DNA from: Clostridiales bacterium
GTDB taxonomy: Bacteria > Bacillota > Clostridia > Tissierellales > GPF-1
Reading direction: 5' to 3'
DNA: 64,000 bases
NCBI GenBank assembly: GCA_013619125.1
Contig: JABXKS010000043.1
Location: forward strand, 1 to 64,000
Under the pieces are notes generated by a model. The model was given only the letters and a program-made list of their open reading frames with translations. It was not told the DNA's origin and did no database searches. Made by a program: the position numbers and the translations under genes. Below, one piece after another: positions 1 through 64,000 of this stretch. Each line of letters begins with the position of its first letter. The first letter of the stretch is position 1.

Positions 1-72
1 GAATATAATTCTATTGTGAAATTAAAGAAAAGAATGATCAAATTGGATAAAGATTTGGAATATAAACGATAA
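1..72 (+). CDS. 3' end of an unidentified upstream gene (partial)
   Basis: An open frame enters from the left edge and ends at TAA 70-72, giving 23 charged residues ending in LDKDLEYKR. A hairpin with a T-run follows 27 bases later, which fits the end of a real transcription unit. The fragment is too short to name. The lysine-rich helical tail would suit a regulator, but that is only a guess. Confidence 0.3.
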   Translation, partial: EYNSIVKLKKRMIKLDKDLEYKR

Positions 73-98
73 TAGTGAAAAGGCTTATGATAAGCAGA

Positions 99-139
99 AG
101 AATGGACATGATGAATAACATCGTGTTCGTTCTTTTTTT
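99..139 (+). terminator. Rho-independent terminator of the upstream gene
   Basis: Arms AGAATGGACATGATG and CATCGTGTTCGTTCT pair over about 15 bases with some G-U pairs, around a five-base loop. A run of seven T follows. It isolates the upstream gene from the flavoprotein gene. Confidence 0.75.
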
Positions 140-390
140 ATTATCGCTGCATTGGTCCATTGCAGCTAGGAGTGCGTTTGACTGGCAGTCAAAAGACCAA
201 TACAACCGTCGCTTCTTTTAATCATTGATAAAAACCCAATGACAAGAAATCATGAATGATTCATAATGGTTAGTAAGAGTATGGCTCGCATGGTGAGGTT
301 GAGTGAATGGAGAGTATGGGATCTATGAAGAATAACAAATGGATGAGTTTGAGAAGGTGAATACGGAAGTGATTGGAACGGGGGAGAGCA
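140..390. other. Non-coding stretch with nested inverted repeats
   Basis: No convincing gene. ATTGGTC (151-157) and GACCAAT (195-201) form an outer inverted repeat, and TTGACTGGCAGTCAA (178-192) is a palindrome nested inside it. This could be an operator region or a folded leader for the flavoprotein gene at 391. No clear -35/-10 pair was found. Confidence 0.3.
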
Positions 391-1185
391 ATGAAAAAGA
401 TTTTGACGATTATTGGGAGTTTTCAAAAAGAAGGCGCGGGCATGGAAGCGGTACAGCTTTTTCAGAAAAATTTTGATGAGCAGGAATATGAGTTTGAAAT
501 GATTCGCTTGTCTGAATGCAATATTCAATATTGCAGGGGATGCACGGCTTGCTTTAAGCATCAATCCGGTTGCCCTATTCAGGATGATGTTCCGAATATT
601 ATCGAGAAAATGGTAGGGGCTGACGGTATCATATGGAGCACACCGGTTTACGGGATGAATGTATCCGGGGTGCTGAAAACCTTGATTGATCGCACATCCA
701 TGATGCTTCATCGGCCTGTTTTATATGGAAAGCAGGCTTTTGTTATTGCGACTGCGGATGTGGGGGGAACAGGATTGGCAGTCAAGTATTTGAAGTATAT
801 GAATAATGCATACGGCATGGCTTCCTCAGGAGGGGTGGGTATTTACTCTCATCGAATCAAAACGGATCGTGAGTATCAGAACCGATTGACTGTGCAATTG
901 AAGAAGGAGGCAACAAAGTTCAAGCGTGCCTTAGCGATTGATGGCAGGGCGCGGCCCAGCCTGATGCAGATTTTGCGTTTTACTGGGTGGAAGACAAAAA
1001 ACCGCCTGTCAAAGGATGCTTATCCCGGTGATTATGACTATTGGCAGCGCATGGGATGGTTTGAAATGCCATATTACACACCGATCAAACTGAATGTATT
1101 TCAGAAGATTGTCGTTCGTTTTGTAACGAGACGCACCGAAAAGATCGTCTCCAAGGGGATGGGTTTAGATCAGGGAAAAGGATAA
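391..1185 (+). CDS. Flavodoxin-fold NAD(P)H-dependent oxidoreductase (iron-sulfur flavoprotein-like)
   Basis: A 264-residue cytoplasmic protein of the NADPH-dependent FMN reductase / iron-sulfur flavoprotein superfamily. The N-terminus MKKILTIIGSFQKEGAG is the FMN phosphate-binding loop, and WSTPVYGMNVSGVLKTLIDR is the second flavin-binding region. A cysteine cluster at C48, C51, C54 and C61 (CRGCTAC then GC) matches the compact cysteine motif of this family, which in some members binds a 4Fe-4S cluster. The C-terminal 90 residues extend beyond the flavodoxin core. The ATG at 391 is preferred over the upstream TTG at 373 because GGGGGAG lies just before it. It is probably co-transcribed with the hydrolase at 1292. 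Substrate unknown. Confidence 0.85.
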   Translation: MKKILTIIGSFQKEGAGMEAVQLFQKNFDEQEYEFEMIRLSECNIQYCRGCTACFKHQSGCPIQDDVPNIIEKMVGADGIIWSTPVYGMNVSGVLKTLIDRTSMMLHRPVLYGKQAFVIATADVGGTGLAVKYLKYMNNAYGMASSGGVGIYSHRIKTDREYQNRLTVQLKKEATKFKRALAIDGRARPSLMQILRFTGWKTKNRLSKDAYPGDYDYWQRMGWFEMPYYTPIKLNVFQKIVVRFVTRRTEKIVSKGMGLDQGKG

Positions 1186-1291
1186 AATGAAAAAGACGAG
1201 TGGCATTTTTTCCTTGGTGGTCACAGGGGTATACGGAAAAAGATTGGGTAAATATGGAGATGTAGTAGGAAATAAATTGAGGAGGAAAGCC

Positions 1292-1783
1292 ATGAATATT
1301 GCGATGCTGATTATCGATATGCAAAAAGGGTGTTCTGTCACAGAGGAGAACAAGGAGACGATGGGTGCTGCGGTGGAATACATCAATGAGGTGAGTGGAT
1401 ATTTCCGAAAGGCCGGTAAGCCAGTTGTTGTGGTTCAAGACCGGGAAGTGGGTGAAGGGCCGGGCTCGAAAGGCTATGAACTGATCGACGAGCTGGTGGT
1501 GGCGGACACAGACATCCTGGTCTCCAAGGTGCATGCCAATAGTTTTTACGAGACCCAGCTGGAGAGCATTCTACATGATTTGGATGTAGAGTTTGTTGTG
1601 GTCAGCGGATTCGCCGCCGAGTATTGTGTGCTATTTACTTATAATGGCGCCCGTGAGCGAGGATTTGGTGTTTCCATTTTGCAGCATGGCATTGGCGGCA
1701 TGACCAAGCAGGGCGTTCGAGATGCGGAGAATCTGCGGCCTGTGATCAGCTATGAAGCGCTTAAATTCTTTTTGAAGGACTAG
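1292..1783 (+). CDS. Isochorismatase-family cysteine hydrolase
   Basis: A 163-residue alpha/beta hydrolase of the isochorismatase/nicotinamidase fold. The catalytic triad is visible: D9 in LIIDMQKGC, K79 in LVSKVHANSFYET and the nucleophile C112 in FAAEYCV. Members hydrolyse amides such as nicotinamide, ureido compounds or isochorismate; nothing here fixes the substrate. The ATG at 1292 follows GAGGAGG at ideal distance. An in-frame ATG at 1187, directly after the flavoprotein stop, would add 35 basic residues that are not part of the fold and is less likely. It probably forms a two-gene unit with the flavoprotein. Confidence 0.85.
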   Translation: MNIAMLIIDMQKGCSVTEENKETMGAAVEYINEVSGYFRKAGKPVVVVQDREVGEGPGSKGYELIDELVVADTDILVSKVHANSFYETQLESILHDLDVEFVVVSGFAAEYCVLFTYNGARERGFGVSILQHGIGGMTKQGVRDAENLRPVISYEALKFFLKD

Positions 1784-1843
1784 AGAATGCGGGACTACAA
1801 TAGGCAACCATACGCGAGTAAATAAACCGATCGGCTGAATAAT

Positions 1844-1875
1844 AAAGCCCCATGATTTTTGAATCATGGGGCTTT
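1844..1875 (+). terminator. Strong hairpin after the isochorismatase gene
   Basis: AAAGCCCCATGATT and AATCATGGGGCTTT form a perfect 14-bp stem. The T-rich end belongs to the stem itself and no further T-run follows, so termination may be partial or it may act as an mRNA 3' stabiliser. Confidence 0.6.
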
Positions 1876-2068
1876 GACGAACCGCTGAGACCCAAACGGA
1901 CAATGGGGCACTCCTATTTTTTAAAGGCGAAATCCGCCAAGGTTTATTGGATGCATGGTCTCCGATTCAAATCCGCTTTTTAAGAATGATTGTCTTCAGC
2001 GCTGCGTGAGTTTTGCATAAATTTTTTGAATGATTTCGTTTATTAGGTTACGATGGTGGGAAGTTCTT

Positions 2069-2096
2069 TTGTGAAAACGGCAAAAACAGATATAAT
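2069..2096 (+). promoter_or_regulatory. Possible sigma-A promoter for the GntR pair
   Basis: TTGTGA (2069-2074), a 16-base spacer and a perfect TATAAT (2091-2096). It would give a leader of roughly 200 bases before the regulator at 2302. The next inverted repeat begins about 16 bases after the -10. Confidence 0.5.
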
Positions 2097-2111
2097 AGTA
2101 GTGGATAAACA

Positions 2112-2137
2112 ATCCATAAGCAAGTATATTTATGGAT
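2112..2137 (+). promoter_or_regulatory. Inverted repeat just downstream of the promoter
   Basis: ATCCATAA (2112-2119) and TTATGGAT (2130-2137) are perfect arms around a ten-base loop, followed by GTTTTTA. The site would lie near +10 of the transcript, so it could be an operator or a weak attenuator for the regulator genes. Confidence 0.35.
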
Positions 2138-2301
2138 GTTTTTAAGGAGAAAAGAAAATTCGTGCAGGAGTATTTATTCTAGGATAGTATAAGAATAAGT
2201 GATACGAGAACCAGATTTTTGTTGAGTAAAGACTGACTTCACTCTGCAATGATGGATGGAGTTTTGTGTACTAAGTTATAGCGGAATTTAGGAGTGATAG
2301 T

Positions 2302-2985
2302 ATGATCACAAAAGAAGACAAACCAATCTATTTCAAAGTAATTGAATATATTAAAAAACAAGTGGAAAGTGGACAATTGCTGAAAGGGGATAAAATTCCA
2401 ACTGAGAGGCAATTGGTTGAACTCCTAGGGATTGGAAGAAATTCGATTCGAGAGGCACTAAAAGTATTGGATACGATTGGAATTGTTGATCGAAGACAAG
2501 GGGATGGCTCTTACATTCGAGAGGAGTTTTACAATTGGTTTTCTGAACCGATGAGGATTGCATTTATGTTGTCAGAAACAAACAAGAAAGAGATTTTCGA
2601 ATTTCGAAATATGATCGAAGTCGAGATTGCTACGCTTGCTGCTCAGCGGATCACGGATGAAGAAATTGAAGAATTGAAAGTGTGCCATGACAAGTTAATC
2701 GAAAAAAATGAAGAACAAATCAATGCAAAATACGACAAAATCTTTCATAGCTTGCTTGCTAAAGCATCGAAGAATATGATTATCATCAATTCGTACAACT
2801 CGATGGATTATATGTTGGATCAATTTATTTACAATATACGGGTGGATGCATTCAATAGCGAAGGTAGAGAATTAGCATCGAGAATTCATCATGAAATTTT
2901 TGAAGCGATCATTCACCGAAATCCGAAACTGGCGCGAGAAGCGATGAAGAAGCATATGGATGTTATAAAAAGATATTATAATTAG
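2302..2985 (+). CDS. GntR/FadR-family regulator with FCD ligand domain (first of two)
   Basis: A 227-residue transcription regulator. Residues about 8-75 form the GntR winged helix, with the hallmarks GDKIPTERQLVELLGIGRNSIREALK and GDGSYIREE. Residues about 95-220 are an all-helical FCD domain, with the metal/ligand pattern D..FH (YDKIFHSLLAKASKN), HHEIF and KKHM. FCD regulators typically sense hydroxy acids or sugar acids and control the adjacent catabolic operon. It starts at ATG after TTAGGAGTG. A close paralogue of identical length follows 14 bases later, and the likely targets are the TGGTnnnACCA sites at 3760-3824. Confidence 0.92.
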   Translation: MITKEDKPIYFKVIEYIKKQVESGQLLKGDKIPTERQLVELLGIGRNSIREALKVLDTIGIVDRRQGDGSYIREEFYNWFSEPMRIAFMLSETNKKEIFEFRNMIEVEIATLAAQRITDEEIEELKVCHDKLIEKNEEQINAKYDKIFHSLLAKASKNMIIINSYNSMDYMLDQFIYNIRVDAFNSEGRELASRIHHEIFEAIIHRNPKLAREAMKKHMDVIKRYYN

Positions 2986-2999
2986 TCGGGGGGATTTAT

Positions 3000-3683
3000 T
3001 TGTTTAGTGAGAATTCAAACAAAGCATATCACCAAGTCATTGCATATTTGATTAATCAAATCAGAGAACAAAGAATTAAGAAGGGGGATAAATTGCCGAC
3101 TGAAAGAGAGTTGTCGGTCTCTTTGAATGTAAGCAGAGCCTCAGTTAGAGAAGCCTATAAAGTGTTTCATGCTTTAGGGCTTGTGGTAAATATTCCAGGA
3201 AGCGGTACATATGTGAGGGAAGAAGTGGATGAATGGCTTAGTGAGCCAATGGAAATTATTTTCAAATTATCTGGAATCAAAATGGAAGAGGTTTTTGAGT
3301 TTAGAAAAATGATTGAAGTTGAAACGGCTACGCTTGCAGCGGAAAGCATTACGGAATTAGAGTTAACTCAGCTTACAGAATGCTATGAGAACTTGCTCAA
3401 TGCGGAAAGCGAGATTGAGAAGTCTAAGTATGATAAAAGATTTCACTATATCATCGCAAAAGCCTCCAAGAATCATATTATCTTCAATTCCTATAATGCA
3501 ATGTCTTCTATGCTCGAGGTGTTTACCTATGACATCAGAGCGACTGTTTTAGAGACAGAGGGAGAAGAAATCCTTCAGAAGATTCACGATGAGATCTATC
3601 GTGCGATTATGAATCGGGATCAAGAAAATGCAAGAAAGAGTATGAAAGCGCATATGAATATGATCAGCAAATATTTCCAATAA
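3000..3683 (+). CDS. GntR/FadR-family regulator with FCD ligand domain (second of two)
   Basis: A 227-residue paralogue of the preceding gene, alignable along its whole length (GDKLPTERELSVSLNVSRAS, VFEFRKMIEVETATLAAESI, YDKRFHYIIAKASKN). The start is TTG at 3000 behind GGGGGGAT; no ATG fits, and TTG restores the exact length of the paralogue. The recognition helix differs (NVSRASVREA against GIGRNSIREA), so the two may bind related but distinct half-sites or form heterodimers. It is followed by a terminator, so the regulators form a unit separate from the etf operon. Confidence 0.92.
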   Translation: MFSENSNKAYHQVIAYLINQIREQRIKKGDKLPTERELSVSLNVSRASVREAYKVFHALGLVVNIPGSGTYVREEVDEWLSEPMEIIFKLSGIKMEEVFEFRKMIEVETATLAAESITELELTQLTECYENLLNAESEIEKSKYDKRFHYIIAKASKNHIIFNSYNAMSSMLEVFTYDIRATVLETEGEEILQKIHDEIYRAIMNRDQENARKSMKAHMNMISKYFQ

Positions 3684-3707
3684 TGAATGAATTGAAATTT
3701 ATGATGG

Positions 3708-3742
3708 AAAGCCTTGAAGGAATGACTGTTCAGGGCTTTTTT
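3708..3742 (+). terminator. Terminator of the regulator pair
   Basis: AAAGCCTTGA and TCAGGGCTTT form the stem, followed by TTTTG. It separates the regulators from the operon promoter at 3773. Confidence 0.75.
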
Positions 3743-3759
3743 GTGTTAAAAAATAAACT

Positions 3760-3774
3760 ATTGGTAGAACCATT
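3760..3774 (+). promoter_or_regulatory. FadR/GntR-type operator O1
   Basis: ATTGGTAGAACCATT contains TGGTAGAACCA, the TGGTnnnACCA palindrome known for FCD-type GntR regulators such as PdhR, LldR and FadR. It directly abuts the -35 element of the etf operon. It is also the exact reverse complement of O2, 50 bp away. Confidence 0.8.
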
Positions 3775-3801
3775 TACATTGCAGTGGGGTGGTGATATTC
3801 T
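3773..3801 (+). promoter_or_regulatory. Promoter of the etf/FAD-oxidase operon
   Basis: TTTACA (3773-3778), a 17-base spacer and TATTCT (3796-3801). The start of transcription would fall near 3808, inside or next to operator O2, so both operators would block polymerase. Confidence 0.7.
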
Positions 3802-3809
3802 AAAACTAC

Positions 3810-3824
3810 AATGGTTCTACCAAT
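3810..3824 (+). promoter_or_regulatory. FadR/GntR-type operator O2
   Basis: AATGGTTCTACCAAT contains TGGTTCTACCA and lies over the expected transcription start. The centres of O1 and O2 (3767 and 3817) are 50 bp apart, close to five helical turns, which would suit cooperative binding or a small loop. Confidence 0.8.
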
Positions 3825-3872
3825 GAGACATGCATGCAAGTAATAAGACTAAATCGATCAGGAGGGGGAAAC

Positions 3873-4676
3873 ATGAGAATTATTGTTCTGATGAAACAAG
3901 TTCCAGACATGGAAAAAGTGAAGTTTGACAGAGAAAAAGGCGTCATTGACAGAAAATCAGCGGGAACAGAAATAAATCCATTTGATTTAAATGCATTGGA
4001 AGCGGCTGTACAGATAAAAGAAACCCGTGGTGCAGAAGTCGTTGCGGTCTGCATGGGTCCACCAAGTGCGGAAGTTGCGTTGAAAGAAGCAATTTCAAGG
4101 GGCGCCGATCGAGGCATTCTACTAAGTGATCGGAAATTTGGCGGATCGGATGTAAAAGCGACGGCGTACACGTTAGCGGCAGGAATTAAAGCCATTGGGG
4201 AGTATGATTTAGTCTTTGCGGGGATACAGACGGTTGATGGAGATACGGGGCAGGTCGGTGCCGAAGTTGCGCAATTTTTAGATATCCCTCACATTTATTT
4301 TGTTGAGAAGATCGTCGAAGCGAACGAAGAGAGCGTAACCGTTGTTACAGATATTTGGGACGGCGTTTATGTGAAAAAGATGAAACTTCCAGGACTGGTT
4401 ACGGTGACTAAAGATATTAATTCACCAAGACTTCCCGCTTTCAAGGATAAAATGAAGTCAAGAAAAGCGGTGATCCCAGCGTGGGGAATGGATGAACTTG
4501 CTGAGTTTTTGGATGAAACAGAAACTGGGCGTAAAGGCTCCGCAACAATGGTGAAAAAAATAGAAGTGCCGAAAGCTGTACACCGAAAAGGATTGCTGTG
4601 GCGAGATAACATGGACACTGCATTGAATGAGTTTATGGATATTTTGGTAGATAAGAAAGTGATCGAGGTGGAATAG
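3873..4676 (+). CDS. etfB: Electron transfer flavoprotein beta subunit
   Basis: A 267-residue EtfB. Visible hallmarks are the N-terminus MRIIVLMKQVPD, NPFDLNALEAAV and the nucleotide-binding segment DGDTGQVGAEVA. In electron-bifurcating ETFs this last segment reads much the same and helps bind the second FAD, so a bifurcating role is plausible but unproven. The ATG at 3873 follows AGGAGGGGG; the ATG at 3834 would add 13 residues upstream of that ribosome site and is rejected. It is the first gene of the operon and its stop abuts etfA directly. With EtfA and the FAD oxidase at 6950 it resembles the Ldh-EtfAB complex of acetogens. Confidence 0.95.
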   Translation: MRIIVLMKQVPDMEKVKFDREKGVIDRKSAGTEINPFDLNALEAAVQIKETRGAEVVAVCMGPPSAEVALKEAISRGADRGILLSDRKFGGSDVKATAYTLAAGIKAIGEYDLVFAGIQTVDGDTGQVGAEVAQFLDIPHIYFVEKIVEANEESVTVVTDIWDGVYVKKMKLPGLVTVTKDINSPRLPAFKDKMKSRKAVIPAWGMDELAEFLDETETGRKGSATMVKKIEVPKAVHRKGLLWRDNMDTALNEFMDILVDKKVIEVE

Positions 4677-5663
4677 ATGAAAAATTATAGCGGTGTTATG
4701 GTTTTTGTTGAACAAAAGAACAAGGAAATACATAGAGTTTCATACGAGTTATTAGGAAAGGCAAGGGAGCTTGCCGATCAAATCAACGAAGAGGTCGTTT
4801 GCTGCCTATGCGGACCGAGTGAAATTGATGCGAATGAATTGATCTATCGCGGAGCGGACAAGGTATTTCATGTGCAGGACGAGGAAATTTTTGGTAATCC
4901 TGAAGTGATGACCTACGTAGAAAATATAGTGAAAATCATTGAGGAAAAGAAGCCTGAAATCTGTCTTTTTGGGGCAACCAGTTTTGGCAGATCCATAGCG
5001 CCAAGGGTAGCGGCAACACTAAAATGTGGACTTACCGCAGATTGTACGGGTCTTGCTATCGATGAGGAAGACATGAAATTGGTTCAAATTCGACCGGCAT
5101 TCAGTGAAAATATTTTGGCGCATATCAAATCGCAATACTTGCCGCAGATGGCCACGGTTCGATATAAGGAATTTGATGAAGCGAAACGGGATGAATCAAA
5201 AACGGGAGAGATCATCAATTTTTCATCGGTCAAGATCAAGAACAATCCCATTGAAGTTCTTGAAGAGATTACCGAAGAGGTCTTTAATATTACGGATGCG
5301 CGTGTAGTTGTATCGGCAGGAAAAGGATTGAAAAGCCCAGAAGACTTTAAAATGATTGAAGAATTGGCTGCCGTTTTAGGTGGCGTGGTGGGTTCGTCTA
5401 GACCTTTGGTAGAGGATGGATTTATTTCAAAGGCACACCAAGTTGGATATAGTGGAAATCGAGTAAAACCGAACTTGTACATCGCATGTGGTATTTCTGG
5501 TGCACCACAGCATCAGGCCGGTATGAAAGAAGCAGACATGATCTTGGCGATCAATTCAGATCCTTCCGCACCGATTTTCAATATCGCGGATTATGGAATT
5601 GTTGGGGACATATACGAGATTGTACCGCAAATGATCGAAAAAATAAAAAACAAAAAGGCATAA
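4677..5663 (+). CDS. etfA: Electron transfer flavoprotein alpha subunit
   Basis: A 328-residue EtfA starting at the base after the etfB stop, so translation is probably coupled. The C-terminal FAD-binding domain is intact: GGVVGSSRPLVEDGF, KAHQVGYSGNRVKP, YIACGISGAPQHQAGM and INSDPSAPIFNIADYGIVGD. There is no N-terminal ferredoxin-like extension of the kind reported for some lactate-dehydrogenase-linked EtfA proteins. It carries electrons from the FAD oxidase to ferredoxin or NAD-linked acceptors depending on whether the complex bifurcates. Confidence 0.95.
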   Translation: MKNYSGVMVFVEQKNKEIHRVSYELLGKARELADQINEEVVCCLCGPSEIDANELIYRGADKVFHVQDEEIFGNPEVMTYVENIVKIIEEKKPEICLFGATSFGRSIAPRVAATLKCGLTADCTGLAIDEEDMKLVQIRPAFSENILAHIKSQYLPQMATVRYKEFDEAKRDESKTGEIINFSSVKIKNNPIEVLEEITEEVFNITDARVVVSAGKGLKSPEDFKMIEELAAVLGGVVGSSRPLVEDGFISKAHQVGYSGNRVKPNLYIACGISGAPQHQAGMKEADMILAINSDPSAPIFNIADYGIVGDIYEIVPQMIEKIKNKKA

Positions 5664-5744
5664 ATTTTATGCCAAAGGAGGGGAAAACGATTTTTCGGCT
5701 TCAAGTTTTATTAAGATAGAAAAATAAACTATTTGGAGGTACGT

Positions 5745-6920
5745 ATGGAAAAGAAAAAATTGATGCCGGCATTTTTCGCGGTAGCATTCGTCTGGTTTAC
5801 CACGCACTTTGGCGGTGGATTCGCATCGGGTCGACAGGTTGTTCAATACTATGTTGGTTATGGCTGGTATGCATCGTTTTTACCGATCGTATCGCAGGCT
5901 CTTGAGGCAGTCGTATTCTATTATGCTTGGAAATTTGCAATCGAGAGAAAGAAATTCGATTATCGCAGCTGGACGTTAGATTTTTATAAGCCCGTTGAAA
6001 AGGTTATGGCACCAGCGTTTGAACTTATTTTTCAATTGATTTTAGTCACCGCAACAGCCGTTGCATTTGCAACTGGTGGAGCGACGATTACAAAAGTATT
6101 TGGAACAAGCTATCTGATCAATACATTTGTTATTGCATTGGCAATGTTACTTTTAACCATATTTGGAGCCGCGCTCGTAAGAAAAGCGGCATCTTTTATC
6201 GCGATCGCCATCATCCTAGGGGTTATTGTGATTTACGTACCGAATATCGTGGCCAATTGGGACGCGATTACAGGGAATATCGCAGCATTGAAATCGGGAG
6301 TAATCGTCAATGATGCGACATTCGGACAGGCATTATGGAAAACAATTGTATACGCAGGTTTCCAAGCCAGCTGCTTGGGCGCGTACTTGGCCCACTCCAA
6401 TGCATTGAAAGATTTGAGTGATGTAAAAAAAGCTGCTACTTGGGGATTTGCTATCAATGCATCAATATTGATGATGTCAACATTGGGCATCATGGCATTC
6501 TACCAAGACGGTATCTTAACAGAAGCGGTTCCAGCATTGTATGTCGTGATGAATGGCGTGGGTTCCGCATGGATGACACCACTGATTTCCATTTTAATTA
6601 TTTTGGGTGCCGTATCGACCGGAGTCAATCTGATTTACGGAACAACGAGCAGAATTGTGAACTTTGTTTCCAGAAATGATACGGAAGAAGTTAAAAAGAA
6701 AATGGAGACCAAAAGAAGCGTTGTCGTATCTTTTGCTTACGTGGCAGCGACTTGGATGATTGCGCAGTTTGGTTTGATTCCATTGATTGCAAAAGGATAC
6801 GGAACATTGGGATATATCGCAGTATTTGTTATTATTATTCCAGTCATCTTCAGAGGAATTGTTGGATGGAAGAAAATTGATGGTGGCGCAGCAGGTCAAT
6901 CTCAAGAGAAAATATCATAA
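5745..6920 (+). CDS. YkvI-like LeuT-fold membrane transporter
   Basis: A 391-residue polytopic membrane protein with about ten hydrophobic segments. The start THFGGGFASGRQVVQYYV, with a glycine-rich break in the first helix, is typical of the YkvI/COG3949 group of LeuT-fold transporters. The ATG at 5745 follows GGAGGT; an in-frame TTG at 5733 lies within that site. Its place between etfA and the FAD oxidase suggests that it imports the operon substrate, where related operons encode a lactate permease. The substrate is therefore uncertain: a hydroxy acid or an amino-acid derivative. Confidence 0.8.
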   Translation: MEKKKLMPAFFAVAFVWFTTHFGGGFASGRQVVQYYVGYGWYASFLPIVSQALEAVVFYYAWKFAIERKKFDYRSWTLDFYKPVEKVMAPAFELIFQLILVTATAVAFATGGATITKVFGTSYLINTFVIALAMLLLTIFGAALVRKAASFIAIAIILGVIVIYVPNIVANWDAITGNIAALKSGVIVNDATFGQALWKTIVYAGFQASCLGAYLAHSNALKDLSDVKKAATWGFAINASILMMSTLGIMAFYQDGILTEAVPALYVVMNGVGSAWMTPLISILIILGAVSTGVNLIYGTTSRIVNFVSRNDTEEVKKKMETKRSVVVSFAYVAATWMIAQFGLIPLIAKGYGTLGYIAVFVIIIPVIFRGIVGWKKIDGGAAGQSQEKIS

Positions 6921-6949
6921 AGCATCGAAAGGATGGAGGTTTAATCGAC

Positions 6950-8350
6950 ATGGCAAATAAAATTACAGCAGGATTAATAGGTGAGTTAAAAGGAATTACA
7001 GGTGAAGACTGGGTCGTAGCAGATTTGTCTCAGATGCAGAGCTATCTATATGACGAGACTGAGGTGAAAATTCGCCCGGTTGCATCGGAAGATTGCGTTG
7101 TTGTGAAACCAGGCACAGCAGAGGAAGTTTCTGAGATTGTGAAACTGGCGAATCGGCATCTTGTACCTGTAGTTCCCCGAGGTGGGGGAACGGGTCTTTG
7201 TGGAGCGGCAATTCCTACACAGTCAAGTATCGTCTTGTCTTTGGAACGGCTCAACAAACTCGTTGAATATGATGAAAAAAACATTATGATTACAGTTGAA
7301 TCCGGTGTTACCTTAGAAGGTTTATTGGAAGAACTGAAAGATCACGACAAAGTATTCTTCCCCGTTCATCCCGGCGATGAAGGGGCACAAATCGGTGGCA
7401 TGGTGGCTGAAAACGCAGGCGGCGTAAGAGCGGTGAAGCATGGCATTATGAGAAACCATATCAAAGGACTTGAGGTAGTCTTGCCAACAGGTGAACTGGT
7501 ACAATTAGGTGGCAAACTGATCAAGAATAATATGGGGTATGATTTGCTTCATATGATGATTGGCAGCGAAGGAACCCTGGGCATTGTTACGAAAGCGACA
7601 CTGAAACTCTACGCAAAGAATCCTTGCATTGGAACCTTGTTGGTATCTTTTGATTCTACGGAAGCTGCGTCTGATGTTGTACCGATGATTCTTCAAGCAG
7701 GGATTACACCCCTTGCCATTGAATACATGGATCGTGAAGTAGCGATTGAAGCAGCCAATCATATCGGTCAACCGTATCCAGCTAAAAACGGATCAGCAGA
7801 TTTAATGTTTATCCTTGACGAGGCTACAGAAGATGATTTGTATGAGAAGTGCGGTAGAATCGTAGAAATGTGTGAGGAAAATGGAGCCGTCGACAGTTTG
7901 ATTGCAGAAACGACGAAGGACCAGAGAGCTTTGCTTGAAATTCGGAGTAATGTATATACAGCCTATAAGGAAAACGTGGCAGATGCATTGGATATCGCGG
8001 TACCGTCAGGTTCCGTACCGGATATGTTGAAAGACATCAATCGGATTGCGGGGAAATACAATACAACCTCACCAGCTGTTGGCCATATCGCTGATGGGAA
8101 TGTTCATAACTTCTTAATGCTTGATAAGGGCGAATTGCCGGTATATCTCGATGAGATGAGAGAAGAAATGTACGCAGCGGCAATCAGTTATGGGGGAACC
8201 GTTACAGCAGAGCATGGAACGGGTAAAACAAGGAAGAAACATATGACACAACAGTTTTCGCCTCGAGAAATTGAGATCATGGAAAATATCAAAAAAGTTT
8301 TTGATCCCAATGGCATCTTGAACCCTGGAGCATGCTACCATACAAAGTAG
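6950..8350 (+). CDS. FAD-linked 2-hydroxyacid oxidase/dehydrogenase (GlcD/LctD type)
   Basis: A 466-residue flavoprotein. The N-terminal PCMH-type FAD domain is marked by VVPRGGGTGLCGAAIP and by GGMVAENAGGVRAVKHG and GSEGTLGIVTKATLKLY. The C-terminal domain has the signatures GHIADGNVHNF, EHGTGKTRKKHM and FDPNGILNPG. The family oxidises D-lactate, glycolate or related 2-hydroxy acids. With EtfAB alongside, the electron acceptor is probably the ETF and the enzyme may be the dehydrogenase of a bifurcating Ldh-Etf complex. Start ATG after GGATGGAGG. No terminator is obvious after the gene. Confidence 0.92.
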   Translation: MANKITAGLIGELKGITGEDWVVADLSQMQSYLYDETEVKIRPVASEDCVVVKPGTAEEVSEIVKLANRHLVPVVPRGGGTGLCGAAIPTQSSIVLSLERLNKLVEYDEKNIMITVESGVTLEGLLEELKDHDKVFFPVHPGDEGAQIGGMVAENAGGVRAVKHGIMRNHIKGLEVVLPTGELVQLGGKLIKNNMGYDLLHMMIGSEGTLGIVTKATLKLYAKNPCIGTLLVSFDSTEAASDVVPMILQAGITPLAIEYMDREVAIEAANHIGQPYPAKNGSADLMFILDEATEDDLYEKCGRIVEMCEENGAVDSLIAETTKDQRALLEIRSNVYTAYKENVADALDIAVPSGSVPDMLKDINRIAGKYNTTSPAVGHIADGNVHNFLMLDKGELPVYLDEMREEMYAAAISYGGTVTAEHGTGKTRKKHMTQQFSPREIEIMENIKKVFDPNGILNPGACYHTK

Positions 8351-8462
8351 ATACGTATATTCTGATGAAACCCTAATGAAGTGTAGGTAAAATGTGCGGA
8401 GGAATATATTCAGTTAATGATTCGGTACGAGGAAAATGGAAAAAACAAACAGGAGGGTGGAA

Positions 8463-9731
8463 ATGAGGAAGAAACCGTATAAGCATTTTATATGGATTCT
8501 ACTAATCGTAGTGGCGATGACGGGCTGTGCGCAAGAAAAAAGCGTGATCCAACCTGATTCTGAGACCCCAGTGGCAATTCCTTCTTCAGAACCGTCTGAA
8601 GAATTGGTTTTGGATGTGGACGAGTCGACTGAGCCTTTGGAATTTTCCGATTTAGCGGAACAGGTAGCTGTTCCATTCGATGAGGCGATCGTTGAAATTA
8701 TGGAGCATCGGCTGAAGGCGATTGAAACGGAAGATTACGATCTGTATATGAGTGCGATAACAAAAAATAATCCCTATCTCTTCAATGAACAGGAACGATG
8801 GTTCATGCATATGATTGACGACCAGATCCGTAGCGTCTCCTTTGAAATTCTCTCAACGGAAGTCGTGGATGAACGGACGGCGATTGCAAATATCCGGCAA
8901 AAACATATCACCAGAGAATCCTTTGACCTGACGTATCCATTGCTTTTTAAAGTTGAACAGGGGAAATGGAAAGACTATGGCTATCACTTTGAAGTTTTGG
9001 AAACGGACCGGTTCAAGGTGAAGTATATGACGGGCGAGACAAGGGTTGACGAATTCCGGCAGATGCTAGATGATGCTTATGATCATTTGGCGGTAATCTA
9101 TCAGGAGAAGCCACATGAAGACTATGAGATGAAGCTTTTTCATGACCGAGAAATGCTCAGGCAAAGGACAATCCCTGCCAATGCTTGGCTATTCACGGGA
9201 TGGTCGGAGCCGGACGAATCCCTAAAAGTATTTACGGGGCATCCGCCTCAATACAGTGCGTATCCGGGCGTAGTGCAGCATGAGCTGGTACACCATATTA
9301 CCATCCGACTCTGCAACAACAATTTGGCAGTCTGGTTGCTTGAGGGCATCGCCATGCATGACGGCACCGCTTATTATGACTTTAATGACTCACGGCTGTT
9401 AACCCGTATGACCAAGGAAGGCGTTTCGGTTACCATTGCAGACTTGGAAGCGATGGATCTGGAGTCAACCGTGTCTAGCGAGCAGATCTCGAATTTTTAC
9501 AATGCGAGTTATATGATTGTGAAATATATGAACGACACCTACGGCCATGATGTCTTGATGGAGATATTCTATGAAGCGGGCAAAAAGCCTTTTCATGATA
9601 GCACGTTAAACGAAGCATTTGAAATCAACAATCAGAAAACCACTGGTGAAGTCATTCAATCGGTATTGGGATTGACCAAAGCGGAGTTGAGCGAAGATTA
9701 TTTGGCTTGGCTGGACAATCAGGATATATAA
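8463..9731 (+). CDS. Lipoprotein with peptidase-MA-like metalloprotease domain
   Basis: A 422-residue exported lipoprotein. The leader MRKKPYKHFIWILLIVVAMTGC ends in a lipobox with C22 as the lipidated residue. An acidic low-complexity linker of about 40 residues follows. The C-terminal half carries HELVH at 273-277 and a third ligand candidate E294 (LLEGIAMHDG), the HExxH...E pattern of gluzincins of the peptidase MA type. It should act at the outer face of the membrane; substrate unknown. The ATG at 8463 behind AGGAGGG gives a clean signal peptide, whereas the ATG at 8436 adds nine charged residues. Confidence 0.85.
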   Translation: MRKKPYKHFIWILLIVVAMTGCAQEKSVIQPDSETPVAIPSSEPSEELVLDVDESTEPLEFSDLAEQVAVPFDEAIVEIMEHRLKAIETEDYDLYMSAITKNNPYLFNEQERWFMHMIDDQIRSVSFEILSTEVVDERTAIANIRQKHITRESFDLTYPLLFKVEQGKWKDYGYHFEVLETDRFKVKYMTGETRVDEFRQMLDDAYDHLAVIYQEKPHEDYEMKLFHDREMLRQRTIPANAWLFTGWSEPDESLKVFTGHPPQYSAYPGVVQHELVHHITIRLCNNNLAVWLLEGIAMHDGTAYYDFNDSRLLTRMTKEGVSVTIADLEAMDLESTVSSEQISNFYNASYMIVKYMNDTYGHDVLMEIFYEAGKKPFHDSTLNEAFEINNQKTTGEVIQSVLGLTKAELSEDYLAWLDNQDI

Positions 9732-9884
9732 ATGGGCAAAAATCGCAATGATGCCAGAGGTATCTATTGGACCATCCTTGAAAATGAATGGGTCAGTGAT
9801 TTGAGTCATGCGGCCTACCTGGGCAAGGAATTGGCTTTTGCAGAGGTCGCCCTTAAGAACGGAAAGGAGTATGAACAGCACTAG
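9732..9884 (+). CDS. Small 50-residue DUF4346-like protein
   Basis: The ATG directly follows the stop of the lipoprotein gene, giving a 50-residue protein with DARGIYWTI near its start and SDLSHAAYLGKELAFAE near its end. This resembles the C-terminus of DUF4346 and dihydropteroate-synthase-related proteins, which end in a similar HAAYLGxELAKAE stretch. No separate ribosome site is visible, so translation would be coupled. It may be a real mini-protein or the surviving end of a larger gene. The resemblance is from memory and was not searched. Confidence 0.5.
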   Translation: MGKNRNDARGIYWTILENEWVSDLSHAAYLGKELAFAEVALKNGKEYEQH

Positions 9885-9937
9885 ATGGTTATCGTGGAAT
9901 CGATAAAGGGAAGAGATTGAGTTAGGGAGGAAACAAG

Positions 9938-10471
9938 ATGGAAGAGATCATGGAAATGGCAAGGGCAAAGGCCGAAGATAATTTTCGCAAAGGATTGAAC
10001 TGTAGTGAATGCGTGGTGCGCGCCTTGATTGATACAGAGGGATTGGACCTGCCACCTGAAGCCTTGAAGTACGCTAGCGGATTTGGTGGTGGAGTTGGAC
10101 TTTACGGATCTATGTGTGGTGCGTTGTCGGGTGCGGTGCTGGGTGTTTCCGGCGTTCATGGCAGATCGGATATTTTACATGATGACCCTAAAGCCGACCG
10201 AAAGGAATTATTGAAGGAGCGGGTCAAGGGATTGACCGGAGAAGCAGGGCTATACAAGATCTTCAACAACCTAGCAGCAGAATTCAAAGAGCAACATGGG
10301 GCTGAGTTGTGTAGGGAATTGACGGAACCGTATGATTTTCATGACCGGGAACGGGCGATGCTTTGCAAGGGCATTATTGGGGATGCTGCGGCCTTGGCTG
10401 CAAAATGGATACTTTATGAAAACGACGGGAACCTGGAATTTATTGAAACCGTTAGGGAAAAGCACGAGTAA
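9938..10471 (+). CDS. C_GCAxxG_C_C-family redox protein
   Basis: A 177-residue cytoplasmic protein of the C_GCAxxG_C_C family (putative redox-active, cysteine-rich). Visible motifs are NCSECVVRAL at about 21-30, the glycine-rich GFGGGVGLYGSMCGALSGAVLG at about 50-71 and isolated cysteines further on (ELCRELTEPYDF, AMLCKGIIGDAA). Family members occur in anaerobes, often near oxidoreductases, and their biochemistry is poorly defined. Start ATG behind GGGAGGAAAC. A terminator at 10552 ends the unit. Confidence 0.8.
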   Translation: MEEIMEMARAKAEDNFRKGLNCSECVVRALIDTEGLDLPPEALKYASGFGGGVGLYGSMCGALSGAVLGVSGVHGRSDILHDDPKADRKELLKERVKGLTGEAGLYKIFNNLAAEFKEQHGAELCRELTEPYDFHDRERAMLCKGIIGDAAALAAKWILYENDGNLEFIETVREKHE

Positions 10472-10551
10472 GCAGGAAAGAACCATTTGTGTATTTTTTA
10501 TTGGAGAACACCATTAAAAAAATCGTCTATGGAAATCATATAATAAATAGC

Positions 10552-10588
10552 AAAAAACCGGACCAGCAAATGCTTGGTTCGGTTTTTT
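10552..10588 (+). terminator. Rho-independent terminator
   Basis: AAAAAACCG..CCAGCA and GCTTGG..CGGTTTTTT form a stem closed by the loop AAT and ending in six T. It ends the unit containing the C_GCAxxG_C_C gene. Confidence 0.85.
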
Positions 10589-10931
10589 GATTGAAAAAAA
10601 TTTAGCGGTAAATCGTCAAGTGATTTGAAATCGATACACGAAACAAGCCATATGTACCGGGCTATTCTCCAGACCCTTTTTAATTCATGCGATAAGAACG
10701 TGGATGATGCCGTCAGCACGACAGGGAGCGTAATACCTGAGCTCCTCATTATCCAAGTTGTAGCCGAAGGGCATGGTTTTGAATAGAAAAATCATAAAGT
10801 TTTCCATATAGTGAGGCAGCGTTTCGACGTGCTAGATGAATCAGGGCCTTGAAGAAGTGCTGATCTTTTTTAATATATTTAAAGAATAGAAAAGTCGTTT
10901 TTTTAATGCCGAGAGTAATTTTTGAACTAAA
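10589..10931. other. Intergenic region with a possible gene fragment on the minus strand
   Basis: No intact gene with a ribosome site. On the minus strand, 10807 down to 10685 is open and reads as a protein-like stretch with FKTMPFGYNLDNEELRYY and APCRADGIIHVLIA before a stop. The frame stays open for several codons upstream of the ATG, so this looks like the C-terminal remnant of a lost gene. I do not recognise the family. Confidence 0.3.
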
Positions 10932-10960
10932 TTGACAGAAAATTCTTGCAGTGCTATAAT
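10932..10960 (+). promoter_or_regulatory. Near-perfect sigma-A promoter of the peptide-use operon
   Basis: TTGACA (10932-10937), exactly 17 bases, then TATAAT (10955-10960): both boxes match the consensus. Palindromes begin at the next base, so strong transcription is probably held off by a repressor. Confidence 0.9.
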
Positions 10961-10988
10961 GTAAACGAGTTTACATAAACATGTTTAC
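10961..10988 (+). promoter_or_regulatory. Overlapping palindromic operators at the transcription start
   Basis: GTAAACGAGTTTAC (10961-10974) is a perfect 14-base palindrome starting immediately after the -10 box. TAAACATGTTTA (10976-10987) is a second one, and GTTTAC recurs as a direct repeat 14 bases apart. This fits a dimeric repressor binding twice. The TetR protein at 19450, encoded at the end of the same gene run, is the best candidate. Confidence 0.7.
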
Positions 10989-11035
10989 TTTGGATGTATC
11001 ATCATTTGTCAACTGGGTTTGGAGAGGGAGCCATC

Positions 11036-12454
11036 ATGGATATGATTCAAAAGGTTTTGCAGGAAATACCGGATTACGACGCTTTTTTGACGGTGGAGGA
11101 AATGGACAAAAGCAGCATCGCTTTGGCGGAACAGTATCCGGAGCTTGTTGAGTTATTTGTTGCGGGAACCAGTCGGGACGGGAATCCACTCTATTGCCTG
11201 AAGATTGGCAAGGGAGGGGAGAATGTTTTGCTTTACGGATGTCCCCATCCCAACGAACCGATCGGTGCGATGATGCTGGAATATTTGTCGTGGCACCTGG
11301 CGGAGAATGACGAGCTTCGTGTAGAGATGAAGTATACTTTTTACATTATTAAAAGCGTGGATCCCGACGGAACCAAACGGAATGAAGGATGGTTCAAGGG
11401 TCCCTTTACCGTTTCAAACTACGCGCGACATTTCTATCGTCCGGAGTCGATTCAGCAGACGGATTGGACCTTTCCCATAGCGTACAAGAGACTGAAATTT
11501 GATAGCCCAATGCCAGAGACGGAGGCCCTGATTCGAATTATTGAAGAAAAACGGCCGATCTTTATTTATCCGTTGCATAATGCGGGATTTGGAGGCACAT
11601 ACTGGTATTTGAATCGCGAGATAGAGGCAGTCTATCCGGCATTACTGGAAAGTACGAAAAAGGCGAATATCCCTGCAAATTTAGGTGAGTCGGAGATGCC
11701 ATTTATTCAATCTTTTGCACCAGCGATCTTTAAAATGGTCGGCGTCAAGCAGATGTACGACCATATGGAGCGATATGCGGAACCGGGAACCGATTTCGCC
11801 GGTTCCATCACCAATGGAACATCCAGTGTGGAATTTGCAGAAGAGTTTTACTCGCCTTATGCCGTGATTACAGAGTTGCCGTATTTTTTGGATGACAGGA
11901 TTGCGGATATGAGTGAGACGGATATTACCCGCAAGGCGGCGGCAGAATCTGCTTTCAACTATCAGCGGGAAACTTTCGAGTTGATTGAAAAGGAGCTGAA
12001 GGCTTTGGATGCGATTTGGGACAAGGAAGGCAATCCCTTCTACCGAGCGATTCAGATGTATTTGAAGATTCCTTTGCAAAACGAAACGACAAGAAAAATG
12101 ATGGCAGCTGATCCGCAATACAATCAAACGGCAACGGTGGCGGAATGCTTTGATCTGGCTATGAAGTCCAAATTCTATATGGGGATTCTTCCAGTGGCCA
12201 TGTTGTGGAGAGCTGTGGAAATGGAAATGGAAACCAAGCAGGCTCTGGACGATAAGGGTCAGGCGCAGGTGTTGCAGCAAGCAAATGGTATGCTGGCTGA
12301 GCGCTTTGAACGGATTGTGGAAGAGATCGATCAGGAATTCGAATACCGGGTGGTGCCTATTCGCGATATGATCCGGGTGCAGTTGGAAACCGGGCTGATT
12401 ATCCTTCAACATCTTCAGGAGCATGTACTGAAGGGCGGTGAAGGGCATGTATAA
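11036..12454 (+). CDS. M14-family zinc carboxypeptidase
   Basis: A 472-residue protein without a signal peptide. The M14 zinc site is visible as H71 and E74 (GCPHPNEPIG) and H181 (YPLHNAGFGG). It should trim C-terminal residues from peptides in the cytoplasm, consistent with its position at the head of an oligopeptide ABC transporter operon. The ATG at 11036 follows GGAGAGGGAG; an ATG at 10994 lies upstream of that site. The C-terminal 150 residues are helical and not part of the catalytic core. The last eight bases overlap the first permease gene. Confidence 0.85.
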   Translation: MDMIQKVLQEIPDYDAFLTVEEMDKSSIALAEQYPELVELFVAGTSRDGNPLYCLKIGKGGENVLLYGCPHPNEPIGAMMLEYLSWHLAENDELRVEMKYTFYIIKSVDPDGTKRNEGWFKGPFTVSNYARHFYRPESIQQTDWTFPIAYKRLKFDSPMPETEALIRIIEEKRPIFIYPLHNAGFGGTYWYLNREIEAVYPALLESTKKANIPANLGESEMPFIQSFAPAIFKMVGVKQMYDHMERYAEPGTDFAGSITNGTSSVEFAEEFYSPYAVITELPYFLDDRIADMSETDITRKAAAESAFNYQRETFELIEKELKALDAIWDKEGNPFYRAIQMYLKIPLQNETTRKMMAADPQYNQTATVAECFDLAMKSKFYMGILPVAMLWRAVEMEMETKQALDDKGQAQVLQQANGMLAERFERIVEEIDQEFEYRVVPIRDMIRVQLETGLIILQHLQEHVLKGGEGHV

Positions 12455-13373
12455 ATACGTATTGAAGCGGCTCTTGTATATTTTGCCGATTTTGATGTTG
12501 ATTATTCTAATTGTCTTTTCTATTTTAAATGTTACGCCGGGGAATCCTGCGCGAATTATGCTTGGGGCGGATGCATCCCAGGAACTGGTTGACAATTTGA
12601 ATGAGGAACTGGGACTGAACAAACCACTGATACAGCGATATTTGGGCTATTTGGCCGGTGTATTCCGGTTGGATTTCGGCATTTCCTACCGGTCTCAGGC
12701 GCCGGTGTTCAATGAGATTCTGGGAAATTTTCCGACAACGATTCGTCTGGCGGTTTTTGCGGTTCTTACATCGGCTTTGATCGGGATCCCTTTAGGGGTG
12801 CTTTCGGCGGTCCGGCGGTATTCCTTGATGGATATGTCATTTACCGTTAGCGCTTTGGTGCTGGCTTCGATTCCAAACTTTTGGCTGGGAATTATGCTGA
12901 TGCTGATTTTTTCTTTGCGATTGGGAATTTTGCCTTCGGGTGGGATCGGTTCACTCAGTCACTATATCCTGCCGGTGCTGACGATGGCGTTGCCGTCGGC
13001 GGCATATATTCTTAGAATGACTCGCACCATTATGATGGAAACGATGCGACAGGACTATATCCGCACGGCGAAGGCGAAGGGAGCCAGCCCTGCGAGAATT
13101 ATCTTTCGGCATGCGCTGAAAAACGCTCTTTTGCCGGTACTCACCTCCCTTGGAATGAACTTCGCCCAGTTGTTGGGCGGAACCTTGATTATCGAGGCAG
13201 TCTTCGGGCTGCCGGGGATTGGTAGTGTGATTTTGAAGGCGATGCAGATGAAGGATGTGCCGGTGATTATGGCGGCGACGATCTTTTTAGCGGTGCTGTT
13301 CATGTTGATTATGCTGCTGATTGACATTATGTATGCGTACATCGATCCGAGAATTAAGGCGCAGTTCAAGTAG
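12447..13373 (+). CDS. Oligopeptide ABC transporter permease (DppB/OppB type)
   Basis: A 308-residue inner-membrane permease. The first transmembrane helix (YVLKRLLYILPILMLIILIV) and the assembly TPGNPARIMLGADAS are typical of OppB/DppB. The EAA-type cytoplasmic loop is MRQDYIRTAKAKGASPARII. About six transmembrane helices. ATG 12447 overlaps the carboxypeptidase gene; GTG 12438 is a possible alternative start adding three residues. It pairs with the permease at 13389. Confidence 0.93.
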   Translation: MYKYVLKRLLYILPILMLIILIVFSILNVTPGNPARIMLGADASQELVDNLNEELGLNKPLIQRYLGYLAGVFRLDFGISYRSQAPVFNEILGNFPTTIRLAVFAVLTSALIGIPLGVLSAVRRYSLMDMSFTVSALVLASIPNFWLGIMLMLIFSLRLGILPSGGIGSLSHYILPVLTMALPSAAYILRMTRTIMMETMRQDYIRTAKAKGASPARIIFRHALKNALLPVLTSLGMNFAQLLGGTLIIEAVFGLPGIGSVILKAMQMKDVPVIMAATIFLAVLFMLIMLLIDIMYAYIDPRIKAQFK

Positions 13374-13388
13374 ACGGGAGGGAGAGCA

Positions 13389-14264
13389 ATGAAAAAAAGG
13401 ATTGCAGAAGATAGAAACGACAGCCAGCTTGCGGATATTTGGTATCGCTTCCAAAAGAACAAACCGGCGGTGGTGGGTTTGATTGTGATTACTCTGATCA
13501 TCAGCGTTGCGTTGTTCGCTGACGTAATTGCAAACTATGAAACCGAGGCGATTGCCCAATATCCAACCGAACGTCTTCAGACTATGAGCGGCGAGCATTG
13601 GTTTGGAACGGACGGCTACGGACGGGACCTGTTTGCGCGGATTGTGCACGGCGCCCGTTATTCCCTGACCTTTGGTCTTGTTTGTTCTCTGATTGGTCTG
13701 GTCGGAGGATCTGCGATTGGAGCGACGGCTGCTTTCTTTGGTGGAAGGGTCGACAATGCGATTATGCGGTTTATTGATGTGATTATGAGCATTCCGGGGA
13801 TTCTTTTGACCCTAGCATTGATTGCCGCTCTGGGTTTTGGATTGAAAAATATGATTATTGCCATGTCGGTCAGCATGATTCCCGGCTTTTCCCGGATTGT
13901 GCGTTCTCAAGTGCTGACCATTGTGCGGCAGGAGTATATCGAAGCAGCGAAGGCTTGCGGAGTCAGCAATGCCCGCATTATCTTTGTCCATGTGCTGCCT
14001 AATGCCATCGGCATGATTATTGTCAACGCGACCATGAGTATTTCGGGATTGATTATCGGGGCGGCGGGTTTGAGCTTTATCGGTATGGGTGTACAGCCGC
14101 CAGCGCCAGAGTGGGGCGCTATGGTGGCGGAGTCAACGAACTATATGCGCATGTATCCCCATCTCGTTTTTTTCCCGGGGATCTCAATTGTGATCACGGC
14201 GTTGTCCTTCAACTTGCTTGGTGACGGGTTGGCGGATGCTCTGGACCCGAGGATGAAAGAATAG
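13389..14264 (+). CDS. Oligopeptide ABC transporter permease (DppC/OppC type)
   Basis: A 291-residue permease with the OppC/DppC N-terminus (IWYRFQKNKPAVVGLIVI), the periplasmic-side motif HWFGTDGYGRDLFARIVHG and the coupling loop VRQEYIEAAKACGVSNARII. About six transmembrane helices. It forms the heterodimeric pore with the permease at 12447. Start ATG behind GGGAGGGAGAG, 15 bases after the preceding stop. Confidence 0.93.
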   Translation: MKKRIAEDRNDSQLADIWYRFQKNKPAVVGLIVITLIISVALFADVIANYETEAIAQYPTERLQTMSGEHWFGTDGYGRDLFARIVHGARYSLTFGLVCSLIGLVGGSAIGATAAFFGGRVDNAIMRFIDVIMSIPGILLTLALIAALGFGLKNMIIAMSVSMIPGFSRIVRSQVLTIVRQEYIEAAKACGVSNARIIFVHVLPNAIGMIIVNATMSISGLIIGAAGLSFIGMGVQPPAPEWGAMVAESTNYMRMYPHLVFFPGISIVITALSFNLLGDGLADALDPRMKE

Positions 14265-14274
14265 GAGGTGCCGG

Positions 14275-15255
14275 ATGGGTCAATTGTTGAATATCAAGGA
14301 TTTGGAAGTTGTTTACCAAACCAAAAACATTGTGGTGGAGGCTGTCAATGGCATCAATCTCTCCTTGGGCAAGAAGGAAACTCTGGGGCTTGTGGGAGAG
14401 ACGGGGGCCGGCAAGACGACAATGGCCCTGAGCATTTTGAAGATTTTGCCGGAGCGAACCGGCAAGGTGATTGGCGGTTCCATCGATTTTGATGGACTTC
14501 CGATCCTGGATCTGAACGAGACGGAGATGCGGGCCATTCGTGGAGCGAGGATCTCCATGATTTTTCAGGATCCCATGACCAGTCTGAATCCCACGTTAAC
14601 GGTGGGCGAGCAGGTGGAAGAAGGAATTATCCTCCATGATACGGAATACAAAACCAAAGTGGAAGTAAAGTCACGGGTGGATGAGATTTTAGAGCTGGTG
14701 GGCATTGAACCGAGTCGGAAGAAATGTTATCCTCATGAGTTTTCCGGCGGAATGAAGCAGCGGGTGGTGATCGCTATGGCCCTGGCCTGTTCGCCAGAGG
14801 TGTTGATTGCGGACGAACCGACAACGGCCTTGGATGTGACAATTCAAGCACAGGTTTTGTCCATGATGGATGATCTGAAGGAAAAGCTGGGCATGTCGAT
14901 GCTTCTGATCACCCATGATTTGGGAGTGGTGGCAAAAATTTGCGACTATGTCGCTGTGATGTACGCTGGGGAGATTATCGAATACGGAACCTTCGAGGAT
15001 TTTTTTATCAATCATAAGCATCATCCCTATACGAAAGGGCTGTTCGGTTCGATTCCTAATATCCGAGACCGTTCAAAACGCCTGAATCCCATTGAGGGTT
15101 TGATGCCGGATCCGACAAATCTGCCCATGGGATGTAAGTTTCATCCCCGATGCAAGCAATGCATGGAGATCTGCAAGGTGAAGCCACCACAGATTTATGT
15201 TAACGGAACTCATCGGGTGAAATGCCATCTGTTTGAAAAACAGGAGGTGGAATGA
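14275..15255 (+). CDS. Oligopeptide ABC transporter ATP-binding protein (DppD/OppD type)
   Basis: A 326-residue ATPase with Walker [10 protein letters not shown], signature [15 protein letters not shown], Walker [13 protein letters not shown] and the switch histidine in [10 protein letters not shown]. The C-terminal oligopeptide-transporter extension has the cysteine cluster [15 protein letters not shown], which in some OppD/DppD proteins holds an Fe-S cluster. Start ATG behind AGGAGGTGCCGG. It overlaps the next ATPase gene by four bases. Confidence 0.94.
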
Positions 15256-16256
15256 TGAATCCATTGATTGAAACAAAGGGATTGAAAAAATATTTTGATG
15301 TTTGCGGGTGCAAACTTCATGCCGTCGATCAAGTGGATCTGACCATTGAAAAAGGGAAGACTTTGGGGGTTGTTGGCGAGAGCGGTTGTGGTAAGACAAC
15401 CTTGGGACGGACCATTTTGGGTCTGACGCCGGCAACGAGCGGCCAGGTGCTTTACGCAGGCCGCGATATTACGAATTGCACGCCGCGGGAATTGAAGGCT
15501 TTGCGAAGCGAGATGCAGATTATTTTTCAGGATCCTTATTCCAGCATCAATCCTCGGCATCGGATCGGAAATATTATCGGGGAGCCCATGCGGGTCAACG
15601 GCATAGAAAAGAATGCCAAGCGGAGAAAAGAGAAGGTCCTAAAACTGATGGCTCAAGTGGGGCTGGAAAAAAGCCTCTACGATAAGTACCCTCACGAGTT
15701 GGACGGGGGAAGGCGGCAGCGGATCGGCGTAGCCCGAGCCTTGTCGGTGGAACCGAAGTTTATCGTCTGCGATGAGCCGGTTTCTGCTCTGGATGTTTCC
15801 ATTCAGGCACAGATTCTAAATCTGCTGATGGATCTGCAGGAAGAGCGGGGGCTGACCTATCTGTTTATCACCCATGACCTGTCGGTGGTCAAGCATATCT
15901 CCGATGAGATTGCTGTGATGTATCTTGGTAAGTGCGTGGAGCGGGCATCGTCGGAGCGGTTGTTTGAGCATCCGATGCACCCCTATACAAAAGCGCTTTT
16001 AAGTGCTATTCCGATTCCCAACGCCGAGGCTCGAACCATAAAGACAGAAGTGATCAAAGGAGAGCTTGTCAGTCCTATTGATCCTAAGCCGGGATGCCGG
16101 TTTGCCGCCCGATGTCCCCATGCTGGTGCCTTGTGTACCCAAGGGGAGGTGTCACTTCGGGAATTGGAGCCGGGTCATTTTGTATCTTGCACCTTGTATA
16201 CGGAGTCAGAAGTCCTTGGAGCAAGCGGAATTTTTGGCATGTCTGCCATGATATAA
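15252..16256 (+). CDS. Oligopeptide ABC transporter ATP-binding protein (DppF/OppF type)
   Basis: A 334-residue ATPase with Walker A GESGCGKTT, Walker B FIVCDEPVSALD and a switch histidine in LFITHDLSVV. The signature reads LDGGRRQRIGVARAL instead of the usual LSGGQRQR, so the conserved serine is aspartate. The C-terminal cysteines (CRFAARCPHAGALC) resemble those of the partner. Its ATG lies within the ATGA overlap with the preceding gene. The last ten residues (ASGIFGMSAMI) are unusual for the family. Confidence 0.93.
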   Translation: MMNPLIETKGLKKYFDVCGCKLHAVDQVDLTIEKGKTLGVVGESGCGKTTLGRTILGLTPATSGQVLYAGRDITNCTPRELKALRSEMQIIFQDPYSSINPRHRIGNIIGEPMRVNGIEKNAKRRKEKVLKLMAQVGLEKSLYDKYPHELDGGRRQRIGVARALSVEPKFIVCDEPVSALDVSIQAQILNLLMDLQEERGLTYLFITHDLSVVKHISDEIAVMYLGKCVERASSERLFEHPMHPYTKALLSAIPIPNAEARTIKTEVIKGELVSPIDPKPGCRFAARCPHAGALCTQGEVSLRELEPGHFVSCTLYTESEVLGASGIFGMSAMI

Positions 16257-16329
16257 CTCGACGAAAGGGGGAGAAGATTCGAATCGTGTTTTTGTTGCGA
16301 AAAGAAATCAAATATGGAAGGAGCGAATA

Positions 16330-17832
16330 ATGAAAAGAAGATGTAGTGGATTGCTGATCTTGATTATGGTCATGGTTTTGGTATTGTCGGGCTGCGGAGA
16401 ATCCGTGGCGGAAACGACACAAAAAGACTCTTTAACCATGATCGGATTGCTGGTTGCAGAGAGTTTGAACCCTTATGCTGGCGGATTGAGCGACAAGATT
16501 GTGGACCATTCGATTTTTGACAGCATTGTGAAGTTTGACGAGACGGGCAAGATCGTACCTTGTTTGGCGGAAAGCTGGGTGGACGAGGCGGACGGAAAGA
16601 CGGTTACCTTTACCCTGCGCCAAGATGTGAAGTTTCATGACGGTTCTGACTTGATAGCGGATGATGTGATTTTTTCTCTTGAAACCCTGACGGCCATTCC
16701 AATCAACTCTTGGATGATGTCTTATATCGAAAGCTGGGAGAAGATTGACGATTACTCCTTTACCATGGTAAAGAAAACGCCGTATTCCAAGATGATGAAT
16801 ATAATGGCGGAACGGCTTTACATTGTGCCAAAAGCCTTGTATGAGGCGGATCTGGATGCTTTTTCAGCGAACCCAGTAGGCACGGGCGCATACAAGTATA
16901 TCTCTCAGCAGGAAGATAAGTCTGTGATCATGGCAGCCAATGAAAACTACTTTATGGGCGCGCCGGAGATTAAGAGTGTAACGGTAAAACCGCCTTTGGA
17001 CGCTTCAGCAGCCGTTATTGCCCTGGAATCCAAAGAAGCCGATATTATATTTGGTGTTCCAACCATGCAGCAGTCCATTATCTCAGACAATGAAGACTTG
17101 GTTTTGGTCGAGACCGCCGGATGGGCCATGCATATGCTGGTTCTGATGGGGGAAAATACTGCTGATTCCAACTTGAGAAAAGCCATCAAACACGCGATCA
17201 ATCCAGAGAATGCCGTGTTGGTTGCCAACGAAGGCATTGGTGTGCCGGCAACGGAATTGTATGCTGAAAAGGTTATGGGCGACATGGTGGGTGCTGTTCC
17301 TTATGAAGGCTACAATCTAGATATGTCTATGGAATTCCTGGCCAAATCCAATTATACGGAAGCGCTGGAACTGGTAATTTCTGTGGATTCTTCCGGTGCG
17401 GCCATGGCACAATCCATCCAATCTGACTTGCAAAAAGCCGGAATCAAAATTAGCATCGAGCAATTGGATACGAACGCTCTTTACGGCAAGCTGATGAATA
17501 GTGAATTGGATATGGCGATCCTGCCGATGGGCACTCATATGAACGGGATTGAGGAAATGTTGGCTGTGCCGATTATGCCGCCGTTTAACGCGGGGATGAG
17601 CCCATCTGAAAAACGGGTTGAATTGATCAACGCCTTTATGGCGGAGAGCGACGCTGTTGCAAGGGAAGCTATCGTCAAGGAAGCTTTGGCTCTGACAATT
17701 GAGGAATCCGATATGATTCCGATTTTTGAACCGGTATTTAATTTGGCACATTCAAAAGAAATCACAAATGTTTCACCGGTTAGCGCAGCGACCAATGTGT
17801 ATTATCTAGGTGAGGTGAAAGCAGCACAATAA
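16330..17832 (+). CDS. Oligopeptide-binding lipoprotein (SBP family 5)
   Basis: A 500-residue extracellular solute-binding lipoprotein of the DppA/OppA family. The leader MKRRCSGLLILIMVMVLVLSGC has a lipobox with the modified cysteine at 22. The family motif region AESWVDEADGKTVTFTLRQ followed by FHDGSDLIADDVIFSL is clear. It delivers peptides to the permease pair encoded upstream. It is the last gene of the transporter set and is longer than the average periplasmic homologue only through its leader. Start ATG behind GGAAGGAGCG. Confidence 0.93.
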   Translation: MKRRCSGLLILIMVMVLVLSGCGESVAETTQKDSLTMIGLLVAESLNPYAGGLSDKIVDHSIFDSIVKFDETGKIVPCLAESWVDEADGKTVTFTLRQDVKFHDGSDLIADDVIFSLETLTAIPINSWMMSYIESWEKIDDYSFTMVKKTPYSKMMNIMAERLYIVPKALYEADLDAFSANPVGTGAYKYISQQEDKSVIMAANENYFMGAPEIKSVTVKPPLDASAAVIALESKEADIIFGVPTMQQSIISDNEDLVLVETAGWAMHMLVLMGENTADSNLRKAIKHAINPENAVLVANEGIGVPATELYAEKVMGDMVGAVPYEGYNLDMSMEFLAKSNYTEALELVISVDSSGAAMAQSIQSDLQKAGIKISIEQLDTNALYGKLMNSELDMAILPMGTHMNGIEEMLAVPIMPPFNAGMSPSEKRVELINAFMAESDAVAREAIVKEALALTIEESDMIPIFEPVFNLAHSKEITNVSPVSAATNVYYLGEVKAAQ

Positions 17833-17946
17833 GAGATCAAATGTTGAAGCTCATGCGAGCGGGATATTTTTCCGAAACCCGAGGTCATATGTCCGGTTTC
17901 TGGATCATGGGAAATGCTGTAAAGAGAATGATATCGAGGAGTAAAT

Positions 17947-19407
17947 ATGAAGAAATATGACTTGATTGTGATAGGGACGGGAGTGGGAATCCCGATCATC
18001 GACAATGCACTCAAGCGAGGTTTTCAGTGCGCATTAATCGAGAAATCGAGGTTTGGCGGAACCTGTTTGAACAGAGGCTGCATTCCTTCCAAAATTCTAG
18101 CCTATCCGGCAGATGTGATTAGGCAGGTTCAAAAGTCAAAAAAGTTGGGCCTGTCTTTTCAAGAACTGAATTTGGATTGGAACCAGTTGGCTGAAAGAAT
18201 GAAGGGAAAGATTGCTTACAGCGATGAAATTGAAAAGAGGTTTGTTGACCACGAAGGACTGACTGTCTATCGTGGGGTAGGGGAATTTATTGATGACAAC
18301 ACTATCAGGGTGATGATGGAGAATGGTGTGTATTCCGAGGAATTGCAAGGGAAGAAAATTGTTGTGGCTCCCGGAGCGAGATCCCTGATGCCACCAATTC
18401 ACGGACTTGAGGAAACGGAATACTTGACCTCTGAATCCTTTTATGGAGATTCGTTTCCAGAAAAACCGTGGGAGAGTTTGGTGATTATTGGCGGCGGTGT
18501 GATCGGTGTCGAATTCGCCCATATCTTTTCTGCTTATGGAACGAAGGTAACCATACTCGAGATGCAGGATCGTCTTCTGCCTTCTGAAGAGAAGGAAATC
18601 AGCGAACAATTGGAAAAACAATTTGTTGAAGCGGGAATCAAGGTTTGCGTGAATTTTCGGGTGGATCGGCTTGAAGGAAGCGGGGACGCCAAGAGGGTTG
18701 TTGGAACAAGCTTGGTAACGGGGGCGGAGCTGACGGTTCGGTGTCAGGAGATTATGCTTGCCGCGGGTCTTACATCCAATGCGGACTTGTTGAAAATTGA
18801 AAATACTTCGATTCAAACAGATGAGCACGGGTGGATTAAAACCAACGAGTATTTGGAAACCACTACAAAAAATGTGTGGGCTTTGGGCGATATCAATGGT
18901 TTTTTTCAATTCAGGCACAAGGGGAATTATGAAATGTTTGCCTGCGTACACAATATGTTTGAAGTGGATAAACCGAAAAAAGTCATGAATTATTCCATCG
19001 TTCCTTGGGCGATATTTACGCATCCTCAAATTGCACATCTTGGAATAACAGAAGAAGAGGCCTTGTGTGAGAGGAAGAGAATTCAGGTGGGCAAAAGCCA
19101 TTATTCCTCGGTTGCGAAAGGATACGCCATGGGGTATGATGAAATGGATTCTGATGACGGATTTGTAAAGTTGATTTTGGATGAAGATTCTCGGATTCTT
19201 GGGGCGCATATTATCGGACCGAATGCGGCAATCCTGATTCAACCCTATGTCTATCTAATGAGCATGGGGTGCAGATGCAATGGGGATTTGTCAGAGGGGA
19301 TTTCTTTCGATTTTATGCATGATGCTATGGTGATTCACCCTTCATTGTCTGAATTGACCGGTTGGATTTTCGGTCGGCTGCAGTGGGTCGAAAGTCCAAA
19401 AGAATAA
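17947..19407 (+). CDS. Pyridine nucleotide-disulfide oxidoreductase, dihydrolipoamide dehydrogenase-like
   Basis: A 486-residue class I flavoprotein disulfide reductase. The redox-active pair C40/C45 lies in GGTCLNRGCIPSK. The NAD-binding motif is VIIGGGVIGVEFAHIFSAYG, the second FAD motif is NVWALGDINGFFQFRH, and the C-terminal dimer-interface base pair is in HPSLSELTG. The first FAD loop reads GTGVGIP, less regular than GxGxxG. No lipoyl-dependent complex genes are nearby, so the partner disulfide is unknown. It lies between the peptide-binding protein and the TetR gene and may be co-regulated with them. Confidence 0.88.
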   Translation: MKKYDLIVIGTGVGIPIIDNALKRGFQCALIEKSRFGGTCLNRGCIPSKILAYPADVIRQVQKSKKLGLSFQELNLDWNQLAERMKGKIAYSDEIEKRFVDHEGLTVYRGVGEFIDDNTIRVMMENGVYSEELQGKKIVVAPGARSLMPPIHGLEETEYLTSESFYGDSFPEKPWESLVIIGGGVIGVEFAHIFSAYGTKVTILEMQDRLLPSEEKEISEQLEKQFVEAGIKVCVNFRVDRLEGSGDAKRVVGTSLVTGAELTVRCQEIMLAAGLTSNADLLKIENTSIQTDEHGWIKTNEYLETTTKNVWALGDINGFFQFRHKGNYEMFACVHNMFEVDKPKKVMNYSIVPWAIFTHPQIAHLGITEEEALCERKRIQVGKSHYSSVAKGYAMGYDEMDSDDGFVKLILDEDSRILGAHIIGPNAAILIQPYVYLMSMGCRCNGDLSEGISFDFMHDAMVIHPSLSELTGWIFGRLQWVESPKE

Positions 19408-19449
19408 ACGATAGTAAAGGTAAGACAGTATTGCATAAGGAGGCGAATC

Positions 19450-20118
19450 ATGCCGAAACAGACATTCTTTAATTTGCCAGACGGAAAAAAACAACGTATT
19501 ATTGAGGCGACCTACGATGAATTTATAGAAAAGCCTTATGAAAAGGTGAATATTCGAAATATCACCGGACGAGCCGAGATCAATATTGCCAGTTTCTATC
19601 AATACTTTATCGACAAGGACGACCTCTACCTTTATCTGTTGACGGAGATTGCCACAAAAATTAACGAAAAGGGCAGAGAGGTGTACGGCAGCTTTTTCTT
19701 TATCCAGTCCGAACTGGATCTGGAGGGGTTTTGCACCCAAAAGGAGATTGAGTTTGAGGCTACCTGGTACAAGGTGCCCGTTGATGTGATGAGGAAGTTT
19801 TATTTTGGCGCCTACAATCGGCGGATCAAGGAGTTGTATCGTTCGGAAGTGATGGAGCTGAAAGCGAAAGGGGTCTTGTCGGACTCCTTGGACCTTGATT
19901 TGATTCTTTATATGGTCATAACCGCCATGTTCAATCTGCAGATGTATTTTCGAGATCACGAAATTACAGACCGGCAAGAAAAGGTCAGAATCACCCATCA
20001 GTTTTACAATGACTTTTTGCCGAACGGCATTCTGAAAACCGGGGCGGCTGGCGTTAATGGACCGCATTTGTCCATTATGGCGGATTCAAAAAAGAATCTA
20101 TCCGGTGGGACAGCGTAA
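19450..20118 (+). CDS. TetR/AcrR-family transcription regulator
   Basis: A 222-residue regulator. Residues about 12-58 form the TetR DNA-binding domain (KKQRIIEATYDEF, VNIRNITGRAEINIASFYQYF, DKDDLYLYLL). The remainder is the variable helical ligand and dimer domain. Start ATG behind AAGGAGGCG. Its location at the end of the peptide-use gene run, and the palindromes GTAAACGAGTTTAC and TAAACATGTTTA at the operon promoter, suggest that it represses that operon. The stop codon lies inside a 14-base tandem duplication. Confidence 0.9.
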   Translation: MPKQTFFNLPDGKKQRIIEATYDEFIEKPYEKVNIRNITGRAEINIASFYQYFIDKDDLYLYLLTEIATKINEKGREVYGSFFFIQSELDLEGFCTQKEIEFEATWYKVPVDVMRKFYFGAYNRRIKELYRSEVMELKAKGVLSDSLDLDLILYMVITAMFNLQMYFRDHEITDRQEKVRITHQFYNDFLPNGILKTGAAGVNGPHLSIMADSKKNLSGGTA

Positions 20119-20140
20119 TACAAATGGCGTAATACAAATG
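20113..20140 (+). repeat. 14-base perfect tandem duplication at the TetR stop codon
   Basis: GCGTAATACAAATG occurs twice without a gap (20113-20126 and 20127-20140). The first copy contains the TetR stop TAA. It looks like a small slippage or repair duplication at the edge of the decayed cupin region. Confidence 0.9.
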
Positions 20141-20345
20141 AAGAGGAACTTTTTGTTGTTGATGCAAAAATCGATTGAAAAGGGAGTCGAAAAGCACCCA
20201 GCTGAAGGTTGTTGTTTTTAATGGAGAAATGACCATTCGCGCAAGCGCTGAGGAATTTACCGTCAAGGAGGAGACGTCATCAAGTTCTGTGCGGACAAAT
20301 TCCATGCATACCATAATTCTGGCGATCGCTTATCGTGAAATAACA
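20138..20345 (+). pseudogene. Decayed cupin-domain gene (probably XRE-cupin regulator C-terminus)
   Basis: Three frames read in order give one cupin domain: SIEKGVEKHPAE (frame from 20138), then KVVVFNGEMTIRASAEEFTV (next frame), then GDVIKFCADKFHAYHNSGD (third frame). The last piece is the second cupin motif typical of XRE-cupin regulators (GDxIxFxADxPHxYxN). Two frameshifts and the missing N-terminal helix-turn-helix make it non-functional. Strength rests on the motif order; no search was possible. Confidence 0.5.
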
Positions 20346-20387
20346 CGGTCATCTCATATTCCGAATAAGGCAAAATCCACAAAAGTG

Positions 20388-20411
20388 AACCGGTCGAAAG
20401 ACCGGTTTTTG
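20388..20411 (+). terminator. Rho-independent terminator
   Basis: AACCGGTC and GACCGGTT form a perfect eight-base stem closed by a GAAA tetraloop, followed by TTTG. It would terminate readthrough from the TetR and remnant region. Confidence 0.8.
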
Positions 20412-20613
20412 ATTGTGAGCTGATGTAGCTGTTTCAACTAAATCGATTTAATAAAATTGAATGGGATGCTTAACAATCCGATTGCTTAATGAAACAGTCG
20501 AAGTTTTTCTTCGGCAGGCTGATCAGGGGAATCAGGCGGGATTAAACATTGTATTTGTCCCAATTCCGGGTATAAATAAGAAAAGCGAAAAGAACAAGAA
20601 GAGGAGAATGAAT

Positions 20614-21072
20614 ATGTTTGGAGCATGCAGTGTTATTGAACGCGAAAAGCAATTGGTTTTATCGATTCGATTGAAAACCCCATACCAGGATTTGCCGAAA
20701 ACGATTGGAGAGTCCTATCATAAGATTCATGCTTATATGAAAGAGCTTGTAGTAATACCAGTTGGCGCTCCTTTTGTCGGATATTTCAACATGGATATGG
20801 ACAATCTGGATGTAGAGATCGGGTTTCCCGTATCGAAAGAGTTGCCAGGCAAGGGAGAAATCAAATTCAGTCAAATTCCTAGTGGGAAGTATGCAACCAT
20901 GATTTACACGGGCCCATATAATGAAATGAAAGAAGCCTATCGGGGACTGTCCAATTGGATGGAAGCGCATCAGGTTAAATCCAATTATCTTGCGTATGAA
21001 GTTTATCTAAATGATCCGGCTGAAGTTGCGGAAAGCGATTTGGAAACCCAAATTTTGCTCGGAGTTGAATAA
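20614..21072 (+). CDS. GyrI-like / AraC effector-binding domain protein
   Basis: A 152-residue stand-alone effector-binding domain of the GyrI-like type (SOUL/BmrR ligand fold). Supporting stretches are APFVGYFNMDMDNLDVEIGFPV and GKYATMIYTGPYNEMKEAYRGL, the core of this fold. It has no DNA-binding domain, so it may sequester small lipophilic or cationic molecules or act as a toxin modulator; function not assignable. The ATG at 20614 lies seven bases after AAGAGGAG; the ATG at 20608 is too close. The longer frame from 20461 has no ribosome site. Confidence 0.8.
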   Translation: MFGACSVIEREKQLVLSIRLKTPYQDLPKTIGESYHKIHAYMKELVVIPVGAPFVGYFNMDMDNLDVEIGFPVSKELPGKGEIKFSQIPSGKYATMIYTGPYNEMKEAYRGLSNWMEAHQVKSNYLAYEVYLNDPAEVAESDLETQILLGVE

Positions 21073-21093
21073 TGCGTAAATTAACAAGGGGAA

Positions 21094-21127
21094 AAGAAAG
21101 TCTCTTATGTAGGAGGCTTTCTTTTTT
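21094..21127 (+). terminator. Rho-independent terminator
   Basis: AAGAAAGTCTC and GGAGGCTTTCTT pair around a seven-base loop, followed by six T. Confidence 0.85.
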
Positions 21128-21157
21128 GATATACTGATAAGAAAAAGAGGTGTAGGC

Positions 21158-21649
21158 ATGAGTGAACTGAAACTACGCAACGCAAGTCTGGCAGACTTGA
21201 AAGCGGTGATTCATATTGAAGCGATTTGTTTTCCTACGGCAGAAGCGGCAACGGCGGAAGCGATGGAGGATCGTTTAAAGACGTATCAAAAAGGATTTTT
21301 TATTGCGGAACTGGGTGGAGAAGCGATCGGTTTTATCAATGGGGCAGCCAATGATTCCCCCATTATCGAAGATCGTTTTTATGAGTCGATGAAATATCAT
21401 CAAGATTCGGGCAAGCATCTGATGGTTTATGGATTGGATGTGCTTCCGAATTATCGAGGAAACGGCTATGCAAGAGCATTGATGAATCAATTTATTGCTT
21501 TTGCCAAGGAAGAAGAAAAGAAAGCGGTTCTTCTGACTTGCAAGTCGCATTTGGTGGCGTTTTATGAGAGTTTCGGCTATCTAAATTTAGGCGTGTCTGA
21601 TTCGACCCACGGCGGTGCTGAGTGGAATGATTTGCAACTTGATTTATAA
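21158..21649 (+). CDS. GNAT-family N-acetyltransferase
   Basis: A 163-residue acetyltransferase. The acetyl-CoA binding motif A reads LDVLPNYRGNGYARALMNQFIAFA, and the C-terminal KAVLLTCKSHLVAFYESFGY is the motif B helix-strand typical of GNAT proteins, here closest to serotonin N-acetyltransferase-like and RimI-like members. Cytoplasmic; acceptor substrate unknown. Start ATG behind AAAGAGGTG. It may be transcribed with the EamA exporter 57 bases downstream. Confidence 0.9.
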   Translation: MSELKLRNASLADLKAVIHIEAICFPTAEAATAEAMEDRLKTYQKGFFIAELGGEAIGFINGAANDSPIIEDRFYESMKYHQDSGKHLMVYGLDVLPNYRGNGYARALMNQFIAFAKEEEKKAVLLTCKSHLVAFYESFGYLNLGVSDSTHGGAEWNDLQLDL

Positions 21650-21706
21650 AAGTAGAGGAACTAGACGGCCGAGCGGCCATAGAGGAAAAAAGAAAGGAGG
21701 GTCTGT

Positions 21707-22642
21707 ATGAAATCAAGATTTGTATCGTACTTGGTTTTGTTTTTTGGTGTATTTGCGTTATCAACATCCGCTATTTTCGTTAAACTCGCGGATGCACCAT
21801 CATCAATTACAGCATTTTATCGACTATTTATCACGGCAATGATCCTTCTGCCCTTTGTATGGTTGAAGAAGGAAAATCGGAAAGAATTGCTTTCTTTGTC
21901 AAAAAGGCAATGGGGGCTTGGCATTTTATCGGGATTGTTTTTGTCCATGCATTATGTGTTGTGGTTTGAATCTTTGCGGTTCACATCGGTAGCCAGTTCA
22001 ACCGTGATTGTTACGCTTCAGCCGCTTTTTGCAATTGTTGGCGGGTATTTCTTTTTTCAAGAGCGATTTACGCGAGGCGCAATTATGGGCGGCATAATCG
22101 CCATAGGCGGAAGCTTTATTATCGGATGGGGGGACTTTCAAGTCAGTGAAATGGCGCTGTTCGGAGATTTGCTTGCATTCATAGCAGCGGGGATTATCAC
22201 CGTCTATTTCTTTATTGGGCAGCATTTAAGGAAAAAGCTATCGGTTATTCCCTATTCTTTTATTGGATATGTCAGTAGCTCGGTATTTTTAGGGATCTAC
22301 GCCCTTAGCCGGCAAGTCTCATTTACAAACTATCCGCTCAAGACGTGGCAGGCCTTCTTTGGCTTGGCGTGCATTGCAACGATTTTGGGGCAAATGACGT
22401 TTAACTGGCTCTTGAAGTGGTTGAGCACCTCGGTAATTTCCATGAGTATTCTTGGGGAAACCATTGGGACCTGTATACTCGCGTACTATATTTTAGATGA
22501 GCATATTTCTCTGCAACAGGGTGTGGGGATTGCGGTGATTTTAACGGGTCTTGCGATATTTTTGATTCAAAAAAATAAAGCGGACAACAAAGTCGAGCGT
22601 CCTTTGATCACGCCTGTGAAAATGGAGAAGGAAGGGATTTAA
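21707..22642 (+). CDS. EamA/DMT-family membrane exporter
   Basis: A 311-residue drug/metabolite transporter with about ten transmembrane helices in two EamA repeats. The first repeat includes STSAIFVKLADAPSSITAFYR, and the second ends with WLLKWLSTSVISMSILGETI. Family members export amino acids or other metabolites. Start ATG behind AAAGGAGGG. A convergent terminator shared with the HAD gene follows. Confidence 0.9.
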   Translation: MKSRFVSYLVLFFGVFALSTSAIFVKLADAPSSITAFYRLFITAMILLPFVWLKKENRKELLSLSKRQWGLGILSGLFLSMHYVLWFESLRFTSVASSTVIVTLQPLFAIVGGYFFFQERFTRGAIMGGIIAIGGSFIIGWGDFQVSEMALFGDLLAFIAAGIITVYFFIGQHLRKKLSVIPYSFIGYVSSSVFLGIYALSRQVSFTNYPLKTWQAFFGLACIATILGQMTFNWLLKWLSTSVISMSILGETIGTCILAYYILDEHISLQQGVGIAVILTGLAIFLIQKNKADNKVERPLITPVKMEKEGI

Positions 22643-22647
22643 GTCAT

Positions 22648-22701
22648 AAAAAAAGCAATGGTCAGAATCCAATTTCTATGGACTTCAACCATTGCTTTTT
22701 C
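22648..22701. terminator. Bidirectional terminator between convergent genes
   Basis: AAAAAAGCAATGGT and ACCATTGCTTTTT form the outer stem, with A-runs and T-runs on both strands. It serves the EamA gene on plus and the HAD gene on minus. Confidence 0.85.
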
Positions 22702-22703
22702 GT

Positions 22704-23375
22704 TTAAAAAATAGTCCAGCCTTTTTCAAAGGCGATTTCTTTCAATCCTTTATCGGGGTTCACCGCAACGGGATTGCCAGTAAGACTTAAGATGTCGTGG
22801 TCGTAGTAGCTGTCACCGAAGGCGTAGCTGTTCTCCCAGTCAATCTCCACCCCTTGAAAAGCATCCAAGAGAGCTTTTGGCTTGTTCGTGCCGGTTACGA
22901 TCATCAACGGTGCGTCAAAATCATAGGTTTGGTCCTCCCGAAAAACAAGTTCTGTGCCGATAATGGTGTCGACTGGAAGGTGTTTACCGACTTCTTCCAA
23001 TAATAAGGTATTTGCTCCGGAACAGATGACGGTATGAAATCCTTCTGTTTTTTTCTGATGGATGCTTTCGATCACACGTTTGTTAAAGTGATTGATGATC
23101 TCGATTGTGCAGTCGCTAAAAAATTGAGCAATCTCTTTTTTAGTCATTCCTTCAAAGAGAATCATAAAGAGTTTTGCAGCGGTTGCTCGAAATTTCTCCT
23201 TGTCCATTTCGGGGTCCAGTTTCAGCTTGTAGGTTGCGATTAATTTTAGGGCGAGTGCATAAAATTTCACAAGTCGGACCTTGGAATAGCCATTAGTAGC
23301 CCAGTATTTAATAATAAAGGGGAGCGTTTCTTTTTCGAAGATGGTTCCATCAAAATCATAGATGGCTAGTTTCAT
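22704..23375 (-). CDS. HAD-superfamily hydrolase, phosphoserine phosphatase-like (HAD-IB)
   Basis: A 223-residue haloacid-dehalogenase-type phosphatase. Motif I is YDFDGTIF at residues 6-13 with the nucleophile aspartate, motif II is VICSGANT, the conserved lysine is in NKPKALLDAF, and motif III is AFGDSYYDHDIL. This arrangement fits the HAD-IB group (phosphoserine phosphatase-like). Substrate unknown. The start is the ATG at 23375 with AGGAGG before it; the upstream ATG at 23402 precedes that site. Confidence 0.88.
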   Translation of the reverse strand: MKLAIYDFDGTIFEKETLPFIIKYWATNGYSKVRLVKFYALALKLIATYKLKLDPEMDKEKFRATAAKLFMILFEGMTKKEIAQFFSDCTIEIINHFNKRVIESIHQKKTEGFHTVICSGANTLLLEEVGKHLPVDTIIGTELVFREDQTYDFDAPLMIVTGTNKPKALLDAFQGVEIDWENSYAFGDSYYDHDILSLTGNPVAVNPDKGLKEIAFEKGWTIF

Positions 23376-23532
23376 AAATCCTCCTGACGACAAATGGTTC
23401 ATGGTTTTCGCGTTGTTTGTCGGTAGTATAACGGATATTTCGAGAAATAGATAGGAAAATCATGGATCGTATCGATTATAGAATGAAAATTCTAATATTT
23501 ATGTGTATAATTATACGAAAAGGAGGTTTCAC

Positions 23533-24672
23533 ATGAATTTCGATTTTATTTTGCCCTCAACAATCAAATATGGAAAAGGCATCGTCCAAGAATTGGACAA
23601 TGTGTTGAATGAAATTGGCGCCAAGAAAATTATGGTGGTCTGCGACCCAGGAATCCTTGCTGCCGGAATTATGGACAAAGTGATGAAGCATGTGGGCTCA
23701 GACAAAGAAGTTGTGGTTTTCAGTGAGATTGAAGCCAATCCCAAAGATTATAATGTGCAAGCGGGCGCGGAATTTGCCATTCGAGAGAAGGTAGATGTGG
23801 TGATCGCCTTAGGCGGCGGCAGTCCCATTGACGCGGCCAAAGGTATTGTTGCCGTAGCAAAACAGGGTGGTGCCATTCGCGATTATGCGGAAAAAAAGAT
23901 CGGTTCTGATTGCCTGCCCCTGATTGCGATTCCGACGACAGCAGGCACGGGAAGCGAAGTGACGTTCTCCTCTGTGATCACCGATACAAAAGAGAACTTT
24001 AAATTCACTGTTAAGAGTCCGCATATCGCTGCGAAGGTTGCATTGGTGGACCCAGAACTGACCTATACTCTGCCTGCAGCCATTACGGCGGCAACGGGAA
24101 TTGATGCTTTGACGCACGCCATTGAAGGCTATACGGCAACCTGCACGGAACCCATCGCGGAAGCCGTGGGTCTCTATGCCATCGAATATATTGGCAAGTA
24201 TATCGTTCGAGCGGTGAAAAACGGATCGGACGAGGAAGCGCGGGACGGCATGATGACGGGTAGTCTTTTGGCCGGTCTTTCCTTCAGCCACGCTGATGTG
24301 GCGGGAGTGCATTGCATGGCGGAGGCCCTAGGAAGCGTGTACGACAAGCCTCATGGACTCTGTAACTCCATTATTCTGCCCCATATGATGACGGAGTGCC
24401 TACCCTTCGCAGAAATGAAGTATGCGAGAGTGGCAAGAGCTTTGGGAATCAAGGAAGATGACGATAAGAAAGCCGCTGAAAAGGGAATCGATCTGATAAA
24501 GGAAATCTCTGCAGAGATAGGCTTGCCTGATTTCAAATCCTTGGGCGTTGAGCCAAGTGGATTCCGTTTGTTGGCGGAGCTGTCTGAGAAGAATGGGTCC
24601 AACGGCAGCAATCCAAAACCGATGACGGCGGACGATTATGAGGCGCTATTTGTAAAGATCAACGCGTTGTAG
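23533..24672 (+). CDS. Iron-containing alcohol dehydrogenase
   Basis: A 379-residue group III alcohol dehydrogenase. The NAD-binding region is VIALGGGSPIDAAKGI, and PTTAGTGSEVT is the family signature. Metal ligands are provided by the D and H of LTHAIEGYTA, H of VHCMAEALGSVYDKPHG and its second H. It oxidises or reduces alcohols and aldehydes in the cytoplasm and is usually Fe-dependent and oxygen-sensitive. ATG 23533 behind AAAGGAGG; ATG 23503 lies over a TATAAT box (23506-23511) that is probably the -10. It heads an operon with the ATC hydrolase-like protein and the aldolase, which suggests reduction of an aldehyde released by the aldolase. Confidence 0.92.
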   Translation: MNFDFILPSTIKYGKGIVQELDNVLNEIGAKKIMVVCDPGILAAGIMDKVMKHVGSDKEVVVFSEIEANPKDYNVQAGAEFAIREKVDVVIALGGGSPIDAAKGIVAVAKQGGAIRDYAEKKIGSDCLPLIAIPTTAGTGSEVTFSSVITDTKENFKFTVKSPHIAAKVALVDPELTYTLPAAITAATGIDALTHAIEGYTATCTEPIAEAVGLYAIEYIGKYIVRAVKNGSDEEARDGMMTGSLLAGLSFSHADVAGVHCMAEALGSVYDKPHGLCNSIILPHMMTECLPFAEMKYARVARALGIKEDDDKKAAEKGIDLIKEISAEIGLPDFKSLGVEPSGFRLLAELSEKNGSNGSNPKPMTADDYEALFVKINAL

Positions 24673-24719
24673 TTGAACGGAAAGCTGCGATAGGATGAAA
24701 AACAAGAGGAGGGATCGCC

Positions 24720-25700
24720 ATGATATGGACAGAAGTTCATCACGCAACCTTGATTGGCTTGTTTTTTTTAGCCCTTAGGAACCGACGAGGCGAAGCGGGC
24801 ATTGAATGTTTTAAACGTGCCATCAAGCGATATGCAGAGCAGCGCGGTCAACGCATGGCGTTGCGCGCAAAATCCCATGGATTTGAAGCCGATTTTTCTG
24901 CCTACTTTAGTCATGGGGAGTGGGCGCCAACCCAGCCGCCAAAATTGGCGGGCAAATCTTTTTCCGACAAAGATGACTGGGTGATTTTGAATCCTGAATG
25001 TCTCTGGCTTTCCACTTTTCAGGAAATGGAGCTGCCGGAGTGCGCGAAGGTATATTGCGCCTTGATCGACACCCATTTGCTGAAGGGATTTAATCCAAAG
25101 TTGAAACTGGAGGTGACGAGTTTCCTGCATTCGTCCGAGTACTGCACCTTCCAATGGAAGAACGCAAATCTCACAGCGGAGGATTGGAAGCAAATTGGCG
25201 AGATCAAAACGCGCTTTGAAAATGAAAATGTGAAACTTTTTGACTATCACACGGGACATGTATGGAAAACTTTTCAAGAGGAGATGTTGAAAGACGAAGA
25301 CGATCAAAACCTTGTGGTATTAAATCAGATTGCGAAGGCCTTTGAAACAAAATTTGGAAAAAAAGCGATGGAACGGATCTTTTCCTTTGAGTCGACAGAT
25401 TTTCAAGTGGTGGAGGAATACGATACGGAGAAAAAGTGCTATGAGATTGTCAACTGTCCAATGAATGGGACGGATCCAAAAACCGCAAAATGTCAGGTAT
25501 ACCAAGAGCAAGTCGGTTGTTGGGAATATGACTGGGGCGCTCTGTATCGGGTCATGCCGGAAGGCGAGGAAAAAGAGAAATGGCAACATCTTATGGTGGC
25601 GCATTGTCCAACCTGTCCGGTTTATAAAAAACATCAGGATGAAATGAATCAACGGTTGAAAAAATTGAAACCAATAGCGGAGGGATCGAATGAAGAATAA
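24720..25700 (+). CDS. L-2-amino-thiazoline-4-carboxylate hydrolase-like protein
   Basis: A 326-residue cytoplasmic protein. The first 180 residues follow the ATC hydrolase family pattern: a helical start (IECFKRAIKRYAEQRGQRMA), then CAKVYCALIDTHLLKGFNPK and a conserved cysteine in SSEYCTFQW. The second half is a separate cysteine-rich region (CYEIVNCPMNG, CQVYQEQVGC, HCPTCPVYKK) that could bind metal. The family hydrolyses a ring C-N bond on the route from thiazoline to cysteine in the founding member, but many homologues are uncharacterised. It overlaps the aldolase gene by 11 bases, so the products probably act together. Confidence 0.6.
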   Translation: MIWTEVHHATLIGLFFLALRNRRGEAGIECFKRAIKRYAEQRGQRMALRAKSHGFEADFSAYFSHGEWAPTQPPKLAGKSFSDKDDWVILNPECLWLSTFQEMELPECAKVYCALIDTHLLKGFNPKLKLEVTSFLHSSEYCTFQWKNANLTAEDWKQIGEIKTRFENENVKLFDYHTGHVWKTFQEEMLKDEDDQNLVVLNQIAKAFETKFGKKAMERIFSFESTDFQVVEEYDTEKKCYEIVNCPMNGTDPKTAKCQVYQEQVGCWEYDWGALYRVMPEGEEKEKWQHLMVAHCPTCPVYKKHQDEMNQRLKKLKPIAEGSNEE

Positions 25701-26460
25701 ATTAAAGGCAAAACTCAACAGCGGGAAACAAGTGGCGGGCACTTTTTTTGAGATCGGCGGAAGCAGTGCCGTGGAGTGCTTGGGATTGGCGGGGTTGGAT
25801 TTTTTGGTGATTGATGCTGAGCATGGTCCCTTTGACGTGGAGAGCGCACAGGAACTGATTCGTACGGCGGAGCATGGTGGAATCACGCCGTTGGTGCGAA
25901 CGAAAAATCACGAGCGTTCTTCTATTCTCAAAATGTTGGATGTAGGGGCTAAAGGATTGATTGTCCCGAATATCCATACGGTGGAAGAAGTGAAAGAGAT
26001 TGTAGCCCATGGGAAGTACGCCCCGGTGGGGAACCGAGGATTCTTTTACGGACGAGCGGCTGGGTACGGCCATGCAGATTTTGTCGGTGATGTGGGAGAA
26101 TATTTCGAAACCTGCAACCGAGAAACCATGCTGATCCCCCAATGCGAAACGGTGGGATGCTTGGAAAACATCGAGACGATTGCAGCTATGGCAGGTGTTG
26201 ATGGTATCTTTGTCGGACCCTATGATTTGTCCATCAGCATGGGGATTACAGCGCAATTTGATCATCCGGATTTCATCAAAGCCTTAAAGCGAATTGTTGC
26301 GGCGTGTAGCGCGGCGGGCAAACCGTCCATGATCTTTGCAGGATCGGCTGATGGCGCCAAGGCGCAGTTTGCCGCTGGATTTAACGCGGTAGCGATTGGT
26401 ACAGATGTATCGGTTTATATCCAGGCATACAAAAATATGGTGGATGAGCTCTCCTTATAG
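25690..26460 (+). CDS. HpcH/HpaI-family aldolase
   Basis: A 256-residue class II, metal-dependent aldolase of the HpcH/HpaI type. The motifs are FLVIDAEHGPFD with the catalytic histidine, PLVRTKNHE with the substrate arginine, GAKGLIVPNIHTVEE, GNRGFFYGRAAGYG, a metal-binding glutamate in IPQCETVGCLENI and GIFVGPYDLSISMG. Members cleave 4-hydroxy-2-oxo acids to pyruvate and an aldehyde. The Fe-ADH at 23533 could then reduce the aldehyde. The product of the neighbouring ATC hydrolase-like protein is not known. Confidence 0.9.
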   Translation: MKNKLKAKLNSGKQVAGTFFEIGGSSAVECLGLAGLDFLVIDAEHGPFDVESAQELIRTAEHGGITPLVRTKNHERSSILKMLDVGAKGLIVPNIHTVEEVKEIVAHGKYAPVGNRGFFYGRAAGYGHADFVGDVGEYFETCNRETMLIPQCETVGCLENIETIAAMAGVDGIFVGPYDLSISMGITAQFDHPDFIKALKRIVAACSAAGKPSMIFAGSADGAKAQFAAGFNAVAIGTDVSVYIQAYKNMVDELSL

Positions 26461-26483
26461 AAAAATAGGATCCTTCATTTCGT

Positions 26484-26511
26484 GGACTTTCCAAATGGGG
26501 AGTCCTTTTTT
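26484..26511 (+). terminator. Rho-independent terminator of the ADH-aldolase operon
   Basis: GGACTTTCC and GGGGAGTCC form the stem with loop AAAT, followed by six T. A TATAAT box for the next gene begins a few bases later (26520). Confidence 0.85.
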
Positions 26512-26584
26512 ATTGCGTGGTATAATGGAAAAAAGATGCGAATCAAATGGATTGGCGGACGTCTAGAGAAATAAGGAGGTGCGT

Positions 26585-27286
26585 ATGGAAGAGATTACTT
26601 ATGCGAGATGGAGCAATATTCTAAAGAATTTCGAAATGTTTGAGGGAATAGCGGATGATGACATTGACAGCATGTTGGACTGTCTGCAGCCGAAGGTCGT
26701 AGCCTATCAGAAGAATGAACTGATCAGCATGGAAGAGAATCATACGAAGCGAATCGGGATTATTTTGCAGGGAGAAGTGGCAGTCTTCAAGGAAAATGAG
26801 GCAGGCAATCGTGTGATTATGGGCAAATTCAAGCGGTACGACGGATTTGGGGAAATGCTGGCCTTTTCGGAATTTCACCAATGGAACATTGCGGTGATGG
26901 CGGCAAAGGATTGTTCCATTCTCTTTCTGACGCCCCGGCAGATCCTCGGCACCTGCTCGAAGCTCTGCGACGGACATAAGCGCTTGATTCAGAATATGTT
27001 AAAGATTGTAACCAAAAAGGGTGTTCAGCTGAACCGGAAGATCGAATACTTGTCCATGAAAAGCATGAGAAAAAAGATATGTACCTATTTAATGGAGAAA
27101 TACCATGATACCGGGGAGAAGAGTTTTATTATTGACTTGAACCGAAGCGAGCTGGCAGATTTTTTGAATGTGTCTAGGCCTTCCCTGTCGAGGGAATTGA
27201 TTAAAATGAAAGAGGAAGGATTGATCGATTTTTATAAAGCGTCGTTCAAAATATTGGATCTCAATGCGGTAAAGATAAGCGTTTAA
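26585..27286 (+). CDS. Crp/Fnr-family transcription regulator (HcpR-like by context)
   Basis: A 233-residue regulator. The N-terminal cyclic-nucleotide-binding-type beta barrel spans about 20-130 (FEGIADDDIDSML, RIGIILQGEVAVFKE), followed by the dimer helix and a winged helix with RSELADFLNVSRPSLSREL and MKEEGLIDF. It lies directly before hcp, as HcpR-type regulators do in many anaerobes, and so probably controls it in response to nitric oxide or related stress. There is no cysteine pattern for an FNR Fe-S cluster in the N-terminus. Start ATG behind AAGGAGGTG. Confidence 0.9.
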   Translation: MEEITYARWSNILKNFEMFEGIADDDIDSMLDCLQPKVVAYQKNELISMEENHTKRIGIILQGEVAVFKENEAGNRVIMGKFKRYDGFGEMLAFSEFHQWNIAVMAAKDCSILFLTPRQILGTCSKLCDGHKRLIQNMLKIVTKKGVQLNRKIEYLSMKSMRKKICTYLMEKYHDTGEKSFIIDLNRSELADFLNVSRPSLSRELIKMKEEGLIDFYKASFKILDLNAVKISV

Positions 27287-27303
27287 CATTTTTTTATCAA
27301 ATT

Positions 27304-27319
27304 GGTAACCTGGGGTACC
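27304..27319 (+). promoter_or_regulatory. Imperfect palindrome upstream of hcp, candidate Crp/Fnr-type site
   Basis: GGTAACCTGGGGTACC has arms matching at six of eight positions and lies in the 95-base gap between the regulator and hcp. Position and symmetry suit the neighbouring regulator. The sequence is not a standard FNR or Crp box. Confidence 0.35.
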
Positions 27320-27381
27320 GACTTAGGCCTAATCTTAAGATAAACTACCCTCATAAGCAAAAATTATGAGGAGGAATAAAT

Positions 27382-28951
27382 ATGAGTATGTTTTGTTACC
27401 AGTGTCAAGAAACAGCAAAAGGAACCGGTTGCACTGTCCAAGGGGTATGCGGTAAATCTGAAAAAGTATCGAATCTGCAAGACTTGTTGATCTACACCCT
27501 AAAAGGGGTTGCGGTCGTAGCGCAAAAAGGAATCGAGGCGGGTCTTCAATTCCCGAACGTCAACAAACTGATGCAAGATGGTTTGTTTATGACGATCACC
27601 AATGCGAATTATGACGACGCCGTGATCATTGAAAAGATCAAAGAAGGTTTGATCGTCAGAGAAGCGGTGAAAGTAGAAGTTACGGCAAAAGGCGTAGCGC
27701 TTGAGAACTTGCATGATTGCGCGCTTTGGACAGCGGATACGGATGAAGCCATTCAAGCGAAAGCGAATTTCAAAGGCGTCAGCGTTCTTGCAACAGAAAA
27801 TGAAGATGTTCGCTCATTGAGAGAATTGATTATTTACGGCTTAAAAGGCATGGCGGCATATGCCGAGCACGCATACAACCTAGGAAGCGAAAACGAAGAG
27901 CTTTACGCGTTTATGACACGCGCGTTGGCGGCTACATTAGATGACAGCCTTACAGCAGATGAGTTAGTTGCCTTGACTTTGGAAACTGGCAAGTACGGTG
28001 TGGACGCCATGGCAATGCTGGATGCGGCTAATACAGGCGCGTACGGGAATCCTGAAATCACAGAAGTAAATATCGGCGTGCGAAGCAATCCCGGGATTTT
28101 GATCTCCGGTCATGATTTGAAGGATATGGAACAATTGCTTGAGCAAACTCAGGGAACAGGTGTTGACGTTTATACCCATGGTGAAATGCTTCCAGCCAAC
28201 TACTACCCAGCATTCAAACAGTATGAAAACTTTGTAGGTAACTACGGCAATGCATGGTGGAAACAAAAAGAAGAATTCGAATCATTTAACGGACCGATTC
28301 TTTTCACAACAAACTGTATTGTACCGCCTAAGGCTGAGCATATCGAAAGAATTTATACGACCGCAGGCGAAGAGCTTGGCATCTCCAGTTGAAATCGAAA
28401 ACGGCACAATCGTCGGTGGATTCGCACATGCCCAAGTATTCGCTTTGGCGGATAAGATTGTGGACGCAGTGAAATCCGGCGCGATTAAAAAATTCTTTGT
28501 TATGGCGGGTTGTGACGGCCGAATGAAATCACGCTCGTACTACACGGAATTTGCTGAGAAATTGCCGAAGGATACGGTGATCTTGACAGCGGGTTGTGCA
28601 AAGTACCGATACAACAAGTTGGAATTGGGCGATATCGGCGGTATTCCTCGTGTATTGGATGCGGGACAGTGCAACGACTCGTACTCTTTGGCAGTAATTG
28701 CTTTAAAATTGAAAGAGATTTTTGAAATGAATGATATCAATGAATTGCCAATTGCCTACAATATTGCATGGTACGAGCAAAAAGCGGTCATCGTATTGTT
28801 AGCATTGCTTTCCTTGGGTGTGAAAAACATCCACTTGGGACCAAGCCTTCCGGCATTCTTGTCGCCAAACGTGGTAAACGTATTGGTGGAGAACTTTGGA
28901 ATTGCGGGCATTGGAACCGTAGATGAAGATATGAAAATGTTCTTGGGATAG
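27382..28951 (+). pseudogene. hcp: Hydroxylamine reductase (hybrid cluster protein), disrupted by an out-of-frame deletion
   Basis: The first frame (27382-28392) starts [17 protein letters not shown] with the proximal cluster cysteines CxxC-x8-C-x5-C of clostridial Hcp, and includes the hybrid-cluster ligand region [10 protein letters not shown]. It ends soon after ERIYTT. The C-terminal part continues in another frame from about 28367 ([20 protein letters not shown]) with the remaining ligands [27 protein letters not shown] and WYEQKA, to 28951. Compared with family memory, about 28 residues between the two pieces are missing, so this is a deletion plus frameshift, not a single-base slip. 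Hcp reduces hydroxylamine or nitric oxide; this allele should be inactive unless the break is an assembly error. Confidence 0.85.
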
Positions 28952-28959
28952 AGTAAGTG

Positions 28960-28991
28960 AACGCCTTCCGGTAAACGGAAGGCGTTTTTTT
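28960..28991 (+). terminator. Rho-independent terminator of hcp
   Basis: AACGCCTTCCG and CGGAAGGCGTT form a perfect 11-base stem followed by a long T-run. Confidence 0.9.
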
Positions 28992-29079
28992 CTTGACTCG
29001 GCGAGGTCTATCAATTAATATTGGAAGGAAATTGAAGGGGTATAAGTGTAATGATCCATAAGGAATAAAAGGAGGGAGC

Positions 29080-30951
29080 ATGATGACTTCAATCAAAGAA
29101 TCCATACAATCAAGCCTGCAACGAGCCTTGCAGACTTTTCAAACCTTCCCGATCACTTTGGCGAGCGCGGTGGGATTTACCATTGTTACGCTGATCCGGA
29201 TCTGGATGGATTGGCCACAACAGGAGGATTATAATTTTCTATTTAATTGCTTGCATCTTGCATTTGCGTCATCTGCCATTTTTGGCATGGCTTCCATTAC
29301 CGCGGCACAAAAGCGGTTCAATCATGCCAAGGCGTTTACAATCGCCAATGGTGCCGGCGCAGCAGTCGGTGTTCTGGTTTTTCTTCTCTTATATTTTCTT
29401 GGAGGAGAGGCAGGTGATCCAATTCGCAGAATCGTGACCAATGTTTCAAATCTGTCGGCTGCCCGGACTTCGATTCTGATCGCTGTCAGCTTGATTGGGT
29501 TCATTTATTTCGCGGGGGAGACAAACAAAGAATCGGATTTTGCCAGTTCATTGTTTATGACTCAGAAGGCATTTTTGATTGCTGCCATTTACGGTGGTGT
29601 GATGATGAGCGGAACCTCGGGTGTTGCCGGAGCTATTCAGGCGTTACTATACCGGGATATGAGCAGCAAAGTGTATATGGTACTGGGCGCAATAATTGGC
29701 TTAGCCGCCTTTGCGATCTTTGTGGGATACTTTCCTGATTTTAGAAAAGGCACGGAGGATGCCCACCGGGTGGTGGCTACGACACAGCCGCGGTTTATTG
29801 AAGTGCTGTTTGAATTTATCATGATACCGATTGTTGTGGTGTTGACCATTGTATTGCTTTCGTGGGCGGCGAAAACCGTTGTGACGGGAGACTGGCCAAC
29901 ATTTAGCCGACTGTTTGGTATTGTGACCAGCTATTCCATTGGTGGGATCTGGCTGGCGATGATGACTGCAAAAAAAGAAACGGGCATTGCACAGTTCTAT
30001 CGCCGCGCTTATCCCATTGCGTTGTTAGTGATTCTGGCCTTTGGTTCTTGGGCGCTTATCGCGAGATTGCAAGAATCCGGGCTGAAGTCTTCAGAATATG
30101 GCTTTGCATTGGTCTTGGTAGCCGCAGTGATTGCGGCAGGACTGCTGATTCTGATGAAGAATCGAGCCCATTCAAAGATCGCTTGCGTGGTCTGCGTGAT
30201 GCTTATTGTATCGGTTTCGCCGATTCTTGGTTACTATGCCCTACCAGCAAGGTCGCAGTTGAATCGATTGGAGAAACTGCTGGTTCAGGAAGGGATTTTG
30301 GTCGAAGATCGATTAATTCCGACAGTGACGGAGCCTGACGAAGAAGCACGTATCGCTATTACCGATGCTGTGTACTTCCTTGCCTATGAAGAGGAAGCGC
30401 GGCTTCCGGTGTGGTTCGATGAAGAGTTGGAAAAGCATGAGGTGTTTAAAGCCAAACTCGGATTTGAACCAACCTGGGAGAAATATGATTCGGAATATCC
30501 GGTTCGAGATCCTGAATCTTTGGGCATGTCGTTGATGATGCCTAATATGACTGTTGATATCGGTGAGTACGATTGGGCGGTCTATCTGCAGAGAGGAGAA
30601 GATGGGCGCTATGATGTCCGGTCGGAAACTCTCGATGGAGAACGTGGCACTTATCGTATTGAATGGATGACTGGTGATGGAGACAATTTTCCAGCCATTA
30701 CCGTTTGGCTAGATGGGCAAATGATTCTTCAAGAGGATCTGAAGGCATTTATGGATGAAACAGCAGACAAAGTGCGGTCTCGATCGGGCGCTTATGAAGC
30801 GAGAAGCTTCGAAGAAATAAGCGAACAATTCGATACGCCAGAGTTGTCCGTTTTATTGATCTTTCAGCATATGAACATCATGATCGATCCCCAGGCGGAC
30901 CGAATGGAGTATTATCTGGATTTGAATGTTGTGTATGTAAAAGAAAAATAA
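29080..30951 (+). CDS. DUF4153-family membrane protein
   Basis: A 623-residue protein with about a dozen transmembrane helices in the first 390 residues and a soluble C-terminal domain of about 220 residues. The opening FPITLASAVGFTIVTLIRIW resembles the DUF4153 start, and SGTSGVAGAIQALLY and FIMIPIVVVLTIVLLSW are further helices of that family. The soluble part (LPVWFDEELEKHEVFKAKLG) has no recognisable catalytic motif. Function unknown. Start ATG 29080 (or 29083) behind GGAGGGAG. It is a single-gene unit between two terminators. Confidence 0.7.
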   Translation: MMTSIKESIQSSLQRALQTFQTFPITLASAVGFTIVTLIRIWMDWPQQEDYNFLFNCLHLAFASSAIFGMASITAAQKRFNHAKAFTIANGAGAAVGVLVFLLLYFLGGEAGDPIRRIVTNVSNLSAARTSILIAVSLIGFIYFAGETNKESDFASSLFMTQKAFLIAAIYGGVMMSGTSGVAGAIQALLYRDMSSKVYMVLGAIIGLAAFAIFVGYFPDFRKGTEDAHRVVATTQPRFIEVLFEFIMIPIVVVLTIVLLSWAAKTVVTGDWPTFSRLFGIVTSYSIGGIWLAMMTAKKETGIAQFYRRAYPIALLVILAFGSWALIARLQESGLKSSEYGFALVLVAAVIAAGLLILMKNRAHSKIACVVCVMLIVSVSPILGYYALPARSQLNRLEKLLVQEGILVEDRLIPTVTEPDEEARIAITDAVYFLAYEEEARLPVWFDEELEKHEVFKAKLGFEPTWEKYDSEYPVRDPESLGMSLMMPNMTVDIGEYDWAVYLQRGEDGRYDVRSETLDGERGTYRIEWMTGDGDNFPAITVWLDGQMILQEDLKAFMDETADKVRSRSGAYEARSFEEISEQFDTPELSVLLIFQHMNIMIDPQADRMEYYLDLNVVYVKEK

Positions 30952-30961
30952 GAATTCAAGC

Positions 30962-31000
30962 AAACAAAGAGTCCTCGGGAAATTTGGGGACTCTTTGTTT
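30962..31000 (+). terminator. Rho-independent terminator
   Basis: AAACAAAGAGTCC and GGGGACTCTTTGTTT pair around a short loop; the T-rich 3' arm completes the signal. Confidence 0.8.
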
Positions 31001-31127
31001 GATGAAAAAGCGACAAGGCCATTTCTGGGTCTTGCATACAAGACCATCATTGTATTGGATTTATCCCGATGATATAGTTTGAATAAGAATTAGGAAATAA
31101 ACGGAAAAGAGAAGGGGAGGATTGTTG

Positions 31128-32534
31128 ATGAGTAAACCGTATGTCAGCCCGATTTTAGAAGAGATACGCAACCAAGACCAAGAGGCTGGATTGAATCTTG
31201 CCCGAGAATTTGCATTGGAATATGTGAATCAGGTTGATGAGAGACCCGTCTTTCCAGAGGCTCGAGATTTGGAAAATCTTACGATCTTTGATGAGGAATT
31301 GAAGGAGGAACCGGAAAAGACAGAGGCCATCCTTAGACAATTGCATCAACATGGGAGTCCGGCGACCGTTGCGCAGACTGGTGGCCGGTACTTTGGATTT
31401 GTCACCGGAGGCATTTTGCCCTCTGCACTAGCTTCCAAGTGGTTGACGGACGCCTGGGATCAAAACTCGGCCATGTATTTGATGTCTCCCATTGCAGCCA
31501 AGCTGGAGACAGTTGTTCAAAACTGGATAGTGAATCTGTTGGGCTTACCGAAAGAGACCGTTGCAGGACATGTCAGTGGAAGTTCGACAGCAATCATAAT
31601 CGGGTTGACAACCGGCAGGAATTATCTGTTGGGTCGAATGGGCTACGATGTATTTGGCAAGGGCTTGTTTGATGCGCCACCGATCAAAGTTGTCGTCGGA
31701 GAGGGTGCCCATTCAACGGTGTTCAAGGCACTTTCTATCATTGGATTGGGAAACGAGCGGGTGATTAAGGTGCCTGCTGACGAGCAGGGTCGCATGCGGG
31801 CTGACTGTTTGCCTGTACTCGATGATCAAACCCTTTTGGTGCTTCAAGCAGGTCATGTGGGTACCGGAGATTTTGACGATTTCGAAGCAATCTGCACGGT
31901 GGCAAAAGAAGCGGGTACTTACGTCTTCGTTGATGGTGCTATTGGTTTGTGGGCTGCTGCAAATCCAAAGTTCAAGCATTTGACCAAAGGGATGGAGCTG
32001 GCAGATGCCTGGTCGGTAGATGGGCACAAGACCTTGAACACCCCCTACGACAGCGGGATCATTCTTTGTAGACATGAATCCATGTTGGTGGAGTCCATGC
32101 ATATGGCGGGAGCCTATTTGGCTTTAAGTGAGAATCGTGACAATATGTTCTATACCTCGGAAATGTCTCGACGAGCACGCGTGACGGATGTGTGGGCAAC
32201 ATTGAAAGGCTTGGGGAAAAAGGGTGTTGCGGAACTGGTGTGGGAGTTGCATAAAAAAGCCGTCTATTTTGCGGATCAACTCGAGAATGGCGGATTGGAA
32301 ATTTTGAATAAGGTGGTTTTCAATCAGGTATTGGTTCGCTTTGAATCCGATGAGAAAACGAATCGGCTTATGGCAGCGATCCAAAAATCTGGGGTGTGTT
32401 GGCTGGGTGGTTCTGCCTGGCAGGGACAAGCCGTGATGAGAATTAGCGTCAGTTCCTATAAGACAACCTATGAAGATATTGACAAGTCTGTTGCGGATAT
32501 TCTGCGTCTGGCGAAACAAATGGAGATAGAATAG
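31128..32534 (+). CDS. PLP-dependent group II decarboxylase-like enzyme
   Basis: A 468-residue fold-type I pyridoxal phosphate enzyme of the aromatic amino acid/glutamate decarboxylase group. The cofactor lysine is in SVDGHKTLNTPYD. The substrate-side and phosphate-binding regions are GHVSGSSTAIIIGL and VFVDGAIGLWAA, and the N-terminal HGSPATVAQTGGRYFGFVTGG is typical of the group. The actual amino acid decarboxylated cannot be read from the sequence, and some relatives are not decarboxylases. ATG 31128 behind AAGGGGAGG; TTG codons upstream are in frame but overlap that site. Terminators on both sides make it a single-gene unit. Confidence 0.85.
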   Translation: MSKPYVSPILEEIRNQDQEAGLNLAREFALEYVNQVDERPVFPEARDLENLTIFDEELKEEPEKTEAILRQLHQHGSPATVAQTGGRYFGFVTGGILPSALASKWLTDAWDQNSAMYLMSPIAAKLETVVQNWIVNLLGLPKETVAGHVSGSSTAIIIGLTTGRNYLLGRMGYDVFGKGLFDAPPIKVVVGEGAHSTVFKALSIIGLGNERVIKVPADEQGRMRADCLPVLDDQTLLVLQAGHVGTGDFDDFEAICTVAKEAGTYVFVDGAIGLWAAANPKFKHLTKGMELADAWSVDGHKTLNTPYDSGIILCRHESMLVESMHMAGAYLALSENRDNMFYTSEMSRRARVTDVWATLKGLGKKGVAELVWELHKKAVYFADQLENGGLEILNKVVFNQVLVRFESDEKTNRLMAAIQKSGVCWLGGSAWQGQAVMRISVSSYKTTYEDIDKSVADILRLAKQMEIE

Positions 32535-32548
32535 AATGAATAGTTTGG

Positions 32549-32578
32549 ATCGGTCCTAGCAAGAGGGGCCGATTTTTT
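32549..32578 (+). terminator. Rho-independent terminator
   Basis: ATCGGTCCT and AGGGGCCGAT form the stem with six T after it. Confidence 0.8.
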
Positions 32579-32643
32579 AATTGGGAAAATCGATATGGAA
32601 AGAAGTTACAGGGTATATAAATAGTACAAAAAAGGAGGGAATG

Positions 32644-33090
32644 ATGAAGGTATCGGTAGCGGTGAAAATAGAAGGAACCAAGGAATCGATTTATCAGGCA
32701 ATTACAGATATCGAGCATTCGGTTGAAAGAATCGTGGGGATATTAAAGATTGAGGTGTTGGAAAAGCCAGAGAGTGGGTTTGTAGGATTCAAGTGGCGGG
32801 AAACCCGCATTATGTTCGGCAAGGAAGCTACGGAAGTGATGTGGGTGACGGACGCTGAAGAGAATAAAGGGTACCGTACCCGGGCGGAAAGCCACGGGGC
32901 GGTCTATATTTCCAGTTTTGACATCGAAGAGCAGGGCGAAGCCTGTATTTTGACCATGGGATTTGAAAGCGAGGCGGTCGGCATTGGCGGACGCGTGATG
33001 GACAAGGTGTTCGGCACGATGATGAAAGGTGCGACAGAAAAGGATTTGAAAAAGGATCTGGAAGATATCAAGAGATATGTTGAAGGGTAA
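32644..33090 (+). CDS. SRPBCC-fold protein (polyketide cyclase-like)
   Basis: A 148-residue START/Bet v1-like protein. It opens with a beta strand and helix (KVSVAVKIEGTKESIYQAITD), ends with the long C-terminal helix (DKVFGTMMKGATEKDLKKDL), and has the alternating strands expected of the fold (FKWRETRIMFGKEATEVMWV). Such proteins bind hydrophobic ligands; ligand and role unknown. ATG 32644 lies five bases after AAGGAGGG; 32641 is too close, and the frame from 32581 has no ribosome site. Confidence 0.78.
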   Translation: MKVSVAVKIEGTKESIYQAITDIEHSVERIVGILKIEVLEKPESGFVGFKWRETRIMFGKEATEVMWVTDAEENKGYRTRAESHGAVYISSFDIEEQGEACILTMGFESEAVGIGGRVMDKVFGTMMKGATEKDLKKDLEDIKRYVEG

Positions 33091-33096
33091 GAAGCA

Positions 33097-33124
33097 GGCT
33101 GTCGCATCGCGGCAGTCTTTTTTT
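33097..33124 (+). terminator. Rho-independent terminator
   Basis: GGCTGTCGC and GCGGCAGTC form the stem with loop ATC, followed by seven T. Confidence 0.85.
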
Positions 33125-33198
33125 GTCTGCCGTTTTCTTTTCATGTATCATAAAAGGCAGAGGAGTAAAGTGTATTAAAATGAACAGGAGGAGAATGA

Positions 33199-33564
33199 AT
33201 GAAGGTGGAAAAGATTAATGTTGCAGAGAAATTTGAGTTGGTAACTGAATACTGGTCCCCAAAGATTATTGAGCAGATGAATGACTATCATTTCAAGCTG
33301 GCGAAGTTCAAGGGTGCGTTTACCTGGCATGATCACAAGGAAACCGATGAGGTGTTTTTGGTGATGGAAGGGGAAATGCAGATTGACTTCCGCGATCGAA
33401 GCGTGAAATTGAAGGCGGGAGAGATGATGGTTGTGCCGAAAGGTGTGGAACATCGGCCGTCTTCAAAGGAAGAGTGTAAGGTGATGCTGATTGAACCAGC
33501 GGGAACCGTGAACACGGGCGAAGTTGTAAGTGAACATACGTTATCTCAAGTAGATTGGATTTAG
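33199..33564 (+). CDS. Single-domain cupin protein
   Basis: A 121-residue cupin of the mannose-6-phosphate isomerase-like type. Motif 1 is FTWHDHKETDEVFLVMEGEM, with metal ligands from its two histidines and the glutamate, and motif 2 is GEMMVVPKGVEHRPSS with the third histidine. A small cytoplasmic metal-binding barrel; substrate unknown. Start ATG behind AGGAGGAG. It is followed after nine bases by a flavoprotein gene remnant that was probably its operon partner. Confidence 0.88.
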   Translation: MKVEKINVAEKFELVTEYWSPKIIEQMNDYHFKLAKFKGAFTWHDHKETDEVFLVMEGEMQIDFRDRSVKLKAGEMMVVPKGVEHRPSSKEECKVMLIEPAGTVNTGEVVSEHTLSQVDWI

Positions 33565-33572
33565 TGGGAAAA

Positions 33573-33702
33573 ATGAAAGTATTGGGTATCTGCAGCAGCG
33601 GAAGCAAATCGCCCTTTGGGGTATGGAAAGAATAATAAAGCGAGGAATAAGGCAAAGGCGGTCGGCAAGCTTCTAAATTCGATTTTAAAGGCAAGGGAAT
33701 AA
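33573..33702 (+). pseudogene. Remnant of a flavodoxin-fold oxidoreductase gene
   Basis: The ATG at 33573 opens MKVLGICSSGSKSPFGVWKE and stops. The beginning matches the start of NADPH-dependent FMN reductases (MKVLGIxGSxRK). Another frame then reads KARNKAKAVGKLLNSILKAR before TAA 33700-33702, like the C-terminal helix of the same family. The middle 150 or so residues are gone. I read it as a gene reduced to its two ends by deletion. Confidence 0.4.
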
Positions 33703-33705
33703 ATG

Positions 33706-33749
33706 AAAACCCCGTTTCCGGCAGATGAAAACTGGAAGTGGGGTTTTTA
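33706..33749. terminator. Bidirectional terminator between convergent genes
   Basis: AAAACCCCGTTTCCGG and CTGGAAGTGGGGTTTTT form a long stem with A and T tracts on both sides. It serves the cupin unit on plus and the 4-TM gene on minus. Confidence 0.85.
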
Positions 33750-33767
33750 TTGGGAAAGTAAGCGTTG

Positions 33768-34199
33768 TTAAACCAGTGCAATCGTAAGAGCAATTGCAAA
33801 ACCGCTGATAAAAAAAGCGATCATCAGATGGAGGGTTTTTGAATATCCTTTTGGGGTAATTTGATTTTTTGCGTCCATGGCTTTCATGATGGGATACAAA
33901 CGCCAATAAAAGGAAAGAATCGAAAGAATCAAGACACCAACCGCAAATAATTGGGTGGTGGTTGAACCAGTGAAAATGATGACAACAAGAAGCGCAATAA
34001 AAATGAGCTTTGTGCCTGCAACCCAAAATACCAAGTATTGGACAAGGTTGTGTACTTCTTCGTTTTCTTTGGATTTTTCATAGGCGTTGAAAACTCCAAT
34101 TCCATTTCCGATTTTTGATCCAGGGTTGAAATAGAGCATGGTAATATTCATCAGTTCTAAAAAGATAAAGACGATCATAGCAATTTGCAAAATATTCAT
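33768..34199 (-). CDS. Small membrane protein with about four transmembrane helices
   Basis: A 143-residue protein with hydrophobic segments at about 1-25, 55-80, 83-105 and 122-143. Between the first two lies a polar loop, NPGSKIGNGIGVFNAYEKSK. I do not recognise the family. Start ATG behind AAGGAG. It has its own promoter on the minus strand at 34243-34272 and the shared terminator at its end, so it is a single-gene unit. The XRE membrane regulator upstream, in the same orientation, is separated from it by a terminator. Confidence 0.75.
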   Translation of the reverse strand: MNILQIAMIVFIFLELMNITMLYFNPGSKIGNGIGVFNAYEKSKENEEVHNLVQYLVFWVAGTKLIFIALLVVIIFTGSTTTQLFAVGVLILSILSFYWRLYPIMKAMDAKNQITPKGYSKTLHLMIAFFISGFAIALTIALV

Positions 34200-34242
34200 A
34201 AGAACTCCTTCTTGTGTGGTCGTAGTTGTTATTGATAGGAGT

Positions 34243-34272
34243 AGTATATCGAAACAAACAAGCGTTGTACAA
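34243..34272 (-). promoter_or_regulatory. Minus-strand promoter of the 4-TM gene
   Basis: Read on the minus strand: TTGTAC, an 18-base spacer, then TATACT. The -10 lies about 44 bases before the start codon at 34199. Confidence 0.6.
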
Positions 34273-34336
34273 GGGGCAGGGTGTCATTGCCTAAAAGAAA
34301 AGCAAATTCAATCACAGGAAAGTGTGGGAGGAATAG

Positions 34337-34368
34337 AAAAAGCCAAGCGGAATAACCGCTTGGCTTTT
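34337..34368 (-). terminator. Terminator of the XRE regulator gene
   Basis: AAAAGCCAAGCGG and CCGCTTGGCTTTT form a perfect 13-base stem with loop AATAA. On the minus strand it ends in TTTTTCTATT directly after the regulator gene. Confidence 0.85.
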
Positions 34369-34370
34369 GA

Positions 34371-35021
34371 TTATTCTCGGGGTTCTTTGAATGAAATGAG
34401 ATCAAAAACAGCATAGACGATGGGGATCAATAGAAAGATCAGCCATCCTGGATGCCAGAGACCATATACAAAGGAGATGAAGAGATAAACAATAACACAG
34501 AGTAAAGCAACCACTGTACCGACAGCATCACGTCTTCTTTTATATTGACGAGTGGGTCCTTCTGCTTCCACATTGTACTCCATTTGATTTTTGTTCAACA
34601 TGTAGAAGCGCTCGAACATAAAGCCTGCCTTGATGCACATAAGAACGCCAAGGGTGATCAAAAGACCGAAGATGAGGAGGTTGGTCTTTCCATTAAATGG
34701 CAGTGACGTAAAACTAAAAGCACTGATGATGAAGATTGCGACAGCGATAATAATGAGTTTCTCTGCACTCTTTCGTAGATCCATTCCTACTAGTTTTGTT
34801 TTGGTTGGTGAGTTCGCTGCTTCATCGTGAATCAATTCATCAACCGTCATGCCGAAGACATCAGCAAGCGCAGATAGGTTCTGGATATCAGGGCTGGTTT
34901 CGCCGCGTTCCCATTTCGAGATTGCTTGGCGACTGACCCCGAGTTGTTCAGCCAAAGCCTCTTGGGAGAGGTTTAATCCTTTGCGTAAGACAACGATTCT
35001 TTCGTTTAAATGATTTGTCAT
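34371..35021 (-). CDS. XRE-family regulator with membrane-embedded C-terminal domain
   Basis: A 216-residue protein. Residues about 7-60 are a Cro/C1 helix-turn-helix (GLNLSQEALAEQLGVSRQ, ISKWERGETSPDIQNLSALA). The rest has about four hydrophobic helices in two pairs (KLIIIAVAIFIISAFSF, LLIFGLLITLGVLMCI, VVALLCVIVYLFISFVYG, WLIFLLIPIVYAVFDL). Membrane-bound XRE regulators of this shape usually sense envelope or antibiotic stress; target unknown. The ATG at 35021 follows GAAGG at seven bases; the upstream ATG at 35039 lacks a ribosome site. Confidence 0.88.
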   Translation of the reverse strand: MTNHLNERIVVLRKGLNLSQEALAEQLGVSRQAISKWERGETSPDIQNLSALADVFGMTVDELIHDEAANSPTKTKLVGMDLRKSAEKLIIIAVAIFIISAFSFTSLPFNGKTNLLIFGLLITLGVLMCIKAGFMFERFYMLNKNQMEYNVEAEGPTRQYKRRRDAVGTVVALLCVIVYLFISFVYGLWHPGWLIFLLIPIVYAVFDLISFKEPRE

Positions 35022-35124
35022 AAGTGTGCCTTCTTTCATTTTATAATAATAGAAATACCGATTTTCTGTACCTTTATTATGTCAAAAGCTTCAATGAAAG
35101 GCTAGATATACTTGTGGATTTCTT

Positions 35125-35139
35125 GCAACTTTAAGTTGC
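35125..35139. promoter_or_regulatory. Palindrome upstream of the XRE gene
   Basis: GCAACTTTAAGTTGC is a 15-base palindrome with a single central base, about 100 bases before the XRE start. It may be an autoregulatory operator. Nothing else is visible between the XRE and nitroreductase genes. Confidence 0.4.
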
Positions 35140-35219
35140 GAGAGTGGTTGCATGGTTCATTTTCAGCCATTTCAGGCGTTGCGGAGAACTTTCCTCTTTA
35201 CATGGTATTATAGAAGAAA

Positions 35220-35831
35220 TTAGTAGAATGTTGCGATCTCTTCCAAGGTTTTCTTTTTTAATACGGGCAATTCGTAGCTTAAGTCTGCTTTGCCAGTACA
35301 AAGAATCATCATGGCGGTTTCTCCCTCCGGTCGATTCAAGAGCGTGCGCAAAAAGGTTGGTGGTGCCGGGGTGTAGGTGAAGCTGGCGTAGCCGGCATTT
35401 CTTAGGGCATTGATTAAAAATCCGGTGGCGAGTCCTACGGATTCCGTCACATAGTAATTTTTGTCTTTGCTGCCATCAGGCAGAATTTTGTAAAATTCTT
35501 TGAAAATAACGACAAGGCAAGGCGCTTCCGTTAGAAAAGGCTTGCGCCAATTCACGTTTAGTTTCTCTAAATCTGCTTGCCACTCAGTGCTGATCTTTTC
35601 TTCATAAAAAGTTTTTTCAATCTTTTCCGATTCTGTGCGAATCTTTTGCTTCATTTCTGAATCCGTCACCACGCAGAAATGCCAAGGTTGTTTGTCGGCG
35701 CCATTGGGAGCGGTAGCTGCTGTCATCAGACAGTTTTTGATCACGTCCATATTTACGGATTCATCAAGAAATTGGCGATACGTCCTTCGTGTTCGACTTT
35801 CTTCCAAAAGTTGTTTTGATTTTTGTGGCAT
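35220..35831 (-). CDS. Nitroreductase-family flavoprotein
   Basis: A 203-residue FMN-dependent nitroreductase-fold protein. The N-terminal SRTRRTYRQFLDESVNMDVI contacts the FMN phosphate, followed by APNGADKQPWHFCVV. The region ESVGLATGFLINALRNAGYASFTYTP resembles the subgroup that includes iodotyrosine deiodinase-like enzymes. It reduces nitro groups, quinones or halogenated aromatics using NAD(P)H; substrate unknown. The ATG at 35831 follows AGAGGTG; the frame from 35897 has no ribosome site. Confidence 0.88.
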   Translation of the reverse strand: MPQKSKQLLEESRTRRTYRQFLDESVNMDVIKNCLMTAATAPNGADKQPWHFCVVTDSEMKQKIRTESEKIEKTFYEEKISTEWQADLEKLNVNWRKPFLTEAPCLVVIFKEFYKILPDGSKDKNYYVTESVGLATGFLINALRNAGYASFTYTPAPPTFLRTLLNRPEGETAMMILCTGKADLSYELPVLKKKTLEEIATFY

Positions 35832-35987
35832 GATTGCACCTCTCAGTTTTCTTAATCTTAGTATAATCGATGGCGGATCAGGGAACAATGCTTCCAACGA
35901 AACAAGCTATAAATGGATTTGATGGATGAAACAATAACGGCGCAGAGTGTTATACTGAAATAGCTAGAAACTGGGAAGGGGTACAAA

Positions 35988-36926
35988 ATGAAAACAAACA
36001 AATTATTGATTTCCATCATCATACTGCTATTATTTACAAATTTTCTCACTCATTCAAAACTGCGTAATCTTGAGAACAAAGTATCGAACCTGAATAATTC
36101 GGTGGTTCGGCTTGATAATAGAATAGGCAATATCAGTGGGGACGTATCAAGGGTGTTGGATAATTTCATGGCAGAAAACGCTTGGACGAGAAAAGTGCGG
36201 GCACAAGCCGTACGCTACAATGAAGAAGAGATGACGGCAGGTGTGGATATCGAGGTGGAATTTAATGAACTTCGAAATGATGAGAAAATCTATATTGTTG
36301 TTCAGGATACAGAAGGCGCTTACCAGGACAAAATTGATGCAACAGAAGCAATGAACAGCAGCCTCAATCTTGATTATTCCTTGGAATTGGCCATAGGTAG
36401 AGACTATGTATTGTCAATTGTTGGAGAGTCGGCAGAGTCAAAGCGAAGCGAATCTCTTGGTGACGTTCGACTTAACTACATGATGAAAGAAATTCTCTTT
36501 GTTGACGGATATATCTGGGGCGTTGAAGTTGATGAAAAAAACACCTATAAGAGCGTTGGAATGGATATTATGATCAATTCAAATTTTGATAAGGATCCTT
36601 TTATCGCCGACTACTTCAGGAACAGGAAAATTGTAGATGTTCGCGGCGAAATCTATGCGGATGATGTTCTGGTCGACACCATTGAATTCTTACAGGATGA
36701 AAATTGGTACATTTCAGGGCAAGATCCTTCCGAGGAGCCATTAGAAGAGGATTATGTGATGCCGGTCTTTGAATTCGGTATCGAAAGCATGCTTCAACTT
36801 GATATTAACGGCGAATACATATTTAATAAACCCGTAACGAAAAATCAAATGATGGAGATGCTTGTCGTCTTCACGGATAATCAAGGAGACGAGTACAGAT
36901 ATCAGCTTTACCATATTTTCGAATAA
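35988..36926 (+). CDS. Membrane-anchored protein of unknown function
   Basis: A 312-residue protein. Residues 4-22 are a single hydrophobic anchor or uncleaved signal (LLISIIILLLFTNFLTHS), residues about 24-60 a short coiled coil (LRNLENKVSNLNNSVVRLDNR), and the remaining 250 residues are predicted to be an extracellular beta-rich domain with no motif I recognise. It contains only one methionine-rich stretch (KNQMMEMLVVF) and no cysteine, in keeping with export. Start ATG behind GGAAGGGG. It is a single-gene unit with a terminator beginning at its stop codon. Confidence 0.75.
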   Translation: MKTNKLLISIIILLLFTNFLTHSKLRNLENKVSNLNNSVVRLDNRIGNISGDVSRVLDNFMAENAWTRKVRAQAVRYNEEEMTAGVDIEVEFNELRNDEKIYIVVQDTEGAYQDKIDATEAMNSSLNLDYSLELAIGRDYVLSIVGESAESKRSESLGDVRLNYMMKEILFVDGYIWGVEVDEKNTYKSVGMDIMINSNFDKDPFIADYFRNRKIVDVRGEIYADDVLVDTIEFLQDENWYISGQDPSEEPLEEDYVMPVFEFGIESMLQLDINGEYIFNKPVTKNQMMEMLVVFTDNQGDEYRYQLYHIFE

Positions 36927-36978
36927 TCTTAAGTGAGTCGCACCATAAGTAACTGCTAAAATACAACTTAAGATTTTT
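36925..36978 (+). terminator. Rho-independent terminator overlapping the stop codon
   Basis: AATCTTAAGT (36925-36934) and ACTTAAGATT (36966-36975) are perfect arms with a long loop, followed by TTT. Confidence 0.55.
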
Positions 36979-37002
36979 AGATTAGTACAAAATGCATAAA
37001 GT

Positions 37003-37040
37003 AGAGAGTGATTAGATTGTCATCTGAGCACTCTTTTTTT
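37003..37040 (+). terminator. Second terminator-like hairpin
   Basis: AGAGTG and CACTCT with an inner AGAT/ATCT pairing, followed by seven T. Confidence 0.7.
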
Positions 37041-37065
37041 GATTTATCGATCTTGGTAATAAGTA

Positions 37066-37248
37066 CTTCCTATGTTTTCATAAAAAGTATTAGGCGTTCT
37101 GCTGATTCGAACAACCATCTGAATGACAGATAAAAGTCTGTAGGGAAATGAAAAGAGTCGAAGCCACCCACTAAACAGCGAGTGTTTTTTCGTATTTATA
37201 AATGCAACCTATTGTAAAATGAAATGAAATAACCGCTTCCTATGTTTT
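37066..37248 (+). repeat. Direct repeat of a 13-mer, 170 bases apart
   Basis: CTTCCTATGTTTT at 37066-37078 and again at 37236-37248, the second about 80 bases before the transglutaminase-like gene. Each is preceded by an ATAA-containing tract. It could be a regulator-binding repeat or the footprint of a lost small element. Confidence 0.4.
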
Positions 37249-37326
37249 AATCGGCATAGAGGAGATGGATTTATCGAAAGAGCTTATGAGAGAACCATCA
37301 AAAATAATAATAAGGGATGTATAAAG

Positions 37327-38529
37327 TTGAAGAAAAAAACAATCGTATTACTAGGTGTCATTATTTTATTGTTAAGCAGTATAAGTGCATATGGGTCACA
37401 AGAAAAGAAGGCGCTTGAAGACATACGCTCAGAGGAGTATGCGAATGAGGTCCAAAACAGCTACAGTCACGACGATAATCTAGTGGAAGAAGTTAAAGTC
37501 GATGTGGCCGATCGGGATAAGTTGAATGGTCGAGACATGGAGGATGTGGCAGAAACGCATGATGATGCAGATGAAGAAGCCACAGCTGTTGAAGACGACC
37601 AAGAAATATATGTAGAAGAAGATCCAATAATAGAAACAGAAGAAGAACCAGTTGTAGAAGAACCAATAACAGAAGAACCAATGACAGAAGAGCCTATCGT
37701 TGAGGAAGAATTGGTTGATCCTGAGCCGGTCCCTGTGGAGAATGAAGCGACATCACTGTTAATGGAAAGATTTAGTGAGATCTTTATAAAAGAGAAGAGC
37801 AATGTAGTAGAAAATCCTGATACGGTAGAGGAATTTGAAGCGATTCTTCTGCATATGTGTAAAACGAATACGTTAACTTATTCTGTTGAATATGTAGGAA
37901 TCAGTTTTGAAGAGTTGTTGACGGATGAAACCCAAGAAGAGATTGCCGAGGCTTTTGATTCAATTTTCAATAAGTATCCCGAATATATGTCATTTACAAA
38001 TCGCATGACGTATAAGGCTAAGGGAGATGGTAATAATGTAACAGTTACATTTGTTTTTTCTTCGGACACAGGTATGGATGAAGAGACGTTGAAAACCTAT
38101 AGAGAAGCGTTCTTTGTGGAAACTTTTGAAATAATTGGGACGCTGGAAGATTCAGGTTTGTTGTTTGAGGGTCAATCAGATAAGGAAAAAGCTTTGGTCC
38201 TATTCGATTGGGTGGTTCAGAATACAGAGTACGACAATGATTTTCATGCAGAAAGCTACACAGGATACGGAGTATATGATAATGGCTTAGGAGTATGTCA
38301 AGGCTATACCGCGGCATATAATGCTTTATGTAAAGGTGCAGGTTTACAAGTTGAAGGAATAGGTGGAGTTGCAGATGGCATTGAGCATATTTGGACGAAA
38401 GCTCTATTTGCAGGTGACGATGTTTATATAGACGCAACATGGGGAGATAGTTACGTGAATTCAGATCAATCCAATTATGATTACTTCCTTGTTGACGGTG
38501 ATGCTTTGGCTGTGTCACATACCTGGTAA
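37327..38529 (+). CDS. Secreted transglutaminase-like protein with acidic linker
   Basis: A 400-residue exported protein. A signal peptide (MKKKTIVLLGVIILLLSSISAYG) is followed by about 100 strongly acidic residues with a repeated EEPITEEPMTEEP pattern. The C-terminal 120 residues form a transglutaminase-like cysteine protease fold: the nucleophile cysteine in GLGVCQGYTAAYNAL, histidine in EHIWTKAL and aspartate in VYIDATWGD. It is probably a cell-surface enzyme that cross-links or cleaves proteins. The start is TTG 37327 after a weak AAGGGATG; no ATG precedes the signal peptide. It ends right after the catalytic domain. Confidence 0.82.
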   Translation: MKKKTIVLLGVIILLLSSISAYGSQEKKALEDIRSEEYANEVQNSYSHDDNLVEEVKVDVADRDKLNGRDMEDVAETHDDADEEATAVEDDQEIYVEEDPIIETEEEPVVEEPITEEPMTEEPIVEEELVDPEPVPVENEATSLLMERFSEIFIKEKSNVVENPDTVEEFEAILLHMCKTNTLTYSVEYVGISFEELLTDETQEEIAEAFDSIFNKYPEYMSFTNRMTYKAKGDGNNVTVTFVFSSDTGMDEETLKTYREAFFVETFEIIGTLEDSGLLFEGQSDKEKALVLFDWVVQNTEYDNDFHAESYTGYGVYDNGLGVCQGYTAAYNALCKGAGLQVEGIGGVADGIEHIWTKALFAGDDVYIDATWGDSYVNSDQSNYDYFLVDGDALAVSHTW

Positions 38530-38588
38530 TAGGGTGCGATTGATAAGAGATGCTGAGTAGATTAGTATAAAAAAATAGTGAGTTGGTA

Positions 38589-38628
38589 GGGGTTCATCTA
38601 AGGTATTAGATGAATCCCATTTGTTTTT
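38589..38628. terminator. Bidirectional terminator between convergent genes
   Basis: GGGTTCATCTA and TAGATGAATCCC form the stem, with TTTGTTTTTT downstream on plus. The stop codon of the minus-strand DJ-1 gene lies inside it. Confidence 0.7.
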
Positions 38629-39193
38629 TAACATGGTTTGTGTTTTCTGCGGTGGTGAGTACTTCCAAGAGAAGAAAAGCAACATCGAAAGCGGTGGACG
38701 GATTATACGAGGTGATAATATTTTGGTCCATCACAATGGGTGTGTTTGGTTGAAGGTTAGCGCCGAATGCGGCCAATTGTTTCTGGCGAAACCCGCTACT
38801 CAAATTGTAGGTTGTTGCGCGTATACCCTTCAGGATGCCGCTTTTTCCTAGAGGAAGCGCGCCTACACAAATGGAAGCGATTGGTTTTCCTTGATTGTGG
38901 AAATCCTGAATTGTCTTGAGAAAGTCAGGATGGAAGGCGTCCTGATAGAAACCGGCTTCTTCGAATCCGCCGGGGATGGCTAAGGCGTCGAAATCCGAGA
39001 CAGTGAGGTCTTTGAGTTGCATTTCCGGCACAACAGTGAAATTCCAAGTACATTTCAGTTTTTTATGCATGCCGACGGTGATCAGTTCGGTTTGGCCGTT
39101 CCCATCGGTTTGATTCCATCCCATAACATCGGTGAACACGCTGGCTTCCGACATTTCAAAGCCATTTGCTAGTAATAGACAGATTCTTTTCAT
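38606..39193 (-). CDS. DJ-1/PfpI-family protein
   Basis: A 195-residue class I glutamine amidotransferase-like protein. It starts KRICLLLANGFEMSEASVF, has the oxyanion region LAIPGGFEEAGFY, and the nucleophile cysteine sits in the elbow IASICVGALPLGKSG. Family members act as glyoxalases, deglycases, chaperones or peptidases; which applies here is unknown. The ATG at 39193 follows AAAGGAGG; the longer frame to 39445 has no ribosome site and lies across the divergent gene's promoter. Confidence 0.87.
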   Translation of the reverse strand: MKRICLLLANGFEMSEASVFTDVMGWNQTDGNGQTELITVGMHKKLKCTWNFTVVPEMQLKDLTVSDFDALAIPGGFEEAGFYQDAFHPDFLKTIQDFHNQGKPIASICVGALPLGKSGILKGIRATTYNLSSGFRQKQLAAFGANLQPNTPIVMDQNIITSYNPSTAFDVAFLLLEVLTTAENTNHVKKQMGFI

Positions 39194-39297
39194 CGTTGTC
39201 CTCCTTTGAGCATTTACATTTTCAGGGTGAAAGAATAGAATCATTGTAACATAAATTTTCAGAAAAGTTCGAATAGATGTTAGATGGAGGGGATATG

Positions 39298-40278
39298 ATG
39301 ACAACAGGACTTCAAACTTTGTTTGATCAATTGAAGCTAGGGACGATCTTGCGTGAACCGGAACGGGTTTATGGCGGTCTTTTACATAAAATGCTGAAGG
39401 TGGAAACTGAGCAGGGGATCTATGCGGTAAAGCGATTAAACCCAACGATCATGAAACGCCCCCATGTAACCGAGCATTTCGCGTATTCAGAGGTTGTGGC
39501 AAGAGCTGCTGTGCAAAATGGGATTTCGGGGATTGCAGCAATTGGAGAGAGCGAGGTTGTTCATCAAATTGGTGATGCGCATTTTATGGTTTTTCCATGG
39601 AGTGATGCAGAAGCGACTTCTGCTGAAAGGGTGAGGGTGGAGCATTGCGTCAAAGTCGGTAAGATCTTGGCGGAGTTGCATCAAATGTCGAACTTGTTTC
39701 CACCGAGCGATCAGGAACCGCAAATGGATTCGAAGAGAATCGAATGGGAATCCTTTTTGACCCACGGCGGGGAGTGCAGGAACTTGTTTGAGTCCCATTT
39801 GCCGAAATTGAAGCTCTGGGATGAAAAAGCGTGTCTTGCATCGGAGAAGGTGCAAGCGTATCAAGTGATTAGCCATCGTGATCTGGACTGTAAGAATGTA
39901 CTCTGGGCTGCGGATCAAGATCCCTTTGTGATTGATTGGGAATCTGTGGGATTGGTGAATCCAATGTCCGAATTGTTGGAGGCTGCTCTGTCCTGGGCTG
40001 GCGCGGAGATTTTGGCATTTGACCAAGTAAAATTCATTTCCCTTGTGAAAAGCTACTTGGAAGCCGGCGGCATTCTTCAGGGAGAGTTGGATGAGATACT
40101 GGATTTCGGATATAGAAACAAGTTGGAATGGCTGGCATACAATATCAAACGATGCAATGGGATGGAAGCGGCGGAAAAATTGGAAATCGAACTGGCGAAA
40201 CGCGAAGTGAAGGAGACGATCGAAGCCTTGCAGGCTTATGAGCTGCTGATTCCCGAACTTCACAGATTGCTGTCTTGA
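39298..40278 (+). CDS. Aminoglycoside/choline phosphotransferase-family kinase
   Basis: A 326-residue APH-fold small-molecule kinase. The nucleotide-binding lysine lies in GIYAVKRLNP. The catalytic loop is ISHRDLDCKNVLW (HxDxxxxN), and the metal-binding aspartate is in PFVIDWESVGLVNP. Substrates in the family include aminoglycosides, choline, thiamine and homoserine; none can be chosen here. ATG 39298 lies five bases after GGAGGGG; 39295 is an alternative. Confidence 0.85.
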   Translation: MTTGLQTLFDQLKLGTILREPERVYGGLLHKMLKVETEQGIYAVKRLNPTIMKRPHVTEHFAYSEVVARAAVQNGISGIAAIGESEVVHQIGDAHFMVFPWSDAEATSAERVRVEHCVKVGKILAELHQMSNLFPPSDQEPQMDSKRIEWESFLTHGGECRNLFESHLPKLKLWDEKACLASEKVQAYQVISHRDLDCKNVLWAADQDPFVIDWESVGLVNPMSELLEAALSWAGAEILAFDQVKFISLVKSYLEAGGILQGELDEILDFGYRNKLEWLAYNIKRCNGMEAAEKLEIELAKREVKETIEALQAYELLIPELHRLLS

Positions 40279-40305
40279 ATTGTAAAGCAAGGTGAGGATC
40301 GAATC

Positions 40306-40333
40306 AAGCTGTGCCAAAAGGCGCGGCTTTTTC
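40306..40333 (+). terminator. Rho-independent terminator
   Basis: AAGCTGTGCC and GGCGCGGCTT form the stem closed by AAAA, followed by TTTTCCTTTTT. Confidence 0.85.
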
Positions 40334-40386
40334 CTTTTTCCAAAGAATGGGGTATATAAAAAACAGTATGGAAAAGGAGGGAACAA

Positions 40387-40821
40387 ATGGAATTTATGGC
40401 GATTGGAATTGTGGAAAATGGGATTCATGACATTCATAAGCATGATTGGGATGAGGTGGAGTCGAAGATCATTTTAAAGCCGGAGTACAAAGGCGGTTTG
40501 AAGGGACTTGAAGAATTTTCTCATGTCGAGATTCTATTTTTCCTGCACATGGTAAAGTATGATCGCGAATCGGATCTGTTGGGGAGAGCGAGGCGGAATG
40601 CAGGCAACCCTTTGGTTGGAATTTTCTCCAGGAGAACCAATCATCGACCGAATGGGATTGGGCTTACGGTTGCAAAAATTCTGGAGGTCGGAGATGATTA
40701 TTTGTTGCTGCAAGGTCTTGATGCCGTTCATGGAACGGCTATTCTCGATATAAAACCATATACGCCTCGAGTGGGGGAAGACGCGATTAAAATTCCAGAT
40801 TGGGCAAAGCAAAATCGATAG
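40387..40821 (+). CDS. trmO: tRNA (N6-threonylcarbamoyladenosine 37-N6)-methyltransferase TrmO
   Basis: A 144-residue TsaA/TrmO-family protein, a SAM-dependent methyltransferase with a beta-barrel fold that adds a methyl group to t6A37 of certain tRNAs. Family motifs are GIVENGIHDIHKHDW at the start, LEEFSHVEILFFLH, FSRRTNHRPNGIGLTVAKIL and LDIKPYTPRV. The usual RPNPIG reads RPNGIG. Start ATG behind AAAGGAGGG. Single-gene unit. Confidence 0.88.
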   Translation: MEFMAIGIVENGIHDIHKHDWDEVESKIILKPEYKGGLKGLEEFSHVEILFFLHMVKYDRESDLLGRARRNAGNPLVGIFSRRTNHRPNGIGLTVAKILEVGDDYLLLQGLDAVHGTAILDIKPYTPRVGEDAIKIPDWAKQNR

Positions 40822-40912
40822 GAAACTTTCATTGTTAGTTGAAAAATGATACACTATTGCTTAAAACCATGGGGGAAAGCAAAAATACCAATCATGGATT
40901 TGGGAGGGTAAG

Positions 40913-42160
40913 ATGGCGCAGCATATTATTGAAGAAGCGAAGCGATGTTTGCAGTGTAAAAATCCAAAATGCAAACAGGCATGTCCGGTTGGGACGCCTG
41001 TCAATGAGGCGATCCATATGCTGCTGAATGGAGAGATTGAAGAGGCGGGAGAGAGGTTGTTTCTGAATAACCCGCTTTCCATTGTTTGCTCCCTGGTGTG
41101 TCCGCATGAGAAATTTTGTGAAGGCAATTGCATCCTGGGCAGAAAAAGCAGTCCGATACACTGGAGTACTATTGAGCATTATATCTCGGACTATTACTTA
41201 AACCGGTATCACGAGAAACCGACAATCGATCGATCGAAAAAGATTGCCATTATTGGATCAGGCCCAGCGGGAATCACCTTGGCTTTTGTACTGGCGACTC
41301 GGGGATACGATATCACTATCTTTGAAGCGAAGGATAAAATTGGCGGAGTATTGCGGTTTGGAATTCCAGCATTCAGGTTGCCAAAAGATATTCTAGATCG
41401 ATTAAAAGACCAGTTGGTCAACATGGGGGTGAAGATTCGTCCCAATACATTAGTGGGTCCAGTGATTACGGTAGAAGATCTGTTCCGCGATGGGTATAAA
41501 GCGGTCTTTATTGGAACTGGGGTGTGGAAACCCAATCCCATGCGTGTGAAGGGCGAAAGTCTGGGACATGTTCATTTTGCCATTGATTATTTGAAAAATC
41601 CGGGAAGCTTTGATTTGGGCAAAAAAGTCTGTGTCATTGGCGCGGGGAATGTGGCGATGGATGTGGCGCGGACAGCGATTCGGCGTGGCGCGAAAGAAGT
41701 ATCAATCATGTATCGGCGAGACGAGGAAGACATGCCGGCTAGTTTGCATGAGATCAAATATGCCAAACTGGACGGAGTAAAGTTTGAATTTTTTAAGGCG
41801 CCGATTGAAATTACGGATGATGGAATTCGATACAAGCATACAAAAAAAGTGATGGACGGCGACGCCGAAAAACTGGTGGAGATCGACGAACCCGTAGAAT
41901 TTAGTGAAGTTGATTCGGTGATTATTGCGGTGAGCCAGGGTCCGAAATCCAATATTGTCGCGCATTCGAAAGGAATTGAAATTGGTAAGACTGGTCTTGT
42001 TTCCACAGATGCGTGCGGCCGCACAACAAGAGAGGGCGTTTTTGCCTCAGGGGATGTGGTCACGGGGGCGAAAACTGTGGTAGAAGCGGTGATGCTCTCG
42101 AAAAAAGTGGCGGATGCAATCGATGCATACGTGATGGGACTCAAGTCAGAAGAAGCGTAA
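40913..42160 (+). CDS. GltD-like NAD(P)/FAD oxidoreductase with N-terminal Fe-S domain
   Basis: A 415-residue protein homologous to the glutamate synthase small subunit and NfnB. The N-terminal domain has cysteines in CLQCKNPKCKQACPVGTPV and in CSLVCPHEKFCEGNC, suited to two 4Fe-4S clusters. The FAD motif is IIGSGPAGITLAFVLATRG, the NAD(P) motif is VIGAGNVAMDVARTAIRRG and the C-terminal FAD motif is GVFASGDVVTGAKTVVEA. No glutamate synthase large subunit or NfnA partner is adjacent, so it may act alone or with a distant partner. Start ATG behind GGGAGGG. A PAP2 phosphatase gene follows 14 bases later. Confidence 0.9.
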   Translation: MAQHIIEEAKRCLQCKNPKCKQACPVGTPVNEAIHMLLNGEIEEAGERLFLNNPLSIVCSLVCPHEKFCEGNCILGRKSSPIHWSTIEHYISDYYLNRYHEKPTIDRSKKIAIIGSGPAGITLAFVLATRGYDITIFEAKDKIGGVLRFGIPAFRLPKDILDRLKDQLVNMGVKIRPNTLVGPVITVEDLFRDGYKAVFIGTGVWKPNPMRVKGESLGHVHFAIDYLKNPGSFDLGKKVCVIGAGNVAMDVARTAIRRGAKEVSIMYRRDEEDMPASLHEIKYAKLDGVKFEFFKAPIEITDDGIRYKHTKKVMDGDAEKLVEIDEPVEFSEVDSVIIAVSQGPKSNIVAHSKGIEIGKTGLVSTDACGRTTREGVFASGDVVTGAKTVVEAVMLSKKVADAIDAYVMGLKSEEA

Positions 42161-42174
42161 GGAGAGAAGAAGCG

Positions 42175-43023
42175 ATGCAGCTGGAAATCATCAAGGCAAT
42201 TCAATCAATCTATAATCCGTTTTTCGATGTTTTTTTTGAAGGGTTGACCCTTTTCGGGGAAGAAGAGGTGGCGATCCTTATCGGAGCGAGTTTGATATGG
42301 TGTATCAATACGCGCAAGGGATATGAGTATGCTTATATGCTGCTAACCGGACTTTTGATTAATACTACGCTGAAGGAAATTTTTGATGTGTCTCGTCCCA
42401 TTGGGCTGGAAGGGGTGCGGTCTTTGCGGGTAGAAACGGCAACAGGAAAGTCCTTCCCAAGCGGTCATACGCAAACGGCAGCCATGGTATTTTGGTGGTT
42501 GAAAAATCAGTTTCAGAAGCCGGTTTTTACTGGGGTGAGTATCGTTGCCATCTTGGGCGTGGCGATTTCGAGATTATATCTTGGGGTGCACTGGCCATTG
42601 GATGTTCTTGCGGCGATGATGATTGGAATTGGCTGGGTTATGCTGATGCAGCGCGTCTATCCAAGGATCGAAGCACAGTTTGAACAGCGAAGTTTGATGA
42701 TTGTAGCGGCTGCATGGATTGGCGCCATTTTCTTTTATTCGGAAGACTATATGAAATTACTGGGGCTGTTGACAGGGTTAACGATCAGCATGATCATGGA
42801 TCGAAAATGGATCCGCTTTGATCCGAAGGGAACCATTCTACAAAAGGGAATGAGAATACTCTTTGGTGTGATCGGTGTTGCAGTGATACTTGTTTTGGGG
42901 AAGAAGATCTTTACGCACTTGATTTTTGGCGATCTCATGCGATATATGGTGATGATTCTGTGGGTTGGCATTGGTATTCCCTTGATTTCAAAAAAATGGA
43001 TGAGTGGACAAGTAGAAAAATAA
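42175..43023 (+). CDS. PAP2-family membrane phosphatase
   Basis: A 282-residue integral membrane phosphatase. The three PAP2 motifs are visible: LKEIFDVSRP (KxxxxxxRP), FPSGHTQT (PSGH) and SRLYLGVHWPLDV (SRxxxxxHxxxD). About seven transmembrane helices, with extra helices after the active site. It removes phosphate from lipid phosphates or undecaprenyl pyrophosphate. ATG 42175 follows AAGGAGAG; the frame open from 42013 overlaps the preceding gene and is not used. Confidence 0.9.
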   Translation: MQLEIIKAIQSIYNPFFDVFFEGLTLFGEEEVAILIGASLIWCINTRKGYEYAYMLLTGLLINTTLKEIFDVSRPIGLEGVRSLRVETATGKSFPSGHTQTAAMVFWWLKNQFQKPVFTGVSIVAILGVAISRLYLGVHWPLDVLAAMMIGIGWVMLMQRVYPRIEAQFEQRSLMIVAAAWIGAIFFYSEDYMKLLGLLTGLTISMIMDRKWIRFDPKGTILQKGMRILFGVIGVAVILVLGKKIFTHLIFGDLMRYMVMILWVGIGIPLISKKWMSGQVEK

Positions 43024-43027
43024 TAGA

Positions 43028-43063
43028 AAACAGAGGATTGAACATATGTTCAATCCTCTGTTT
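43028..43063. terminator. Bidirectional terminator between convergent genes
   Basis: AAACAGAGGATTGAAC and GTTCAATCCTCTGTTT form a perfect 16-base stem with a four-base loop. It is symmetric and serves the PAP2 gene and the PatB gene. Confidence 0.9.
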
Positions 43064-43064
43064 C

Positions 43065-44246
43065 TTATCTGTTTGCAAAAGTTTTTTCGAGTCGGTTTAA
43101 TGCCTCAACAAGAACTTGTTTTGGACAGGAAATATTCATGCGGATAAATCCGGTACCGGCTTCGCCGAACATGGAGCCGCCTTCCAGGATCAGATGTGCT
43201 TCATCGGCAATTACGGAAAGCAATTTTTTTTCTTCCATGCCATAAGCGTTGAAATCCAACCACGTCAGGTAGGTACCTGCAGGCTTGTTGAATTTGATTT
43301 TTGGAAGTTTCTCTTTGATGAATTCGTCTAGGTAGGCAAGATTGTCATCTAGAGTCTTGTTTAATTCCACAACCCAGTCTTCGGACTTGTCGTAAGCGGC
43401 AATCGTGGCTTCCATAGCGAACGGGGAGAGACCGATTGAACCGGTAAATCCAGCCAGTTGTTCTCGAAGCGCTTCGTTTTTGATAACGAGGTTTGTAATA
43501 TGCATGCCAGCCACGTTAAAAGTTTTGTTTACGGCCGTGGCAACGATTAAATTTTTATCATTGGTGAGATTCAAAGCAGATTCAAAATGTGCATCGCTTC
43601 GGATTAGATCGCAGTGAATTTCATCGGCGAAGAACAATACATCATGGGCTTCACAGATAGCTAAAAGCTTAGCTGTGTCTTCGGCGGGCCAAATTTTCCC
43701 GATTGGGTTGTGCGGGTTGCAATAAATAAACATTTTGGTATTCGGATTTTTGCATTTTGCTTCGAAATCCTCAAAATCGATCTGATAATTGTTTTCTTCG
43801 TCTCGAATCAGGTTGTTGCGAAGAACGGTTCGTTTTGTATCTTGGATTTCTCGTTCAAAGGGGTAGTAAACGGGTGGCTGAATAATCACACCATTACCCT
43901 CGGCGGTAAAGGACCGAAGACTGTTTCGAATCGCCGAAACCGTACCATTACTGAAGACGAGCCAATCTTTTTGAAGATTCATGCGATGTCGGCGCTGATA
44001 CCAATTAATAATGCTGTCATGGTAGGCGTTGACGGGCTTGGTGTACCCGATGATGAGTTTGTCCGCTCTTGTTTTGATGCTTTCAATGACAGCGGGCGGG
44101 CAGGCAAAATCCATATCGGCGACCCACATGGAAATCGTATCATCGTAATAATTTAGATTGAAATGATCCATGATTAATTCGGCAGACGTCTTTGCGGCAC
44201 CGGTATGATTTCTGTCGATAACTTGATCAAATGTATAGTTTGACAT
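43065..44246 (-). CDS. PatB/MalY-type PLP C-S lyase (cystathionine beta-lyase-like)
   Basis: A 393-residue fold-type I PLP enzyme. The N-terminal SMWVADMDFACPPAV is the PatB/MalY hallmark, CNPHNPIGKIW and FFADEIHCDLI are cofactor-binding segments, and the Schiff-base lysine is in ATAVNKTFNVAGMH. Such enzymes split cystathionine or other cysteine conjugates to a thiol, pyruvate and ammonia. Start ATG behind AAGGAGTATC. Promoter and a 19-base palindrome lie just upstream, facing a divergent MarR gene. Confidence 0.9.
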   Translation of the reverse strand: MSNYTFDQVIDRNHTGAAKTSAELIMDHFNLNYYDDTISMWVADMDFACPPAVIESIKTRADKLIIGYTKPVNAYHDSIINWYQRRHRMNLQKDWLVFSNGTVSAIRNSLRSFTAEGNGVIIQPPVYYPFEREIQDTKRTVLRNNLIRDEENNYQIDFEDFEAKCKNPNTKMFIYCNPHNPIGKIWPAEDTAKLLAICEAHDVLFFADEIHCDLIRSDAHFESALNLTNDKNLIVATAVNKTFNVAGMHITNLVIKNEALREQLAGFTGSIGLSPFAMEATIAAYDKSEDWVVELNKTLDDNLAYLDEFIKEKLPKIKFNKPAGTYLTWLDFNAYGMEEKKLLSVIADEAHLILEGGSMFGEAGTGFIRMNISCPKQVLVEALNRLEKTFANR

Positions 44247-44278
44247 GATAGATACTCCTTTTTAGTTCAATGGATTGA

Positions 44279-44297
44279 TAGTTCAACTGTTTAACTA
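44279..44297 (-). promoter_or_regulatory. MarR-type operator between patB-like and marR-like genes
   Basis: TAGTTCAACTGTTTAACTA is a 19-base palindrome with one mismatched pair. It lies directly after the -10 of the minus-strand promoter, over the start of transcription. TAGTTCAA also occurs at 44263-44270 as a partial second site. Confidence 0.65.
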
Positions 44298-44298
44298 T

Positions 44299-44327
44299 AT
44301 AATAAAGAAAGAGTATTCATTTGTCAA
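44299..44327 (-). promoter_or_regulatory. Minus-strand promoter of the PatB-type gene
   Basis: Read on the minus strand: TTGACA, 17 bases, TATTAT. The palindrome begins immediately downstream. Confidence 0.8.
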
Positions 44328-44440
44328 TCTAGTCTGAAAATTTACGGAGTCGGTGATGGATTGGCAAAGAGGCAAAGGAAGTAAGATGGGTGATATCCTG
44401 AAATGGATAAACTCAAAAATCGCGTAGAAAGGAAAATGGG

Positions 44441-44953
44441 ATGAGTATAGAACAGGAATTTGCGTTGGTCGAGCAAGAGTTCACAAGCTTTATGGAATAT
44501 CTCAATACCAATATGAGGATTAGCCAGAGCTACCATTCCACGCCGCGCTATTATGGGATTGATGAGGAGCTATATATCTCGGAAGCCCATGTGATTCAGG
44601 CGATTGGAGACAATCCAGATCAAAGCCTATTTGAATTGGCTGCGGAAACTCATCGGACGAAGAGTGCGATGTCCATGATGATTCGAAAACTTGAGAAAAA
44701 AGGGTTGGTTTCTAAAATCAGAACGGAAGAAGACAATCGAAAGGTTGCTTTGACCCTGACGGAGAAGGGACAGATTGTATACGACTATCATCAAGCGCTG
44801 GATGAAATTAATTATCGGGCGATATTTGAAAAAATGTGTCGGATTGAAGAAATTAGCCTCAAAGACCTTGAAATCGCCAATAAAGTGTTAAAGAGCCTGA
44901 TCGAAATTCCGTGCAGGAAATTATTACCGATTGATAAGGATGGGGAAAAATAA
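44441..44953 (+). CDS. MarR-family transcription regulator
   Basis: A 170-residue winged-helix regulator. The DNA-binding core is SLFELAAETHRTKSAMSMMI and RKLEKKGLVSKIRTEEDNRK, followed by LTLTEKGQ, all standard for MarR proteins. It is divergent from the PatB-type C-S lyase gene, and the palindrome at 44279-44297 over that gene's promoter is its likely binding site, so it probably represses the lyase until a ligand (perhaps a cysteine conjugate or amino acid) appears. Start ATG behind AGAAAGGAAAA. Confidence 0.9.
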   Translation: MSIEQEFALVEQEFTSFMEYLNTNMRISQSYHSTPRYYGIDEELYISEAHVIQAIGDNPDQSLFELAAETHRTKSAMSMMIRKLEKKGLVSKIRTEEDNRKVALTLTEKGQIVYDYHQALDEINYRAIFEKMCRIEEISLKDLEIANKVLKSLIEIPCRKLLPIDKDGEK

Positions 44954-45039
44954 AGAAAGTGAAACCTCAGTTTGTGGTTTTTCGACGCTTCAAGCGGTTG
45001 AGCGTACTCGTCGACTTGGTTTGATTTGTAAAGAGTGAT

Positions 45040-45068
45040 GGGACATGGCATACATTCAATGATATAAT
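45040..45068 (+). promoter_or_regulatory. Promoter of the exonuclease gene
   Basis: GGGACA (weak -35), a 17-base spacer and a perfect TATAAT (45063-45068). The ribosome site AGGAGA follows about 20 bases later. Confidence 0.5.
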
Positions 45069-45103
45069 AATTCAGTTCAATGAAAATTAGGAGACGTGAA
45101 AAT

Positions 45104-45646
45104 ATGGATTTTGTTGTACTGGATTTTGAGACGACGGGTCTTCGGAATGAAGATCAAATTATAGAAATTGGATATGTGTGGATTCAGAATGGAGAGATCA
45201 AGGCGGAACGCAGCAGCCTGATCAATCCGGGGGGTCCGATATCGAGTAGGATTACCCAGATTACCGGAATAGACACGGAGATGGTGGCAGACGCGCCGGA
45301 AATGCATGAAGTAATTGAAGGCTTTGCCAAGTTTTTACGGGGGAAGATGGTAGTTGCCCACAATGCGTCCTTTGATGTGCGGTTTTTAAACAACGCGCTT
45401 CGACGGGCAAACTTAGACGGAGTGTACGAGTATGTATGCACCATGCGTATGTTCCGGGGATATAAGCGGGAGTTGGGAATTGAAACGCCGGGAGCGAAAT
45501 TATCGGATCTGACATCGTATTTTGGCTTGCACAATGACCGCGCCCATCGTGCTTTGGAAGATGCCCAGGTAACGGGAAAGGCATTTATGGATATGTGTGC
45601 GGTGTTGCCGTGGGAGAATTGGGTGACACAAAAGAAAAGAGGCTAA
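45104..45646 (+). CDS. DnaQ-like 3'-5' exonuclease (DEDDh)
   Basis: A 180-residue exonuclease of the DNA polymerase III epsilon type. Exo I is VVLDFETTGLRNEDQIIEIG, Exo II is VVAHNASFDVRFL and Exo III is HNDRAHRALEDAQVTGKAF, giving the DEDDh set. It acts on DNA or RNA 3' ends in the cytoplasm. ATG 45104 follows AGGAGA; 45080 is upstream of that site. The stop TAA at 45644-45646 is followed in the same frame by 55 sense codons (see 45647-45814), so the gene may once have been longer. Confidence 0.9.
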   Translation: MDFVVLDFETTGLRNEDQIIEIGYVWIQNGEIKAERSSLINPGGPISSRITQITGIDTEMVADAPEMHEVIEGFAKFLRGKMVVAHNASFDVRFLNNALRRANLDGVYEYVCTMRMFRGYKRELGIETPGAKLSDLTSYFGLHNDRAHRALEDAQVTGKAFMDMCAVLPWENWVTQKKRG

Positions 45647-45814
45647 GAAGAAAAGGAAGAGGATGATGATGAAAATGAATTGACCTTTATTGAGGAGTGG
45701 ACAGACCAATCAGCGGTTGATGCCCCTATGGCTTCAGAGCATTTTACGTCGCTTGTTCCAAAAATCAATGAGTGTGTAGCAGAATTGGATGTCCAATTTT
45801 ATAAAAAGGCATGA
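45647..45814 (+). pseudogene. In-frame acidic tail downstream of the exonuclease stop
   Basis: From the base after the TAA, the same frame stays open for 55 codons, reading EEKEEDDDENELTFIEEW, then ASEHFTSLVPKINECVAELD and a final TGA inside the next terminator. There is no start codon with a ribosome site for this part. A single GAA-to-TAA change would explain the split. It is either a truncated C-terminus or a readthrough extension. Confidence 0.5.
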
Positions 45815-45854
45815 TTGCGCAAGCCTAAGGTGTGAGCAATCACGCCTTTTTTTT
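45806..45854 (+). terminator. Rho-independent terminator
   Basis: GGCATGATTGC and GCAATCACGCC pair with one mismatch, followed by eight T. The TGA of the acidic tail lies inside the 5' arm, which supports the tail being part of the original gene. Confidence 0.75.
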
Positions 45855-45930
45855 GTGAAAGATCGCTGAAGGGCATATGGTATAATAAATGGGAACGATG
45901 TCAGCATATTTTGTCGAAAGGGTGGTCGCA

Positions 45931-47217
45931 ATGAAGATTGCAATTGTTGGTGCGAAAGATTCAGTTGAGAAAGTATACCGAATAGGAATCAGTTCCTATT
46001 TGGAGCATGAATTTATTCCATTTGAAGTTGGATCGTGCGACAAATGTGAGGAAGTTTTGAATCGATGTGAAGAAACTGCCGATGGACTGATTTTCACAGG
46101 ACTGGGATTGGTCAACACTTCAAAGAAGCTAAATGTTTTTTCCATTCCGGTAGAATTTATCACCCGTGACGGCTCCTGCATTATTAAAACATTCTGGGAT
46201 ATGAAAGAGAGAAATCTATCACCGAAGCGGATTAGCATGGATGTTGTGGGCAAGCATTTATTCGATGATGTCTGCACAGAGCTGGATTTATATTTTGATC
46301 AGTCGTATTTGTTCCCTTATAACCCGGAGCAGATTGAAGCGGAGTTGATACAAGAGCATCGAAGGCTTTGGGAAGAGGGGTTGATTGATCTAGCCATAAC
46401 CAGTTATGGTTGGATTTACGATCAATTGAGGGAGGCTAATGTGTCGGTTGCTCGTTTGGCCGTTACAGCGCCGAGTATTCGAAATTCCATTGACCGTTTA
46501 ATTGCTCGCATTGAGAACCAGGAGATGAAGCGCTCGCAATTGGCGGTTCAGATGGTGAATATAGAGGCGAAGCAGGATTACAATCGTTATGAATATGAGG
46601 CATTGCGCAAACGAAATATATTTGAACGAATGCTGATTGATTATCTGCCTGTGATTCAAGGAACGGTAACACAAAGGGGTGAACAGTACATTATTATCAG
46701 CACCCGGGGGGCCATGGAGAACCCTGTGAGTGAGGCGGCTTTTTTAAAGATTTTGAATAGCGCTGAAAAAGAAAACATCCGTTTGTATGCAGGAGTGGGG
46801 TTTGGGCATACAGCATTCGATGCAGATTTTAATGCTCGAACAGCTTTGAAAAGATCGCGTCAAGAGAAGGGAAACACCTATTATATCGTCGATGCGAAAA
46901 AAAGGGTTGCAGGGCCAATTGGGCAGAAGGAAGTTCTAACCTTTGAGAGTGTCTCCATAGGGAAAGCGGTTCAAAAGGTTGCCCAGGAAACTGGATTGAG
47001 TACTACTTATATTTCCAAGATTATGAATTTGACAAAGAAGCTGGACACGAATTTGATTGATTCCAAAAAAATGGCAGAATTATTGATGGTGACCGAACGT
47101 TCTGCAAGACGCATTTTGAAAAAGCTATTGGATGCCGGGTATGCGGAGATCGCAACATCTTCTCAACAGAATTCAGTAGGTAGACCCATTTACATTTACA
47201 AAGTTTTAATTCCCTAA
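45931..47217 (+). CDS. Multi-domain transcription regulator with degenerate GGDEF-like domain
   Basis: A 428-residue protein. Residues about 1-180 form an alpha/beta sensor region (MKIAIVGAKDSVEKVYRIG, LIFTGLGLVN). Residues about 255-345 look like a degenerate nucleotide-cyclase/GGDEF-like fold (IRLYAGVGFGHTAFDADFNA). Residues about 350-428 are a winged helix (AQETGLSTTYISKIMNL, LLMVTERSARRILKKLLDAG). This layout occurs in regulators beside amidohydrolase and transporter genes, so it probably controls the DUF3100/M20 genes downstream. ATG 45931 follows AAAGGGTGG; the ATG at 45889 has no ribosome site. A TATAAT lies at about 45879. Confidence 0.7.
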   Translation: MKIAIVGAKDSVEKVYRIGISSYLEHEFIPFEVGSCDKCEEVLNRCEETADGLIFTGLGLVNTSKKLNVFSIPVEFITRDGSCIIKTFWDMKERNLSPKRISMDVVGKHLFDDVCTELDLYFDQSYLFPYNPEQIEAELIQEHRRLWEEGLIDLAITSYGWIYDQLREANVSVARLAVTAPSIRNSIDRLIARIENQEMKRSQLAVQMVNIEAKQDYNRYEYEALRKRNIFERMLIDYLPVIQGTVTQRGEQYIIISTRGAMENPVSEAAFLKILNSAEKENIRLYAGVGFGHTAFDADFNARTALKRSRQEKGNTYYIVDAKKRVAGPIGQKEVLTFESVSIGKAVQKVAQETGLSTTYISKIMNLTKKLDTNLIDSKKMAELLMVTERSARRILKKLLDAGYAEIATSSQQNSVGRPIYIYKVLIP

Positions 47218-47295
47218 AAGCAAGTTGAAAAACAAAAGGAAAGATGATACAATTTATTACATAAAGGTCATGATTCGCATCGGCTCGATCGTTGT

Positions 47296-47321
47296 ATGCC
47301 CAAGAGGGCATCTTTCTTTTT
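47296..47321 (+). terminator. Rho-independent terminator of the regulator gene
   Basis: ATGCCC and GGGCAT with loop AAGA, followed by CTTTCTTTTT. Confidence 0.75.
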
Positions 47322-47325
47322 ACAC

Positions 47326-47369
47326 AATTTCGGACGTAATAAGGACAAGTGACATTAATGTCCGAAACT
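47326..47369 (+). promoter_or_regulatory. CGGAC/GTCCG inverted repeat upstream of the DUF3100 operon
   Basis: TTTCGGACGTAATA (47328-47341) and ATTAATGTCCGAAAC (47354-47368) are inverted arms. CGGAC starts at 47331 and GTCCG at 47360, 29 bases apart. The same motif with the same 29-base spacing occurs at 51638-51671 before the agmatine operon, so a shared regulator is likely. Confidence 0.7.
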
Positions 47370-47507
47370 AGCGTCGCAGAGTCTATCTGGATTATCTTAG
47401 CATTGTAAATTGTCGCAATATTCACTCTTCGCAAGTCTTTTCCCAGCTTGCGCATAGAAAGGAGGATGCTACTATCGGGATACTATTTTGAAGGGAGTGT
47501 TGTTTTG

Positions 47508-48356
47508 ATGAGTACAAATTACAAATCGTCATCATTCAGAAATTTATACATAATCGTGTTTATTATTGTCATTATTAGTGAATTGATTGGAATTAGAAAA
47601 TTTGCGGTTGGTCCTGGATCTGTTGTTCTCTTGCCAATGTTGTACGCGGTAATTATTGGTCTTGTGATCACACCGGGGATCTTAGGCAAGCGCATTGCCG
47701 CTTTGAAATCCATGATTACAGATGAGGTGATGGAGATCGCCGGTATGCTAGTTATGCTTTCATTACTGCCGCTAGGTGTCAAGTACGGAACCTTGGTAGG
47801 TCCGAATATCGTGAAAGTTGTACAAGCGGGTCCAGCATTCTTATTGCAAGAACTCGGCAACCTGGGCACTGTATTTATTGGTCTGCCTTTGGCAATGGCT
47901 TTGGGATTGAAACGCGAGGCCATAGGCGCCACTGTTAGTATCTGTCGCGAACCGACCCTTGGGGTAATTGGCGAGCGATATGGCATCAACTCTCCAGAAG
48001 GTACGGGTGTATTGGGCACCTACATGATGGGAACCGTTTTGGGAACCATTTTCTTTGGTCTTTTGGGTTCTTTTGCAGTCAACACGGGAATCCATCCATA
48101 TGCGTTGGCAATGGCTTCAGGCATGGGCAGTGGATCCATGATGACGGCAGCATCTTCTTCTTTGGCAGAAACTGTACCGGCAATGCGAGACACCATTCTT
48201 GCATATGCGGCAACCAGTAATATGTTAACTGGTGTGACGGGATTGTACAGCGTTGTATTTTTAGCGCTTCCATTGTCCAATTGGTTATATAAGAAATGGG
48301 AGCCGTTCTTTGCACGCAGAGAAGCAGCTGAAGGGAGTGGGAAAGATGCAAAATAA
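47508..48356 (+). CDS. DUF3100-family membrane protein
   Basis: A 282-residue polytopic membrane protein with about eight helices. The stretch REPTLGVIGERYGINSPEG and the small-residue-rich ASGMGSGSMMTAASSSL match what I recall of DUF3100. Proteins of this family sit next to amidohydrolases and are probably transporters, but no substrate is established. ATG 47508 follows GAAGGGAG; the frame from 47448 begins within the leader. It overlaps the next small membrane gene by 11 bases. Confidence 0.75.
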   Translation: MSTNYKSSSFRNLYIIVFIIVIISELIGIRKFAVGPGSVVLLPMLYAVIIGLVITPGILGKRIAALKSMITDEVMEIAGMLVMLSLLPLGVKYGTLVGPNIVKVVQAGPAFLLQELGNLGTVFIGLPLAMALGLKREAIGATVSICREPTLGVIGERYGINSPEGTGVLGTYMMGTVLGTIFFGLLGSFAVNTGIHPYALAMASGMGSGSMMTAASSSLAETVPAMRDTILAYAATSNMLTGVTGLYSVVFLALPLSNWLYKKWEPFFARREAAEGSGKDAK

Positions 48357-48819
48357 AACAATCGATCAAGTCAAATTGATGCTGGTAATTGGCGCGATGA
48401 TTCTTGTTGGCCAGAAGATTGGCCGTACGGTTATCGGAAAAGAATTGGCGCCTTTGGGAGCATCCGTTATTGGGATTTTAACGGTATTGGTGATTTGTAT
48501 GGTAGCGCTAAAACTGAAAGGAGCCTTCCCTAAGGTGAAGTTTCCGGCGTTTGCTTGGGCGACAATGATTGCCTTGATCCTCAGCATGCCATTTATGCCA
48601 ACCGCAAAGCTTTTCTTGCAATATACGGGCAATGTTGATTTCTTGGCAACAACTACGCCAATTCTTGCTTTCGCAGGTATTTCTGTTGGAACGAAGTTGA
48701 CTCAATTAAAGAAAATCAGCTGGAAGCTTGTGATTATTGCCATCGTTGTATTCATAGGTACTTTTTTTGGATCGGCATTGGTTGCGCAATTAGTCTTGAA
48801 AATTCAGGGTATTATCTAG
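48346..48819 (+). CDS. Small partner membrane protein of the DUF3100 gene
   Basis: A 157-residue protein with about five hydrophobic helices (LMLVIGAMILVGQKIG, VIGILTVLVICMVALKL, WATMIALILSMPFMP, ATTTPILAFAGISVG, LVIIAIVVFIGTFFGSALV). The ATG overlaps the end of the DUF3100 gene, so the two products are probably made together and may form one transporter of two unequal subunits. I do not recognise a named family. A terminator-like hairpin follows before the M20 gene. Confidence 0.75.
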   Translation: MQNKTIDQVKLMLVIGAMILVGQKIGRTVIGKELAPLGASVIGILTVLVICMVALKLKGAFPKVKFPAFAWATMIALILSMPFMPTAKLFLQYTGNVDFLATTTPILAFAGISVGTKLTQLKKISWKLVIIAIVVFIGTFFGSALVAQLVLKIQGII

Positions 48820-48841
48820 TAAAAAGATTCTATTAGACTTG

Positions 48842-48880
48842 AAAGGCAATCTATCAGGAGACTGCGGTAGGTTGCCTTTT
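48842..48880 (+). terminator. Terminator between the membrane pair and the M20 gene
   Basis: AAAGGCAATCTA and TAGGTTGCCTTT form a 12-base stem, followed by TACAAG rather than a long T-run. It probably reduces, but does not abolish, transcription into the amidohydrolase gene. Confidence 0.6.
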
Positions 48881-48908
48881 ACAAGTAAAAAGATAAAGGG
48901 AGCACCTT

Positions 48909-50225
48909 ATGAATAAAAAAGAGCTGAAAAGTAAAATCTGTGAAATGATTGAAGTGAACAAGGCGGAAATTATCGAAGCGGGAGAGCGGATTTACAAGCA
49001 TCCGGAATTGGGATATAAGGAAGAATACGCGACCCAGGTCATGGTGGAAGCCTTTGAGAATCTTGGATTGTCGGTGGATAAGAATATCGCGGTGACGGGA
49101 TGCCGAGCAAGAAGTGAAAATGAAAAGGCGGGTCCAAGAATTGCGGTGCTGGGAGAGTTGGACGCGATTCTTTGCAAGGAGCACGTGGACGCGGATCCTG
49201 CAACGGGAGCTATTCATGCCTGCGGACATAATATTCAAGCGGCAGCTATGCTGGGCGTAGCCATTGGATTGGTAAAATCGGGCGCATTGGAGCTGTTAGA
49301 CGGGGCTGTGGAATTTATGGCGGTGCCGGCTGAAGAGTTTGTTGAGCTGGAATTTCGTGATCAATTGAGAAGAGCAGACAAGATTCGCTATTTTGGCGGT
49401 AAGCAGGAATTGATTTATAAAGGCTACTTTGATGATGTTGATATCAGCATGATGGTCCATGCCTTGAATCTGCCGGGAAAGACATTTTTAACGGGCGGGA
49501 AAGGCAATGGATTTATCGGCAAGAAGGTGAACTTTATTGGGAAGGAAGCCCATGCTGGCAGTGCGCCGCAGGATGGAATCAACGCTTTGAACGCGGCCAT
49601 GCTTGCGCTGAACAATATTCACGCACAGCGGGAGACATTCCCCGAAGCTGAGCGGATTCGTGTTCATCCTATCATCACCAAGGGTGGAGACATTGTTAAT
49701 GTCGTTCCAGCCGATGTGCGCATGGAATTGTATGTGCGCGGACGCACCATTCCGGGAATCGTCACTGCCAATGAAAAGGTGAATCGGTCCCTGATTGCGG
49801 GAGCTATGGCAATAGGCGCCGAAGTAGAGATCGAAGAAATTCCGGGTTATATGCCACTTTTGACCGTGCCAGCTTTGGATAAGATCTTTGAATCAAATGC
49901 GGGAGTGCTGGTGGATCCCGATACCATTATCTCGGGAGGTGACTTTACCGGTTCCTTCGATTTTGGCGATGTATCACATTTGATACCGACCCTGCATCCT
50001 TTTGTTGGAGGTGTTGAGGGCGCTCTTCATACAAGGGAGTTTGCCAATATGGATCCTGATTTGACCTATATTACTCCAGCAAAGGTTATGGCCATGACGA
50101 TTGTCGATCTTCTATTTGACGGAGCGGAGAAAGCCCGGGAAGTCATCGCGGATTTCAAACCGGTGATGACAAAAGAAGAGTACTTGGCATATATGGAAAG
50201 CGTAACGGGAACAATAAAAGCATAG
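48909..50225 (+). CDS. M20D-family amidohydrolase
   Basis: A 438-residue metal-dependent amidohydrolase related to aminobenzoyl-glutamate hydrolase B and IAA-amino acid hydrolases. Features: YKHPELGYKEEYAT at the start, AIHACGHNIQAAAMLG with metal ligands, the catalytic PAEEFVELEF, VHALNLPG, and HAGSAPQDGINALNAAMLAL in the dimerisation domain. It cleaves N-acyl or amide-linked amino acids in the cytoplasm. With the DUF3100 pair it suggests uptake then hydrolysis of an amidated amino acid. Start ATG behind AAAGGGAG. Confidence 0.88.
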   Translation: MNKKELKSKICEMIEVNKAEIIEAGERIYKHPELGYKEEYATQVMVEAFENLGLSVDKNIAVTGCRARSENEKAGPRIAVLGELDAILCKEHVDADPATGAIHACGHNIQAAAMLGVAIGLVKSGALELLDGAVEFMAVPAEEFVELEFRDQLRRADKIRYFGGKQELIYKGYFDDVDISMMVHALNLPGKTFLTGGKGNGFIGKKVNFIGKEAHAGSAPQDGINALNAAMLALNNIHAQRETFPEAERIRVHPIITKGGDIVNVVPADVRMELYVRGRTIPGIVTANEKVNRSLIAGAMAIGAEVEIEEIPGYMPLLTVPALDKIFESNAGVLVDPDTIISGGDFTGSFDFGDVSHLIPTLHPFVGGVEGALHTREFANMDPDLTYITPAKVMAMTIVDLLFDGAEKAREVIADFKPVMTKEEYLAYMESVTGTIKA

Positions 50226-50234
50226 GAGTACAAA

Positions 50235-50275
50235 AAAAGACACGGATCATATCGATGATATGGTCCGTGTCTTTT
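50235..50275. terminator. Bidirectional terminator between convergent genes
   Basis: AAAAGACACGGA and TCCGTGTCTTTT form the outer stem and CATATC/GATATG continues it. It is symmetric and serves the M20 and HD genes. Confidence 0.9.
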
Positions 50276-50287
50276 GTGATTTCTTTT

Positions 50288-50851
50288 TTATCCCAATAGG
50301 GAGTATCCTTGTTCATTTAGCATGGATTCATGTTCTTTCAATCCGCTGACGATGGTGTCGATATGATCGGCGAATTCAACACCCATGTCTTCCATGGAAC
50401 TGACTAGCTCTTCACGGTTAACGGCGCGTGCGAAGGCTTTGTCTTTCATTTTCTTTTTTACCGATTTTGCTTTCAAGCCTTCAAACTTTGTCGGACGCAT
50501 CAGTGCGACAGCAATAATAAAGCTGGCCATCTCATCGACGGCGTGTAGGGCTTTTCGCTCCATCAAATCGCGCGGGACATCTGGATCGATGCCATGGGAC
50601 AGGATAGAATCGACAAAGGTTTGATCGAAACCCGTATCTGCCAGCAGTTCTGGCGCCTTTGCGGGATGAACCTCGGGGAATTTCTCGAAATCTAGATCGT
50701 GCAGCAGGCCCAGGAGCCCCCAGCGATCAGTGTCTTCGCCAAATTTCTTCGCGTAGGCGATCATGGCCGCTTCCACAGCCAGGGAATGGCGGTAAACACG
50801 ATCGGTCTTTACATGTTCTTTCAACAGTTCAACAGCTTCTTCTCGATTCAT
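50288..50851 (-). CDS. HD-domain phosphohydrolase
   Basis: A 187-residue HD/HDIG-type metal-dependent phosphohydrolase. The metal ligands are in VYRHSLAVEAAM, LLGLLHDLDFEKF (HD), ILSHGIDPDVPRD and LHAVDEMASFI. This arrangement matches the group annotated as HDIG-domain hydrolases acting on nucleotides. ATG 50851 follows AGGAGGG; the ATG at 50881 is upstream of that site. Single-gene unit. Confidence 0.87.
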   Translation of the reverse strand: MNREEAVELLKEHVKTDRVYRHSLAVEAAMIAYAKKFGEDTDRWGLLGLLHDLDFEKFPEVHPAKAPELLADTGFDQTFVDSILSHGIDPDVPRDLMERKALHAVDEMASFIIAVALMRPTKFEGLKAKSVKKKMKDKAFARAVNREELVSSMEDMGVEFADHIDTIVSGLKEHESMLNEQGYSLLG

Positions 50852-51017
50852 GGGTTCCCTCCTAATGGGTATGCGTAGCATTAATTTGTCTACTATTATA
50901 GCATAGTTTGCAGAGAGGTGATGAACTCAAGGTGTGCAGAATCGTTTTTATGTAGGAAAATGGAATGCTACATAATGGTCGAAAGGAGAGGGTCTTCTTT
51001 GAATGAAATGGAAATCA

Positions 51018-51055
51018 AAAAAATGCGTACGGAGAATTTTCCGTACGCATTTTTT
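51018..51055 (-). terminator. Terminator of the Lrp-type regulator gene
   Basis: AAAAAATGCGTACGGA and TCCGTACGCATTTTTT form a perfect 16-base stem. The stop codon of the minus-strand gene (51054-51056) is at its edge. Confidence 0.9.
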
Positions 51056-51536
51056 ATTCTTTAAAATCTGATTCAATCGGTACCCATTCATCGATATTGT
51101 ACAGGATCTTGGGAATAATAAAGAAGTTGATGACTTCCACCCCTTCCGTTTGAGGGAGGGTGAAGTTGATAAAGTCGTACATTTCCTCATTGTCCAAGAA
51201 TCTTGTTTCGATGGCCAGGTTTGCCTTTCCCCAACCAGTTGCGATATAACAGACGTTGGGGTTGTTTTTGCAGTAGGCCACAAAGTCATCATAAACGGTT
51301 TCATCCACTTTCAAGTTGATGTCGGCGATGGAATGGTAGCCAAACATACTGGGATCGACAATGGTTGTCACCCGGATGGCTTCCGTATCGATCAGATGGG
51401 TGATGCGTCGACGAACCGTACGTTCATTGATTCCTGTTGCTTTGGAAATTTGGGCTGCAGATGCTCGTGCATCCTTAGACAGCTCCTTGATAATTTGATA
51501 GTCGATCTTGTCAAACGACTTGATTTTTTCAGCCAT
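51054..51536 (-). CDS. Lrp/AsnC-family transcription regulator
   Basis: A 160-residue regulator. The N-terminal helix-turn-helix is DYQIIKELSKDARASAAQI and SKATGINERTVRRRITHL. The C-terminal RAM ligand domain has the typical beta start (VTTIVDPSMFGYHSIADINL) and GWGKANLAIETRF. It is divergent from the agmatine operon, with an inverted repeat between the two promoters, so it is the best candidate for its regulator, perhaps sensing agmatine, putrescine or arginine. Start ATG behind AGGAGGG. It has its own promoter at 51581-51609. Confidence 0.9.
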   Translation of the reverse strand: MAEKIKSFDKIDYQIIKELSKDARASAAQISKATGINERTVRRRITHLIDTEAIRVTTIVDPSMFGYHSIADINLKVDETVYDDFVAYCKNNPNVCYIATGWGKANLAIETRFLDNEEMYDFINFTLPQTEGVEVINFFIIPKILYNIDEWVPIESDFKE

Positions 51537-51580
51537 GTAAAGACCCTCCTGACGCTGGAATACAGGTGAATTCTATAATC

Positions 51581-51609
51581 ATATTATCATTTTGGTGTTA
51601 GATATGCAA
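51581..51609 (-). promoter_or_regulatory. Minus-strand promoter of the Lrp-type gene
   Basis: Read on the minus strand: TTGCAT, 17 bases, TAATAT. The CGGAC/GTCCG inverted repeat lies just upstream of this -35. Confidence 0.6.
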
Positions 51610-51633
51610 GAAATTTTGCTGAATAAACATTTA

Positions 51634-51674
51634 TAACGTCCGAATCGGTCGTCAGTAAATTAAAATCGGACATT
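51634..51674. promoter_or_regulatory. GTCCG/CGGAC inverted repeat between divergent promoters
   Basis: TAACGTCCGAATC (51634-51646) and AAATCGGACATTA (51663-51675) are inverted arms. GTCCG starts at 51638 and CGGAC at 51667, 29 bases apart, the same spacing as at 47331/47360 but with the arms in the opposite order. It sits between the Lrp promoter and the agmatine operon promoter. Confidence 0.7.
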
Positions 51675-51700
51675 ATTTTAGATTTTTAGGACAAAAAATG

Positions 51701-51729
51701 TTGACAATCAGGATTCGCGGTCGTATGAT
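51701..51729 (+). promoter_or_regulatory. Promoter of the agmatine operon
   Basis: TTGACA (51701-51706), 17 bases, TATGAT (51724-51729). It gives a leader of about 145 bases before the symporter gene. Confidence 0.85.
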
Positions 51730-51757
51730 TAAGACAGGCAATCGACTGCCCCTCATA

Positions 51758-51794
51758 TTTTGAGCTTGCAAGCCTCAAAAATAGATATTTTTTT
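51758..51794 (+). promoter_or_regulatory. Hairpin with T-run in the agmatine operon leader
   Basis: TTTTGAG (51758-51764) and CTCAAAA (51774-51780) pair around CTTGCAAGC, and a seven-T run follows at 51788-51794. The position 25-60 bases into the transcript suggests a transcription attenuator. A short AAGGT/ACCTT hairpin follows near 51800. Confidence 0.45.
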
Positions 51795-51879
51795 GCGTTA
51801 AGGTGAAAACCTTTTCCAAAAAGTGAAAAAAGTAACGAGGATATGAAATGGGGCCAAAAAAACTGAAAGGAACGGTAGG

Positions 51880-53355
51880 ATGTTTTTAGAAAACCTGATT
51901 CCACTTATGATTATTGGTGCCTTTTTTATCGGGATTACCTTGGTTGGGAAGATTGCGAGTAAGCGTGTAAAAACCGCGGACGACTATCTGGTCGCTGGTC
52001 GCGGTGCGCCGCTCTTTCTGGTTGTAGGTACCTTGTTCGCCACCTTTTGGGGAGGCGGAACTATTATTGGCGCGACAGGCGCAGCCTATAACGACGGCAT
52101 CTTCGGCGTGATTGAGGATCCGTTCGCTGCTGGGCTTGCGCTGATTCTGATCGGGTTATTTTTCGTCACAATTTTGAGGCGATTGAAGATCCGATCCATT
52201 GGAGAGCTTTACGCGTATCGATTTGGGCAGACAACTGGTTATATGGCATCGGCCCTGATGATTCCAACCTATGTCATTTGGACCGCAGTGCAATTATTGG
52301 CCATAGGCAAAATTCTCAACGTTTTGTTTGATGTGAATTTTATGTTCGCCTATTTGATTGCAACACTGGTTGTCGTATCATTCACCTATATGGGTGGCTT
52401 GATTGCCGTTGTTTGGACGGATGCGATTCAGATGGTGATTATTTTTGTCGGACTGATTGCGATTCTGGCGGTAGGATTTAAAGCAGCCGGCGGCGTGTCC
52501 GAGGTGGTCGCCCATACACCGGAAGGATTTTGGCGATTTATACCAAAAGAAAGAAGCATTGGTGCATGGATCAGTTATCTAGCTATGTGGGCGGGTATGG
52601 CATTGGGCAATATCCCAAGTCCAGATGTCGCGCAGCGTGCCTTTATGGCGAAGGATGCCAAGACAGCAAAAAAAGGAATGATTATTGCTGGCAGCATGTA
52701 TTGGACCATCGGATTTATCCCCATTGTTATTGCGTTAATTGGTATTACCTTGGTGGCGAAAGGTGTGATTCCGGCCAGTATGTTTGCTGAAGACAGTGAA
52801 TTACTTGTACCGTTCTTAGCCAGAGAGCTTCTGGGTCCAGTTGGATTGGGTGTTTTTGTTGCTTCCCTTTTGGCGGCGATCCTATCCAGTGCAAGTACAT
52901 CGCTTTTTGCGACGGCTGTTTTGTTCTCCAATGATATATATAAGCCGCTTTTCCATAAGGAAGAGGTGGCAGATAACGACCGCTCCATATTAAGGGTAAC
53001 GAAGGGATTTGTTGTTTTTGTAGGGGTACTATCAGCGGGCGTTGGTTTGGCGAGCACGAATATCTATGATTTGACGATCTTTGCATTTACCCTGCAATTT
53101 GGCGTGCTGTTCTTCCCATTCATTTTTGCTTTAAAGGCGAAGTGGGTGAATACCTATGGGGTTATCGCCGGGATGCTTGGCGGCTTGGGTGTCAACTTGA
53201 TCGGTGTTATTTCTCAAGCTTCTGTGATACCAGAGCCGTGGGAGTTTTTTACTCTCGCACCGGCTCTTGTCAATATGTTACTCATTATTTCTGTATCAAT
53301 CATTACGCGTAATAAGAATCATGCAACACCATTGGAAAATTTGTATATCGACTAA
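51880..53355 (+). CDS. Sodium:solute symporter (SSS) family transporter
   Basis: A 491-residue integral membrane protein with about 13 helices. It starts with ADDYLVAGRGAPLFLVVGTL and FWGGGTIIGATGAAYNDGI, the SSS/PanF-type hallmarks, and SSASTSLFATAVLFSNDIY lies in the sodium-site region. It leads the agmatine operon, so agmatine, putrescine or a related cation is a reasonable substrate guess, but SSS members carry many solutes. Start ATG behind GAAAGGA. Confidence 0.88.
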   Translation: MFLENLIPLMIIGAFFIGITLVGKIASKRVKTADDYLVAGRGAPLFLVVGTLFATFWGGGTIIGATGAAYNDGIFGVIEDPFAAGLALILIGLFFVTILRRLKIRSIGELYAYRFGQTTGYMASALMIPTYVIWTAVQLLAIGKILNVLFDVNFMFAYLIATLVVVSFTYMGGLIAVVWTDAIQMVIIFVGLIAILAVGFKAAGGVSEVVAHTPEGFWRFIPKERSIGAWISYLAMWAGMALGNIPSPDVAQRAFMAKDAKTAKKGMIIAGSMYWTIGFIPIVIALIGITLVAKGVIPASMFAEDSELLVPFLARELLGPVGLGVFVASLLAAILSSASTSLFATAVLFSNDIYKPLFHKEEVADNDRSILRVTKGFVVFVGVLSAGVGLASTNIYDLTIFAFTLQFGVLFFPFIFALKAKWVNTYGVIAGMLGGLGVNLIGVISQASVIPEPWEFFTLAPALVNMLLIISVSIITRNKNHATPLENLYID

Positions 53356-53386
53356 TACGTTTTGAATTTGGAAGGAGAACACAACT

Positions 53387-54433
53387 ATGAAAACCCCATC
53401 ATCATCAGCAACTGATTTAAACAAACAAGGCATGGAACACATGATTTCTATGAAGGACTTCTCAACTAAAGAGATGGACAACATGATGGAACTAATGGAT
53501 TACCTGAAGGAAGCCAGAAAAGATAATGCGATTCCGCAACTATTTGAAGGTAAATCAGTAGCCATGATCTTTGAAGCTGGTTCAACTAGAACCCGCGTTT
53601 CATTTGAAGTAGCCGCAACCCTATTGGGCGGACATGGATTATTTTTGTCTCCTAAAGATATTCATTTGGGTGGAAAAGAGTCTATCGATGATACTGCAAG
53701 AGTTTTGTCAAGAATGTGCGATATCATTATGGCGCGAACCAATGAACCGGAAACGATTGATGGCTTGGCTCGCATGTCTACGGTTCCAGTAATCAACGGC
53801 TTGGATACACGATTCCATCCGACACAAATGCTGGCTGACTTGTTTACAATCAAAGAGCATATGAAAGAAGGACAAAAGTTATCGGATTTGACTTTGGCGT
53901 TTATGGGCGATGCAACTGATGTTTGCCGTTCATTGCTATTGACTTGCACCAAGTATGGGATGAACTTCAAGCAAATCGGACCTGTAAAATATCAAATGGA
54001 ACAAGAGTGGCTGGATATCGCGGACGAGTATTGCAAAGAATCCGGAGCATCCTATGAGATTACGGATGATGTGGAAAAAATCAGTGAATGCAATGTTGTT
54101 TATGGCGACAGCTTCTACTGGGTGACACAATATGATGAAAAAGAAGAACGTCTTGCTGCTTTTATGCCGGATTATGTGATCACGGAAGAATTAATGGCAA
54201 AGGCACAACCGGGAGCGATGTTGCTTCATTGCTTGCCTGCTAACGATCAGGAAGAAGTAACACGAGAAGCCTTGGAAGGTGATTATTCTGTCGCATTTGA
54301 TGAAGCAGAAAATCGACTGACTGCGCAAATGGCAATCTTGGTGTACTTTACTAATAAATTTACGGTTACACCATCGGAAGAAGTAAAAAAGATGCATGCC
54401 GATAAAATCAACAATTTGCTTAAAACACTATAG
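53387..54433 (+). CDS. ptcA: Putrescine carbamoyltransferase
   Basis: A 348-residue transcarbamylase that cleaves N-carbamoylputrescine with phosphate into putrescine and carbamoyl phosphate. The carbamoyl-phosphate site is GSTRTR at residues 65-70, with HPTQ and HCLP further on. The ornithine-specific SMG loop of OTC is absent; the same place reads VVYGDSFYWV, like the putrescine enzymes, and FDEAENRLTAQMAILVYF follows. The adjacent agmatine deiminase, APC exchanger and carbamate kinase genes support putrescine over ornithine. Start ATG behind GGAAGGAG. The gene ends 36 bases before aguA. Confidence 0.9.
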   Translation: MKTPSSSATDLNKQGMEHMISMKDFSTKEMDNMMELMDYLKEARKDNAIPQLFEGKSVAMIFEAGSTRTRVSFEVAATLLGGHGLFLSPKDIHLGGKESIDDTARVLSRMCDIIMARTNEPETIDGLARMSTVPVINGLDTRFHPTQMLADLFTIKEHMKEGQKLSDLTLAFMGDATDVCRSLLLTCTKYGMNFKQIGPVKYQMEQEWLDIADEYCKESGASYEITDDVEKISECNVVYGDSFYWVTQYDEKEERLAAFMPDYVITEELMAKAQPGAMLLHCLPANDQEEVTREALEGDYSVAFDEAENRLTAQMAILVYFTNKFTVTPSEEVKKMHADKINNLLKTL

Positions 54434-54469
54434 AGATAAGTACATAGACTATTACTTGGGGGCGAGATT

Positions 54470-55576
54470 ATGTCTAGAAAAATAACGGAAACAACACCAA
54501 AACAAGATGGATTTAGAATGCCAGGCGAATTTGAAACACATAAAGGATGCTGGATGGTATGGCCAGAGCGGACAGATAATTGGAGATTGGGTGGAAAGCC
54601 TGCACAACAAGCATTTGTTGCTGTAGCGGAAGCCATCGCAAATTTCGAAGAACTAACTATGTGCGTTTCGCAACGACAATTTCAAGCAGCGCGGGAAGAA
54701 CTTAGCGATCGTATTCGTGTGGTTGAAATGTCGAATGATGATTCGTGGATGCGAGATGTCGGGCCAACCTTTGTGGTAAACGACGAGGGCGAGGTTCGCG
54801 GCATCGACTGGCGATTCAACGCCTGGGGCGGATTGGTAGACGGACTCTATTTCCCATGGGACAAAGATGATCTTGTGGCGAAAAAGGTGTGCGAGATTGA
54901 AGGCAAGGATTACTACTCTTTGGAAGAATTTATTCTTGAGGGCGGGTCTATTCATTCCGATGGAGATGGAACAGCCATTGTAACAGAAGCTTGCTTACTT
55001 CATGAGAGCCGCAATCCGCAATTGGACAAAGCTGGTATTGAAAACACCTTGAAAGAATACTTGGGTGTGGAAAAGGTGCTTTGGTTGCCGCATGGTATTT
55101 ATTTGGATGAAACCAATGAGCATGTGGATAATATCGTACATTATTGTGCGCCAGGGGTACTGGTTTTGGGTTGGACCGATGATGAAAGCGATCCACAATA
55201 TCCGTATTCAAAAGCAGCCTTTGATTATTTGTCTACTGAGACGGATGCCAAAGGACGCAAATTGGAGATTCATAAGATTCATATTCCAAACGAGGTGTTG
55301 ATCACCAAGGAAGAAAGCGAAGGTGTTGATTCGGTTGATGGAACACTTCCACGAGAAGAGGGTGACCGCCAAGCGGCGTCTTACGCAAACTTCTACATTG
55401 CCAATGATGCGGTTATTCTGCCCTTGTTCGATGACGAAGAGTATGACAATAAGGCAATTGAAACCCTGGAGAAGGTATTCCCAGATCGTGAAATTGTAGG
55501 TATTTATGCGCGCGAGATTATCCTGGGCGGAGGAAATATTCACTGTATTACACAACAACAACCCCTAGGAAAATAA
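54470..55576 (+). CDS. aguA: Agmatine deiminase (canonical copy)
   Basis: A 368-residue guanidine-modifying enzyme that converts agmatine to N-carbamoylputrescine and ammonia. Key segments are [45 protein letters not shown] with W93, R95 and D96, [34 protein letters not shown] with the catalytic histidine and [13 protein letters not shown] with the nucleophile C359. All of these agree with the enterococcal enzyme. Start ATG after GGGGGCGAG. A strong hairpin follows before the exchanger gene. Confidence 0.96.
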
Positions 55577-55600
55577 GGGTTTCAATTAGAGACAAGCTGA

Positions 55601-55628
55601 GAACTGTGGCTGCTGGCAGCCACAGGTT
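55601..55628 (+). terminator. Intercistronic hairpin between aguA and the APC exchanger
   Basis: GAACTGTGGCTGC and GCAGCCACAGGTTC form a strong stem with one bulged base and a TG loop. No T-run follows, so it more likely acts as an mRNA stability element or partial attenuator than as a full terminator. Confidence 0.5.
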
Positions 55629-55647
55629 CTTATGAAGGGAGAAAATC

Positions 55648-57024
55648 ATGGAAGAGAAAAAAGGAAATTTAGAAGAGAAAAAAGTAAGTCTATTTAAGAT
55701 GATTTCTTTCACGGTCTGCGGGATCGTCGTACTCGACACCTTTGTTGCTCCGGCAGCGATGGGTGTTTCATCAATCACGGTATGGTTGCTAACTGCCATT
55801 CTATTCTTTATTCCATACGGATTGATCAATGCAGAGTTGGGTGCGGCGTATCCGCAAGACGGTGGAATTTATGCCTGGGTCAAGCGTGCTTTTGGCGAGT
55901 TTCAAGCAACCATGGTTGCCTGGTTTTACTGGGTCAATGTGGCGTTTTGGATGCCAGCGGTATTTATTGCATTTAGCTGGTGGTTCTCCATGGCCTATGC
56001 GCCGGGATTGAGTACATTTGCCTCAGCGGCTATCGCTGTGGCCATGTGTTGGGTTGTTGTCGCCATTGGGATTCGCGGTGTTGAATTAGGTATTATGGTG
56101 ACCAATATCGCAGCGATTGTCAAGGTGGCCGTGTTGTTGATCTTTGGTGGACTAGGCGTGGTATACGCGATTCAAAACGGCGTTGCCAACGATTTTTCCT
56201 TATCGAATTTTGCCCTTGATTTTAACTTTGACACCATTGCCTTTAGTTCGGCAATTGTCTATAACCTCTTGGGATTTGAATTAATTTCTTCCATTGCATC
56301 CAGTATCGACAATCCGGGGAAAAACATTCCGAAGATGACGGTTTTGGCAGGGATCTTGATTGCTTTCCTATATATTGTAGGAACCTTTGGCGTATTGGTT
56401 GCCATTCCAGCGGCAGCGATTGACCCATTGGATGGATTTTTCTATGCGCTTCAGGAATTGTGTACAGTATTTGGTTCTTCCAGCACACTCGTATTCAACA
56501 TTATTATGGCGGGCGCGCTGTTTACCCTAGTATCCAATATGATTTCTTGGTCTATGGGCGGTGTTGAAGTATTGGATGAAGCGGAATTTACAAAGAAAAC
56601 AAAGGTATTGGGACATCGTCATGCGAAATATGATACACCAGATTATTCATATGTTTTGATGGGTGTGATTGCGACGGCATTGATCGTTTTGAACTTCTCC
56701 TTGGGCGAAAGTGCCAACGAGGCATTCTGGACAATCCTGTCTTTCAGCTTCTTGGTCTTCTTCCTGCCATACCTATGGTTGTTCCCAACGGCAGTGAAGC
56801 TTCGTCATATCGACAAAGACACATTGCGGCCTTATAAAGTGCCTGGCGGCCTGCCGGGCTTGTACATCTCAGCATTTTTGGGATTTGCATTTATTCTTTT
56901 GGGCATTTTACTCTTGTTCTTTACAGGGGAAGGATTCGATCCGCTGTATCATGGAACTTTGATTATTGGGACGGGCTTGACGACAATCTTCGGTATTGGA
57001 TTGTATCGAAAGAGCCATCAATAA
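55648..57024 (+). CDS. aguD: APC-family agmatine/putrescine exchanger
   Basis: A 458-residue amino acid/polyamine permease with about 12 helices. The start FTVCGIVVLDTFVAPAAMG and INAELGAAYPQDGGIYAWVK are typical APC segments (helices 1-2). By position it should exchange agmatine for putrescine, as AguD does in lactic acid bacteria. A near copy lies at 62146. Start ATG behind GAAGGGAG; the next gene is the carbamate kinase. The gene symbol rests on context. Confidence 0.8.
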   Translation: MEEKKGNLEEKKVSLFKMISFTVCGIVVLDTFVAPAAMGVSSITVWLLTAILFFIPYGLINAELGAAYPQDGGIYAWVKRAFGEFQATMVAWFYWVNVAFWMPAVFIAFSWWFSMAYAPGLSTFASAAIAVAMCWVVVAIGIRGVELGIMVTNIAAIVKVAVLLIFGGLGVVYAIQNGVANDFSLSNFALDFNFDTIAFSSAIVYNLLGFELISSIASSIDNPGKNIPKMTVLAGILIAFLYIVGTFGVLVAIPAAAIDPLDGFFYALQELCTVFGSSSTLVFNIIMAGALFTLVSNMISWSMGGVEVLDEAEFTKKTKVLGHRHAKYDTPDYSYVLMGVIATALIVLNFSLGESANEAFWTILSFSFLVFFLPYLWLFPTAVKLRHIDKDTLRPYKVPGGLPGLYISAFLGFAFILLGILLLFFTGEGFDPLYHGTLIIGTGLTTIFGIGLYRKSHQ

Positions 57025-57111
57025 GCACGAAATAACATGTTGATTTTCGAATGGGGATTGGAATAAACAACATCAATGCGAATGAGTAGAAAAGATTTTG
57101 GAGGTTGTAAG

Positions 57112-58065
57112 ATGCATAGAATACGTGAGGAAGATCGAGTGGTGATTGCCCTTGGAGGCAATGCTCTTGGAAATACACCCGCAGAACAGCGGGAGAAGGT
57201 TGCCATAGCAGCGAAGTCCTTGGTGGAATTAATCAGTCAAGGCAAGGAGATAGTGGTGTGCCATGGAAACGGTCCACAGGTGGGTATGATCAATCTTGCT
57301 TTTGAAGAGGCATCGAAGGTCAATGACAAGGTTGTGCCGGTGGATTTGCCGGAATGTACGGCTATGAGCCAAGGTTATATTGGCTTTCATCTCCAAGCGG
57401 CGATCAAGAAGGAAATGATGGCACAAAAGATGCCGTGGCATGTGGCGACGGTGGTGACGCAGGTTGAAGTGGATGAAAATGATGAAGCCTTTCAAAACCC
57501 ACGCAAACCGATTGGTGGATACTATATGAAGGAAGAAGCCGATGCTTTAATGGCGAAAGACCCCAGCCTCAAGGTGATGGAAGATGCAGGACGCGGTTAC
57601 CGTCGCGTTGTTGCATCGCCTAGACCGAAAGATATTGTGGAAAAGGCGTCCATCATCAACATGCTGGACAATGAATTTGTCGTCATTGCCTGCGGTGGTG
57701 GTGGTATTCCCGTGATTTCCGATGGAGAGGGTGGATATACAGGCGTACCAGCCGTAATCGACAAGGATTTTGCGACTGCAAAATTGGCCGATACGGTAGA
57801 TGCGGAATATCTATTCGTTTTGACTGCTGTTGACCGTGTAGCCATCAACTTTGGCACGCCTGAGCAGAAGGAGATAGAAAAGATGACCATCGCGGAAGCT
57901 CAGGCATACTGCGATGAGGGCCACTTTGCTCCGGGCAGCATGTTGCCGAAGGTGCAAGCGGCCATGGAATTTGTGCAGGCAAAACCTGGACGCCGCGCGG
58001 TGATCGCGTCATTGGAAAAAGCGGCCCTTGCTATCAAAGGTGAGAGCGGCACCATCATTTATTAG
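57112..58065 (+). CDS. arcC: Carbamate kinase
   Basis: A 317-residue kinase that transfers phosphate from carbamoyl phosphate to ADP, the ATP-yielding last step of the agmatine deiminase pathway. It begins with VVIALGGNALGNTPAEQ and GKEIVVCHGNGPQVGMINLA, contains CGGGGIPVISDGEGGYTGV and VIDKDFATAKLADTV, and ends GESGTIIY. ATG 57112 follows GGAGGTTG; ATG 57076 lacks a ribosome site. It closes the operon before the terminator at 58097. The equivalent gene after the second permease (62146) survives only as a scar. Confidence 0.95.
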   Translation: MHRIREEDRVVIALGGNALGNTPAEQREKVAIAAKSLVELISQGKEIVVCHGNGPQVGMINLAFEEASKVNDKVVPVDLPECTAMSQGYIGFHLQAAIKKEMMAQKMPWHVATVVTQVEVDENDEAFQNPRKPIGGYYMKEEADALMAKDPSLKVMEDAGRGYRRVVASPRPKDIVEKASIINMLDNEFVVIACGGGGIPVISDGEGGYTGVPAVIDKDFATAKLADTVDAEYLFVLTAVDRVAINFGTPEQKEIEKMTIAEAQAYCDEGHFAPGSMLPKVQAAMEFVQAKPGRRAVIASLEKAALAIKGESGTIIY

Positions 58066-58096
58066 ACCCGAATAAAACCCTATATAGCACCATAAG

Positions 58097-58138
58097 AAAA
58101 CCTCCCGTTTTGTGATCAATCACATGGCGGGAGGTTTT
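58097..58138 (+). terminator. Terminator of the agmatine operon
   Basis: AAAACCTCCCG and GCGGGAGGTTTTT form the outer stem, and TGTGAT/ATCACA is an inner pairing. An alignable copy of this terminator lies at 63626-63670. Confidence 0.9.
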
Positions 58139-58199
58139 TGGTTTGATGAGTTGTCAAAGTAATTGGAAGAAAGTGGAAATGAACTTCCTAAATCGACAA

Positions 58200-58979
58200 T
58201 TATTTTTGTGATAAATAGAGGCTGTGAACGAGCTGTGTTCGAGTACGCACATGCAACTTGCGAAAAATGGTATTGATATGTTTCTTTACTGTATTTTCAG
58301 TGATAATAAGTTTGGATGCAATTTCTCTATTGGAAAGACCTTCAAAAATCAGTGCAATGATCTCGTTTTCACGGAGGGTTATATGGTATTTTTCACTTAA
58401 ATCGTTATCACATCTACAAGACAAACTTTTCTTAATTCCATTCGGATATTCACGAGTGAAATTTGCAGTGATGTGTTCCGTGAGAAGTTGGAGAATACAA
58501 ACCTCTTCATCGGAAAAATCTTCATCGAATTGTCGAAACAATGTAATAGAGCCATATAAAATGCCATTGCCAAAGAGGGTGCTGCCAATACTGTAATAGA
58601 CACCCATAGGTTTCATCCAGTGTTCATAAATATCTGTTTTTTGTCTCGCTTCGTGAGTGATAATATCGGAGTCTCGATAAATGACGGATTTATTGCTCGG
58701 AAGCATCCATGCAATATAATCTGAAGCTAGATAGTGATCGTAATATGCATTCAATTCCTCTAGTGTCATATCGAGAGAAATGGGATCGAAAAAGATCGCG
58801 TTTCCATCCTGTAGATATCCAAGATCAAAAAAAGCCTTCTTGTGAGGAATGATGGTTTGAATCCGTTCTAGAAATAAATTTCGAATTTGCTCGATATCAT
58901 TCAGTCTTGTCATCGAGGATGCAAGGTTGCTAATTTGAAGCCACTTCTCTTGCGAAAGAATAAATTTGGGCTGCTCCAT
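58200..58979 (-). CDS. LuxR-type transcription regulator
   Basis: A 259-residue protein. The C-terminal helix-turn-helix is textbook LuxR/FixJ: LRENEIIALIFEGLSNREIA, SKLIITENTVKKHINTIFRKL and HVRTRTQLV. The N-terminal 180 residues look like a GAF-type sensor (FFDLGYLQDGNAIFFDPISL, YSIGSTLFGNGILYGSITLF). It lies between the two agmatine operons and is divergent from the second. LuxR-type regulators control agmatine genes in some enterococci, so it is the likely activator here. Start ATG with a purine-rich site (GAGGAAG). Confidence 0.85.
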   Translation of the reverse strand: MEQPKFILSQEKWLQISNLASSMTRLNDIEQIRNLFLERIQTIIPHKKAFFDLGYLQDGNAIFFDPISLDMTLEELNAYYDHYLASDYIAWMLPSNKSVIYRDSDIITHEARQKTDIYEHWMKPMGVYYSIGSTLFGNGILYGSITLFRQFDEDFSDEEVCILQLLTEHITANFTREYPNGIKKSLSCRCDNDLSEKYHITLRENEIIALIFEGLSNREIASKLIITENTVKKHINTIFRKLHVRTRTQLVHSLYLSQK

Positions 58980-59047
58980 TCGGATACTTCCTCTCTCTTG
59001 TTTTTATAGGACATACATCTGTGATGAAAAATAAACGGTTTATGCTT

Positions 59048-59088
59048 AGATTTTCGTTGGATCATATTCTCATATGCAACGAAAATCT
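59048..59088 (+). promoter_or_regulatory. Perfect 12-base inverted repeat, terminator-like on plus
   Basis: AGATTTTCGTTG and CAACGAAAATCT are perfect arms around a 17-base loop, followed by TTTTATT. No plus-strand gene ends here, so it may be the LuxR binding site, or terminate an unannotated short transcript. Confidence 0.5.
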
Positions 59089-59328
59089 TTTTATTCTCAT
59101 TTGATGGGATCGTTATGTCTAAAAGTATGGAGATGGAATGCTTCTAAAAGAACTAATTTTATCGTAACACGTTAGATCTCACGACACAATCATACCATAG
59201 CACCCAGAATGGAGATAACACGAAAGTAGTATGCGTAATGAAAGTGTAAGACTATGTACAACTGAATAAGGAGGAGGATTCTACTTGTGTGTAGTTGTCT
59301 CATTTTCAATCCGACGGGGAATAGTTTT

Positions 59329-59358
59329 CTGACAATTTTAACGGTATTCTGTTGTTAT
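59329..59358 (+). promoter_or_regulatory. Promoter of the second agmatine operon
   Basis: CTGACA (59329-59334), 18 bases, TGTTAT (59353-59358). The boxes are moderate, as expected for an activated promoter. Confidence 0.5.
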
Positions 59359-59375
59359 AGACAAAGCAGTTGTCT
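59359..59375 (+). promoter_or_regulatory. Palindrome directly after the -10
   Basis: AGACAA-AGCAG-TTGTCT is a 17-base perfect inverted repeat at the expected transcription start, so it is a possible repressor operator. Confidence 0.45.
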
Positions 59376-59408
59376 CAAGAACTTAAAATCGAAAGGAGCG
59401 TATTACTT

Positions 59409-60512
59409 ATGAAAACAATCAACAGCACGCCAAAAAAAGATGGATTTCGCATGCCAGCCGAGTGGGAACCAAGGAAGCAAGACTGGTTGATCTGGCCTGA
59501 ACGACAGGACACTTGGCGATTGGGTGGAAAGCCAGCGCAGAAAGTTCTTGTTGAAGTTGCACAAGAGATTGTTAAATTCAATAAACTATCAGTGATCTGC
59601 TCTGCAGACCAATATGAAAATGCGCGTGCTCGTCTTCCAGAAGAAGTTCGAGTCATTGAAATGACTACAGATGATGCATGGGCACAGGACAAAGGTCCTT
59701 TCTTTCTGGTCAATGATGAAGGCGATCAACGTGGCGTAACATGGGGATGGAACGCATACGGTGGTCTTGAAGGCGGTCTGTATTTCCCTTGGAAAAGAGA
59801 TGAAGAGTTTGCTGCAAAGCTGCTTGATCTTGAAGATGTCGATCGTTATGATGCACGTGGAATGGTATTTGAAGGCGGCGCTATGCAGATTGATGGAGAA
59901 GGAACTTTGATTGTTACAGAAAATAGTGTTCTCAATCACAATCGAAATCCAAACCTTACAAAGGCGGAGGTAGAAAATAATTTCAAAGAATATATGAATC
60001 TTGACAAAGTAATTTGGTTGAAGGATGGAATGGCTTTTGATGAAACGGACGGTCATGTTGATGATGTTTTATTCTTCGTGCGACCAGGTGTACTTGCACT
60101 TTCTTGGACTGATGATGTAAATAACCCTCAATACAAGCCTCTGAAAGAAGCGTATGACATCCTCAGTCAAGAGACCGATGCAAAGGGAAGAAAATTTGAA
60201 ATTCATAAAATCCCAATTCCAGGAATTCTTACAATTAGCGAAGAAGAAAATGCAGGAATTGACCTTTGTGAAGGTGCAGCCTCCCGTGAATCAGGCTTGC
60301 CTTTGGCGGTAACATATATTAATAGTTATTTCGTGAATGGCGGAATTCTAGTTCCTCAATTTGGTGATCCAATGGATGATGTCGCTTGCGAGATGTTCAA
60401 GAAAATGATGCCAGAACGAGAAGTTGTAAAAATTTGGACGCGTGAATTCTCACTTGCAGGTGGCAATATTCACTGCATGGCTCTTCAGCAGCCTGCTGCA
60501 ATTGTTAAGTAA
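59409..60512 (+). CDS. Divergent agmatine deiminase paralogue
   Basis: A 367-residue protein of the agmatine deiminase family. It keeps the nucleophile C356 (GGNIHCMALQQP), the catalytic histidine (TDGHVDD), D94 and the EGG motif. However, the near-invariant arginine of WxRDxGP is glutamine (WAQDKGP, Q93), [10 protein letters not shown] is WNAYGGLEGG, and EGGS is EGGA. The substrate pocket is therefore probably altered: the substrate may be another guanidino compound, or activity may be low. ATG 59409 follows AAAGGAG; the frame from 59370 has no ribosome site. It heads a second operon with two permeases and no carbamoyltransferase. Confidence 0.88.
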   Translation: MKTINSTPKKDGFRMPAEWEPRKQDWLIWPERQDTWRLGGKPAQKVLVEVAQEIVKFNKLSVICSADQYENARARLPEEVRVIEMTTDDAWAQDKGPFFLVNDEGDQRGVTWGWNAYGGLEGGLYFPWKRDEEFAAKLLDLEDVDRYDARGMVFEGGAMQIDGEGTLIVTENSVLNHNRNPNLTKAEVENNFKEYMNLDKVIWLKDGMAFDETDGHVDDVLFFVRPGVLALSWTDDVNNPQYKPLKEAYDILSQETDAKGRKFEIHKIPIPGILTISEEENAGIDLCEGAASRESGLPLAVTYINSYFVNGGILVPQFGDPMDDVACEMFKKMMPEREVVKIWTREFSLAGGNIHCMALQQPAAIVK

Positions 60513-60537
60513 ATAAGACTGCATAAGGAAGAAGAAT

Positions 60538-60583
60538 TTCAACTAGCCGCAATTTTTAGAATTAAAATTTGCGGCTAGTTGAA
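60538..60583 (+). other. Long hairpin between the second deiminase and its permease
   Basis: TTCAACTAGCCGCAA and TTGCGGCTAGTTGAA are perfect 15-base arms around a short AT-rich loop. No T-run follows. It is probably an mRNA processing or stability element that sets different levels of deiminase and permease. Confidence 0.6.
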
Positions 60584-60603
60584 TATTTGAAAGGAGAGTA
60601 GAT

Positions 60604-62013
60604 GTGAAAGTCAAAAAGTTCCGTCTTATTGACGCTGTTCTCGCTTCTGTGTGTATCATTTTAACGGTTGAGTCGGCAGCTCCTGCTGCAGCTGTAGGAA
60701 ATGCGCAGTATTTTTGGTGGATTTCCATGTTAGTTTTGTTTTTCCTTCCCTATGGACTTATTTCAGCAGAGCTAGGAACAACGTATATCGGTGAGGGCGG
60801 CATATACGATTGGGTGCGTTTTGCTTTTGGGAGTAAATGGGGATGTCGTGTTGCATGGAATTATTGGGTGAATTTCGCCTTGTGGATTGCTTCACTTGCC
60901 GTTTTATTCAAGGATACCTTGTTGCGAATTATACCAATTGAGATGAGTACGTTGGCAGAGACGATCCTTCAACTACTATTTATCTGGGTTATCATCTACA
61001 TGACGACGAAAGAAATTCGTAAAAGTAAATGGCTGATGAATATTGCGGCAATATTTAAGGCGGTTATCATGCTCCTTGTGGGAGGACTCGGTATTTACTA
61101 TGCAAGTAAATATGGTGTTGCAACGCCAATAACGCCACGATCCATGTTACCTGATTTGGATTTGTATAGCCTTTCTTTTGTGTCGATTATCATTTATAAC
61201 TTTGTGGGGTTCGAAATCGTTACAACTCTCGCAGCTGATATGGACAATCCTAGAAAAGAAATTCCACGAGCACTGCTTCTTGGTGGTGTTGTAATCGCAG
61301 CATTTTACATGTTTGCTTCCTTTGGAATCGGTGTGGCGATACCTGTTTCTGAATTATCAACTTCTACTGGATTGTTAGACAGTATAATTTTTATGATTGG
61401 TAATAATTGGGTTGTTGTTGCAGTTGGAATCATGATGTTGGTTACCTTTATTGCGAATATTGTTTCTTGGGCTTATGGTTCCACCTATGTTGCAAAATAT
61501 GCAGCCGATCATCATGACATGCCAGAGATATTTTCAAGAACCAATAAACAGGGCGTTCCCAATCAAACCCCTATTATCAATGGAATTATTGCGAGTGCAC
61601 TGATTATCATGGTACCTTTTCTTCCGAATCAAGATGTATTTTGGAGTTTTTTTGGCGTTGGCGTGGTAACGCTTATGCTTGCCTATGTTCTTATGTTTCC
61701 TGCATTTCTAAAACTTCGGAAGACGAATCCCGATATCATGCGTCCATTCCTGGTAAAAGGTGGGAAAGTTAAGTTGACTTTGATGGCACTTGTTCCTATG
61801 TTGCTGATCATCGCTTCCTTAATCTTCACTATAATTCCCATGAATACCTCTGAAGCAGAATTGGCAACAAAACTTCCATTACTTATAGGTGTAATCATCT
61901 CCGTGATTATTCAAGAAATACTGGTAGTAAAAAGTTCGAATAAGCATGAACGGTTGGAGATTGAAATGGCACAACAGGCAAACGGGGAAAAAGAAAAGAG
62001 CAAAATGGCATAA
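60604..62013 (+). CDS. APC-family amino acid/polyamine permease (distinct type)
   Basis: A 469-residue membrane protein with about 12 helices. It shares only the family pattern with the AguD-like proteins (ESAAPAAAVGNAQ, LPYGLISAELGTTYIGEGGIYDWVR, YNFVGFEIVTTLAADMDNPRKEIP). Start GTG 60604 behind AAAGGAGAG. The charged C-terminal tail (EIEMAQQANGEKEKSKMA) is unusual. It follows the divergent deiminase and probably imports its substrate. A weak terminator-like hairpin (about 62080-62117) separates it from the next permease. Confidence 0.85.
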   Translation: MKVKKFRLIDAVLASVCIILTVESAAPAAAVGNAQYFWWISMLVLFFLPYGLISAELGTTYIGEGGIYDWVRFAFGSKWGCRVAWNYWVNFALWIASLAVLFKDTLLRIIPIEMSTLAETILQLLFIWVIIYMTTKEIRKSKWLMNIAAIFKAVIMLLVGGLGIYYASKYGVATPITPRSMLPDLDLYSLSFVSIIIYNFVGFEIVTTLAADMDNPRKEIPRALLLGGVVIAAFYMFASFGIGVAIPVSELSTSTGLLDSIIFMIGNNWVVVAVGIMMLVTFIANIVSWAYGSTYVAKYAADHHDMPEIFSRTNKQGVPNQTPIINGIIASALIIMVPFLPNQDVFWSFFGVGVVTLMLAYVLMFPAFLKLRKTNPDIMRPFLVKGGKVKLTLMALVPMLLIIASLIFTIIPMNTSEAELATKLPLLIGVIISVIIQEILVVKSSNKHERLEIEMAQQANGEKEKSKMA

Positions 62014-62145
62014 AGCTTCCGAAGCTTCAAAGCAACATTATATTCTTAGTCATAATTTTTTTAAGATACAGGATAAATTCTCACCAATAACGAGTGGCGT
62101 ATTGTGGTTTTTTGTAGCGACAGTACGATTATGAAAGGAGATCTT

Positions 62146-63540
62146 ATGGAAAAAAAAGCAAGCTTATTTAAAATGGTTTCTTTTACGATTTGTGGAATCG
62201 TCGTACTTGATTCATTTGTTGCTCCAGCAGCGATGGGTGTTTCATCAATAACGCTGTGGTTACTGACGGCAATTATATTCTTTGTTCCCTACGGATTGAT
62301 TAACGCTGAACTGGGCGCGACATATCCTGAAGACGGCGGGATCTATGCCTGGGTGAAACGTGCTTTTGGTGAGTTTCATGCAACGATGATTGCGTGGTAT
62401 TACTGGGTCAGTGTGGCATTCTGGATGCCGGCGGTATTTATTGCATTCAGCTGGTGGTTCTCTATGGCCTATGCACCAAATTTAAGTACCTTCGCTTCAG
62501 CGAGCATAACCGTTTTCATGTGCTGGGTGGTTGTTGGTATTGGAATTCGAGGCGTAGATTTAGGAATTAAAGTAACGAATATTGCTGCACTTGTGAAGAC
62601 GGGTGTATTGTTGATGTTTGGCGGGATGGGTGTTGTATATGCCATCCGAAATGGTACAGCCAATGATTTTGCTTTAGCAAATTTCGCCCTTAGTTTTGAC
62701 TTTAACTCGATTGCTTTCAGTTCGGCGATTGTCTATAATCTTTTGGGATTTGAATTGATTTCTTCCATAGCTTCTAGTATCGATAGTCCGGAAAAAAACA
62801 TACCAAAAATGACGATTATGGCAGGCGTTGCGATTGCAGCACTATATATCATTGGAACTTTCGGGGTATTGGTTGCAATTCCGGCTGAAGCGATTGATCC
62901 ATTGGATGGATTCTTCTACGCGCTTAAAGAATTGTGTACGGTATTTGGTGGTGCAAGTACGCTTGTATTCAATATTATTATGGCATGTGCTTTGTTTACT
63001 CTGGTTTCCAATATGATCTCATGGTCATTGGGAAGTGTTGAAATATTGGATGAAGCGGAATTTTCAAAAAAGACGAAAGTTTTGGGACATCGTCATCCAA
63101 AATATGATACACCAGATTACTCATACGTTTTGATGGGATGCATTTCAACGGCGTTGATTATTTTGAATTTTGCTTTAGGCGAGAGCGCCAATGAGTCTTT
63201 CTGGACGATTCTATCATTCAGTTTCTTGGTCTTCTTCCTTCCCTATGTTTGGTTGTTCCCTACAGCTGTGAAACTTCGACTTAAAGATAAGGATTTGGTA
63301 AGACCGTACCAAGTGCCGTTTGGTTTGCCGGGACTTTTGATCGCTGCGTTTATTTGCCTATCGTTTATTCTTTTTTCGATCGGACTATTATTCGTTACAG
63401 GTGATGGATTCGACCCGCTGTATCACGGAACCTTGATTATTGGAACGGGCTTGACGACAGTAGCCGGAATTGTATTATACCGTAGGAGTCTTCGGGTAGA
63501 TGATAACAAGAACAGCAAGGATGACGAGGGTTGCGCTTAA
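62146..63540 (+). CDS. Second AguD-like APC exchanger (recent paralogue of 55648)
   Basis: A 464-residue permease nearly identical in layout to the exchanger at 55648 (FTICGIVVLDSFVAPAAMG, INAELGATYPEDGGIYAWVK, AIDPLDGFFYALKELCTVFG), with clear similarity at DNA level too. It differs by a charged C-terminal tail of about 15 residues (DDNKNSKDDEGCA). ATG 62146 follows AAAGGAGA. The sequence after its stop resembles the end of the carbamate kinase gene and its terminator, showing that permease, kinase and terminator were duplicated together and the kinase later lost. Confidence 0.88.
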   Translation: MEKKASLFKMVSFTICGIVVLDSFVAPAAMGVSSITLWLLTAIIFFVPYGLINAELGATYPEDGGIYAWVKRAFGEFHATMIAWYYWVSVAFWMPAVFIAFSWWFSMAYAPNLSTFASASITVFMCWVVVGIGIRGVDLGIKVTNIAALVKTGVLLMFGGMGVVYAIRNGTANDFALANFALSFDFNSIAFSSAIVYNLLGFELISSIASSIDSPEKNIPKMTIMAGVAIAALYIIGTFGVLVAIPAEAIDPLDGFFYALKELCTVFGGASTLVFNIIMACALFTLVSNMISWSLGSVEILDEAEFSKKTKVLGHRHPKYDTPDYSYVLMGCISTALIILNFALGESANESFWTILSFSFLVFFLPYVWLFPTAVKLRLKDKDLVRPYQVPFGLPGLLIAAFICLSFILFSIGLLFVTGDGFDPLYHGTLIIGTGLTTVAGIVLYRRSLRVDDNKNSKDDEGCA

Positions 63541-63561
63541 GCTTGCCAACAGGAAGATTGA

Positions 63562-63594
63562 TTGAAAAGCGAGAATGGCACAATTATTGATTAG
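63562..63594 (+). pseudogene. Scar of a carbamate kinase gene
   Basis: Ten codons and a stop read LKSENGTIID, matching the intact kinase ending IKGESGTIIY at 58036-58065. The following bases (TTAGACCC, then AAAACCCTATATA) and the terminator also match those after the intact gene. The rest of the kinase gene is missing. Confidence 0.7.
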
Positions 63595-63625
63595 ACCCCA
63601 AGTAAAACCCTATATACACCAGAAG

Positions 63626-63670
63626 AAAAACCTCTCGGTTTGTGAATGATCACATGCCGGGAGGTTTTTC
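63626..63670. terminator. Terminator of the second agmatine operon (copy of 58097)
   Basis: AAAAACCTCTCGG and CCGGGAGGTTTTT form the stem with an inner GTGA/TCAC pairing, the same architecture as the terminator at 58097. It also faces the minus-strand EIIC-like gene. Confidence 0.88.
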
Positions 63671-63681
63671 TCGCTAAGGGT

Positions 63682-64000
63682 TTATGATAACTCAAGTTTT
63701 AAGTCATTCGCTTGAATAGCGCCGGAATGTCTTAAATATCGGGAAACCAACAAAGTAATCATGATGGGGAGAATAAAATGGAGCAAGAGGATGGGACCAT
63801 AAAGGGCGATTCCACTTCTTCCAGCTGATTCCATCGCTTCGACGGTGCCGAATTGGCCGACCAGACCACTAGTTCCCATGCCGGAGCCGATGGCCGTATT
63901 TTCCATTTTGAAAATTGTCGTTGAAATAGGACCTAGAATGGCAGAGGCAAAAATAGAAGGGATCCAAATTTTCCAGTTTCGAACAATATTGGGGATCTGT
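63682..64000 (-). CDS. PTS EIIC-like membrane protein (partial, N-terminus beyond the window)
   Basis: The C-terminal 105 residues of a membrane protein enter from the right edge. The sequence IWIPSIFASAILGPISTTIF, then the glycine-rich GSGMGTSGLVGQFGTVEAM and a final helix LLLHFILPIMITLLVSRYL match the putative EIIC family (PTS_EIIC_2) of uncharacterised sugar-PTS-like membrane proteins. Transport role unproven. An internal ATG at 63906 is not the start, because the frame is open to the window edge. Confidence 0.75.
   Translation of the reverse strand, partial: QIPNIVRNWKIWIPSIFASAILGPISTTIFKMENTAIGSGMGTSGLVGQFGTVEAMESAGRSGIALYGPILLLHFILPIMITLLVSRYLRHSGAIQANDLKLELS

What the first reader, a model, noticed from the sequence alone, without database searches (positions are those of the whole stretch)
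3760..3824. Twin TGGTnnnACCA operators bracketing a promoter with 50-bp spacing
The two 15-base sites are exact reverse complements. One touches the -35 and the other covers the transcription start, and they sit beside two paralogous FCD regulators. This suggests that each paralogue, or a heterodimer, binds one site.
Basis: partly seen in the sequence, partly recalled or inferred. Interest (0 to 1): 0.6.

Follow-up and report, generated by a model that had tools for sequence, protein, structure and literature searches.

The report
Lopsided operators for paired regulators
Two matching DNA docking sites flank the switch of an electron-transfer gene cluster that probably oxidises a hydroxy acid; their conserved lopsidedness, and a relative in which the two neighbouring regulator genes are fused into one, suggest that a mixed pair of sister proteins controls it rather than each protein taking its own site.

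Summary
ATTGGTAGAACCATT (3760-3774) and AATGGTTCTACCAAT (3810-3824) are exact reverse complements, 50 bp apart. They bracket a TTTACA-17-TATTCT promoter of etfB-etfA-transporter-FAD oxidase, just after two tandem FCD/GntR paralogues (R1, R2; 46% identical).

The sites keep the FadR-family TGGT-N3-ACCA frame, but their centre is lopsided: AGA/TCT in 15 of 16 exact sites at R1/R2-type promoters. Sites of related single regulators use TGGT[A/C] in 111 of 112 half-sites. Both window sites are the same sequence, so 'one paralogue per site' is unlikely. One R1/R2 heterodimer per site fits better: R1 and R2 come from one duplication and occur together wherever contigs reach far enough; in one relative they are fused in one 463-aa frame; and R1's recognition residue (Asn) goes with the A half in single regulators.

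Twin sites and 50-bp spacing are not general: related promoters carry one to four sites, spaced 30 to 80 bp. A conserved Rex-like box abuts site 1.

Heterodimerisation, repression and the effector (a 2-hydroxy acid such as lactate) are inferred. New variant of a known kind.

The parts
2302..2985 (+). R1: GntR (wHTH) + FCD regulator, recognition helix GRNSIRE
   Evidence: ORF; PF00392 + PF07729; R1 clade in tree
3000..3683 (+). R2: GntR + FCD regulator, TTG start, recognition helix SRASVRE; 46% identical to R1
3743..3760 (+). Rex-like box GTGTTAAAAAATAAACTA (11/14 to TTGTTAANNNNTTAACAA); a similar box lies at the same position in the related promoters
   Evidence: a Rex-type DNA-binding domain gene is in the genome; inferred, weak in single promoters
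3760..3774 (+). O1, ATTGGTAGAACCATT, half-sites TGGTA (left) and TGGTT (right), overlaps the -35
3773..3778 (+). -35 TTTACA, invariant in eight related promoters
3796..3801 (+). -10 TATTCT, 17-bp spacer
3810..3824 (-). O2, reverse complement of O1, covers the inferred start of transcription
3873..4676 (+). etfB (electron transfer flavoprotein, beta)
   Evidence: PF01012; start chosen by the ribosome-binding site AGGAGG
4677..5663 (+). etfA (electron transfer flavoprotein, alpha)
   Evidence: PF01012 + PF00766
5745..6920 (+). membrane protein, YkvI-like transporter (name from memory; no Pfam or NCBIfam match)
   Evidence: homologue behind the same operator type in Dethiosulfatibacter aminovorans
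6950..8350 (+). FAD-linked 2-hydroxy-acid oxidase, GlcD/Etf-linked LDH type
   Evidence: PF01565 + PF02913; GlcD 352 bits, below the equivalog cut-off

Best explanation
The two sites are operators of an LldR/LctA-type (FadR subfamily) FCD regulator system that controls an Etf-linked 2-hydroxy-acid oxidation operon (etfB-etfA-transporter-FAD oxidase). Most likely R1 and R2 act as a heterodimer. In each operator the R1 subunit (Asn at the key recognition-helix position) reads the TGGTA half and R2 reads the TGGTT half, so the same heterodimer binds O1 and O2. Bound at O1 it covers the -35, and bound at O2 it covers the start point, so the promoter is shut. An effector (probably the 2-hydroxy-acid substrate, such as lactate or a relative, held in the FCD pockets) releases it. 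A Rex-like box upstream of O1 would add redox control. Shown: sequences, positions, conservation, asymmetry, co-occurrence, common origin of the pair, the fused gene. Inferred: heterodimerisation, repression, effector, Rex.
For: 1) Centre AGA/TCT in 15 of 16 exact TGGTNNNACCA sites at R1/R2-type promoters (the other is AGG), across four genera. T as the fifth half-site base: 13 of 28 halves beside R1/R2 pairs against 1 of 112 beside single regulators (Fisher p = 6.5e-10, treating sites as independent, which they are not fully). 2) No R1/R2 site is A/A or T/T. 3) In single regulators the residue aligned with FadR Thr46 goes with the base: Asn 4/4 sites A/A, Ala 18/20 C/C, Thr mixed A/C; R1 has invariant Asn there, R2 mostly Ala. 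A published correlation of Asn with A/T at this position points the same way (PMC4494728). 4) R1 and R2 form two sister clades (support 94 and 98, joint 93) from one duplication, found together, in the same order, in all loci whose contigs reach far enough. 5) In JAABRS010000146.1 (L071) R1 and R2 are one open frame of 463 aa with no stop and no usable start for R2; AlphaFold2 gives two complete GntR-FCD units, pLDDT 81, pTM 0.77, with FCD-regulator matches for both halves. 6) A search for the site in D. aminovorans led to a distant etfB-etfA-transporter operon like the window's, with the same promoter layout.
Against: No biochemistry. R2 of G045 (the fused one) has Asn, not Ala, at the key position, yet its sites stay AGA, so the residue code explains R1 but not R2 fully. 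Ala goes with C, not T, in single regulators. The sites are related by descent, so the number of independent cases is small (about three to five). D. aminovorans carries a frame-shifted R1 copy, though a second intact pair exists. The fusion rests on one metagenome-assembled genome. The AF2 alignment was shallow (8 rows), and contacts between the halves could not be inspected. O1 is degenerate in D. aminovorans and G070, so the two-site arrangement is not essential there.
Confidence: 0.58

Rival explanations
1. Both paralogues form homodimers that compete for, or share, both sites (for example two effectors feeding one promoter). The AGA centre is then a compromise or a DNA-shape preference.
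For: Both keep full wHTH and FCD domains and the FCD histidines. Single relatives bind as homodimers to the same frame, on general knowledge of the family. Individual GntR-family sites often deviate from perfect symmetry (PMC4494728).
Against: Single relatives with the R1-type Asn have A/A sites (4/4), and no R1/R2 site is A/A. The same asymmetric centre is kept in sites of different position and orientation. Fusion in one relative.
Confidence: 0.27
2. One reading: each paralogue binds one of the two sites, R1 at one and R2 at the other.
For: Two regulators and two sites in three genomes.
Against: The sites are the same sequence on opposite strands. Related R1/R2 promoters have one to four sites. 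Twin sites also occur with one regulator.
Confidence: 0.05
3. Only one of the two regulators (as a homodimer) controls this promoter. The other is an antagonist or acts elsewhere.
For: D. aminovorans has a broken R1 next to one R2, so R2 may work alone there, although an intact pair is also present.
Against: The pair is kept together while each member has diverged to 47-64% identity between genera; no genome with only one of the two was seen among 249 genomes of the order, apart from contigs that end inside the pair.
Confidence: 0.1

Closest known systems
LctA/LldR-type FCD regulators of Etf-linked lactate dehydrogenase (lct) operons, e.g. Acetobacterium
   Same: GntR+FCD protein beside etfB-etfA-FAD oxidase, with a TGGT-N3-ACCA operator between them (Acetobacterium loci among L072-L083). 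The window's own genome has such a single-regulator operon too (L051).
   Different: Two regulators instead of one; centre AGA instead of M-N-K; FAD oxidase only 33-38% identical to the canonical one; YkvI-like membrane protein in the operon (the lactate permease of the canonical operon is from memory).
E. coli ExuR/UxuR (FCD paralogues reported to form heterodimers)
   Same: Paralogous GntR-family regulators with reported interaction and heterodimers (PMC9369180, citing Ritzenthaler 1985 and Tutukina 2016).
   Different: ExuR and UxuR are described there as having cross-regulated targets; here the pair is tandem, co-occurring, fused in one relative, and its operator is asymmetric.
E. coli LldR, PdhR, FadR
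   Same: Best NCBIfam match of both proteins is LldR (129 and 121 bits); same operator frame.
   Different: Far below the LldR equivalog cut-off of 311 bits.
Rex
   Same: GTTAA of the left half-box at a fixed place upstream of O1 in eight promoters; Rex-type domain in the genome.
   Different: Right half degenerate; binding untested.

Membership tests
FadR subfamily of GntR regulators (FCD) | N-terminal GntR wHTH (PF00392) and C-terminal FCD (PF07729) | tested here: met
   Both proteins, above the curated cut-offs
FadR subfamily of GntR regulators (FCD) | FCD Asp/His set that binds metal (identity of ligands from memory) | tested here: met
   D145, H149, H196, H218 kept in the R1 and in the R2 alignments
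FadR-subfamily operator | TKGT/ACMA boxes with GT and AC 3 nt apart (PMC4494728) | tested here: met
FadR-subfamily operator | GTM-N-KAC: A or C after GT on both halves (PMC4494728) | tested here: not met
   One half is TGGTT in 15 of 16 R1/R2 sites
LldR equivalog | NCBIfam NF007741 cut-off 311 bits | tested here: not met
   129 and 121 bits
Etf-linked LDH (lct) operon | etfB, etfA and FAD-linked oxidase in one operon | tested here: met
Etf-linked LDH (lct) operon | substrate is lactate | not testable with these tools
   Only family-level similarity (GlcD type)
Heterodimeric FCD regulators (ExuR/UxuR kind) | physical heterodimer of two paralogues | not testable with these tools
   Indirect: fusion, asymmetric operator; AF2 of the fusion pTM 0.77 without interface data
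Rex box | TTGTTAANNNNTTAACAA | tested here: inconclusive
   9 (counted by hand, G021) to 12 of 14 in eight promoters at one position; random sequence reaches 11 or more in 1.6%

The most novel reading that the evidence does not exclude
R1 and R2 are an obligate heterodimeric FCD/GntR regulator that evolved by tandem duplication from an LctA-like homodimer. One half of its operator was re-specified (TGGTA + TGGTT), giving an orthogonal site that avoids cross-talk with the canonical LctA-type regulator still present in the same genome. In one lineage the pair became a single-chain dimer.
Probability: 0.5. Interest if true: 0.62.

Novelty: new variant of a known kind. Interest (0 to 1): 0.5.

Why it matters
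If true, it is a clean natural case of how a duplicated repressor escapes cross-talk: the host keeps a canonical single LctA-type regulator with C/C-type sites, while the duplicated pair reads an asymmetric site. It gives a predictive rule (AGA centre) that already found a dispersed target operon in Dethiosulfatibacter, and a natural single-chain dimer to test. It also points to a separate, uncharacterised Etf-linked hydroxy-acid oxidase with an unfamiliar type of transporter.

Tried and rejected
Motif rarity alone: rejected as evidence, since TGGTNNNACCA is no commoner than its reversed control in the genome. One site per paralogue: rejected, see above. Conserved 50-bp looping geometry: rejected as a general feature, since spacings are 50 (three genomes), 53/61/61, 80/60 and 30, and two D. 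aminovorans promoters have one good site. Autoregulation by the same site: no AGA-type site with up to 2 mismatches upstream of R1 in window or G002. Hit in G007: coding sequence, chance. Extra AGA sites in D. aminovorans near a cupin gene and near rocD: no clear link, possibly chance. Riboswitch or other known RNA: no Rfam match in the window. Mixed R1+R2 alignments for AF2 mis-threaded the repeats and were replaced by R2-only and R1-only alignments (pTM 0.77 and 0.68). Further R1/R2 pairs in samples of the class and phylum: none at clade-level scores. Literature searches for heterodimeric FCD regulators led only to ExuR/UxuR.

Full report
What is there. The window holds two tandem genes for GntR regulators with FCD domains, R1 (2302-2985) and R2 (3000-3683), 46% identical without gaps. 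They are followed by a 189-bp gap and then by etfB, etfA, a membrane protein without Pfam match, and a FAD-linked oxidase of the GlcD / Etf-linked LDH type. The gap carries ATTGGTAGAACCATT at 3760-3774 and its exact reverse complement at 3810-3824. A promoter TTTACA-17-TATTCT lies between them. The core motif on its own is not unusual for this genome (54 places against 60 for the control), but the paired 15-mers are.

Conservation. In the same-genus genome G002 the sites and the -35 are identical, while the -35/-10 spacer and third codon positions have drifted. Scans of the order (249 genomes), samples of class and phylum, and a genome-collection scan with names found the R1/R2 pair in G002, in Dethiosulfatibacter aminovorans DSM 17477 (G065), and in MAGs G021 (Tissierellales) and G045 (Clostridia). 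G070 (Dethiosulfatibacter sp.) has R2 with part of R1, and G054 has a piece of R2; both are cut by their contig ends. Outside the genus the associated FAD oxidase is 55-57% identical to the window's where measured (93% in G002). Eight promoters align with an invariant TTTACA and a -10 at about 17 bp.

Number and spacing of sites. Window, G002 and G021: two inverted sites, 50 bp apart. G045: four sites in one orientation, 53, 61 and 61 bp apart. G054: three, 80 and 60 bp apart. G070: two, both downstream of the -10, 30 bp apart. D. aminovorans: one good site in each of two promoters. Single-regulator relatives also show twin sites (43, 48, 62, 69 and 83 bp). The twin layout is therefore neither fixed nor tied to having two regulators, which argues against 'one paralogue per site'.

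Asymmetry. A palindrome with a 3-base centre has two half-sites TGGTx. In 56 sites near single regulators x is A or C in 111 of 112 halves, as the published FadR-subfamily consensus GTM-N-KAC says (PMC4494728); the lone T comes from a distant, long-branched protein. In the R1/R2 loci 13 of 14 sites (15 of 16 with the two in D. aminovorans) combine one A half with one T half, and one combines A with C. Even the middle base is kept. This holds at sites of different position and orientation, so it is not just descent of one site. The simplest cause is an asymmetric protein, that is, a heterodimer.

Which half for which protein. Among single regulators the residue aligned with FadR Thr46 predicts x: Asn gives A/A (4 of 4 sites), Ala gives C/C (18 of 20), Thr is mixed. 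R1 has Asn in every ortholog, and R2 has Ala in all but G045. R1 on the TGGTA half is therefore reasonably supported. R2 on TGGTT is by elimination, and the Asn in R2 of G045 is an unexplained exception.

Pairing. R1s and R2s form two sister clades from one duplication (support 94, 98 and 93). In G045 (JAABRS010000146.1) the two genes are one frame of 463 codons, from a GTG at 1168 to the stop at 2557-2559, with no in-frame start codon for R2. In the other complete pairs a stop and a short gap separate them (G021: one TAA in the same frame). AlphaFold2 on the fusion gives two complete GntR-FCD units at pLDDT 81 and pTM 0.77 (0.68 with the other alignment). The PDB matches are FCD regulators. 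No interface could be inspected, so the model is compatible with a single-chain dimer but does not show it.

Regulon. In D. aminovorans the site search led to an etfB-etfA-transporter operon about 32 kb from the FAD oxidase gene, with the same promoter layout and a TGGTTCTACCA site; the oxidase has its own site. So the four functions are tied together by the operator even where the genes are apart. A one-mismatch site precedes a membrane-protein / M20 hydrolase cluster there. The window's genome also has a canonical single-regulator etf-oxidase operon with C/C-type sites (L051). An altered operator would keep the two circuits apart.

Mechanism. O1 overlaps the -35 and O2 covers the inferred start, so bound regulator should block RNA polymerase, and release by a 2-hydroxy acid would induce the operon. 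This follows general knowledge of LldR/LctA regulators and is not shown here. A Rex-like box ends where O1 begins; its left half is recognisable at the same place in all eight promoters, and a Rex-type gene exists in the genome. Redox input is plausible for an NAD-linked Etf/oxidase.

Verdict. Observation confirmed. It is a new variant of a known kind (FadR-subfamily regulation of lct-type operons), with a testable and somewhat surprising twist.

Noticed in passing
window 3743-3760: Rex-like box GTGTTAAAAAATAAACTA abutting O1; a similar box sits at the same position in the other R1/R2-type promoters.
   Followed up: partly
L071 1168-2559: R1 and R2 are fused in one 463-aa open reading frame in MAG contig JAABRS010000146.1.
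   Followed up: yes
L047 3090-3753: D. aminovorans carries a frame-shifted R1 copy beside an intact R2, and a second intact R1/R2 pair about 11 kb downstream.
   Followed up: partly
L051 (G000:C111:15000-30000): A second, canonical single-regulator etf/FAD-oxidase operon with TGGTCTGACCA and TGGTCCGACCA sites in the same genome as the window.
   Followed up: partly
window 5745-6920: Membrane protein without Pfam or NCBIfam match (YkvI-like by recall), linked to the Etf genes in two genera.
   Followed up: no
L180 1435-1515: Two GGTAGAACCA-type sites about 65 bp apart in D. aminovorans between a rocD-like aminotransferase and a solute symporter; meaning unknown.
   Followed up: no
window 43028-43063, 51018-51055, 60538-60583: Other exact inverted repeats of 15 bases or more with short loops, possibly terminators.
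   Followed up: no
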